DNA from: Enorma phocaeensis
GTDB lineage: Bacteria; Actinomycetota; Coriobacteriia; Coriobacteriales; Coriobacteriaceae
NCBI RefSeq assembly: GCF_016901575.1
Contig: NZ_JACJKQ010000021.1
Coordinates: forward strand, 1 to 34,789
Length of the DNA stretch: 34,789 bases
Reading direction: 5' to 3'
The notes under the pieces are model-generated. The model was not told the DNA's origin, did not search any database, and worked only from the letters and a program-made list of their open reading frames with translations. Within the stretch, counting starts at the first letter, position 1; each line of letters begins with the position of its first letter. Below are positions 1 to 34,789 of this stretch, piece after piece. The position numbers and the translations under genes were made by a program.

Positions 1-16
1 TGGTCCTCTTATCCAT
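1..16 (-). CDS. Start of a leftward gene (probably a transposase), cut by the window edge
   Basis: The minus strand reads AAGGAGG, a short spacer, then ATG GAT AAG AGG ACC (M-D-K-R-T), so a gene starts at position 16 and leaves the window to the left. The ribosome binding site is strong (seen). The start lies about 78 bp inside a TGTCACCCC terminal-type sequence at 86-94, the usual spacing between an IS end and its first ORF. I infer an IS transposase, but only five codons are visible and the family cannot be named. Confidence 0.5.
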
Positions 17-62
17 GTGTCCTCCTTCGGCTGAGGACTACGCTAGGGGACCGGGGGGTCGC

Positions 63-94
63 GGGGTGACAGAATCAAAAAACGAGGGGTGACA
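63..94 (-). mobile_element. Putative IS end with a doubled GGGGTGACA motif
   Basis: GGGGTGACA occurs at 63-71 and again at 86-94 (read on the minus strand as TGTCACCCC). TGTCACCCC-type termini are common at insertion-sequence ends, and the leftward gene starting at 16 fits an element whose end is at about 94. The ATPase sequence to the right begins abruptly without its P-loop, as expected if the element interrupted it. The alternative is that the two copies are regulatory direct repeats belonging to the ATPase locus. No matching second end or target duplication is visible. Confidence 0.4.
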
Positions 95-634
95 ATTTCA
101 TTTGCTTATAACACTGCGAAGGAAGACCCCGCACTCTTTCTCCGGTGCCACCGTCCACCCGTTCTCATCGACGAGATCCAGAAAGCGCCGGAGCTTCTTC
201 CCTATATCAAGGAAATAGTCGACGCGTCTGACCAGACCGGAACCGTCTGGTTCACCGGCTCCCAGCCATTCCACCTCATGAAGCAAGTCTCTGAATCGCT
301 TGCAGGGCGCGTCGGCATCATAGAAATGCTCGTCCTCTCCGGCGCTGAGATTTCCGGAGTTCCCTCCGAGACACTCTTCCCTGGCAGGGATTACTTCGTG
401 CGCCGAGTAACCGCATCTAAGCCATATGACGTGGTGGAAGCCTACGACCGCATCGCGGACATCGATGAGAAAACGGCATCGCCTTCGCGCAAAGACGCAC
501 GCAACCTAAACGCCTTAGACCCGGTCAATGCGCCTGACGTGGTACCCGAGCTCTCGATGTTCAAACGCAAGATTGGAGCAGGCACCATCGTCTGCATGGC
601 TCAGGAAACATTCCCTGTAAGCGAGCGAGCATGA
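89..634 (+). pseudogene. AAA/DUF4143 ATPase remnant (no P-loop, internal deletion)
   Basis: This reading frame is recognisable as the widespread AAA_14/DUF4143 ATPase family, normally about 380-450 aa. It keeps the Walker B segment VLIDEIQKAPEL and the sensor-like WFTGSQPFHLM followed by SESLAGRV, then LFPGRDYFVRR. It then jumps to what is normally the extreme C-terminus (ELSMFKRKIGAGTIVCMA). The N-terminal ~60 residues with the P-loop are missing, and most of the DUF4143/nuclease-like part (roughly between nt 450 and 480) is deleted. The apparent GTG start at 89 lies within the repeat that looks like an IS end, so it is probably not a genuine start. I read this as a dead gene cut by an IS and then deleted internally. 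Confidence 0.75.
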
Positions 635-681
635 GCATTTCCGGTTTGGGCGATTTAGGGTGTGACCTAGCCTTTATCTGC

Positions 682-1170
682 TTACTCAATTCGGAAGATT
701 GCGTTCTCACGCACCAACGCAGCAAGCTCTGCGCTCGTCATACCCCCTGAAACCAGTTTTTGTATCCACTGATACGCCATGTTATCTTCCGGATTCGAAG
801 CATCAGACAGCTCAATGTCGTATCCGCAATAACCGACCATCGCGATGAGCATCACTAACGCCGTCCGCTTGTTGCCGTCATAAAAGATGTGGTCCTTTGC
901 CAAATGCTCGCAAAAGCTCGCCGCCTGCTCGAACGCATCAACAAATCGCTCGACAGGCGAAACGCCGAAATGCGTACAATATGCCGCACTGACTACGGAC
1001 TCTAAACGTCCAACGACCTCCCCATCTTCATTGCTTGCGTCCGGATTAAACATCTTGAGGCGTTCAGCGAGCCGATCATGCATCTCCAGAATAAGCACCG
1101 CGAGACCGTGAACCAGCTCCTCATCATCAAAAACAAGGGGGATGGGCTCCCTGCGCCCATCCCCGCTCAC
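682..1170 (-). CDS. Doc/Fic-family toxin (death-on-curing type)
   Basis: A 162-residue protein carrying the Fic-core motif as HIFYDGNKRTAL (the family form is HxFx[D/E]GNKR). Doc proteins phosphorylate EF-Tu and other Fic proteins transfer AMP; which reaction this one performs cannot be told from sequence. It starts with GTG at 1170, preceded by GGAGGACTC. The GTGA overlaps the stop of the upstream gene by 4 bp, so the two are translationally coupled. The partner is a Panacea-domain protein, in the antitoxin-first order usual for toxin-antitoxin modules. The N-terminal ~60 residues are longer than in phage P1 Doc. The fold assignment is secure; toxicity is inferred. Confidence 0.85.
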   Translation of the reverse strand: MSGDGRREPIPLVFDDEELVHGLAVLILEMHDRLAERLKMFNPDASNEDGEVVGRLESVVSAAYCTHFGVSPVERFVDAFEQAASFCEHLAKDHIFYDGNKRTALVMLIAMVGYCGYDIELSDASNPEDNMAYQWIQKLVSGGMTSAELAALVRENAIFRIE

Positions 1171-1679
1171 GAGTCCTCCAACAGCTTCAATGCATTCGGA
1201 ATAGATTCATATGCCTCCTGGATGCCCCGCTCGAGTGTGCGCGCAAATCCCGGAAACCCCTTGATATCCTCAGACCGCTCAATCACCTCACGCGTTATGG
1301 GCACGTCGGCATCGGAGCGGTAAACCAATGACCAGGCGCCGCCCTCACGGTGAGACAAATTCACCAAATCGAACGCGGAAAGTCGTCCGTAGGTGTCGGA
1401 CACGTATTGCACGATCTCGCAAACGCTGGAGTCCAGACGGCTCGTTTGCGGGCACTCCGGCACAATACCACGCCCGAATTGCTTGAATGCGTGATATACC
1501 ATCGGCTCGACAGGGCCATATCGCCATGCCTCGATGGCGTCATTGAAGAGCAAGGCGCCGGTGCGACGGAGAGATTCCACTTGAGCATAATAGACAAGCT
1601 TGTTCAGCTTAAGGTTCGTCAGCCCAAGCGATGCTCCGTAACCGGAGAGAAAAGCATACGCGATGTCTATCGACTTCAT
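1167..1679 (-). CDS. Panacea-domain (DUF4065, SocA/GepA-like) antitoxin
   Basis: A 170-residue protein with the typical Panacea start: SIDIAYAFLSGYG, then LTNLKLNKLVYYAQ, then AWRYGPVEPMVYHAFKQFG. The domain (DUF4065) is known as a versatile antitoxin module paired with many unrelated toxins; SocA of Caulobacter and phage-associated GepA belong to it. ATG at 1679 is preceded by an AAGGGGG ribosome binding site. It overlaps the Doc-type gene by 4 bp, which strongly suggests a toxin-antitoxin operon. Repeats upstream (1722-1746) may be its autoregulatory site. Antitoxin function is inferred from family and context. Confidence 0.85.
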   Translation of the reverse strand: MKSIDIAYAFLSGYGASLGLTNLKLNKLVYYAQVESLRRTGALLFNDAIEAWRYGPVEPMVYHAFKQFGRGIVPECPQTSRLDSSVCEIVQYVSDTYGRLSAFDLVNLSHREGGAWSLVYRSDADVPITREVIERSEDIKGFPGFARTLERGIQEAYESIPNALKLLEDS

Positions 1680-1709
1680 GGCACCCCCTTCGATAAGCTC
1701 GATGAGATG

Positions 1710-1746
1710 AGTATACCCGCCGTAGCTTTAGCCTACTGATAGCTTT
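1710..1746 (-). promoter_or_regulatory. Promoter and possible operator of the Panacea-Doc module
   Basis: On the minus strand a TATACT -10-like hexamer (1710-1715) lies about 30 bp before the antitoxin start. Immediately upstream is an inverted repeat, GTAG (1722-1725) and CTAC (1733-1736). TAGCTTT is also repeated directly at 1723-1729 and 1740-1746, 17 bp apart. Such repeats across the promoter are expected for an autoregulated toxin-antitoxin operon. The -35 box is weak. Confidence 0.4.
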
Positions 1747-1799
1747 GCCCCAGTGAATGCGATTCCCCTATCCTCCCATTACGACGACTTAAGCGAGCG

Positions 1800-2162
1800 T
1801 CACTCGTCCCCGGCACGGCCGCGCATGCGCTTCAGCTGCGAGCGATGGTGCTTGTCGGCGAGCCGGCGCTCGCGCGAGCCCTTGGGCACCTTGGTCTTCT
1901 TGCGCAGATGGGGCGGCTGAGCGCGGCGCTCGATGATCCGCTGGATCTTCTGCAGGCAGAGCTGGCGGTTCTGGAACTGGCTGCGCGTCTCGCGCGCGGT
2001 CACGGTGATGCCCGTGGGAACATGCGTCATGCGCACCGCGGAATCCGTGGTGTTCACGCCCTGTCCGCCCGGACCCTTCGCCCGAAACACCTGCACCTCG
2101 CAGTCGCGCGCAAGCTCGTCGGCGCTCTGCCGGGCGTATGTCGCATAGTCGCACCAGTTCAT
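1800..2162 (-). CDS. ArfB-like peptidyl-tRNA hydrolase / release-factor-like ribosome rescue protein
   Basis: A 120-residue protein with the catalytic GGQ loop of class I release factors ([16 protein letters not shown], residues 29-44), followed by the helix containing ETRSQFQNR. It ends in a basic tail ([15 protein letters not shown] ... [10 protein letters not shown]) very like the ArfB/YaeJ tail that enters the empty mRNA channel of stalled ribosomes. The codon-recognition domains of RF1/RF2 are absent, so it should hydrolyse peptidyl-tRNA on stalled ribosomes without a stop codon. ATG at 2162 was chosen because GGAGG lies 7 bp before it; the longer reading frame upstream lacks this and is not family-like. 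It lies 68 bp downstream of tex. Whether it is a true ArfB orthologue or another RF-like subfamily is open. Confidence 0.85.
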
Positions 2163-2230
2163 GCAAACCCCTCCACTCGCATCAGAATGACGCTGGAAGA
2201 CCCGGTCTCCCAGCGTCAAGCGCCGCCGCG

Positions 2231-4393
2231 TTACTTCCCCTGCACCATGGTGAGCGAGATCTTGCCGCGCTCGCGGTCGACCTTCTCGACCCACACCTTA
2301 ACGGTATCGCCGACGGTCACCACGTCGCTCGGATGCTTGACGAAACGCTTGGACAGCTTGGAGATGTGCACGAGGCCGTCCTGATGCACGCCCACGTCCA
2401 CAAACGCGCCGAAGTCGACCACGTTGCGCACGGTGCCGGTGAGCTCCATGCCCGGCTGCAGGTCGTCGATGGAGAGCGCCGCGCGGCTGAACACGACCTC
2501 GGGCGCGTCGTCACGCGGGTCGCGGCCCGGCTTTTCCAGCTCGGCGATGATGTCGATGAGCGTGAGCAGGCCGCAGCCCAGATCCCCCGCAAGCGCAGCG
2601 ACGCTGCCCACACGCTTCTGGATATCAGGAATGCCTCCCGCCGCCAGGTCCTGCGCCCCGACGCCGGCGCGCTCGAGCACCTTCGCCGCCACCTCGTAGC
2701 TCTCGGGATGGACGCTCGTCGCGTCGAGCGGATTAACGCCGCCCGAAATGCGCAGGAAGCCGGCGCACTGCTCGTAGGCCTTCGGACCGAGCTTAGGAAC
2801 CTTCTTGAACTGGCGTCGGTCGGTGAAAGGACCGTTCTCCTCGCGGTATGCGACGATGTTTTTCGCCACCGCCGAGGTGATGCCCGAAACGTAGCCCAAA
2901 AGGCTCGCGCTCGCCGTGTTGACGTCCACGCCCACGCGGTTGACCACGTCCTCCACCACGTTGCCAAGCGTGCGCGCGAGCTCGGCCTGGTCGAGGTCGT
3001 GCTGGTACTGGCCGACGCCGATGGACTGCGGCGGAATCTTCACGAGCTCTGCCAGCGGATCCTGCAGACGGCGACCCAGGCTCATGGCGCCGCGGGTGGT
3101 CACGTCGAGCTCGGGATACTCCTCGCTTGCCAGCTGGCTCGCCGAATACACCGACGCGCCCGCCTCGTTGACGATGGTGTAGCGCAGCTCGGGCTCCTCC
3201 GTCGAGATGAAGTCGGACACGACCTCTTCGGTCTCGCGGCTCGCCGTACCGTTGCCGATGACGATGGTGTTGATGCGATGCTTGTGCACGAGGCGCGCGA
3301 GCTCGCGCTTGGTGCCGGCGACGTCTCGGCGGGGCGGCGTGGGATACACGACGCCATGGTCGAGCAGCTTGCCCGTCTCATCCAAAACGGCGACCTTGCA
3401 ACCCGTACGATACCCCGGGTCAAGCGCGATCACGCGCGCGCCGCGCACGGGACGCGCGGAAAGCAGCCCCTCGAGATTCTTGGAAAACACCTTGATGGCG
3501 TCCGTCTGGGCGCGCACGGTCAGCTTGGCGCGGGCCTCGCGCTCGAGCGAGGGCGCCATGAGGCGCCTGTAGCCGTCGGCGATGGCGGCGTCGAGCACCG
3601 GGGCAAACGGACCCTGGCGGCGCGGCCAGCGGGCGCCCAGGCGCGCAATCGCGGCCTCGGTATCCACCCCGACGCGAACGCGCAGCTTGCCCTCACGCTC
3701 GCCGCGGTCGATTGCCAGGACGCGATGGTTGGGAATCTTGCGCAGCGGCTCGGAGAAGTCGTAGTAGGGCTCATACGGGGTCTTCTCGTCCGCGTCCACC
3801 GCCACGGCGACCATCTCGCCCGTTCCCTCAGTGAAGGAGCGCAGGTCGGCGACGTTCTCGGCGTCTTCCGCCACCGTCTCGGCAACGATGTCCTGTGCGC
3901 CGGCGAGAATCTTCTCGGGCGTGTCATAGCCGGCCTCTGCCGCCTCAGGCGTGGCAAACGCCGCCGCCGCGTCAAGCGGGGTCGCAGCACCCTTGGGCGT
4001 GACCTGCATGATAATCATGTTGGCAAGCGGCTCAAGCCCTGCTTCGCGCGCCTTCTGCGCACGCGTCTGACGCTTCCTGCGATAGGGCTTGTAGAGGTCC
4101 TCGACGCGCTGCAGCTGCGTCGCCGCACGGATCTCGGCCTCAAGCTCGGGCGTGAGCTTGCCCTGGGCGTTGATGAGGGTGATCACGTCCTCTTTGCGCT
4201 GCTCGAGATTGCGCAGGTAGGACAGACGTTCCTCCAGCGTGCGCAGGGCGACGTCGTCCATGCCGCCCGTCGCCTCCTTGCGGTAGCGGGCAATGAACGG
4301 AATGGTGTTGCCCTCGTCGATGAGGGCGACGGCGGCCTCGACAGAGGCTGGCTTGAGACCGAGCTCCTGCGCGAGCGTAAGAATGATGTCCAT
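2231..4393 (-). CDS. tex: Tex: RNA-binding transcription accessory protein with S1 domain
   Basis: A 720-residue Tex/YhgF protein, full length for the family. Seen in order: an N-terminal helical region ([27 protein letters not shown]), the YqgF-like RNase H fold ([18 protein letters not shown]), helix-hairpin-helix repeats ([12 protein letters not shown]-like segment, [18 protein letters not shown]), and a C-terminal S1 domain ([19 protein letters not shown] with [12 protein letters not shown]). Tex binds nucleic acids and affects transcription; a direct catalytic role is not established. ATG at 4393 follows AGGGAG. The gene is on the same strand as the rescue factor downstream and the dus gene upstream. 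Its high-GC complement creates a spurious 799-codon frame on the plus strand. Confidence 0.97.
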
Positions 4394-4481
4394 GTGGCTC
4401 CCTTGGTTGGGTGCAGAGGGGAACTAGAATACCCGCCCGCGCGGACATGGGCAACCCGACCGAGGCGCCTCTGCCCCGCGC

Positions 4482-5447
4482 CTAGAGCTCCTCCGTCCCC
4501 GGGAACAGCGCTACGTCGGCAAGCCTCTGCGTTCTGAACACCCGCTCGACCGCAGCCGTGTACTCCTCGATCTTGCGCGTCTTTCGCACCGCGCGATGCA
4601 CTGCCCGCGGATCGGCGAAGGCAAACCGGGCGTAGGACCACCACTCCTTCATGCGGAAGACCGCGTTGCCGCCGATCGCGTCCTCATAGGCAGAGAACAG
4701 CCGGTCGTGGAAGTCCTTGAGCTCGGTCGCCGACGCCGAAGGCCCGCCCTTGAGCATGCGTACCAGCGCGGGATTGGTCAGAAGGCCCCGCCCCACCATC
4801 ACATGGCTCGTCTCTGGATACGCCTCGAGTAGCGAGTCCATATCGCCGGGTCCAAAGATATCGCCGTTGTATGCAACGGGAAACGGCGCCCGCTCGAGCG
4901 TCTTGCCATATTCCCGCTGGCGCGGAACCCCTTCGTAGCGGTCCTTTTGAACGCGAGGATGCACGATGAGCTCCTTGAGCGGGAAGCTGCGGTACAGCTC
5001 GAGAATCCTGTCGTATTCCGAATCGTCCAGGATGCCGATCCTCGTCTTGACCGACACCGGCAGGCACGACCTCTCGCACACGTCTTTGAGGAAGACCTCG
5101 AGTGCAGGCAGATCGCGCAGAAAGCCCGACCCACGCCCCTTGGCGACGACGGTTCCCGAAGGGCAGCCAAGGTTGAGATTCACCTCGGCATATCCCATAT
5201 CGGCGAGCAACCGGCTCGCCCACACGAACTTGTCGGCATCGTTGGTGAGAAGCTGCGGGACGACAGCGAGACCCTGGTTGTTCGCCGGATCGATTTCCTT
5301 GAACGCCTTGCCTCCAAACGAAGACCCCACATGCGGAGGGGCGAGAAACGGCGTGTAGTAGCGGTCGAGAGGCCCGAAGCACTCCGCATGAACCCGACGG
5401 AACACATGCCCCGTGATCCCCTCCATGGGAGCCAGCGAGAAAATCAT
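4482..5447 (-). CDS. tRNA-dihydrouridine synthase (Dus family)
   Basis: A 321-residue FMN enzyme that reduces uridines in tRNA to dihydrouridine using NADPH. The N-terminus SLAPMEGITGHVFRR is the FMN-binding strand of the TIM barrel. VNLNLGCPSGTVVAKGRGSG carries the catalytic cysteine at about residue 95. VSVKTRIGI and LIVHPRVQKDRYEG match the conserved tRNA/FMN-binding strands, and VMVGRGLLTNPAL is the phosphate-binding loop. The start MIFSLAPMEG is the family-typical one, without extension. It cannot be assigned to DusA, B or C specificity from this sequence. It stands alone, 88 bp upstream of tex. Confidence 0.93.
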   Translation of the reverse strand: MIFSLAPMEGITGHVFRRVHAECFGPLDRYYTPFLAPPHVGSSFGGKAFKEIDPANNQGLAVVPQLLTNDADKFVWASRLLADMGYAEVNLNLGCPSGTVVAKGRGSGFLRDLPALEVFLKDVCERSCLPVSVKTRIGILDDSEYDRILELYRSFPLKELIVHPRVQKDRYEGVPRQREYGKTLERAPFPVAYNGDIFGPGDMDSLLEAYPETSHVMVGRGLLTNPALVRMLKGGPSASATELKDFHDRLFSAYEDAIGGNAVFRMKEWWSYARFAFADPRAVHRAVRKTRKIEEYTAAVERVFRTQRLADVALFPGTEEL

Positions 5448-5717
5448 CTGCCATTCCCTTCAATACGACGCGACGCAAAGAGGCGCCACGGTAAAAGCGC
5501 GCCCACGTGCAAAGGACATCATTGTATCCGGCAGGGCGTTTTACCGAAGGACCGTCGTCATCGTTCAAGCAACAGCCATGACGGGGGCGACGGCGCGGCA
5601 TGCGAGCCCGCAACGACACAGGGCGCCCATAACGTGAGAGCGCGCCGCAACCCTTGCGACGCGCCCCGCAGCTTTATCTCAATGGCTCTGTTTGGCCTCG
5701 CCGAGCAATCGTTCCCG

Positions 5718-6704
5718 TCACTCCCACTCGATGGTGCCGATGGGCTTGGGCGTGAGGTCGTACGTCACGCGGCAGATGCCCGGGACCTCGGCCAGGATGC
5801 GGTCGGTGATCTTCTTGAGCAGCGCCCAGTCGAGCTCGGGCACCGTCGCGGTCATGGCATCCACCGTGTTGACGGCACGGATGACGGCAGGCCACTCGTA
5901 GGCACGCTTGCCGTCGCGCACGCCGGTGGCGCGCATGTCAGGCACGACCACAAAGTACTGCCACACCTTGCCCGCGAGCCCCGCCGCATCGAACTCGTCG
6001 CGCAGAATCTTGTCGGCCGCACGCAGCGCCTCAAGACGGTCACGCGTTATGGCGCCCAGGCAGCGCACACCAAGGCCGGGACCGGGGAACGGCTGGCGCT
6101 CGACCATCGACTCGGGGAGCCCAAGCTCACGGCCAACGACGCGGACCTCGTCCTTGTAAAGCAGGCGCACGGGTTCGACGAGCTCGAACTGTAGATCTTC
6201 AGGCAGACCGCCCACGTTGTGATGGGCCTTCACGCCATCGGACTCGACGATGTCGGGATAGATGGTGCCCTGCGCGAGGAACGAGACGTCACCTGCGACC
6301 TTGCGAGCCTCCTCCTCGAACACGCGGATGAACTCGGCGCCGATGATCTTGCGCTTGCGCTCCGGCTCGGCCACGCCTTCAAGCAGGCCGAGGAAGCGGT
6401 CGGTGGCGTCGACGTAGACGAGGTTGGCGTCCATCTGGTTGCGGAACACGTCGATGACCTGCTCGGACTCGCCAGCGCGCATGAGGCCGTGGTTCACGTG
6501 CACGCAGATGAGCTGACGGCCGACCGCCTTGATGAGCAGGGCCGCGACCACCGAGGAGTCGACGCCGCCGGAAAGCGCAAGCAGAACGTTCTTTTCCCCC
6601 ACCTGCTCTCGCAACGCCGCAACCTGCTCGTCGATGAATGCTTGGGCGAGCTCGGGCGTCGTGATGCGAACCATATCATCCGGGCGCTTGCTGGGTAGCT
6701 CCAT
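5718..6704 (-). CDS. guaA: GMP synthase, ATP-pyrophosphatase and dimerisation domains only
   Basis: A 328-residue protein that aligns with the C-terminal two thirds of GuaA: the ATP-pyrophosphatase P-loop [16 protein letters not shown] (residues 42-57), [46 protein letters not shown], and the dimerisation end [16 protein letters not shown]. The ~190-residue class I glutamine amidotransferase domain of the usual ~510-residue bacterial enzyme is absent. Only 166 bp separate this gene from the upstream permease, so the domain is not encoded beside it. ATG at 6704 follows AAGGAG; a longer open frame upstream is not GuaA-like. It would convert XMP to GMP using ammonia or a separate glutaminase subunit, as in archaeal split GMP synthases. 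Confidence 0.93.
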
Positions 6705-6739
6705 GAGTGCTCCTTCAATCGATGGGAACTGCCGGCTTG

Positions 6740-6745
6740 ATTGTA
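6740..6745 (-). promoter_or_regulatory. Possible guaA -10 element
   Basis: TACAAT on the minus strand, 36 bp before the guaA start, matches the -10 consensus in five of six positions. The hexamer 18 bp upstream (TTATTC) is a poor -35 box. It is the best promoter candidate in this short gap. No purine-riboswitch fold was recognised. Confidence 0.3.
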
Positions 6746-6870
6746 GCTTGTGCGGATAAGCCCGAATAAGGCATGCCGCACATCTCCGGCGGACGTTGGA
6801 AAGCGGCACGTGGACGTATCGATGCGCGTGAGCGAGCACAAGCTCCAACCGACGAAGCCCCGTTGCGCCA

Positions 6871-8022
6871 TCAACCTCCAAGCACCATGTGGAGCACAAG
6901 GAGCGCCGCGAGGAACGCTGCGTTCCACGCGGTGAACATCGCGATATACCTGCCCTTGGCACGCGGCAGCACCAAAGCGAGCTGCTTATAGGAGATAAGG
7001 CTCGCCATGGATGCGATGAGGGTGCCCAGCCCGCCCAAGTTGGTCCCCACGATGAGCGCCGACCAGTCCGCGGTAAAGCCCGAAAGCAAGATGGCGGCAG
7101 GCACGTTGGAGAGCACCTGGCTTGCACCGACCGCGACCGCGAGCTCGTGACCGTTCACCATCCCCGCGATAAACGTATCGACCGCCTCTATGCGGCCCAT
7201 GTTCCCCACAAACACGAAAAACGCCGCGAAGGTCGCGAGCAGCGCGTAATCGACGTGGGCGAGCGCCCCGCGATCGACAATGACCCCCGCCGCGATTGCG
7301 ACGGCCACGGTCGCCTGGAACGGAAGGAGTCGCGCCACGGAGCACAGCGCGCAAAGAAAGACCGCGGCCCACACGACGATGCGGGCCGTCGAGGGGCGTT
7401 CGCACGAGGCCGCCGCCGAGGGTCCGCACGTCGCCATCTCCACATCGGAAGCGCGGCCGAACACAAAAACCGCCGCAACCAGGCAGGCGAGCGCCCCCAG
7501 CGTATAGGGAAGCATGAGCAGCGCGAACTCGATGAGCGACATGTGCGACGCCGAATAGAGATAGAGGTTCTGGGGATTGCCCACCGGCGTGAACATACTC
7601 CCTAGATTTGCCGCGATAGTCATCATGACCACGGTAAAGCAGGTGAGACGCTCCGAACCCAAAGCGCCGAGGGCAAGCAGCGCCAAGGGAACAAAGGTGA
7701 CGAGAGCGACGTCGTTGGTGATGAGCATGCTCGAGAAGAAGGCGAGCAGGGTGAGTGCGAGGCAGAGGCGCCTGGGCCCGCGCGCCACCGCAAGGAGCCG
7801 CCTGCACGCGGCGCTGAAAACCCCCAGGCGAGAAAGCCCCGCCATCACGGTCATGAGGCTAAAGAGCATGCCGATCGTCCTCAGGTCGACATAGGCAAGA
7901 TATGCCGCATCGGGCGGCACGACTGCACACGATATCGCCGCGAGCACCAGTGCGGCAACGAGCACGGGGTCCTTGCGAACAAACTCTCTTACATCCAGGC
8001 GACGTCGAACCGCGGCAAACAT
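6871..8022 (-). CDS. SLC13/ArsB-NhaD-type anion or cation permease
   Basis: A 383-residue, highly hydrophobic protein with about ten predicted membrane segments, belonging to the ion-transporter superfamily (SLC13/CitM/ArsB/NhaD). Family signatures are visible: [18 protein letters not shown] in the first half with [19 protein letters not shown], and [13 protein letters not shown] with [19 protein letters not shown] in the second half. These paired helix-hairpin motifs form the ion and substrate site. ATG at 8022 is preceded by GAGGAG. The protein is on the short side for the family. The substrate (dicarboxylate, sulfate, arsenite or Na+/H+) cannot be deduced. It lies upstream of guaA on the same strand, but a 166-bp gap suggests separate transcription. 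Confidence 0.85.
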
Positions 8023-8236
8023 GGAACTCCTCTACGACCTCACTATGGGGCTTCGCCCAGTCTTCTCACAAGCGCAACAGTATATCTTGCCTGGCACTTG
8101 CGGCACGACACCGGGCGATGTCCGGGCCCATCCCATCCACGGCAAGACGCCGCGGCGCCCCTCTTCACCCATCCTGGACCATAAAGGGGAGACATTGAAC
8201 CTGTTTGCGGAGAGCCCTTCCGCCAGCGAAGGCGCG

Positions 8237-9667
8237 CTACTTGTCGCGGAACGTCAGCAGATCGCTATAGTCCTCGTTACGCGGACGCCGGAGGTCGGGA
8301 TCGCGGAAGAAGTCCTGCGAGAGCCGCCTGATCACCGGCGCGAGGGCGATGAGCGCGATCAGGTTGGGGATCGCCATGAGGCCGTTGAAGCAGTCGGCGA
8401 ACTCCCACACGGCATCGAGGTTCGCCACGCAGCCCGCGAACACCATCGCAACGTAAGCCACCTGGTAGACGCGGATCGCCACACGGCCGCCCCGACGTGC
8501 ACGGAACAGGTACTCGACGCACTTCTCGCCGTAGTAGTACCACGCGATGAGTGTCGCGAAGGCGAAGAGTATGAGGCCGACCGTCACGACGTACTGGCCG
8601 CCGGGAATGCTCTGTCCAAAGGCCGCCGAGCTCATGGCGCCCTCGGACATCATGGGGTCGGCGCACCAGAGTCCCGAGGTGAGAATCACCAGGCCGGTGA
8701 TGGTGCACATGACGATGCTGTCGAAGAACACCTCGAACGTGCCCCACAGCCCCTGGCGGGCGGGATGGTCGGTGTCGGCGGAGGCATGGGCGATGGGCGC
8801 GGAGCCCATGCCCGCCTCGTGCGTGAACACGCCGCGCGACATGCCGACGCGACAGGCATACATGACCGTGGCGCCCACGAATCCGCCCGTCGCCGCCGTG
8901 CCGGTGAAGGCGTCGCGGAAGATCATGCCGATGGCGGCAGGAATCTCGGCCGCATTGATGACGAGCACCACGAAGGCGGCGATGAGATAGAACACGGCGG
9001 CGAAGGGCACCAGCACCTCGGTGATCTGCGAGATGCGCTTGATGCCGCCGATGAGGACGAGCCCGGCGAGCACCGCCACGACCGCGCCGATGGCGGGCAG
9101 CGGGACGCCGAACGTCGCGTTCACGCTGGTGGCAAGCGAGTTGGCCTGCACGCTCGCCCCGATGCCGAACGAGGCCAGGAAGCCGAAGATGGCAAAGAGC
9201 ACCGCGAGCCAGCCGGTCCCCAAGCCGCGGGAGATGTAGTACATGGGGCCGCCGACGATCTCGCCGCGCTCGTTGCGGGTGCGGTAGGCCACCGACAACG
9301 TGACCTCGCAGTACTTGATGACCATGCCCGCGAGCGCACTCAGCCACAGCCAGAAGATCGCCCCCGGGCCGCCCGTCGCCACGGCGAGCGCCACGCCCAC
9401 GATGTTTCCCGTGCCGAGCGTCGCCGCGAGCGCGGTGCATACCGCCTGGAACGGCGAGATGGCGCCATGCTCCAACTCGGACTTGTTCGGACGATGGAAA
9501 AGCGTCTTGGTGGTGTAACGCATCACGACGTTGAAGCGTGCAAAGACGACGCCCTTCGTGACAACGAGCAAAAACAAGCCCGTTCCGATCATCAGGACGA
9601 CCATGGGGATGCCCCACAGCACATTGTTATTCAGCGCAGCCAGCACAGACATGATGGATTCGAACAT
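8237..9667 (-). CDS. Alanine/glycine:cation symporter (AGCS family)
   Basis: A 476-residue membrane protein of normal AGCS length with about ten or eleven hydrophobic segments. Diagnostic stretches include AVCTALAATLGTGNIVGVA near residues 74-92, GGPGAIFWLWLSALAGM, GGPMYYISRGLG, and MSRGVFTHEAGMGSAPIAHA. The family takes up alanine or glycine together with Na+ or H+. The C-terminal tail (RDPDLRRPRNEDY) is cytoplasmic. ATG at 9667 follows GGGGGATGATCC. It stands alone with about 200-bp gaps on each side. Substrate preference between alanine, glycine and D-amino acids cannot be read from sequence. Confidence 0.93.
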   Translation of the reverse strand: MFESIMSVLAALNNNVLWGIPMVVLMIGTGLFLLVVTKGVVFARFNVVMRYTTKTLFHRPNKSELEHGAISPFQAVCTALAATLGTGNIVGVALAVATGGPGAIFWLWLSALAGMVIKYCEVTLSVAYRTRNERGEIVGGPMYYISRGLGTGWLAVLFAIFGFLASFGIGASVQANSLATSVNATFGVPLPAIGAVVAVLAGLVLIGGIKRISQITEVLVPFAAVFYLIAAFVVLVINAAEIPAAIGMIFRDAFTGTAATGGFVGATVMYACRVGMSRGVFTHEAGMGSAPIAHASADTDHPARQGLWGTFEVFFDSIVMCTITGLVILTSGLWCADPMMSEGAMSSAAFGQSIPGGQYVVTVGLILFAFATLIAWYYYGEKCVEYLFRARRGGRVAIRVYQVAYVAMVFAGCVANLDAVWEFADCFNGLMAIPNLIALIALAPVIRRLSQDFFRDPDLRRPRNEDYSDLLTFRDK

Positions 9668-9805
9668 GGATCATCCCCCGACAGACCTCTCGACAACGGC
9701 GCGCGGACCACGCAACCTGAGGACTCAATGTACACGCTCCGTGTTTCGGGGATGTGAACGCGAGCCAGTCGCGCCATCGTGCCCGCAGACGAACATGGAG
9801 AAGCC

Positions 9806-9823
9806 GAGGGGCAAACGCCCCCT
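9806..9823. terminator. Short GC hairpin between the ABC operon and the AGCS gene
   Basis: GGGGC (9808-9812), loop AAAC, GCCCC (9817-9821) forms a 5-bp hairpin 45 bp after the end of the ABC permease gene. No T-tract follows on either strand, so it is only a weak terminator candidate. Confidence 0.25.
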
Positions 9824-9867
9824 GCCTGGGATGGCACGTCTCGCCCTTGGAGGCTTTGAACCTGCCC

Positions 9868-10665
9868 TCACACGCTCAAGTCGCGCCGCTCAAAGGCGAT
9901 GGTCCCCAGCGCAAAGAGCACGGCGCCCGAAACGCCAAGCGCAGCCGCGCCGGCCAAGGCGCCCATGCTCCCAGACGCAATCCCAAGCGGATCGAACAGC
10001 GCAAGCGGCGTGACGTCGCCGATCCAAGAGAGCTCGTCCCCCACCCCCGAGAGCATCTGCGCGAGGACGAAGAGGGTGCACAGAGCGACGCCCGCCCACC
10101 GCGCCGCCGAGACGTTCGGCAGCGCACAAGCGCCTGCCCAGCACATGCCGGAAAGAAACAGCCAGAGACAAAAGGTCGCCGCATTGACGGCAACGAGATC
10201 GGAGGCGTCGAGCTCGCCGGGAAACAAGGCCTGGGCGCAAGCCAGCTCGAACGCGGTGAGCACCGCCACGAGAAGGACGAGACAGAAGACGAGGACGCTC
10301 GCCTGCGAGAGCATGAGCCTCGTGCGGCCCACGGGCTGCGCGAGCAGATAGGAGATGCTGCCGCGCTCGATGTGGCGGGCCACGAGCCGGCTGGAGAGCA
10401 CAGCCACGAGAACGAGGGGGAGCGCCACGAGCAGAAAGCCGTACAGATAGTTGACCATGAATTCCAGAAGCGTCGTCCCCTGGTCGGCCATGCCGAAGGC
10501 GGCAAAGAGCTCGGGCATGGCGTCGCGCATGAGGGCGAGCGACTCGCCGAGCGCGGGATCGTACATGCCGACGATGACGCCGGCATAAAGGATTGCCACC
10601 GCAGCGATGATGAAGGTCGGAAACAGGCAGGACCGAAGCTCGTGCCTGAAGAGAGGAAGAATCAT
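9868..10665 (-). CDS. ABC-2 type transporter permease
   Basis: A 265-residue integral membrane protein with about six hydrophobic segments, starting MILPLFRHELRS as is typical of ABC-2/NosY-like permeases. It contains HIERGSISYLLAQPVGRTR, the cytoplasmic coupling loop of this family. ATG at 10665 follows GGGGGTCACG and sits 9 bp after the stop of the ATPase gene, so the two are co-transcribed. With that ATPase it should form a dimeric exporter. The substrate is unknown; such TetR-linked exporters often expel drugs, peptides or lipids. Confidence 0.88.
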   Translation of the reverse strand: MILPLFRHELRSCLFPTFIIAAVAILYAGVIVGMYDPALGESLALMRDAMPELFAAFGMADQGTTLLEFMVNYLYGFLLVALPLVLVAVLSSRLVARHIERGSISYLLAQPVGRTRLMLSQASVLVFCLVLLVAVLTAFELACAQALFPGELDASDLVAVNAATFCLWLFLSGMCWAGACALPNVSAARWAGVALCTLFVLAQMLSGVGDELSWIGDVTPLALFDPLGIASGSMGALAGAAALGVSGAVLFALGTIAFERRDLSV

Positions 10666-10674
10666 CGTGACCCC

Positions 10675-11595
10675 CTACTTTCGTCCTGAGGGCTCGTCGC
10701 CCTCGTACAGGTGAAGGAACAGCTCCTCGAGCGTCTGCGCGCGGGACGTGACCTCGGCCACGTCGTAGGAGGAAAGCTCGCGGATGAGCGCGTTCACATC
10801 GCGCACGCCTCGGAGCTCGACGACGCGGGCGCCTCCTTTCGCGGGCTCATTTCCATGGGCAAGCTCCCAGCGCGAGCGCTCCCGCACGTTCGCAAACTCG
10901 ACCGTGTAGCCACGTCCGCGCATCGAACGGACCTCGTCCATGGTGCAGGTCATGACGACCCGCCCCGCGCGGATGAACGCCACGCGGTCGCATGCCCGCC
11001 CGATCTCTTCGAAGATGTGCGAGGAGAGCAGGACGGCTGCGCCTCGCGCCCTCTCCTCGGCTACCAAGTCGAGAAAGCGCTCCTGCATAAGCGGGTCGAG
11101 ACCGCTCGTGGGCTCGTCGAGGAGAAGCACGTCCGGGCGTGCCATGAACGCCGTGACGATCGCGACCTTCTGCCTGTTTCCTTTGGACATTCCACCGATA
11201 CGCGCATCAAGATCCAGCTCGAAGACATCGGCGAGCTCTCGCATCCTGGAGCGATCACGCAAGCCGCGCATCCCCGCCATGAGATTGAGAAACGATCGTG
11301 CGGTCATCTCCCGCATGCAGGAGCTTTCTCCGGGGAGATAGCCCAGATGGACTTGCACCAGGGGGCGATCACGGAAGCAGTCATGTCCGAGGACCTCGAC
11401 CGTCCCGCCTTGCGCCCTGATGAACCCCATGAAGTGGCGCATCGTGACTGTCTTCCCCGCTCCGTTGGGCCCGAGAAAACCGAGCACCTCGCCAGATGAA
11501 ACCTCGAGGCTGACATCGAAGACGCCGCGACCCCGTCCATAGTCCTTCGTGAGCCCGCGCACGCAGATCGCAGGCGCTGAAGCGTTCGCCATCAC
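10675..11595 (-). CDS. ABC transporter ATP-binding protein
   Basis: A 306-residue nucleotide-binding subunit. Walker A is GPNGAGKT (residues 42-49), the degenerate signature is GGMSKGNRQKV, and Walker B is VLLLDEPTSGLDP, followed by the switch histidine in LLSSHIFEEI. A C-terminal ~90-residue extension is usual for the CcmA/NatA-type exporter ATPases. The start is GTG at 11595 (AGGAGG 7 bp before) or ATG at 11592 (10 bp); both overlap the TetR stop codon, indicating translational coupling. It energises the permease encoded directly downstream. Confidence 0.93.
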   Translation of the reverse strand: MMANASAPAICVRGLTKDYGRGRGVFDVSLEVSSGEVLGFLGPNGAGKTVTMRHFMGFIRAQGGTVEVLGHDCFRDRPLVQVHLGYLPGESSCMREMTARSFLNLMAGMRGLRDRSRMRELADVFELDLDARIGGMSKGNRQKVAIVTAFMARPDVLLLDEPTSGLDPLMQERFLDLVAEERARGAAVLLSSHIFEEIGRACDRVAFIRAGRVVMTCTMDEVRSMRGRGYTVEFANVRERSRWELAHGNEPAKGGARVVELRGVRDVNALIRELSSYDVAEVTSRAQTLEELFLHLYEGDEPSGRK

Positions 11596-12221
11596 AGGTA
11601 TTCCTCCTTGTACGTAGCCCTCTTAAGCCAATCGAGCCAGACGAGAAACTCCGAAAGCATCGCTTCCATGTCGAACTCTCCTCCCCCACGAAGCCGCTCG
11701 TGCAGATAGCCGTCACCGCACCACACGAGCATGCGTACCACACGCATGGGATCGACGTCGTCTCGAAAGCGCTCCCAGCGCACATGGCCCAGATACGTCC
11801 GCACCATGGCGGGCACGGCATCCGTCATGAAGGCGTCGAGCGGCCCGGAAACGTCCCTGTGGCCAAGATAGAACGCCCGGACGAAAAAGCTCATGACGCG
11901 CGGGCTCAGCCCCGCGAAGGACGCCTTGCGGGTCGCAGCGTAGCGCATGACCTCGAAGAAGTCGTCAATCTGATACCAGCGCTCGTCGACCACCGCCTCC
12001 GCCACGCGCCTGGTGACCGCCGTGAGAACGTAGAGGTAGAGGTCCTTCTTATTTCTGAAGTAGAAGAAGAGCTGGCTTTTCGACACGCCGGCGCGCCTGG
12101 CTATATCCGCCGTGGATGCGCGGGCGTAGTCCTCGTCGCCGAACACCTCGGAAGCAGCGTCCACAATCGCGCGCCTGCGGTCTTCGGGGAGGCTCTCGAA
12201 GCGCTCGAACCTTTCTGACAT
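11592..12221 (-). CDS. TetR/AcrR-family regulator of the ABC exporter operon
   Basis: A 209-residue regulator. The N-terminal helix-turn-helix is clear: RRAIVDAASEVFGDEDYARA, then STADIARRAGVSKSQLFFYF, then RNKKDLYLYVL. The C-terminal ligand domain carries no recognisable motif. I chose ATG at 12221 (MSERFERFESLPEDRR) because the upstream 48 codons of the open frame are not family-like and GAGG precedes this ATG. Its stop overlaps the ABC ATPase start, so it is the first gene of a three-gene operon and probably controls it. The 184-bp upstream gap presumably holds its promoter; no clear operator was seen. Confidence 0.9.
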   Translation of the reverse strand: MSERFERFESLPEDRRRAIVDAASEVFGDEDYARASTADIARRAGVSKSQLFFYFRNKKDLYLYVLTAVTRRVAEAVVDERWYQIDDFFEVMRYAATRKASFAGLSPRVMSFFVRAFYLGHRDVSGPLDAFMTDAVPAMVRTYLGHVRWERFRDDVDPMRVVRMLVWCGDGYLHERLRGGGEFDMEAMLSEFLVWLDWLKRATYKEEYL

Positions 12222-12404
12222 GGGGCCTCGCTTTCCCTCGCCTTTCGAGAACAAGGCTACCCCGTTGACCGAAATATGGAAGGGGCTTTGAGCTGGCAAA
12301 ACAACTCTAGGAGCACGTTTCGAAATGGGGGGCTGCGCGCAAAAGCCAGTATACGGAAAGCCCAAAGCACGACCGCTACTACGTTGGGGGCGTGCGCCAC
12401 GCCG

Positions 12405-13031
12405 TTACGCATCGAGCCAGACCGCGTCCACGGGCTTATCCCGGTCGTACACGCACTCGTCCTTCTCGCCAATCTCGCGCAGCACGCGACAGGGATTGCC
12501 CACCGCGACCACCCCCGCAGGCACGTCGCGCGTGACCACGCTGCCCGCGCCAACCACGGACCCCTCGCCCACCGTCACGCCCGGAAGCACCACGCAGCAC
12601 GCGCCGAGCCAAGCACCGGCGCAGATACGAACGGACTTGTTGTATTGAAGGCCCCTCGCACGCAGGCGGGGCGAGATGGGGTGCGTTCCCGTGCAGATGG
12701 TCACGTTGGGGCCGATCATGACGTTGTCCTCAATGAAGATATCAGCATCGTCCACCAGCGTGAGGCCCATGTTAGCGTAGACGTTGCTACCCAGGTGCAG
12801 GTTCGCCCCGCCCCAATTGGCGTGGAAGGGCGGCTCGATCATGCAGTTCTCGCCCACCTCGGCGAGCAGCTGGGTGAGAAGCGCGTCACGCTCCGCGGAG
12901 CTGCTGAAGGGCAGGGCGTTGTAGGCGTCCAGCACATCGCGGCGACGCTCCTGCTCGGCAAAGAGCTCCGGGCTGTTGCAGGCGTAGAGCCGCCTGTCCG
13001 CCATGCGCCGCCGGACCTCATCGAGACTCAT
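12405..13031 (-). CDS. Sugar O-acetyltransferase (maltose/galactoside acetyltransferase family)
   Basis: A 208-residue left-handed beta-helix acetyltransferase. The N-terminal Mac domain (MADRRLYACNSPELFAEQERR) is followed by hexapeptide repeats: NVYANMGLTLVDDADIFIED, NVMIGPNVTICTGTHPI, with the catalytic histidine in GTHP, then GAWLGACCVVLPGVTVGEGS, VVGAGSVVTRDVPAGVVAVG and NPCRVLREI. It transfers acetyl from acetyl-CoA to a sugar hydroxyl. The C-terminal 20 residues extend beyond the usual end. ATG at 13031 follows AGGTGG; this leader overlaps the broken edge of the HTH fragment on the other strand. Confidence 0.93.
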   Translation of the reverse strand: MSLDEVRRRMADRRLYACNSPELFAEQERRRDVLDAYNALPFSSSAERDALLTQLLAEVGENCMIEPPFHANWGGANLHLGSNVYANMGLTLVDDADIFIEDNVMIGPNVTICTGTHPISPRLRARGLQYNKSVRICAGAWLGACCVVLPGVTVGEGSVVGAGSVVTRDVPAGVVAVGNPCRVLREIGEKDECVYDRDKPVDAVWLDA

Positions 13032-13060
13032 CGGACCACCTGCTCCCGCTCAGCAATCAA

Positions 13061-13339
13061 ATCGGGCAGTCCTACCCCGACTTCCAGCGGCTCGTCCTGC
13101 TGTCCGACTACTACGAGATGAGCCTCGACGAGCTCGTGAGGGGCGTCGACGTGGGCGACGTGCGCGCCCTCAACGAGTCCGAGAAGCAGATCTCCTCGAT
13201 CTACTCCGACGTCGAGCGGGGCAAGAAGGCGGCGCTCAGGGCCTGGCGGGCATTTCTGGTCGTCGGGAGTGTCATCCTGGTACTTTTTGCCCTGGTGGTG
13301 GCCTACGGGGTTCTCAGCGGGGGCCTCTTCGTGAGGTAG
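13061..13339 (+). pseudogene. 5'-truncated HTH-membrane regulator fragment
   Basis: From 13061 the plus strand encodes IGQSYPDFQRLVLLSDYYEM then SLDELVRGVDVGDVR, which is the end of an XRE-type helix-turn-helix domain (family form: W-E-x-G-x-S-Y-P-D, then SLDEL-[LV]-RGD). A linker and one membrane helix (AFLVVGSVILVLFALVVAYG) follow, then a stop. The first ~35 residues of the DNA-binding domain are missing, replaced by the leader of the divergent acetyltransferase gene. An internal ATG at 13118 could give a 73-residue membrane peptide without DNA binding. I read it as a deletion scar. It resembles the start of the intact regulator at 18386-19213. Confidence 0.7.
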
Positions 13340-13488
13340 GGCAACGTCGCTCCGCCAGTTCACAAGCGAGACCAAGACGAGGTTCGTAGAGGTTGTCACA
13401 GAGACAGCCACCGGGTCTGTGCGCACCAATGACCGGACGCCGAGAGCATAGCCTCGGCCGAGCTTCCTTTACTTTCGTTTAGCTGGGC

Positions 13489-13568
13489 TCAGCCGATTAT
13501 CGGTGAGCCCATGCTATCTTCCTCTTACCATACAGTTATAGGCTATATTCAGCCGATTATTGTATACT
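13489..13568 (+). promoter_or_regulatory. Repeat-containing promoter of the AbiE operon
   Basis: TCAGCCGATTAT occurs twice in direct orientation (13489-13500 and 13549-13560), exactly 60 bp apart. The second copy abuts a TATACT -10-like hexamer (13563-13568), 22 bp before the AbiEi start. AbiEi proteins of known systems repress their own operon by binding repeats at the promoter, so these are good operator candidates. The -35 box is not clear. Confidence 0.5.
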
Positions 13569-13589
13569 CATTACAAGAGAGGAGACAGC

Positions 13590-14123
13590 ATGAAGCTCAT
13601 GGAAGCTCAACGTCGCTTTGCCCAACTTGAGCACGTCAAGAATGCGTATCGCTCTCGCGACATCGGACTTCTGCTCGAAGAACGGGGAGAGAAGCTCAGG
13701 AGCACCATCAGGCGTCTGACGGACGTCCGCATCATCGAGCGCGTGGCACGTGACCTGTATTGGCACCGCACCACCGCATCGACTCGATACCGGCCTGTCG
13801 AAGAAATTGCAGCGCTGCTTCGCATTGGCAGCACCTGCTATGTGGGGATGGAAAGCGCCGCATCACACTGGGGAATCATCTCGCAAATTCCCGTAGACCG
13901 ACTCACGGTTGTGACGTCTGGACGGGAGGGCCTCTTCCCCACCCCGTTCGGCACCATCGAGTTCATCCACACTGCCGCCGATGCGCTTGAAATCATGACG
14001 AACACGGTCGACGTCCCCGATAGCCCCCTGCGCCTGGCCACAAAGCGCTACACCGTCACCGGTCTCAAACGCGCTCGGCGCTCTCTTGACCTTATTGACG
14101 AAAAGGAGCTGGCGGATGAATAG
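13590..14123 (+). CDS. AbiEi-family antitoxin (type IV toxin-antitoxin regulator)
   Basis: A 177-residue protein with an N-terminal winged-helix region (MKLMEAQRRFAQLEHVKNAY, then LLEERGEKLRSTIRRLTDVR) and the AbiEi-type body: YVGMESAASHWGIISQIPVD then VTSGREGLF then TPFGTIEFIH. AbiEi represses the operon and counteracts AbiEii. ATG at 13590 was preferred over an upstream start because GAGAGGAG lies 6 bp before it. It overlaps the toxin gene by 8 bp. It is shorter than the best-studied streptococcal AbiEi (about 190-280 aa across the family). The pairing makes the assignment firm. Confidence 0.85.
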   Translation: MKLMEAQRRFAQLEHVKNAYRSRDIGLLLEERGEKLRSTIRRLTDVRIIERVARDLYWHRTTASTRYRPVEEIAALLRIGSTCYVGMESAASHWGIISQIPVDRLTVVTSGREGLFPTPFGTIEFIHTAADALEIMTNTVDVPDSPLRLATKRYTVTGLKRARRSLDLIDEKELADE

Positions 14124-15009
14124 AGATACGTTTCCTGCATTCGCGCGCGAAGTCGCGCGGCGACACCGGCTTGAAGCCATGCTCCCCGTCGTAGAGAAGG
14201 AGCTTCTCCATTACGACATCCTTGCCGCCCTCGACACCTCGGGGTGGCTGGACCGACTCGTGTTCCAAGGTGGCACCTGTCTAAGGCTGTGCTACGGAGG
14301 CGTGAGGTATAGCGAGGACCTTGATTTCACAACCCCAGAAAAGCTGAGCGAAGTTGATCTCGCTGGATTTGCCGATGCACTGTCACGCGCGCTTGACGCG
14401 CAATACCATCTTGGCGTACGCGTCAAGGAGCCGACATCAATCAAGGCGTTCGACGGGGACGGTATGCTGAAACGCTGGCAAATCATCGTGAACACCGCCC
14501 CTGAGCGACCCGATCTCCCCTCTCAGAGAATTAAAATCGAAATCGCGCACATTCCCTCCTACGATGTCGTGCCACGCCTCCTATCCATCAACTATCCCGA
14601 GCTACCCAAATCGTTCGCCAACATGCTCATACGCTGCGAGAGCACCGACGAGATTCTTGCCGACAAGCTCATCTCGTTCGCCAACGCGACACACACGCCT
14701 CGCTATCGCGACCTGTGGGACATTCCTTGGATTATCGGGGCTTGTGGATGGCGCGCCGTTGAGGTCGCAAGCATGGTGAGACGCAAGCATGGAGACTACG
14801 GATGCGTGCCGCAGCTACTGGAGCTTCTGGAGTCTGGGCGCGCGCGATCCATCGAACTGGCGGCATCGGAGGAGTTTGTCCGCCAGATGCAGCGGTTTGT
14901 CCCGCACAACTCTTTCGAAACCACGCTTGGCCGCAAGGGATACGCAGAGGCATTGGCGGCCCGTATCGAGGAGACATATGCCGTCACGATACGCGAGATT
15001 CAATCGTAA
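14116..15009 (+). CDS. AbiEii-family toxin (nucleotidyltransferase)
   Basis: A 297-residue DNA polymerase-beta-like nucleotidyltransferase. FQGGTCLRLCYGGVRYSEDL followed by DF (residues 50-71) is the G-[GS]-T/S ... D-x-D catalytic motif, with Asp68 and Asp70 as metal ligands. IKIEIAHIPSYD and TDEILADKLISFANATHTPR then YRDLWDI are the other conserved AbiEii blocks. Members modify tRNA or nucleotides and cause growth arrest; abortive phage infection is the classic phenotype. ATG at 14116 follows AAAAGGAG and overlaps the AbiEi end. The catalytic residues appear intact, so it is probably active. Confidence 0.9.
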   Translation: MNRDTFPAFAREVARRHRLEAMLPVVEKELLHYDILAALDTSGWLDRLVFQGGTCLRLCYGGVRYSEDLDFTTPEKLSEVDLAGFADALSRALDAQYHLGVRVKEPTSIKAFDGDGMLKRWQIIVNTAPERPDLPSQRIKIEIAHIPSYDVVPRLLSINYPELPKSFANMLIRCESTDEILADKLISFANATHTPRYRDLWDIPWIIGACGWRAVEVASMVRRKHGDYGCVPQLLELLESGRARSIELAASEEFVRQMQRFVPHNSFETTLGRKGYAEALAARIEETYAVTIREIQS

Positions 15010-15319
15010 AGAATAACTATAGGCGACCGGGAGCGGGCAGCCGGCGACGACCCGCCCCCTCACCTTCAAGTGGCCCGCCGCGAGGGAGACGGCGCGGTCG
15101 AGCCTCGACGATGGGCGGGCGGTGGTGAGGTGTGGGCTATTACCTACTCTTATTCGGGCTGGGTGCTAACAACCCCGGCGTTGTCTCCTGAGGATGGGTG
15201 GCGCTTTCCCTCTCTTTCCAATTGCCTTGTCACATTCCATCTTCTTCCGTGTGTAATAGGTGGGAGGGAAAGCAGCTGCGACCCCGAGGTATCCGACGAA
15301 CCATGAGAGGAGGCCGCCT
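15010..15319. other. Intergenic region with a repeat copy, upstream of the sigma factor
   Basis: 310 bp without a convincing gene. It holds one copy (15056-15079) of a 24-bp sequence that recurs at 23594-23617 with 21 of 24 matches. TTGTCA (15227-15232) could be a -35 box for the sigma-factor gene, but the nearest -10-like hexamer (TGTAAT, 15252-15257) is 19 bp away, so promoter assignment is weak. GC composition rises sharply from here rightward. Confidence 0.4.
15056..15079 (+). repeat. 24-bp imperfect direct repeat, left copy
   Basis: Starts CCCCTCACCTTCA and ends TGGCCCGCC; it matches the copy at 23594-23617 at 21 of 24 positions. The two copies flank the GC-rich block 15.1-23.6 kb. It may be a scar of recombination or a relic of the 3' flank of a lost gene. 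Confidence 0.5.
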
Positions 15320-15847
15320 ATGACAGGCTCGAAAAACGCGCCCGACCGCGACCCCGAGCGGCTCGTGCGCGACTACGCCGACCTCGTCCTGCGCGTGTGC
15401 TACACCTACCTGCGCTTGACGGCCGACGCCGAGGACGTCTGCCAGGACACGCTCGTGAAGCTCATCTGCCGCGACGAGCCGTTCCGCGACCCCGGCCACG
15501 AGCGCGCCTGGGTCATACGCGTGGCGGCCAACGCCTGCAGGAACCTGCTGCGCGACCGCGGCGCTCACCCGGCAGTGGGGCTCGACGACGTGCCGGAGCC
15601 GGCGGCGGCGCAGGCGCCCGGCGAGGACGCGCTCCGGAGGCGCGACGACCGCGTGCTCGCCGCCGTCATGGCGCTCCCGCTGCCGCAGCGCGAGGCGGTC
15701 TACCTGCACTACTACGAGGGCTATCCCACGCGCGAGGTCGCGCGGATCGTCGGCGCCACCGACGACGCCGTGCGCCAGCGCCTGAGCCGCGCCCGCGCGA
15801 GCCTCAGAGACGACCTGAAGGGAGACTACGATGACTTCCCCGCTTGA
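15320..15847 (+). CDS. ECF-type RNA polymerase sigma factor
   Basis: A 175-residue sigma-70 family protein. Region 2 reads LVRDYADLVLRVCYTYLRL then TADAEDVCQDTLVKLI, and region 4 reads AVMALPLPQREAVYLHYYEG then YPTREVARIVGATDDAVRQR then LSRARASLRDDL. The middle linker is short, as in ECF factors. ATG at 15320 follows GAGAGGAGG. It overlaps the next gene by 17 bp; that gene encodes a DUF4179 membrane protein, the usual anti-sigma partner. The pair probably forms a stress-sensing switch that also regulates its own operon. The signal is unknown. Confidence 0.92.
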   Translation: MTGSKNAPDRDPERLVRDYADLVLRVCYTYLRLTADAEDVCQDTLVKLICRDEPFRDPGHERAWVIRVAANACRNLLRDRGAHPAVGLDDVPEPAAAQAPGEDALRRRDDRVLAAVMALPLPQREAVYLHYYEGYPTREVARIVGATDDAVRQRLSRARASLRDDLKGDYDDFPA

Positions 15848-16970
15848 TTCCTACACCCGCTCGATGGATGGCCTGCACTTCTCCGACGAGGCCAAGGCCC
15901 GCATGGCCGAGGGCCTGCGTGCCGCCGCTGCCGCAAAGGGCGCCGAGAAGAACGTTCAGCCCAAAGCCCCCGCGGAGGTCCTGATCATGTCTGAGCGCCG
16001 TCCCGGTCGTCGCCGCACCCGCCGCTGGGCGCGCGTCGCCGCCGGGCTCGCCCTGGCCCTCGTGCTGGGCGGGGGTGGCACCGTCGCCGTGGCGGCGGGC
16101 GTGCTTCCCAACCCGGCCGACGTGCTCTCCGACGTCTTCGGCGGCGCGCCGGCCCAGACCGAGCTCCTGAACGAGGTGGGCCGGCCGATCGGCGCGAGCG
16201 CGACCTCGAACGGCGTCACCGTGACGGCCGAGGCCGTGGTGGGCGACCGGTCGAACCTCACCGTCGTGTACGACGTCGAGTTCGACGACCCCTCCGCGCT
16301 CGAGGGGATCGAGCCCGGCGAGGACGGCACGCTGCCGCTCGTGGCCGAGGCCACCCGCTACGTCGACGGCGTCAACGGCGGGGGCGGAGGGTCCTGGTTC
16401 TTCGACGCCGACCCGGGCGACGGAACCATCCAGTACGCCGAGACCATGGGCTTCACCACCTGGAACGGCGCCGGCATCATCGGGCGCACCATGCGCTTCT
16501 GGATGAGCGAAATCAGGGCCTACGATGCCGAGGGTGGGTACACGACCCTGGTGACCGGCAACTGGAGCCTCAAGTTCGAGATGAACTACGCCGACACGAC
16601 CGTCGACCTCCCGGCCGGCCAGGAAACTACCTGGCAGGGCGCGGACATCACAATTGACGCCGTGACGGTGTCCTCCGTCGGCGTCACGGTCGACTACACG
16701 ATCGAGCGCCAGATCGGCGACCTCGGCCCCTCGGGTAGGCTGAGCGACGAGGCGCAGGCCAAGCAGGACGCGGTCCTAGGCCTCCCCGTCACCGTGACCT
16801 TCGCGGACGGCACCACGTTCGACGCGGCCAACGCCAACACGCACGCGGAGGAGCAGAATGACGGCACGAGCGCCGTCACCAAGACGGTGACCTACGACCG
16901 CATCATCGCCGCGGGTGACATCTTAAGCGTGATCGTAGGCGACGTGGAGATTCCCGTGAGCGCCGCATAA
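15831..16970 (+). CDS. DUF4179 membrane protein, probable anti-sigma factor
   Basis: A 379-residue protein with three parts: an N-terminal cytoplasmic segment (residues 1-65; FSDEAKARMAEGLRAAAAAK, then a basic stretch RRPGRRRTRRW), one membrane helix (about 67-91), and a long extracytoplasmic beta-rich domain with DUF4179-like repeats (NGVTVTAEAVVGDRSNLTVV, and near the C-terminus VTVSSVGVTVDYTIERQ). Glycine-rich GGGGGS lies near residue 185. The N-terminal segment presumably binds the sigma factor encoded just upstream. Start ATG at 15831 follows AAGGGAG and overlaps the sigma gene. Anti-sigma function is inferred from context and family. Confidence 0.8.
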   Translation: MTSPLDSYTRSMDGLHFSDEAKARMAEGLRAAAAAKGAEKNVQPKAPAEVLIMSERRPGRRRTRRWARVAAGLALALVLGGGGTVAVAAGVLPNPADVLSDVFGGAPAQTELLNEVGRPIGASATSNGVTVTAEAVVGDRSNLTVVYDVEFDDPSALEGIEPGEDGTLPLVAEATRYVDGVNGGGGGSWFFDADPGDGTIQYAETMGFTTWNGAGIIGRTMRFWMSEIRAYDAEGGYTTLVTGNWSLKFEMNYADTTVDLPAGQETTWQGADITIDAVTVSSVGVTVDYTIERQIGDLGPSGRLSDEAQAKQDAVLGLPVTVTFADGTTFDAANANTHAEEQNDGTSAVTKTVTYDRIIAAGDILSVIVGDVEIPVSAA

Positions 16971-16993
16971 GGATGCGACAACCGGAACACGAG

Positions 16994-17025
16994 AGGGGCG
17001 CGCCGCTGCGGCTCGCCCCTTTCTT
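16994..17025 (+). terminator. Rho-independent terminator of the sigma/anti-sigma operon
   Basis: AGGGGCG (16994-17000) pairs with CGCCCCT (17014-17020), with further GCCGC/GCGGC pairing inside, followed by TTTCTT. It lies 24 bp after the anti-sigma stop codon. Confidence 0.75.
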
Positions 17026-17049
17026 GCGGCCATTCTCATTCCGCTCTCC

Positions 17050-17069
17050 GCAGCCCCATCCGGGGCTGC
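17050..17069 (-). terminator. Hairpin at the 3' end of the GNAT-nucleotidyltransferase gene
   Basis: GCAGCCCC and GGGGCTGC form a perfect 8-bp stem with a 4-nt loop, 2 bp beyond the stop codon of the leftward gene. No T-tract follows, so it would be a U-less (I-shaped) terminator, a class described in actinobacteria. Confidence 0.45.
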
Positions 17070-17071
17070 TC

Positions 17072-18187
17072 CTACTCCCCGTGCGCCACGCACTCGATGC
17101 GCATGGCGGCGTAGGCGGCGGCGACGCGGGCGTAGCGCGCTGGGTCGTACCCGATGCGGTCGATCTCGGCGACGTCGTGCGCGTCCTTCTCGCGCCCGCT
17201 CGCGACCTTGGCAGCGCGGACGGACTCGAGCGTAGCGCAGCCGACGGCCGCGCCGGTTGGCAGTGCGCGCTCCTCAAAGAGGTCGCCCTCCTCGACGCCG
17301 GGGACGACAGCCTCGAGCAGGGCGTCAAAGCCGTCGGTCGCCGCGACCGCAGCGTTGCGCTGGCGGAGGTCATTTCCCTCGAGGAGGAACGGGCAGAAGC
17401 TCACGAGCACTCCGTCGACGATCGCGTGGGCGCCGAAGTCGCCACGGCCCCCGTTGCATCCCAGGTTGAGCGAGTCGAGCGCGGGGTCGTACAGGCCCTC
17501 CGCGTCGAGCCAGGAGCGCACGGCCGGCATGTCGCCCAGGCGCACCGAGACGTCCGCGTCGCCGTGGGGCCTCCCGGAGTCGCGCCCGGAGGCAACCCAG
17601 GGCACGAGGCCTCCCTGTAGGTAGGCCCTCCCAGCGAGGCCGGGGGCGGTCAGCACCCGCAGGGCGGCCGCGCGCGCCTGCTCGAAGGGGGCTCCCCCGC
17701 GGGCGCCCTCGTCACGCCCGCCGAGCGGCAGCGCCATCACGGCCTCCCCGTCGTCGCCGGAGACCTCCCGAAAGCCGAGCCGCTCGTAGAGTCGCACTGC
17801 GCGGTTGGAGCGCTGCACCGAGAGCGCCAGCACGGGGTGGCCGAGCTCTGAGCACCGCTCGATGAGGGAGGAGAGCAGGGCGGTCCCCAACCCGCGGCCG
17901 CGATGGCCCGGCAGGACGGAGACGGCGAGCTCCGGCACGCCGTCCCCCGCGAAGCCGTAGCCGCGCATGAGGCGCGCCCAGGCGGCCCCCACGACCTCGC
18001 CGCCCTCCTCGGCGCAGACGGCAACGTCGCCGGCTCGGCCGAAGCCCTCGACGTAGACGCGCAGCACCGGGCCGGCGGTCACAGAGCGCGGCGGGCGCGG
18101 CTCGCCCGGCTCGGTGTGGATCGCCTGGTACAGGAACTCGTCCAGCAGTCCGTACTCACCGGGCAGCATCTCCCTGATTCTCGACAT
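17072..18187 (-). CDS. GNAT acetyltransferase fused to a nucleotidyltransferase-like domain
   Basis: A 371-residue two-domain protein. Residues 1-155 are a GNAT domain: MLPGEYGLLDEFLYQAIH, acetyl-CoA loop ELAVSVLPGHRGRGLGTALL (acetyl-CoA binding RGRGLG at about 96-101), and RSNRAVRLYERLGFREV. Residues ~165-371 resemble aminoglycoside-type nucleotidyltransferases: YLQGGLVPWVASGRDSGRPH then GDADVSVRLGD, with Asp210 and Asp212 as candidate metal ligands. The C-terminus reads EIDRIGYDPARYARV then CVAHGE. Such enzymes acetylate or nucleotidylate small molecules; a resistance role is possible but unproven. Start ATG at 18187; no operon partner. The last ~31 residues recur as a fragment at 23617. 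Confidence 0.75.
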   Translation of the reverse strand: MSRIREMLPGEYGLLDEFLYQAIHTEPGEPRPPRSVTAGPVLRVYVEGFGRAGDVAVCAEEGGEVVGAAWARLMRGYGFAGDGVPELAVSVLPGHRGRGLGTALLSSLIERCSELGHPVLALSVQRSNRAVRLYERLGFREVSGDDGEAVMALPLGGRDEGARGGAPFEQARAAALRVLTAPGLAGRAYLQGGLVPWVASGRDSGRPHGDADVSVRLGDMPAVRSWLDAEGLYDPALDSLNLGCNGGRGDFGAHAIVDGVLVSFCPFLLEGNDLRQRNAAVAATDGFDALLEAVVPGVEEGDLFEERALPTGAAVGCATLESVRAAKVASGREKDAHDVAEIDRIGYDPARYARVAAAYAAMRIECVAHGE

Positions 18188-18321
18188 AACTGTCCCTCCA
18201 TCCGATAGCGAAAGCGTCGGGCGTCATCGGCTAGAGGTCTGTCGTCATGCGTGCCTCCTCAGGAGGGGACATCTGGGACGATTCTACCCGCGGCGAGGCC
18301 CACGGACGCACGGGGACGAGC

Positions 18322-18354
18322 GGGCGCCCCGCGGGAGGCTCCCGCGGGGCGCCC
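18322..18354. terminator. Perfect 16-bp inverted repeat after the HTH-membrane gene
   Basis: GGGCGCCCCGCGGGAG (18322-18337), one centre base, then its exact reverse complement (18339-18354). The 33-bp structure lies 31 bp beyond the stop of the leftward HTH gene and 134 bp upstream of the GNAT gene. It has no T-tract on either strand. It is probably a U-less terminator, though an operator or other palindromic role is possible. Confidence 0.5.
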
Positions 18355-18385
18355 GACGGCATTATCGATTCCGGCGGGGCCACGC

Positions 18386-19213
18386 CTACCCGCGGCGGTA
18401 CCTCCGCCCAATCGCCCAGAACGCGAGGAGCGAGATCGCGCCGCCCGAAACGGCAATCCAGCCGCGCGGCGAGGCGAGGCCGCCCGTCGCGGCACCGAGG
18501 GCAATGGCTCCCACGACCCAGAGCGCCGGCAAGATGGCCGCCGTCCACGCCGGGCGGGCGTAACGGCCCAGCATCCGTGCCGCCACCAGCGCCGCGATAA
18601 CGCCAACCGCCGCCGCGAGTCCGATGAACCCCCGCATATCGAGCATCAGGTCGCTCAGCACGAGCACGCCGATGCCCACGGCGAGCCCCACGAACACCTG
18701 GAGCACCAACCGCATGACGTTGGCAGAGGCGCTCTCCTGGGCCGCCTCCGCAGGGTCGCCGGATGCCGCGCCCAGAAGCTCAGCCGCGCTCTTAGCCTCC
18801 CGGCCCTCCCCGCCGCGCCGCGCGACAAGGGCGACCACGGCGGACGCCAGCACCAGCGCCGCCAACAGCAGGCGCAGCACCGGCTCCAGGTACGCGCGCC
18901 CCACCACCGCCGTGATGGCGAGCACGGCGATGACGGCGACCTCCACCGCCCCCAGCGCCATCGCGAAGGCCCTCGTCCGCTGCTCGTTCTTCTCGACCAT
19001 CTCACGCATCTCGTCCACGTCCCCTCTCACCATCTCGTCGATCGTGGTGCCGAAGAGGTTCGCGAGGAGGAGCATGCTCTGGACGTCGGGCAGGGTCCTG
19101 CCGGTCTCCCAGTGCGAGATCGTGACGCGGCTCACGTAGAGCCTCTGCGCGAGCTCGTCCTGGGAGAGCCCGAGCCGCTGCCTGCGCTCCCTGATCTGGT
19201 TGCCGATGTCCAT
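18386..19213 (-). CDS. XRE-family HTH regulator with multiple membrane helices
   Basis: A 275-residue protein. Residues 1-62 form an XRE helix-turn-helix (IGNQIRERRQRLGLSQDELA then QRLYVSRVTISHWETGRTLP, IDEMVRGD). A linker with VEKNEQRTRAFAM follows, then four or more hydrophobic helices (VEVAVIAVLAITAVV, LLLAALVLASAVVALVA, LVLQVFVGLAVGIGVLVLSD, AAAVGVIAALVAARML and further). It is probably a membrane-anchored or signal-coupled transcription regulator. ATG at 19213 was chosen because GAGGA lies 7 bp before it; 62 further codons upstream are not family-like. The downstream perfect palindrome (18322-18354) may end its transcript. No sensed ligand can be proposed. Confidence 0.85.
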   Translation of the reverse strand: MDIGNQIRERRQRLGLSQDELAQRLYVSRVTISHWETGRTLPDVQSMLLLANLFGTTIDEMVRGDVDEMREMVEKNEQRTRAFAMALGAVEVAVIAVLAITAVVGRAYLEPVLRLLLAALVLASAVVALVARRGGEGREAKSAAELLGAASGDPAEAAQESASANVMRLVLQVFVGLAVGIGVLVLSDLMLDMRGFIGLAAAVGVIAALVAARMLGRYARPAWTAAILPALWVVGAIALGAATGGLASPRGWIAVSGGAISLLAFWAIGRRYRRG

Positions 19214-19279
19214 GCGCGCTTCCTCAACTCTCGCTGCCTCTCCTGCAACCCCAACGTAGCCGAGGGGCGTCCAGGGTGC

Positions 19280-19295
19280 AGTATAAAGTGCTTTA
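19280..19295 (-). promoter_or_regulatory. Promoter and candidate autoregulatory site of the HTH-membrane gene
   Basis: On the minus strand TATACT (19280-19285) is a good -10 box 67 bp before the start codon. It overlaps the palindrome TAAAG-TG-CTTTA (19284-19295). An XRE protein binding there would block its own promoter. Seen in sequence; the role is inferred. Confidence 0.45.
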
Positions 19296-19429
19296 CAGGT
19301 CATCTGAGCTGCGGAGCAAGGTCTTCCGTCGAAGCAGCGCCACCAGAGATCGAGGGCGGTTCGCCCGGGAGGACGGGCGCGACGCCGGGGAGGGGCCACC
19401 GTGGGGACTTCTCGCGGCGGCCCTCGGCG

Positions 19430-21097
19430 TCACTCGCCCCAGCCGGGGCCCGGGAGACCGCGGCGGGCGACCGCGCGGAGGGCTGCCAGGCCGGCGAACG
19501 CGCAGGCGGCGGGGGCGGCGAGGTTGATCGCGACCGACGCCGCGGGCCCGAGGGTGCCCGCAGCCGTCACCGAGAGGAATCCGAGGCCGAGCGAGGCGAG
19601 GGCCCCGCCGAGCGCCCCGACCATCATGGGCAGGCCGCGCTTGACGACCTCGGCGGGCGTGGTCCAGGAGAGGTTGGGCCGCGAGGCGTCGATCGCGAGC
19701 GCGACCGAGGCGAAGCCCGTGAGCATCCCGACGGCCGCCACGACGCACTGAAGCACCAGGAGCGGCGCGGTGCCGCGCGCCAGCAATGCGACGGCGGAGA
19801 CCGCAACCGCCGCCCCGCCGAGCACGAGGTTGGCGAGGAGCTTGGAGCCGAGCACCGTCCCCGCGCCCACCGGCGCCGTGAGCATGAGCCAGCTCGCGCG
19901 CGCCTCGAGCGAGACCGCGGGTCCCGCCGTGAGCGACATAGCGCCGCAGAACCCGAAGACCCACGGCAGCGCCGCGTCGATTTGGGCGCGCATCGCCGCA
20001 ACAGCCTGGACGTCGAGTTGCACGCCGTCGACGACCCCGGAAGTGAGGAGCGCGTCCGCGCCGAAGAGGGCGATCGCGCCCGCGGCCACGACCATGAGGA
20101 TGAGCCCCGCGCAGCTGTTCAGCGCGTAGAAGGGCATGGAGCCGATGCGGCGAAGCTCCTTGACCGTGAGGGCGCGAAGCGGGGTCACGGCGCCGCGGGA
20201 GGTTGCGGCGGGGCGCGCACGGCGGCGGGGTCCGGAGGTCGCCACGGCGTTCGCGTGCGGATAGCGTGCCGCGAGGGCCAGCGTCACGACCACGGGGAGC
20301 GCAAGCGAAAGCGCAGCAAAGGCGAGAAGACCCGCGAGGGACCCCTCCCGGACCGCAGCGGCCGCCCAAGCCGCCGGCGGGTAGGCGGATGTCACGGCCG
20401 CTGAGAGCGCGCCCGCCACGTCGCCCATCACCACGAGGGCCACCGCGTCGTCGACCCCCGACGAGGCTCGGCCGAGGGCGAGCGACCCGGCGACGACGGC
20501 CACGACGAACAGCGCCGAGAGGGTGAGCTGGACCGCGCCCGCGTGCCGGAACCTCACGGCGACCGACGTGAGGGCGAGCGAGACGAGCGTGGCCACGGCC
20601 GCCGGCGCGAGCGGCGCCAGCACGGAGACGGCCGCAGCGGTGGCGACCGCGGCGGGAGAGGCGGGCGCAGAGGTGAAGTACGCCGCGTACAGCGGCGCCG
20701 ACAGCAGCGCCGAGAGCGCGACGCCGAAGCCGTAGAGCGGGGCCGTCCGCGCGAGCACCACCGTTCGCACGGGAACGGGCAGCGCCGCCACGAGGTCGTA
20801 GTCGCGGCAGCCGAAGACCGTGCCCGGTGCCTTGACAAACACGAGCGCCACCGCGGCGAGCGAGCCCGCAAGCGCGGCGAGCGCCGGAATCGCCCCGGCC
20901 GCGCCCACGGCGACCATGCTGCCCCCGAGCAACCACATGCTGGCCACCGCCATGCCGGCAAGCAAGACAACGAGCGCCGCGGCGCCGAACAGCCGCGCAC
21001 GGCCCCTCCCGCCCCGGAAGCCGAGGCCGTAGAGGAGCGAACGCGCCTGCAGCGAGAGCAGCGGGACGAGGGCACGCCCGCGAGAGTGAGAAGTCAT
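19430..21097 (-). CDS. ABC exporter permease, 555 residues
   Basis: A large, alanine-rich hydrophobic protein with about twelve membrane segments in two halves, separated by a basic cytoplasmic loop (GPRRRARPAATSRG then LRALTVKELRRIGSMPFYAL). The N-terminus LVPLLSLQARSLLYGLG is typical of the long ABC-2-like permeases that accompany YtrA-type regulators. ATG at 21097 is preceded by GAGGTG and lies 5 bp after the ATPase gene, so they are co-transcribed. A longer open frame continuing upstream to 21757 is only the shadow of the ATPase gene. The substrate is unknown. GC content is very high, giving long spurious frames on the other strand. Confidence 0.85.
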   Translation of the reverse strand: MTSHSRGRALVPLLSLQARSLLYGLGFRGGRGRARLFGAAALVVLLAGMAVASMWLLGGSMVAVGAAGAIPALAALAGSLAAVALVFVKAPGTVFGCRDYDLVAALPVPVRTVVLARTAPLYGFGVALSALLSAPLYAAYFTSAPASPAAVATAAAVSVLAPLAPAAVATLVSLALTSVAVRFRHAGAVQLTLSALFVVAVVAGSLALGRASSGVDDAVALVVMGDVAGALSAAVTSAYPPAAWAAAAVREGSLAGLLAFAALSLALPVVVTLALAARYPHANAVATSGPRRRARPAATSRGAVTPLRALTVKELRRIGSMPFYALNSCAGLILMVVAAGAIALFGADALLTSGVVDGVQLDVQAVAAMRAQIDAALPWVFGFCGAMSLTAGPAVSLEARASWLMLTAPVGAGTVLGSKLLANLVLGGAAVAVSAVALLARGTAPLLVLQCVVAAVGMLTGFASVALAIDASRPNLSWTTPAEVVKRGLPMMVGALGGALASLGLGFLSVTAAGTLGPAASVAINLAAPAACAFAGLAALRAVARRGLPGPGWGE

Positions 21098-21102
21098 CGC
21101 AA

Positions 21103-21855
21103 TCACCTCGTCCTTCTCGCCACGACGAAGTCGTTCTTCTCGTCCACGAGCTCGAGGAACACGTCCTCGAGCGAGGCCGAGCCGCGCACCTCGTCGGTCG
21201 GGCCGGAGGCGACGAGCTCGCCGCGGCGGATCACGGCGACGGTGTCGCAGAGCTTCTCCACCACCTCGAGAACGTGCGACGAGAAGAACACCGCGCCGCC
21301 GGAGTCGGCGCGCTCGCGCAGGATAGCCTTGAGCTCGTGGGAGGCCGAGGGGTCGAGGCCCACGAACGGCTCGTCCAGCACGAGGAGCGCCGGGTCGTGC
21401 AGGAGCGCGCCTGTGAGCACGAGCTTCTGGCGCATGCCGTGGGAGTATGCGGAGACGGGGTCGCCGAGCGCATCCGAGAGCTCCAGGCGCCCCGCGAGCT
21501 CGCCCGCGCGCCGCCAGCGCTCCTCCGTGCCCACGCCGAAGACGTCCGCGATCAGGTCCAGGTACTGTATGCCGGTGAGGAAGTCGTAGACGTCGGGGTT
21601 GTCCGGCACGTAGGCCATGAGGCGCTTGGCGGCCACGGGCTCGCGCCAGACGTCCGTGCCGCACACGCGGACCTCTCCTGAGGTGGGCGGCTGCGCGCCC
21701 ACCACCGAGCGGATGAGCGTGGTCTTGCCGGCGCCGTTGTGGCCGATGAAGCCGCATATCTCTCCGGGGGCGACCGAGAGCGAGAGGTCGCGCACGGCCA
21801 CCTTGCCCCGGTACTCCTTCCGATAGTGGCTCACGTCGAGGACGGGTGCCTTCAT
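21103..21855 (-). CDS. ABC transporter ATP-binding protein (YtrB-like)
   Basis: A 250-residue nucleotide-binding subunit: Walker A GHNGAGKT (38-45), Q-loop region MAYVPDNPDVYDFLTGIQYL, signature AYSHGMRQKLVL, Walker B LLVLDEPFVGLDP and switch FFSSHVLEVVE. The divergence from the LSGGQ consensus (SHGMRQ) is usual in this group. ATG at 21855 is preceded by AGGAGG. It forms an exporter with the 555-residue permease and is divergently transcribed from a GntR regulator; both promoters share an intergenic region with paired operator repeats. Confidence 0.93.
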   Translation of the reverse strand: MKAPVLDVSHYRKEYRGKVAVRDLSLSVAPGEICGFIGHNGAGKTTLIRSVVGAQPPTSGEVRVCGTDVWREPVAAKRLMAYVPDNPDVYDFLTGIQYLDLIADVFGVGTEERWRRAGELAGRLELSDALGDPVSAYSHGMRQKLVLTGALLHDPALLVLDEPFVGLDPSASHELKAILRERADSGGAVFFSSHVLEVVEKLCDTVAVIRRGELVASGPTDEVRGSASLEDVFLELVDEKNDFVVARRTR

Positions 21856-21888
21856 GGGTGCCTCCTGATTCGTACGTTTGTTATCTCT

Positions 21889-21966
21889 GCTATAGGTCAG
21901 CTATAACAATTGGCGGCATACTACCACTCTTGTGGACCATTTGCTATAGTTCACATAGAACAATTT
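21889..21966. promoter_or_regulatory. Paired operators between the ABC exporter and the GntR regulator
   Basis: Two direct copies of a 24-bp element (21889-21912 and 21943-21966) match at 19 of 24 positions without gaps. Both start GCTATAG-N-TCA and share AACAATT at positions 17-23. The first contains the inverted repeat TATAG-N5-CTATA; the second has CTAT-N7-ATAG. One copy lies near each divergent gene. On the minus strand TTGTTA and AGATAA, 17 bp apart, could be the ABC promoter overlapping copy 1. YtrA-type GntR repressors bind such sites, so this is most likely a shared operator pair. Confidence 0.7.
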
Positions 21967-21983
21967 CCGGGAACGGGAGCCCC

Positions 21984-22361
21984 ATGGTCATCACGGTCGA
22001 CAAGCTGTCGGACGCGCCGCTCTACCTGCAGCTGCGCGACTCGGTCATAGCCGGCATCGCCGCCGGCGAGCTGCGTCCCGGCGACGCCCTGCCCTCCGTG
22101 CGCTCGCTCGCCGAGGACCTGGGCATCAACCTGCACACCGTCAACAAGGCCTATGCGACGCTGCGCGACGAGGGCTACGTCATCATGCTCGGCCGGCGCG
22201 GCGCCTACGTTGCCGACGCACCGGCCGACCCCGCCGCCGGCATGGGCGAGGCCGCCCTCGAGGCGTCCCTCGCCAAGCTCGCCACCGAGTTCAAGGCGAG
22301 CGGCGGCACGCGCGAGGCGTTCCTCGCCGCCGCGGGGCGCGCCGCACAGGATCTGGACTAG
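21984..22361 (+). CDS. GntR-family regulator, YtrA subfamily
   Basis: A 125-residue short GntR protein: winged-helix domain (APLYLQLRDSVIAGIAAGEL then RPGDALPSVRSLAEDLGINL then HTVNKAYATLRDEGYVIMLG) followed by only ~45 residues, the hallmark of the YtrA subfamily that has no large effector domain. YtrA-type proteins repress neighbouring ABC exporter genes. ATG at 21984 follows GGGAG; an open frame extends upstream but overlaps the operator repeats. It is 9 bp upstream of the DUF1648 membrane gene and divergent from the ABC exporter genes, and should control both. Confidence 0.92.
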   Translation: MVITVDKLSDAPLYLQLRDSVIAGIAAGELRPGDALPSVRSLAEDLGINLHTVNKAYATLRDEGYVIMLGRRGAYVADAPADPAAGMGEAALEASLAKLATEFKASGGTREAFLAAAGRAAQDLD

Positions 22362-22370
22362 GGAGCGAAC

Positions 22371-23483
22371 ATGTCCCCTGATCTCATATCGCTCGTCACC
22401 AGCGCGTCAATGGCGCTCGTCACCCTCCTCTCCGGCTGCCTCATCGCTGCGACGCCCTGGCTCACCCGCGGGCGTGAGGCCTTCGCGGTGAGCGTGCCCG
22501 AGACCGCGCAGGCGGACCCCCGCATCCGCCGCATGCGCCGTGCCTACCTCGCCTGCACCCTCGCGGTCTCGGCCGCGTCCGCCGTCGCCGCCTTGACGCT
22601 CTGGTCCGCGAACCCGCTCGCAATGGCGGCGGTCGTGTGCGCGCCGGTGGCGGCGGGCTTCCTGCTCATGCTCGCCTTCCGCGCCCGCGTGATGGCGATC
22701 AAGCGCTCGGAGGGATGGGGGACGCGCAGCGCGCGGCTCTCCACCGTCGCCGGCGCGGCCGAGGCGAACGCGCCCCGTCCGCTCCCCCTCGCCTGGGACC
22801 TCCTGTATCTGCCCGTGATCCTGGCAACGCTCGCCCTCTCGCTCGCCCTCTACCCCGCGATGCCCGACCCCGTGCCCGTGCACTTCGACGCCGCGGGCGT
22901 GGCCGACGGCTACATGGCCAAGGGCTGGCAGGTCATCGCCATGCCGACTGCCGTCCAGGCGTTCATGGCGCTCTGCCTCACCGCGTCGCACTGGCAGATC
23001 CTGAGGAGCCGCAGGCCGTCCTCGCCCGAGCATCCCGTTGCCTCCGCCATCGCCTACGGCATGTTCGCCCGGGCCCAGAGCGCGACGCTCCTCGTCACGG
23101 GCATCGTGATAACCGTGTCGATCGCGATCATGCCGCTCGCCTTCGCCGGCGTCGTCACCTCGGACCAATCCTTTGTTGCGCTCATCGTCATCATCATCGC
23201 CGCGATACTCCCCAACCTCGCCGTCTCGCTCGTCTACGGTCAGGCGGGGTCACGCCTCCTGCGGCGCATGACGGCGTCGAGCGTGCTCGACTACGACGAC
23301 GACGAGCGCTGGCGCCTCGGCCTCTTCTACGTCAACCGCGAGGACCCATCCGTCGTGGTGCCCCGGCGCTTCGGCATCGGCTGGGCCATGAACTGGGGCA
23401 ACCCCAAGTCATGGGGCCTCGCCGCCCTCCTCGTTGCCGCGATCGCGGCGTTCGTCGTGCTCGTCGAGGTCTTGTTCAGGTAG
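22371..23483 (+). CDS. DUF1648/DUF5808 multi-pass membrane protein
   Basis: A 370-residue membrane protein. After two or three N-terminal helices comes a DUF1648-type segment (LYPAMPDPVPVHFDAAGVAD with GYMAKGW), as in SdpI-like proteins. More helices follow, and then a C-terminal DUF5808-like motif, YDDDERWRLGLFYVNREDPS with VPRRFGIGWAMNWGNP, and a last helix. Its function is unknown; SdpI relatives give immunity to self-produced toxins, and many DUF1648 proteins sit beside YtrA regulators. It is translated right after the GntR gene (9-bp gap, ribosome binding site GGGAGCG), so it is part of the same regulon. No enzyme motif is visible. Confidence 0.85.
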   Translation: MSPDLISLVTSASMALVTLLSGCLIAATPWLTRGREAFAVSVPETAQADPRIRRMRRAYLACTLAVSAASAVAALTLWSANPLAMAAVVCAPVAAGFLLMLAFRARVMAIKRSEGWGTRSARLSTVAGAAEANAPRPLPLAWDLLYLPVILATLALSLALYPAMPDPVPVHFDAAGVADGYMAKGWQVIAMPTAVQAFMALCLTASHWQILRSRRPSSPEHPVASAIAYGMFARAQSATLLVTGIVITVSIAIMPLAFAGVVTSDQSFVALIVIIIAAILPNLAVSLVYGQAGSRLLRRMTASSVLDYDDDERWRLGLFYVNREDPSVVVPRRFGIGWAMNWGNPKSWGLAALLVAAIAAFVVLVEVLFR

Positions 23484-23593
23484 GGCGGGCAGCGAGCGTG
23501 CCCTGAGCGCGAGCCAGAAGCAGGGGGCAGCGACGAGCGTCATGAAACCCAGAGCCGAACCCACGCCATGAAACACCGCCGATAGGCAGCCCT

Positions 23594-23617
23594 CCCCTCG
23601 CCTTCAGATGGCCCGCC
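23594..23617 (+). repeat. 24-bp imperfect direct repeat, right copy
   Basis: Starts CCCCTCGCCTTCA and ends TGGCCCGCC; it matches the left copy at 15056-15079 at 21 of 24 positions. It ends at the stop codon of the nucleotidyltransferase-like fragment, so it may be inherited 3' flank rather than a mobile-element end. Confidence 0.5.
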
Positions 23618-23880
23618 TACTCCCCGTGGGCCACGCAGTCGATGCGCATGGGCTCATGGGAGGCGGACACACGGGCGTAGCGCGCGGGGTCGCAGCCAAT
23701 GCGGTCGACGACATGGGCTGGCAGCACCAGCATGCGGCGCACGTCAGGACACTCGCTGAGAACGGGTTCACTCAGAGCATGTCGAGGAAGGGCGACTGCC
23801 TGGACAGCGGGGCGACCGAGCAGATCTTCAGCCATATGAGGGACGAGTTCTTCCGCGGCCACGGCGCGCAGGTGATACAT
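23617..23880 (-). pseudogene. C-terminal fragment related to the GNAT-nucleotidyltransferase gene
   Basis: The minus-strand frame ends VVDRIGCDPARYARVSASHE, PMRIDCVAHGE, closely matching the last ~31 residues of the protein at 17072-18187. The DNA around both stop codons is also similar. Upstream residues (MYHLRAVAAEELVPHMAEDL and onward) do not match that protein and show no recognisable domain, and the frame runs into the ATPase upstream repeats. I interpret it as the end of a deleted paralogue. Only the ~31-residue tail is firmly supported. Confidence 0.6.
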
Positions 23881-23913
23881 GATGTGCCGCAAGGCTGATT
23901 CTAGGCCCCAATA

Positions 23914-24011
23914 TATCCAGTTTGTTGGATAGATTTGCCAATCTGCAGATATCCATCTAGATAATTGGATAGAATTGGGATGTTTCCTTAGATTATCCAT
24001 TTAGTTGGACA
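23914..24011 (+). repeat. Three tandem inverted repeats upstream of ATPase A
   Basis: TATCCA-N6-TGGATA (23914-23931), TATCCA-N10-TGGATA (23950-23971) and TATCCA-N6-TGGACA (23994-24011). Each right half continues as AGATT or AGAATT, so the copies share an extended half-site TTGGATAGATT. The last copy ends 14 bp before the ATPase start codon, where a repressor would block expression. The local sequence is AT-rich compared with its surroundings. Likely an autoregulatory or recognition site of the ATPase. Confidence 0.75.
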
Positions 24012-24025
24012 GATTGGACTCGCTC

Positions 24026-25237
24026 ATGACAAACCAGCCAGTCATCGTCCCGCGCCCCCAGGCAACCGAATGGCTTCTCCGCTGGAAGGACCGTGACGTC
24101 ATCAAAGTGGTGACCGGCCTGAGACGCTGCGGTAAGTCAACCGCGCTCAAACTGGCCCAGCGAGCCCTTGTCGAATCCGGCGTGAACGAGGAGTCAATCG
24201 TCTCGGTTGATCTTGAGCGCCTGGGCTTTGCCGCCCCCGCCACGCCGCAGGAGCTCTACGATTACGTCGTCGCCCGCATCAGCGCCCCGAGCTGCTACGT
24301 GTTTATCGACGAGCCTCAGCGCGTCAAGGGCTTTGAGCGAGCAGTCGACGCGCTGTACGCGCGCGAAGACTGCGACGTCTACGTCACCGGATCGAACTCC
24401 GATCTGCTCTCGAGCGAGCTTGCCACGCTGCTCACCGGCCGTTATGTTGAGCTCCGACTCCTGCCGCTCTCGTTCGCGGAGTATCGTGGCGCCCGCGCCG
24501 CCTTTGCGGACGGCGCGGACGATACCGAGCTGCTCAACCGCTATCTCTCGCTGGGGGGCATGCCGTACGCCTCCCTCTTGCCTACCGAGGACGTGTCCGA
24601 GTACCTTGACGGCGTACTCAACACCGTCCTCGTCAAAGACGTGGCGACACGGCACCCCCGCATCAGCATGCCAGTCCTGCGCGCGCTTCTCGCCTTTCTC
24701 GCCGATAACGTGGGGAATCGCTTCTCACTCAAAACGGTCGCGGACACGCTGACGGCCAACGGCTCAAAAGTCTCCCCAACCACCGTCAGCGAGTACCTCA
24801 ACGCGCTCATGGAGTGCTACCTCATCTTCAAGGCCGACCCCTATGACGCCAAGGGTCGGCGCCTGTTGCAGCAGGGGGGCAAGTACTACCTCGGCGACCT
24901 TGGCTTCAGACATCTGCTGCTCGGACACGACGGAAGCGACCTCGGACATCGCGTGGAAAACGTCGTGTATCTAGAGCTGCTGCGGCGCTATCACACGGTA
25001 CGCGTAGGGCGTGTGGGAGATCTGGAGATCGACTTCGTTGCCGAGCGAGAGGGCAAGCCGCATTACTATCAGGTCGCGCTGTCCGTACTGGACGAGGCGA
25101 CGCTGCGTCGCGAGCTGCGTCCGCTCGAGCTGCTGGGGGACGCCTATCCCAAGACGTTGCTCACCCTGGACCGCATCGGCGCGACGGACCATAACGGCAT
25201 TGAGCAGCGCAGCCTCGTTGATTGGCTGCTGGAATAA
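24026..25237 (+). CDS. AAA_14/DUF4143 ATPase A (intact)
   Basis: A 403-residue ATPase. Walker A is TGLRRCGKST (30-39), Walker B CYVFIDEPQRV (91-101), sensor VYVTGSNSDLLSSELATLLT, then LRLLPLSFAEYRG. The DUF4143 half includes YLSLGGMPYASLLP, TTVSEYLNALMECYLIFK and GKYYLGDLGFRHLLLG. It closes with LEIDFVAEREGKPHYYQVAL, a degenerate PD-(D/E)xK-like site in which E-x-K is replaced by Q-V-A, as is common in this branch. The cellular role of the family is not established. ATG at 24026 is family-like; a TTG seven codons upstream lies inside the repeat. No strong ribosome binding site is visible. It is preceded by three private inverted repeats. Confidence 0.9.
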   Translation: MTNQPVIVPRPQATEWLLRWKDRDVIKVVTGLRRCGKSTALKLAQRALVESGVNEESIVSVDLERLGFAAPATPQELYDYVVARISAPSCYVFIDEPQRVKGFERAVDALYAREDCDVYVTGSNSDLLSSELATLLTGRYVELRLLPLSFAEYRGARAAFADGADDTELLNRYLSLGGMPYASLLPTEDVSEYLDGVLNTVLVKDVATRHPRISMPVLRALLAFLADNVGNRFSLKTVADTLTANGSKVSPTTVSEYLNALMECYLIFKADPYDAKGRRLLQQGGKYYLGDLGFRHLLLGHDGSDLGHRVENVVYLELLRRYHTVRVGRVGDLEIDFVAEREGKPHYYQVALSVLDEATLRRELRPLELLGDAYPKTLLTLDRIGATDHNGIEQRSLVDWLLE

Positions 25238-25614
25238 GTTGGGAGGGCGCTCCCCGGCAGCAGCGCCGCAGCGTTCGTGCGAGACGTGTACCAGCGCAGA
25301 CTCGTGAATCTTGAGACGCGAGCGAAGTTGAGCGCACGGTCGGTCTACGCGCGGCAGACATCCGCACCCGAAGAGAGCCGTTCCGCGCCCGCATCAAACC
25401 AACAGTAGCTTTACGCCGACGCCATATTCCCATTTTTCTCCCGCGCAGTACGTGGGGAGCAATTTCAGACGAGCCTCTTCTAGATTCTAGGATTCCTGCC
25501 CAAACTAGCGTGTCCGCCATCCGATACGGCCAGCTCCGTTTGCGCCGCCACCGTTGTCCGCGAATCCCCTTGCGCGCACGGGTATACGGAGAGAAACGAC
25601 CACCGGGAGGGCCC
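25238..25614. other. Intergenic region between ATPase A and the TetR gene
   Basis: 377 bp without a recognisable gene. In frame with the ATPase, after its stop, an open stretch to about 25409 (FVRDVYQRRLVNLETRAKLS and onward) looks coding-like but matches nothing I know; it may be a remnant. CTAGA-T-TCTAG (25480-25490) is a small palindrome. The ribosome binding site GGGAGG for the TetR gene lies at the right edge. Confidence 0.35.
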
Positions 25615-26229
25615 ATGCCAAGCCAGCTCACCAAGCGCGCGCTCGAGGAGTCGCTCAAGCGCCTCCTGCTCGAGAAGCCCCTGAGCAAGATCACCATCGC
25701 CGACATCACGAGCGACTGCGGCATCAGCCGCATGACGTTCTACTACCATTTCCAGGACATCTACGACCTGGTCGAATGGGCGTGCGAGGAGGACGCCGCG
25801 CGGGCCATAGCCGGCAACAAGACCGCGGGCACCTGGCAGACCGGCCTTCTTGACACGTTTCTCTCCCTTCGCGAAAACAAGCCCTTCATCGCGAGCATTT
25901 ATCACGACATGAGCCGCGAACAGGTTGAACGCTTTCTCGTCCCCGTGGTGAGCGACCTGGTGAAAAGCGTGGTGGACGAGCACGCGGAGAGAAGGCACGT
26001 GCGCGAGCAGGACAGGGACTTCATCGCGCTCTTCTTCGCCCACGCCCTCATCGGGACGGTGCTGGACTGGATCGCCCGAGACATGCGTGACGACCCACAG
26101 CAGCTGGTGCAGCGGGTGGCCACCGTCGCAGACGGCGCCATCGAGACCGCGCTCGACCGACTCGAGGTCCCCGGCGGCTACGTCGCCGGGAGCGAGGGCA
26201 GCGTGCCGGAGGGACCCGCAGCGCCTTAG
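25615..26229 (+). CDS. TetR-family regulator (DhaS-like), upstream of oleate hydratase
   Basis: A 204-residue regulator. The N-terminal helix-turn-helix is LTKRALEESLKRLLLEKPLS, KITIADITSDCGISRMTFYY, HFQDIYDLVEWACEED; the form with MTFYYHF-x-D-x-Y-D-L-V is typical of TetR proteins with a TetR_C_8/DhaS-like C-terminal domain. That domain follows (FIALFFAHALIGTVLDWIAR). ATG at 25615 follows GGGAGG. The next gene in the same direction, 183 bp away, is ohyA; TetR regulators of this type often control fatty-acid-responsive oleate hydratase genes, so I infer it senses fatty acids. The C-terminal ~20 residues are glycine/proline-rich. Confidence 0.88.
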   Translation: MPSQLTKRALEESLKRLLLEKPLSKITIADITSDCGISRMTFYYHFQDIYDLVEWACEEDAARAIAGNKTAGTWQTGLLDTFLSLRENKPFIASIYHDMSREQVERFLVPVVSDLVKSVVDEHAERRHVREQDRDFIALFFAHALIGTVLDWIARDMRDDPQQLVQRVATVADGAIETALDRLEVPGGYVAGSEGSVPEGPAAP

Positions 26230-26278
26230 AGGTCGCGGGGAACTCCGCCCGCTCTTCTCACCCGCCCTTCTCGCCCAT

Positions 26279-26315
26279 CTGTACAATCCGGCCGCATTGA
26301 TAAGAAACCGTACAG
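26279..26315 (+). promoter_or_regulatory. Candidate operator upstream of ohyA
   Basis: CTGTAC (26279-26284) and GTACAG (26310-26315) form an inverted repeat with a 25-bp spacer in the gap between the TetR gene and ohyA. TTGATA within the spacer could be a -35 box, but no good -10 follows at normal distance. Possible TetR site; weak evidence. Confidence 0.3.
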
Positions 26316-26412
26316 AGGCACGGCACTGTCTATGGTGCGCCGCCCATCGCGGCTCCACCATGGAACGAGACGCACGGGACACGCCCGATGCGCACGTTAG
26401 AAAGGTGCTGCC

Positions 26413-28311
26413 ATGTACTATTCAAGCGGCAACTACGAAGCATTTGCTCGTCCTAAGAAACCCGCGGGCATCGATCACAAGAGCGCCTACATTGTGGGCA
26501 CGGGCCTCGCTGCGCTCTCCGCGGCGTGCTACCTCGTCCGCGACGCCCAGATGCCGGGCAAGAACATCCACATCTTCGAGAAGGACGACGTGGCGGGAGG
26601 CGCATGCGACGGCCTCGACATCCCCGGCCTTGGCTACGTCATGCGCGGCGGTCGCGAGATGGACAACCACTTCGAGGTGATGTGGGACCTCTTCCGCTCC
26701 ATCCCCTCCATCGAGACCCCCGGGGTCTCCGTTTTGGACGAGTATTACTGGCTCAACAAGGAGGACCCCAACTACTCGCTCTGCCGCGCGACAAAGAACC
26801 GCGGGCAGGACGCGGGATGCGACGGGAAGTTTGGCCTCTCGGACAGGGCGGCCATGGAGATCATGGAGCTCTTCTTCACGCCCGACGAGAAGCTCTACGA
26901 CCGACCCATCACCGACTTCTTTGACGACGAGGTACTCTCCTCAAACTTCTGGATGTACTGGCGCACCATGTTCGCGTTCGAGAACTGGCACTCCGCGCTC
27001 GAGATGAAGCTCTACATCAAGCGCTACATCCATCACGTCGCCGGGCTGCCGGACTTCTCGGCCCTGCGCTTCACCAGGTACAACCAGTACGAGTCGATGA
27101 TCTTGCCCCTCGTCGAGTACCTCAAGGCCGCAGGCGTGCAGTTCCACTTCAACACGAAGGTCGAGGACGTCAGGTTCTCCATCGGAGGCGGCGCGGGCCC
27201 GGTGCGTCCGCGCACCGGCACCGGTCAGGACACCATCCAGCGCATCCAGCAGGAGGCCTTCCCGCGCAACCCCTACAGCTCGCCCGCGAAGAAGGTGGCG
27301 ACGCGCATCGTGCTGAGCCGGACGGCGGCAGGCGACGGGGCCGAGGCCGGCGCGACCACGGTCATCGACCTCACCGAGAACGACCTCGTCTTCATCACCA
27401 ACGGCGGCTGCGTAGAAAACTCCACCATGGGCGCGCAGGACAGGCCCGCCGCATGGAAGCCCGAGCTCGCCCCGGGCGGCGGCTGGGATATGTGGCGCCG
27501 CATCGCGGAACAGGACCCCAGCTTCGGCCATCCCGACACCTTCTGCGGCAACCCCGAGAAGACCAAGTGGATGAGCGCTACGGTGACGACCCTCGACGGC
27601 GAGATCCCGCCCTACATCCAGGCGATCTGCAAGCGCGACCCCTTCAGCGGCCGCGTGGTCACCGGCGGCATCGTGACCTGCACCGACTCAAACTGGCTCC
27701 TAAGCTGGACGCTCAACCGCCAGCAGCAGTTCCGCGACCAGCCCAAAAACGAGCTCTGCGTGTGGGTGTACGGCCTCTTCCCTAACGAGCCCGGCAACTA
27801 CGTGAAAAAGCCCATGTGCGACTGCACCGGCGAGGAGATCTGCCAGGAGTGGCTCTATCACATGGGCGTTCCTGAGGAACGCATCGCCGAGCTCGCCGCG
27901 AACCATGCCAACACGGTGCCCGTCATGATGCCCTACATCACGGCGTTCTTCATGCCGCGGGCCGCGGGCGACCGCCCCGACGTGGTGCCCGACGGCGCGG
28001 TCAACTTTGCCTTTATCGGCCAGTTTGCCGAGACACCGCGCGACACCATCTTCACCACCGAGTACTCCATGCGCACGGGCATGGAGGCCGTCTACACGCT
28101 CTGCGACGTCGACCGCGGCGTGCCCGAGGTATGGGGAAGCGTCTTTGACGTGCGCGACCTGCTCATGGCGAGCGTGAAGCTGCGCGACGGCAAGTCGATC
28201 ACCGACATGAGGCTCGGCCTCGTCGAGCGGTTCGCGCTCAAGGAGGCGCTCAAGAAGGTCAAGGGGACGGACATCGAGAAGGTCCTGAGGGAGTTCGAGG
28301 CGATTCCGTAG
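26413..28311 (+). CDS. ohyA: Oleate hydratase
   Basis: A 632-residue FAD enzyme (formerly myosin-cross-reactive antigen) that adds water to the cis-9 double bond of oleate and related unsaturated fatty acids, giving 10-hydroxy acids. The FAD-binding fold is AYIVGTGLAALSAACYLVRD (residues 25-44). RGGREMDNHFE (78-88) contains Glu82, and Tyr201 (LEMKLYIKRY) is also present; both are at the same numbers as catalytic residues reported for Staphylococcus aureus OhyA. NGGCVENSTMG, CNPEKTKWMSATVTT-like and FIGQFAETPRDTIFTTEYSM are further family blocks. Full length. ATG at 26413 follows AGAAAGGTG. It detoxifies host fatty acids. It follows a TetR gene and is followed by a strong hairpin. Confidence 0.97.
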   Translation: MYYSSGNYEAFARPKKPAGIDHKSAYIVGTGLAALSAACYLVRDAQMPGKNIHIFEKDDVAGGACDGLDIPGLGYVMRGGREMDNHFEVMWDLFRSIPSIETPGVSVLDEYYWLNKEDPNYSLCRATKNRGQDAGCDGKFGLSDRAAMEIMELFFTPDEKLYDRPITDFFDDEVLSSNFWMYWRTMFAFENWHSALEMKLYIKRYIHHVAGLPDFSALRFTRYNQYESMILPLVEYLKAAGVQFHFNTKVEDVRFSIGGGAGPVRPRTGTGQDTIQRIQQEAFPRNPYSSPAKKVATRIVLSRTAAGDGAEAGATTVIDLTENDLVFITNGGCVENSTMGAQDRPAAWKPELAPGGGWDMWRRIAEQDPSFGHPDTFCGNPEKTKWMSATVTTLDGEIPPYIQAICKRDPFSGRVVTGGIVTCTDSNWLLSWTLNRQQQFRDQPKNELCVWVYGLFPNEPGNYVKKPMCDCTGEEICQEWLYHMGVPEERIAELAANHANTVPVMMPYITAFFMPRAAGDRPDVVPDGAVNFAFIGQFAETPRDTIFTTEYSMRTGMEAVYTLCDVDRGVPEVWGSVFDVRDLLMASVKLRDGKSITDMRLGLVERFALKEALKKVKGTDIEKVLREFEAIP

Positions 28312-28355
28312 GGACGGGCGCCGCAAGTCAAGATCCGCAACAGCCGCCACATATG

Positions 28356-28398
28356 CCCCGCCGCGACCGCCAACGTCCTTGCTGCGGTCACGGCGGGG
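28356..28398 (+). terminator. U-less hairpin downstream of ohyA
   Basis: CCCCGCCG-C-GACCGC (28356-28370) pairs with GCGGTC-A-CGGCGGGG (28384-28398): a 14-bp stem with one mismatch and a 13-nt loop, 45 bp after the ohyA stop. No T-tract follows. Most likely the ohyA terminator. Confidence 0.55.
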
Positions 28399-28446
28399 AC
28401 GTCGCGTTCCGGTTGACCAGTCGCGCTCAAAGTCAACCGCTGCTCC

Positions 28447-28480
28447 TTTGATTCCACCGGAGTTTGATTCCATACTGGAA
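28447..28480 (+). promoter_or_regulatory. Repeats upstream of the short XRE gene
   Basis: TTTGATTCCA occurs at 28447-28456 and 28463-28472 (16 bp apart). The second copy runs into the perfect palindrome TTCCA-TAC-TGGAA (28468-28480). These lie 45-80 bp before the HTH gene and may be its operator. Confidence 0.4.
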
Positions 28481-28524
28481 GCGAAAGCCGGCATCCATCC
28501 GTTCACCGCAAAGAAAGGACAGCC

Positions 28525-28740
28525 ATGCGCGAAACGATCAACATCGGACGCACCATCGCGCGAGAGCGGCGCCGTGCCGGCATAACCCAAGAAGCCCTGG
28601 CAGAGCATCTCGGCGTCTCGAAGGCAGCCGTGTCCAAATGGGAGCTCGGGCAAAGCCTGCCGGACATGAGCCTTCTGCCGCGCATCGCCGCATACTTCTC
28701 GCTCACGATGGTGGCATCGCTCGAGCGCGTCGTTTCCTAG
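28525..28740 (+). CDS. Short XRE-family HTH protein (possibly truncated)
   Basis: A 71-residue protein made almost only of a helix-turn-helix domain: INIGRTIARERRRAGITQEA then LAEHLGVSKAAVSKWELGQS then LPDMSLLPRIAAYFSLTM. Family members usually continue with a L-D-E-L-x-x-Y/F motif and a C-terminal domain of 100-300 residues. Here that region is replaced by VASLERVVS and a stop, so it may be a truncated gene that still makes a DNA-binding domain. ATG at 28525 follows AAAGGA. Repeats 45-80 bp upstream could be its own operator. Confidence 0.75.
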   Translation: MRETINIGRTIARERRRAGITQEALAEHLGVSKAAVSKWELGQSLPDMSLLPRIAAYFSLTMVASLERVVS

Positions 28741-28828
28741 GCCCGCTTGGCGCCCGATTCACAACGAAACCGTTGGTGAAATCCAGCCTCCAACATGTCC
28801 GGCTCGGGCGTTCCGGCAACCCCCGCCC

Positions 28829-29308
28829 TTAGGGGCGCGTCATGCCCATGACGCGATAGAGGTCCTCGAAGCCAAGCCCCTTGTGGTCCCGACGGCGATA
28901 CCACGTCGCATAGGTATTCCAGTCTGGCGCGAGGACATGGTTGCAGAGCAGGATCCACAGGGGGATGAAGGGGATGAAGAGCAGCCCGGCAAACGAGAGC
29001 CAGACGATAACCCTGAGCTCCGTATCCATGGGAAGCGGAAGCGCCAAGATAGCAACTAGGGCGAGCACGGCAATCACCGCATAGGCGATCATTCCGCGAA
29101 TCTGCAGCCTCTTCGCCTTTTCATAACCAGAGAGAATGCGTCCGAGCAGCTGGGCGTGGCCATGACTGAAGGTCCGGAGCGCGTAGGCAAGCATCTCGTT
29201 TCGCTCCGCGGCCGAGGCGGCAACCCCCGCCGCAGTCGCCATCTCTGAGAAACCGTCGGGCGCGCGCAGCTCGGCATCGGACGCCCACTCGTAGAAATCG
29301 TGGTCCAT
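28829..29308 (-). CDS. Small two-helix membrane protein of unknown function
   Basis: A 159-residue protein that I do not recognise. Residues 1-70 are hydrophilic and rich in alanine and glutamate (MDHDFYEWASDAELRAPDGF, then AASAAERNEMLAYALRTFSH). Two adjacent hydrophobic helices follow (MIAYAVIAVLALVAILALPL and VIVWLSFAGLLFIPFIPLWI), then a C-terminal tail with aromatic and charged residues (APDWNTYATWYRRRDHKGLG). ATG at 29308 was chosen because GGAGGGG precedes it; the 85 extra upstream codons look non-coding. It is flanked by gene remnants. Confidence 0.7.
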   Translation of the reverse strand: MDHDFYEWASDAELRAPDGFSEMATAAGVAASAAERNEMLAYALRTFSHGHAQLLGRILSGYEKAKRLQIRGMIAYAVIAVLALVAILALPLPMDTELRVIVWLSFAGLLFIPFIPLWILLCNHVLAPDWNTYATWYRRRDHKGLGFEDLYRVMGMTRP

Positions 29309-29441
29309 ATGCGCCCCTCCAAACCTGAGATGTTGACGCTCGCCAGCGGTGGCAAAGCGGGTCCATTCTATCATGGGTCCAGCTCGGCCTTCTGCCGCAG
29401 GGACGGGCCCGACGGAGCGCCCGAGGAGGTGCCCCCCGGTA

Positions 29442-29690
29442 TTAGAATCCCTGTTCCCCAATGAGCCAACGGGCCAGATCGAGCACCCTGATGCCGTCAA
29501 TCGTGTAGTCGTCGTGTCGTGTCCTCGCGATAAGAACCTTGGGGTAGGCATCTCGTATCGCACGCAGAGGAGCGAGCTCGCGCTCGAGCGTCTCGGGTGC
29601 GTCTACGTTATCGCTCACCTGAATGTAGACGCCTGCCCCCTCCACGGAGCGGAGTCGCTCGAGGTACGATGCGCGCTCGACCCAAGGCAT
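29442..29690 (-). pseudogene. DUF4143 ATPase remnant (C-terminal end only)
   Basis: The minus-strand frame encodes VYIQVSDNVDAPETLERELA, PLRAIRDAYPKVLIARTRHD and DGIRVLDLARWLIGE, which is the characteristic C-terminal end of AAA/DUF4143 ATPases of the same branch as ATPase A (which ends ELLGDAYPKTLLTLDRIG ... DWLLE). Everything before it, about 320 residues including the P-loop, is missing. Yet 17 bp upstream of the frame is an intact inverted repeat (29708-29746), as in front of the intact ATPases. I read this as an internal deletion from near the start to the C-terminus. Confidence 0.75.
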
Positions 29691-29707
29691 ACGAGTTCCA
29701 ATCTCAC

Positions 29708-29746
29708 CGGTTTCGAAACAACCATAATATTAAAGTTTCGAAACCG
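29708..29746. repeat. Inverted repeat upstream of an ATPase remnant
   Basis: CGGTTTCGAAAC (29708-29719) and GTTTCGAAACCG (29735-29746) are perfect 12-bp inverted arms with a 15-nt AT-rich spacer. Each arm contains GTTTCGAAAC, itself a perfect 10-bp palindrome, so the site is both a direct and an inverted repeat, with 25 bp between centres. Confidence 0.8.
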
Positions 29747-30090
29747 CTGACGCAGCGTCTCGCACGATAGAGGCGGTCGACGAGGAGGGCAACTAATTGC
29801 AGCACCTCATCTACCGCACAGTGCCGCAATTCATAGTGCGGGACTGCGGTGGTAACCCTTGCAGCGGTGATGACCTCCGGCATCGGAGCGGGGCCCATCG
29901 TCACGGCTCTCGTCGGGTCGAACTTCTCGGGATTGGACGGCGCCGCGCTGGCGAGCGCGTGCCTCGCATACTAGAAACGTCTATGCCGAAAGCAACATGG
30001 CAAGACCCATTATTTCTGCAGGTAGACCTGGCAATTGGCTTGCGAATACCACACGAAATCACAACAACGACATGAACGAAAAGACACGAG

Positions 30091-30124
30091 AAAAAACGAG
30101 GGGGACCGCTCTCGGCCTCCCTCG
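30091..30124 (-). terminator. Rho-independent terminator after a 24-codon gene tail
   Basis: On the minus strand CGAGGG and an inner GGCCG pair with CGG and CCCTCG, directly followed by TTTTTT (30091-30096). It is 13 bp beyond a stop codon at 30138, so it appears to be the retained terminator of an otherwise lost gene. Confidence 0.7.
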
Positions 30125-30137
30125 CGAAGAGCCTCAA

Positions 30138-30212
30138 CTATTCCCACTCGCGATCAAATCGCTCCTTTCCATGGCCTCTCGTCCACATGATGTAACGGTC
30201 GTCTCCCCATTC
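30138..30212 (-). pseudogene. Unrecognised 24-codon gene tail
   Basis: The minus strand encodes EWGDDRYIMWTRGHGKERFD then REWE and a stop, directly after an in-frame TGA. The composition looks like a real protein end, and a classic terminator follows. I do not recognise the family. Probably the 3' end of a deleted gene. Confidence 0.4.
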
Positions 30213-30345
30213 TCACCGGAATCAGGTGATTTCAGGGCACCCAAGTTGAACTCAAAAATGAACTCAACACCTCTATCGGTCGGCGGCTTCCGAGCAGCTT
30301 GCATCCCCCGAGGAGAGCAGGCGCCTCCGGCATGACCGATACCTG

Positions 30346-30867
30346 CTAGATGCGCACAACATAGCCGTCCTTGCGCGGGGCGGCCGCGCCCTCGGGCCCA
30401 GCGGCGTATCCCAAGGCGATCGCACCCACGCCGCGCAGCGTCTCGGGCAGGCCCCACTCCCTGAGGAGCGCCTTGCCCTCAGCGCCGTCGAAGATCTCGC
30501 GCTCGCGGTGGATCCAGCAGCTGGAGAGCCCCAGGGCGTGCGCCGCGAGCATGAGGTTCTCCAGCACGCAGGAACCGTCCTCAACGAAGGTGCCGCGTCC
30601 GCCGTCGGCGAGCACGACCACGATGACCGGGGCGCCATAGTACGGGTCGGTGTCCCTGCCCATGACGGCGGCGTTGAGCCGACGCAGGCGCTCGCGGGTC
30701 TCGGGGTTGGTCACCGCCACGATTACCGGAGACTGATGGCCGCCGCCGGTGGGCGCGAAGGTGCCCGCCTCGAGCACCTGATCGAGCAGCTCCTCCGGCA
30801 CGGGCTCCGCCGTGTATGATCGCACGCTGCGACGCGTCTTGATGAGGTCGATAAGGTCGTTCGCCAT
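30346..30867 (-). CDS. Nitroreductase-family protein (FMN-dependent)
   Basis: A 173-residue nitroreductase: LIDLIKTRRSVRSYTAEPVP (FMN-phosphate-binding R-R-S-[VI]-R motif at residues 12-16), LEAGTFAPTGGGHQSPVIVA, a middle block LENLMLAAHALGLSSCWIHR, and LRGVGAIALGYAAG near the C-terminus. Such enzymes reduce nitro compounds, quinones or flavins with NAD(P)H; the physiological substrate cannot be told. ATG at 30867 follows AAAGGA; the 135 upstream codons of the open frame overlap the leader of the divergent exporter and are not family-like. It has its own 5' region with a long imperfect hairpin (30911-30941). Confidence 0.92.
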   Translation of the reverse strand: MANDLIDLIKTRRSVRSYTAEPVPEELLDQVLEAGTFAPTGGGHQSPVIVAVTNPETRERLRRLNAAVMGRDTDPYYGAPVIVVVLADGGRGTFVEDGSCVLENLMLAAHALGLSSCWIHREREIFDGAEGKALLREWGLPETLRGVGAIALGYAAGPEGAAAPRKDGYVVRI

Positions 30868-31044
30868 GATGTCATGTCCTTTCTCCCGCTGGTGCTGTCT
30901 ATATAGAAAGGCCGCCCGTCTGCCAGAGGCAGGCGAGCGGCGAAAAGATGACGGTATCCGGAAAAATCCGCTGCGATTTTCGAGACCCATTATGGCCTCG
31001 ACGTCAGCGCTGTCAAGAGCCGAGGGCGATCCGACCATTCCTGC

Positions 31045-31250
31045 TTGACATTTTCGAAGAACCCTCGACAATTTAGTCCGTCTAAAAACGTGTGGACTTT
31101 TCTGGGCGCAAGCCACCTTTTTGCCACGCAACCGAGCTTCGGTCGCGTGGTTTTTGTTTGCCGGCAATACCCGACAGCATGATCTCCTTTCCGACGGCTC
31201 GAACCGTGTAAAACCGATCCCGCGCAAAGCGGGCAGAGGAAGGAGAGGAT
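31045..31250 (+). promoter_or_regulatory. Attenuator-like leader of the EamA exporter gene
   Basis: A TTGACA -35 box (31045-31050) is followed by a weak -10 (CAATTT, about 18 bp on). The presumed transcript then contains a stem AGTCC (31075-31079)/GGACT (31094-31098), a small GGC-GCAA-GCC hairpin, a duplicated GCCAC (31112-31116, 31123-31127), a full intrinsic terminator (31124-31159), and a hairpin CCCGC-N5-GCGGG (31219-31233) just before the ribosome binding site. GTGG at 31092-31095 could pair with either GCCAC copy, allowing a switch. I do not recognise a known riboswitch class. A short GTG-started frame (31090 onward, MWTFLGASHLFATQPSFGRV ...) could instead be a leader peptide. Confidence 0.55.
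31124..31159 (+). terminator. Intrinsic terminator inside the EamA leader
   Basis: CCACGC and ACCGA (31124-31135, one bulged mismatch) pair with TCGGT and GCGTGG (31139-31150); TTTTTGTTT follows. No plus-strand gene lies upstream, so it should act as an attenuator on the exporter 90 bp downstream. Confidence 0.8.
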
Positions 31251-32213
31251 ATGAGAAACGCGATTGACCCACAGGCTCCCCTCACGAGCGCCCCGTCCTC
31301 GGGACGACGGCGGACGGTTGCGGCGCTGCAGGTCTTCGCCGGCGGCGCCTGTTATGGCGCGATGGCAACCACGTACAAGCTTGCTTACGCAGCAGGCTTT
31401 ACCTCCGCGCAGGTGGTGGCGAGCCAGGCGTGGTTCGGCTGCCTGTTCTTCGTACTTGCAACGGCTGTGAAACTGGCGCGCGGCGGGCGCTTGGTTCGCC
31501 TTACGGGCACGCAGGCGCTCAAACTCATGGGGCTTGGCGCCCTAACCTGCACCACTTCGATCCTGTACTGCTACGCCATGAGCGTGCTCCCCGCACCCGT
31601 AGCGCTCACGCTGCTGTTCCAGTTCACCTGGATGGGACTCATCTGGCAGACCATCATAACGCGGCGGGCGCCCAAGCCCCTCGAGATTGCCTCGGCCGCG
31701 GTCATCGTGTTCGGCACCGTGTTCGCAAGCGGCGTCTATAAAACAGGGCTCGCCGGCTACGACCCCGTCGCCCTCGTCTGTGCCCTCGGAGCGGCTGTGA
31801 CCTGCTCTCTGTTCGTCACGTTTTCCGGCAAGGTCAAGGTGGGCTGCTCCAACGAGCAGCGAGGCGTCATCGTGTGCCTCGGCGCGGGCATCATGTCGCT
31901 CACCGTGTGTCCCAACTACCTCGTCTCCGGCGTCGTCTTCCAGGGCATCCTGCCCTTTGCCGCCGTAGCGGGATTCTTCGGCCTCATGTGCCCGGTGCTG
32001 CTCTTCGGCCTGGGCTCCCCGCACCTGCCCGCCGGCCTCTCCACCGTCATGGCGGCCGCCGAGCTCCCCGCCGGTCTCTTTATCGCCATGATCGTGCTTG
32101 GCGAGCCCCTCGGCGCCGTGGAGTGGCTAGGCGTGGCCGTCATACTCGCTGGCGTGTGCCTTGCGCAAGTGCCCGCGCTGGGAGGAGCCCGCTCACAGAG
32201 ACCGACGGTATAG
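31251..32213 (+). CDS. EamA/DMT-superfamily exporter
   Basis: A 320-residue protein with ten hydrophobic segments arranged as two EamA repeats. The first begins VAALQVFAGGACYGAMATTY and ends in ILYCYAMSVLPAPVALTLLF; the second begins GYDPVALVCALGAAVTCSLF and ends AGLSTVMAAAELPAGLFIAM with a final helix WLGVAVILAGVCLA. Drug/metabolite transporters export amino acids, purines, drugs or other small molecules; the substrate is unknown. ATG at 31251 follows AAGGAGAGG. A regulated leader precedes it, so its substrate or precursor may control it. An ACT-domain (amino-acid binding) gene follows in the same direction. Confidence 0.9.
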   Translation: MRNAIDPQAPLTSAPSSGRRRTVAALQVFAGGACYGAMATTYKLAYAAGFTSAQVVASQAWFGCLFFVLATAVKLARGGRLVRLTGTQALKLMGLGALTCTTSILYCYAMSVLPAPVALTLLFQFTWMGLIWQTIITRRAPKPLEIASAAVIVFGTVFASGVYKTGLAGYDPVALVCALGAAVTCSLFVTFSGKVKVGCSNEQRGVIVCLGAGIMSLTVCPNYLVSGVVFQGILPFAAVAGFFGLMCPVLLFGLGSPHLPAGLSTVMAAAELPAGLFIAMIVLGEPLGAVEWLGVAVILAGVCLAQVPALGGARSQRPTV

Positions 32214-32315
32214 CCAAGCCAATGAGACGGCTGCGGATTCGGAGCGACCAGCTGGAGGGAGCAGTCAGCAAGGATAATGGGGTTATTCAATCGGAATGTG
32301 ACAGGGGCGGGCATC

Positions 32316-32684
32316 ATGGAACTGAGGAAGCTCGATCAGGATTTCTCGGTATGCAAGGTGAAGGACTACTCGCTGGTAGACCTTGGCGCAGAGTACTGCT
32401 TCATCGGCAAGACGGATGAAGAGAACTCCCTGGTATGCGCCACGAGCGATGTCCCGCCAAACGTTATTGAGCGCGACGACGGGTGGAAGGGCTTCCGCAT
32501 CCAGGGGGTGCTGGACTTCTCGCTCATCGGGATACTGACCGGCATCGCGGAGATCCTGGCAGAGAACGGTATCTCGATTTTTGCCATCTCGACCTATAAC
32601 ACCGACTACGTTCTGGTGAAGAAGGAGAGCTACCAGAGGGCGCTGGACATTCTCGGGCGCGCGGGATACGAAATCGTCGAGTGA
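32316..32684 (+). CDS. ACT-domain protein (amino-acid-sensing type)
   Basis: A 122-residue protein with two ACT-like halves: MELRKLDQDFSVCKVKDYSL, YCFIGKTDEENSLVCATSDV and RIQGVLDFSLIGILTGIAEI then LAENGISIFAISTYNTDYVL with a final LDILGRAGYEI. LDFSLIGILTGIA-x-x-L is the ligand-binding loop-helix of ACT domains. It is a stand-alone sensor without a fused enzyme, similar to CASTOR-type ACT proteins. I prefer ATG at 32316 because family members start near M-x-L-K/R-x-L; an in-frame ATG at 32277 (AAGG before it) would add 13 residues. It follows the EamA exporter by about 100 bp. Confidence 0.82.
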   Translation: MELRKLDQDFSVCKVKDYSLVDLGAEYCFIGKTDEENSLVCATSDVPPNVIERDDGWKGFRIQGVLDFSLIGILTGIAEILAENGISIFAISTYNTDYVLVKKESYQRALDILGRAGYEIVE

Positions 32685-32730
32685 CGGCACCGCCTTTTGC
32701 CGGGCAGCGTCTTTGAGGTGCGCCTGCTCC

Positions 32731-33057
32731 TCACGTAGGAGGACACGGGGGTGTCTCTATATCGTGATGCCCTTTTTGATACGGGGCCACGCGAGCGAGC
32801 GGCATGCCTCCGCGCACCGCGTACTCGGCCCAGCCCTGGTAGCGGTCGCCGCCGGAGCCCTGCATGAACTCGGAGAAGGACAACGGCCGTATTCGAACCT
32901 CGTCCCCGCGGCCCCGGAACTCCGTCATGACGTCATGCGAGAGGAGCTTCGAGTTGCCCCCCGTCACGCACACGTCGACGTTTCTCATGCACAGAAGCCC
33001 GTTGAGTCTGTTGAGGTATTGGTCATGCCCGATTTCCACGCGTACCTCATCTTGGTT
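32731..33057 (-). pseudogene. DUF4143 ATPase remnant (middle segment)
   Basis: The minus strand encodes a Walker-B-like DEVRV, then YLNRLNGLLCMRNVDVCVTG then GNSKLLSHDVMTEFRGRGDE then VRIRPLSFSEFMQGSGG and WAEYAVRGGMPLA. This is the segment from Walker B through the start of DUF4143 in ATPases of this family. The P-loop region and the whole C-terminal half are missing; the frame ends in unrelated sequence. A perfect inverted repeat (33068-33113) lies just upstream of the remaining frame, as in front of the other ATPase loci. Confidence 0.75.
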
Positions 33058-33067
33058 TCCAAGTCGG

Positions 33068-33113
33068 TTCTATTGAGCAGTTTTGCCGTATGCGGCATTT
33101 CTTCTCAATAGAA
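33068..33113. repeat. Inverted repeat upstream of the ATPase middle-segment remnant
   Basis: TTCTATTGAG (33068-33077) and CTCAATAGAA (33104-33113) are perfect 10-bp arms with a 26-nt spacer. The spacer contains a second small stem, TGCCG (33084-33088) and CGGCA (33093-33097). The right-hand flank up to the ATPase B stop (33114-33256) holds no gene; two GCTCAAA-containing stretches (about 33131-33156 and 33162-33186) are loosely similar. Confidence 0.75.
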
Positions 33114-33256
33114 GTGTCTTGTGCCACAGAGACGCCCGGCTCAAAATGCTGTCACGCTAAACACGTCCCGCTCAAATCACTGCATGCCCCATCTCCGGCC
33201 CTACGACCATTGCCGCCTCCCCGTAAACAGTCACGCAGACCATCACATTGCTCGGC

Positions 33257-34558
33257 CTATCCCCACAACCCCATGTTCGGCATCGCGTACAGCGGGACGT
33301 TCCTCATCCAACCCTGCTCACGGTATCCCGAGAGGCTGAAGCGGACGGACCTTATTTTCGGATGAGCGCCCTTGAACGCCCGGAGGTTCTTAGCGCGCAG
33401 GTTCTCCTTCGCCTTCACCTCGATGGCATAGACGCTGTTCGCGTTCTGCACCAGGAAGTCAATCTCACCCGAGGAGTTCTCGGCCGACCAGTAGTACGGC
33501 GTGAGCCCGCAGTCGGAAACGAGCTGCTGGCAGACGTACTGCTCGGTGAGGGAGCCCTTGAACTCCTCGAAGATTTCGTTCCCCCCGATGACCGCCTCCT
33601 TGTCGAGCCCGGCCATAGCGCCCAGCAGGCCGACATCCACCAGGAAGAGCTTGAACGCCGTGTCGTCGGCGTAGGGGGCGAGCGGGATTCCGGGCTTCGA
33701 TATCCTGCGGACGAGAGTCGTGATGCCGGCCTGCGTGAGCCATGTGATGCCGGCTTGGTAGTTTCTCGCCCGCGCCCCCTTGGCGATGTGGCTGAACACG
33801 AACTTCTTGTTCTCCCTCCCGAGATGGAACGGGATCGACCGCCACGCCGCGAGCGTGTACTCGGTCTCGGCCCTGCTGAGGTGCTTCGAGACGTCGCGCT
33901 CGTAGCCGCGGAGGATCTCGAGCTGCACCTCGCGAGCGTCCTCCAGGAGACCTCGCTCAAGGAAGACGCTCACCGCCTCCGGCATGCCGCCGACGTAGTA
34001 GTACTGGCGGAGGAGCGGAATGAGCTTGCTTGAGAAGCTGTTAATAAGGCTGGCATCGCCCGTGTCGACAAGGTCGCAGAGCGTCCGGTTTCCCGTTGCT
34101 ACAAGAAACTCCCGAAAGCTAAGGGGATAAAGGTCAAGCGTATTCACCTTCCCGACGGGATACCCGCTGCCCTCGTGCACGGTGATGCCCAGAAGCGGGC
34201 CGGCTGCCGCCACCGCGTACCCGGGCGCGTCCTCGCAGAAGTACTTGAGGGAGGTGAGCGCCTTGGGGCACGCCTGGATCTCGTCGAGGACGATGAGCGT
34301 AGTGCCCTCTGACACCGCCTCCCCCGTCTCGAACTGGATGGCCGCGATGATGCGCGGGATGTCGTAGCCCAGCTCGAACTGCTCGCACATCCTCGGGTTG
34401 TCGTCGAGGCTCACGTACGCGACGTTCTCGAACTGCGTCCTGCCGAACTCCCGGAGCAGCCACGTCTTGCCGACCTGGAGCGCGCCGTTGAGAATGAGCG
34501 GCTTGCGACGGGGCCCGTCCTTCCAGGCAACGAGCTCGTTCATGAGGAATCGTTCCAC
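33257..34558 (-). CDS. AAA_14/DUF4143 ATPase B (intact)
   Basis: A 433-residue ATPase of a different branch from ATPase A. Walker A is NGALQVGKTWLL (24-35), Walker B TLIVLDEIQACPKAL, then LDLYPLSFREFLVATGN. The DUF4143 half has YYYVGGMPEAVSVFLE and FKLFLVDVGLLGAMAGL. It ends with a clear PD-(D/E)xK-like site, GEIDFLVQNANSVYAIEVKA, so a nuclease-fold domain is probably intact. GTG at 34558 was chosen because GAGGG lies 5 bp before it; GTG at 34570 is possible. The first Walker A glycine context (G-A-L-Q) differs slightly from the family G-A-R-Q. Its biological role is unestablished. A 14-bp-arm palindrome lies 26 bp upstream, next to an IS30 end. Confidence 0.9.
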   Translation of the reverse strand: MERFLMNELVAWKDGPRRKPLILNGALQVGKTWLLREFGRTQFENVAYVSLDDNPRMCEQFELGYDIPRIIAAIQFETGEAVSEGTTLIVLDEIQACPKALTSLKYFCEDAPGYAVAAAGPLLGITVHEGSGYPVGKVNTLDLYPLSFREFLVATGNRTLCDLVDTGDASLINSFSSKLIPLLRQYYYVGGMPEAVSVFLERGLLEDAREVQLEILRGYERDVSKHLSRAETEYTLAAWRSIPFHLGRENKKFVFSHIAKGARARNYQAGITWLTQAGITTLVRRISKPGIPLAPYADDTAFKLFLVDVGLLGAMAGLDKEAVIGGNEIFEEFKGSLTEQYVCQQLVSDCGLTPYYWSAENSSGEIDFLVQNANSVYAIEVKAKENLRAKNLRAFKGAHPKIRSVRFSLSGYREQGWMRNVPLYAMPNMGLWG

Positions 34559-34583
34559 GCTGACCCTCACCTGAAATGGCTAC

Positions 34584-34619
34584 GGCCTTATTTTCGCAAG
34601 ATTTGGCGAAAATAAGGCC
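34584..34619. repeat. Perfect inverted repeat upstream of ATPase B
   Basis: GGCCTTATTTTCGC (34584-34597), an 8-nt spacer, and GCGAAAATAAGGCC (34606-34619): 14-bp perfect arms, between the ATPase start and the IS30 transposase stop. On the plus strand TTAGTTTTT follows, so it resembles a terminator, but no plus-strand gene precedes it. Eleven bases of an arm (CCTTATTTTCG) recur in the ATPase 3' coding end at 33350-33360. Confidence 0.8.
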
Positions 34620-34789
34620 TTAGTTTTTCAAAGCAAGTGCAACACCACCGAGTGGTAGACCTCGTGGGGCGTCCGCCAGCCCAGGCGCTCGCGCGGCCTG
34701 CGGTTCAGGTCATCATACACCGCCGCGACCTCCTCGTCGCTCACGGCGTCGAGGTCGCAGCCCTTGGGGAAGTACTGGCGCAGCAGCCC
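34620..34789 (-). mobile_element. End of an IS30-family element
   Basis: The transposase 3' end and its flanking GTTGCAC-containing sequence, as in Gram-positive IS30 elements whose right terminal repeat overlaps the end of the gene. The element edge is probably at about 34620-34621, directly against the palindrome. The rest lies beyond the window. Confidence 0.6.
34628..34789 (-). CDS. IS30-family transposase, C-terminal 53 residues
   Basis: The frame enters from the right edge and ends at 34628. It encodes LLRQYFPKGCDLDAVSDEEV, then DDLNRRPRERLGWRTPHEVY and HSVVLHLL. The N-x-R-P-R-x-x-L-G-[WF]-x-T-P motif is the diagnostic C-terminal end of IS30 transposases (DDE integrase superfamily). 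The catalytic residues lie outside the window. No frameshift is visible in the part seen. Confidence 0.92.
   Translation of the reverse strand, partial: GLLRQYFPKGCDLDAVSDEEVAAVYDDLNRRPRERLGWRTPHEVYHSVVLHLL

Follow-up and report, generated by a model that had tools for sequence, protein, structure and literature searches.

A probable antitermination ON switch in leader RNAs of efflux and nitroreductase genes of gut bacteria

The described RNAs that come closest to the element reported here are the guanidine-IV riboswitch (mepA motif, GGAM-1), an 88-105 nt RNA that senses guanidine and is associated with sugE genes (PMC7736828, PMC9788692), and Gd4v, an orphan guanidine-IV variant whose ligand is unknown (PMC9788692). 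As far as the consulted parts of these reports go, guanidine-IV switches genes on by preventing formation of an intrinsic terminator, precedes MATE genes and occurs in several phyla, and Gd4v is enriched in gut bacteria, accompanies MATE and GNAT genes and is coupled to a terminator; the present element shares these traits or, in the case of the ON direction, is proposed to share them. The literature, including the consulted parts of PMC11611296, PMC12186494, PMC11109978, PMC8632094, PMC8040213 and PMC7266159, yielded no description of this RNA, with the reservation that a motif given only in a supplement could be missed. No paper was found that joins riboswitch, nitroreductase and MATE, or riboswitch, nitroreductase and antitermination. 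Rfam 15 gave no match at the gathering score, and no meaningful weak match, for the window defined below and eight loci.

The window, which is the whole stretch of DNA analysed (34,789 nt, Enorma phocaeensis contig NZ_JACJKQ010000021.1), contains a gene for an EamA-type exporter. The preliminary description had placed a strong terminator between a plausible promoter and this gene, and both the promoter (TTGACA-16-GACAAT) and the terminator stem with its U tract were located. The parts of the leader and the genes behind it are as follows:

31045-31072, plus strand: promoter of the EamA leader, sigma-70-like, score 10/12
31084-31087, plus strand: conserved AAAA tract, expected inside the first ten nucleotides of the RNA
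31090-31095, plus strand: 5' strand of helix P1, GUGUGG, the putative antiterminator strand, pairing with 31124-31129 in 16 of 16 distinct rows of alignment A1
31096-31104, plus strand: 5' side of a symmetric internal loop, A Y UUUU C Y G
31105-31114, plus strand: P2 hairpin, GGC-GCAA-GCC, with covarying pairs GC/AU/GU and CG/UG/UA
31115-31123, plus strand: 3' strand of that loop, A Y C UUUU Y G
31124-31129, plus strand: P1', CCACGC, common to the antiterminator helix P1 and the 5' arm of the terminator
31123-31156, plus strand: intrinsic terminator hairpin and U tract
31184-31245, plus strand: second, less supported structured region, pairing the Shine-Dalgarno region
31251-32213, plus strand: EamA/DMT exporter gene (PF00892, E 7.6e-9)
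32316-32684, plus strand: ACT_7 domain gene, 3' of EamA (PF13840, E 1e-20)

The core of this leader spans 31084-31129. The terminator stem (31123-31151) has a 3-nt loop and one mismatch and ends in TTTTTG (31151-31156); it was absent from the output of a simple terminator scanner, presumably because of the A.C mismatch within the stem. The 75-nt leader 31079-31153 folds with -27.8 kcal/mol (z -2.46), and 2 of 200 shuffled sequences folded equally well. A 5' GUC...GAC hairpin of the minimum-energy fold was rejected as a part of the element, being absent in L002, L009 and L012. A hairpin had also been proposed to abut the ribosome binding site of the exporter gene: in the minimum-energy fold CUCCUUUCC (31184-31192) does pair with GGAAGGAG (31238-31245), but the longer fold is unremarkable (z -1.32). 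By eye, other Coriobacteriia leaders likewise have a pyrimidine-rich complement ahead of the start codon. Because of the Shine-Dalgarno pairing and this like complement, translation of EamA may be controlled too. Sequence search detected no solved-structure relative of the EamA protein, and PADLOC gave no match.

A second copy of the element, which the preliminary description had not mentioned, lies on the opposite strand. It was found first as a weaker minus-strand match (window positions 30904-30985) of R1, a covariance model of Coriobacteriia EamA leaders, whose weaker opposite-strand matches were present in several genomes. Its parts are:

30989-31016, minus strand: promoter of the nitroreductase leader, TTGACA-16-CATAAT, score 11/12
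30928-30987, minus strand: second element copy, 51.8 bits with model R3 (see below)
30980-30977, 30971-30968, 30958-30950 and 30940-30937, minus strand: AAAA, P1 (GCGG), P2 and P1' (CCGC) of the second copy
30906-30941, minus strand: terminator hairpin of the nitroreductase leader, with CUUUC tail
30346-30867, minus strand: nitroreductase gene (PF00881, E 6.4e-24; PDB nitroreductase 3ek3, E 2.4e-23)

The order of the parts is unchanged and the letters have covaried: AAAA, AGCGG, AUUUUUCCG, GAU-ACC-GUC, AUCUUUUCG, CCGCU and terminator. The exporter and the nitroreductase genes stand head-to-head with one copy leading each, that of the nitroreductase being diverged, and 20 distinct head-to-head pairs of elements were counted among the loci examined. 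P1 of the nitroreductase leader is not predicted by plain folding of the nascent RNA.

An EamA match was present in 28 of 60 relatives' genomes. The exact core preceded the gene at 18 of the 30 EamA loci, all of them orthologues of at least 79% identity; the loci without core belong to 11 distant relatives (at most 44% identity) and one fragment at a contig edge. The core pattern occurred at 19 sites in 18 of the 60 genomes, and at none when the pattern was reversed. R1 found matches in 49 of 396 Coriobacteriia genomes and in 20 of 65 genomes of the family, and where it matched weakly in other families, the gene that follows encodes an EamA relative of 49-65% identity. The element also extends outside Coriobacteriia, beyond what had been noted initially. 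A degenerate pattern applied to 84,980 species located at least 118 stretches, and the matches listed come from Lachnospiraceae, Oscillospirales and Bifidobacterium and from MAGs labelled Treponema, Gastranaerophilales and Massilimicrobiota. R2, a covariance model made from the 55 rows of alignment A3, matched in 54 of 247 genomes of the window's order (E <=0.05), in 26 of 392 of the order around Catenibacillus and in 19 of 295 of the order around Faecalibacterium (both at E <=0.001), the weakest matches being doubtful in each search.

An independent test was made with R3, a covariance model of 23 sequences none of which came from Coriobacteriia as judged by record title or search group; its seeds had been located with a Coriobacteriia-derived pattern, and the two target sites were outside the model. 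With E up to 10, R3 returned only 30928-30987 on the minus strand (51.8 bits) and 31076-31136 on the plus strand (39.1 bits) in the window, and with E up to 1 only these two leaders in the whole 2.36-Mb host genome (E 5.2e-12 and 6.1e-8). The preliminary description had staked its interpretation on conserved structure in homologous leaders, and such structure was found, in the core at 18 of 30 EamA loci and again by R3.

Some observations concern the habitat and the carriers of the element. Explicit bird names (gallinarum, pullorum, phasiani, faecavium, Chicken etc.) appear in at least 13 of the 80 records listed (L113-L192, raw count), and An-numbered strains, which we take to be chicken caecal isolates, account for about a dozen more of them. 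Two short human-faecal contigs filed as phages carry the element, and since one of the elements precedes a MATE gene these contigs may be bacterial DNA. A plasmid or phage cassette was considered, but no record matched over most of the query; a match in a Niallia plasmid covers only the core end and the terminator, and a core search of its stretch gave none. At L112 (127-206, minus strand, G029) an intact EamA-type leader is followed by no EamA gene in the remaining contig and by a sequence after the terminator unlike that of other leaders; it is possibly an orphan leader.

The anatomy of the element was counted on 88 distinct cores, limited to cores fitting one regular expression. The pairs of P1 are G-C, U-A/C-G/U-G, G-C and G-C, those of P2 are G-C, A-U/G-C/G-U and C-G/U-G/U-A, and the two helices together contain three non-pairing cells. 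The loop between them is symmetric, 9 by 9, with 5' A-Y-UUUU-C-Y-G opposite 5' A-Y-C-UUUU-Y-G. At three of its U.U levels all letters are U in 88 of 88 cores, at the fourth in 87. The first Y pair is C/U in 54, U/C in 28, C/C in 6 and U/U in none, the second C/U in 59, U/C in 27, U/U in 2 and C/C in none. On a neighbour-joining tree of the other A3 columns, which with about 60 letters is weak, the swaps of the Y pairs were mostly joint: 10 and 14 changes reduced to 14 joint ones, and 5 and 3 to 5, the tip-shuffle means being 25 and 15. The P2 loop is 3, 4, 5, 6 or 8 nt long (in 40, 27, 5, 15 and 1 cores, respectively), and GCGG stands in place of GTGG in 10 cores.

The upstream GTGG had been thought to allow an alternative fold; in A1, an alignment of 17 leaders, each of the 16 distinct rows shows it paired with CCACGC in the terminator 5' arm, and this fold is the conserved one. 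Some terminator-stem pairs in A1 are altered on both sides. In A3, 99.2% of the cells are paired, versus 95.1 (sd 0.6) in shuffled alignments, and the covariation is 0.249, versus 0.154 (sd 0.012); 0 of 500 shuffles were as high in either measure. This covariation signal is confined to few columns because most pairs are invariant. A3 holds 55 of 63 kept rows: L124 and L164 (chance matches by eye), L110 (contig cut) and L029, L089, L095, L145 and L148 (near-duplicates or hard to align) were excluded. Loci L113-L230 come from a pattern that requires AAAA and the loop letters, so that conservation of these letters there is circular; at the sites located by a pattern not requiring it, AAAA was present upstream in 19 of 19.

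In locus L097 both U20 and U44 are G and one A of the A tract is C, and in L307 a CAAA tract occurs with U/U at the loop positions. A decayed relative of L097 (L261, 2950-3008, minus strand, G264) lies beside a shortened EamA frame and has kept G/G at the loop positions. R2 revealed a second form of the leader, which precedes MATE genes of the two searched orders of Clostridia and, at one locus (L323, in which P1 is AUGG with CCAU), a nitroreductase gene. This form retains AAAA, P1, UUUU/UUUU and CG, has a different loop end and often a larger P2. Since it is without the C-Y-G/A-Y-C loop end, this part is not universal; if the ligand sits at the loop end, one may speculate that the two forms differ in ligand.

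In 83 of 87 homologues, 7-11 nt separate the end of the best -10 hexamer from the A tract, and the promoter score is at least 10/12 in 71 of the 87 versus 1 of 87 shuffled upstreams. Transcription starts about 7 nt after the -10, which should place AAAA within the first ten nucleotides of the RNA; the RNA start should lie 1-5 nt before AAAA. A TetR-type operator around the -10 was considered and rejected, being visible in some leaders only. The terminator stem has P1' inside its 5' arm in 86 of 88 homologues, and in 84 of the 88 a U run (5 or more T in 9) comes after such a stem. Because P1' is shared, P1 and the terminator are mutually exclusive, as expected of an intrinsic-terminator attenuator. 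The median terminator energy is -24.4 kcal/mol (86 stems) versus -6.8 for P1 and P2 alone, and P1, which has only 4-6 pairs, is predicted by plain folding of the nascent RNA in 57 of 88 cases. The terminator being far more stable, the finished RNA favours it, so that the outcome would have to be decided while the RNA is being made, by something stabilising P1. The initial characterization as an attenuator-like leader of no recognised class agrees with the conserved structure, with the exclusion of the alternative helix by the terminator and with the Rfam result.

The genes behind the element were surveyed at 148 sites among the matches listed, 132 from pattern loci and 16 from R2. These sites include near-identical species and the chance matches L124 and L164. 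The 16 R2 sites are less typical matches; others that seemed to be chance or decayed matches, some of them unread, were excluded (e.g. L293, L295, L296, L297, L302, L309, L311, L313, L315 and L262). The first recognised gene encoded a MATE protein at 50 sites, a nitroreductase at 48, EamA at 33, a YczE-like protein at 2 and an amidohydrolase at 1, which makes 134 of 148; ten of the remaining sites are cut by an end, and four have no recognised gene, two of these being probable chance matches. Operons of the type nitroreductase-MATE-MATE and MATE-Nim-like oxidoreductase were seen. Family scans of single representatives gave MatE, Nitroreductase, Pyridox_ox_2, GNAT, YitT/YczE and ACT_7; the best NCBIfam matches of the Pyridox_ox_2 representative were NimABCDEF and NimIJ (below cut-offs), and the amidohydrolase representative was 8-oxoguanine-deaminase-like (below cut-off). 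The order EamA-ACT7 occurred at 6 of the 148 sites, and ACT7 followed nitroreductase-MATE-MATE at one. An ACT_7-domain protein is also encoded 3' of MATE genes in Lachnoclostridium An118 (L179). The small ACT_7-domain protein is a candidate binder of the same compound that the leader would sense. The nitroreductase behind the element in Catenibacillus is 98.8% identical to Anaerostipes and to Treponema MAG proteins, 91% to that of a Massilimicrobiota MAG and 85% to that of Bifidobacterium phasiani (loci L117, L154, L183, L184 and L177). Identities so high suggest that leader and gene were transferred between phyla, or that MAGs are contaminated.

A covarying structure upstream of several non-homologous genes of one theme, as found here, is what is expected of a riboswitch. 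We consider it fairly probable that the element is a cis-acting, termination-controlling leader RNA that acts as an ON switch and binds a toxic small molecule directly; in short, an antitermination switch, probably a riboswitch. Without signal the terminator would form and transcription would stop. The signal would stabilise P1 and the loop as the RNA emerges, the terminator arm would be held back, and RNA polymerase would read into the detoxification genes. The proposed signal is a toxic small molecule bound by the RNA itself, which the gene products would expel or modify; this is suggested by the gene set, which comprises MATE, EamA and nitroreductase genes and sometimes genes for a Nim-like oxidoreductase, GNAT or amidohydrolase. 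Direct sensing is favoured because unrelated genes of one theme are led by the element in at least two phyla and no shared regulator gene was seen.

The same switch could be worked by a protein: an RNA-binding protein set by a drug or metabolite would bind the U-rich loop and stabilise P1. The anatomy resembles known antiterminator targets, a protein might bind at the symmetric U-rich loop, and the high sequence conservation would fit. We nevertheless regard such antitermination as unlikely, since no regulator gene accompanies the element among the recognised neighbours of the 148 sites among the matches listed, and the element occurs in at least two phyla and in the apparently transferred nitroreductase cassettes (proteins of 98.8% identity in Anaerostipes and the Treponema MAG).

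Control at the DNA level, in which the conserved block would serve as an operator close to the start site and the hairpin would be an ordinary terminator or pause, is very improbable. The block does adjoin the promoter, at about +1 to +50, and short inverted repeats surround the -10 in some leaders (L004), but these repeats are not conserved, the variation tracks the RNA helices with loop lengths being variable, and changes in P1 are accompanied by changes in the terminator arm (GCGG/CCGC, and AUGG/CCAU in L323).

Still less to be expected is that the element is a variant of guanidine-IV or Gd4v, riboswitches that control MATE and GNAT genes through a terminator. The gut habitat (of Gd4v), the MATE and GNAT genes and the ON direction by antitermination would speak for it in the consulted parts of the reports (PMC9788692, PMC7736828). 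According to the same parts, those RNAs consist of two hairpins and a pseudoknot, with the conserved letters in and around the pseudoknot, whereas here the 5' hairpin has 3 bp and a variable loop, the conserved letters belong to the internal loop, and the terminator arm is itself the pairing partner of the 5' strand. A pseudoknot of that type was looked for as a mark of membership: both the length and the letters of the P2 loop vary, and the conserved letters are elsewhere. Neither sugE nor transaminase, which were not used as queries, was among the recognised first genes of the 148 sites among the matches listed.

The least credible alternative is leader-peptide attenuation, raised already in the preliminary description, in which an antibiotic-stalled ribosome on a GTG GAC TTT TCY GG frame would open the terminator: some variable positions are indeed third codon positions (GAY, TCY, GGR), but P2 pairing and the paired Y swaps account for these, the P2 loop lengths of 3, 4, 5, 6 and 8 disrupt the frame (the block spacing varying by non-multiples of three), the GTG start is replaced by GCGG in 10 of 88 cores, and no ribosome binding site is seen between the expected start and GTG.

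The riboswitch reading can be made more specific, although only tentatively, and we doubt this version more than we believe it: the element would be a minimal, ligand-stabilised triple helix, in an undescribed riboswitch class that responds to a toxic compound frequent in vertebrate, especially bird, guts. In ENE elements (MALAT1, viral RNAs) a U-rich internal loop between two helices forms a U.A-U triple helix with an A-rich tract. The prerequisites of such a structure are present here as well: the loop between P1 and P2 is rich in U, and there is an A tract. The nascent 5'-terminal AAAA would form a U.A-U triple helix by docking into the UUUU/UUUU loop, lock P1 and so block the terminator; the inducing compound would perhaps be a nitro- or N-heteroaromatic one, and the loop-end variants could mark different ligands. 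The idea derives from the equal number of A letters and U.U levels (four each), from the ENE architecture and from the one three-way change in L097; the CAAA with U/U in L307 argues against a strict U/A/U rule.

If the riboswitch reading is true, drug-efflux and nitroreductase genes of common gut bacteria are controlled by an RNA of a new class, which acts within the first 80 nt of the transcript and whose short symmetric loop and 5' A tract constitute a new, very small switch fold. The gene set would then suggest that some toxic compound, as yet unknown, matters in the gut, and the search for it could start directly from the RNA.

Compared with the known systems, the element differs from guanidine-IV by that RNA's two hairpins, its kissing-loop pseudoknot and the placement of one hairpin in the terminator stem, and from Gd4v by the guanidine-IV-like two-hairpin pseudoknot and by the transaminase gene that more than half of the Gd4v RNAs precede; no nitroreductase or EamA is named for Gd4v in the consulted main text (PMC9788692). 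The conserved parts of both are without counterpart here, a distinction drawn from the consulted published descriptions. According to partial accounts, the element resembles ykkC subtype 2d, an orphan with unknown ligand, in leading EamA-annotated transporters, and the yjdF riboswitch, an RNA that senses many azaaromatics. Both ykkC subtype 2d and yjdF are larger and have different structures. ENE elements are eukaryotic 3'-end stability elements, unlike the present RNA, which carries its A tract at the 5' end and whose triplex is hypothetical. Attenuating leaders are a known kind of control element, and the present RNA, as judged from its sequence, looks like an undescribed class of them.
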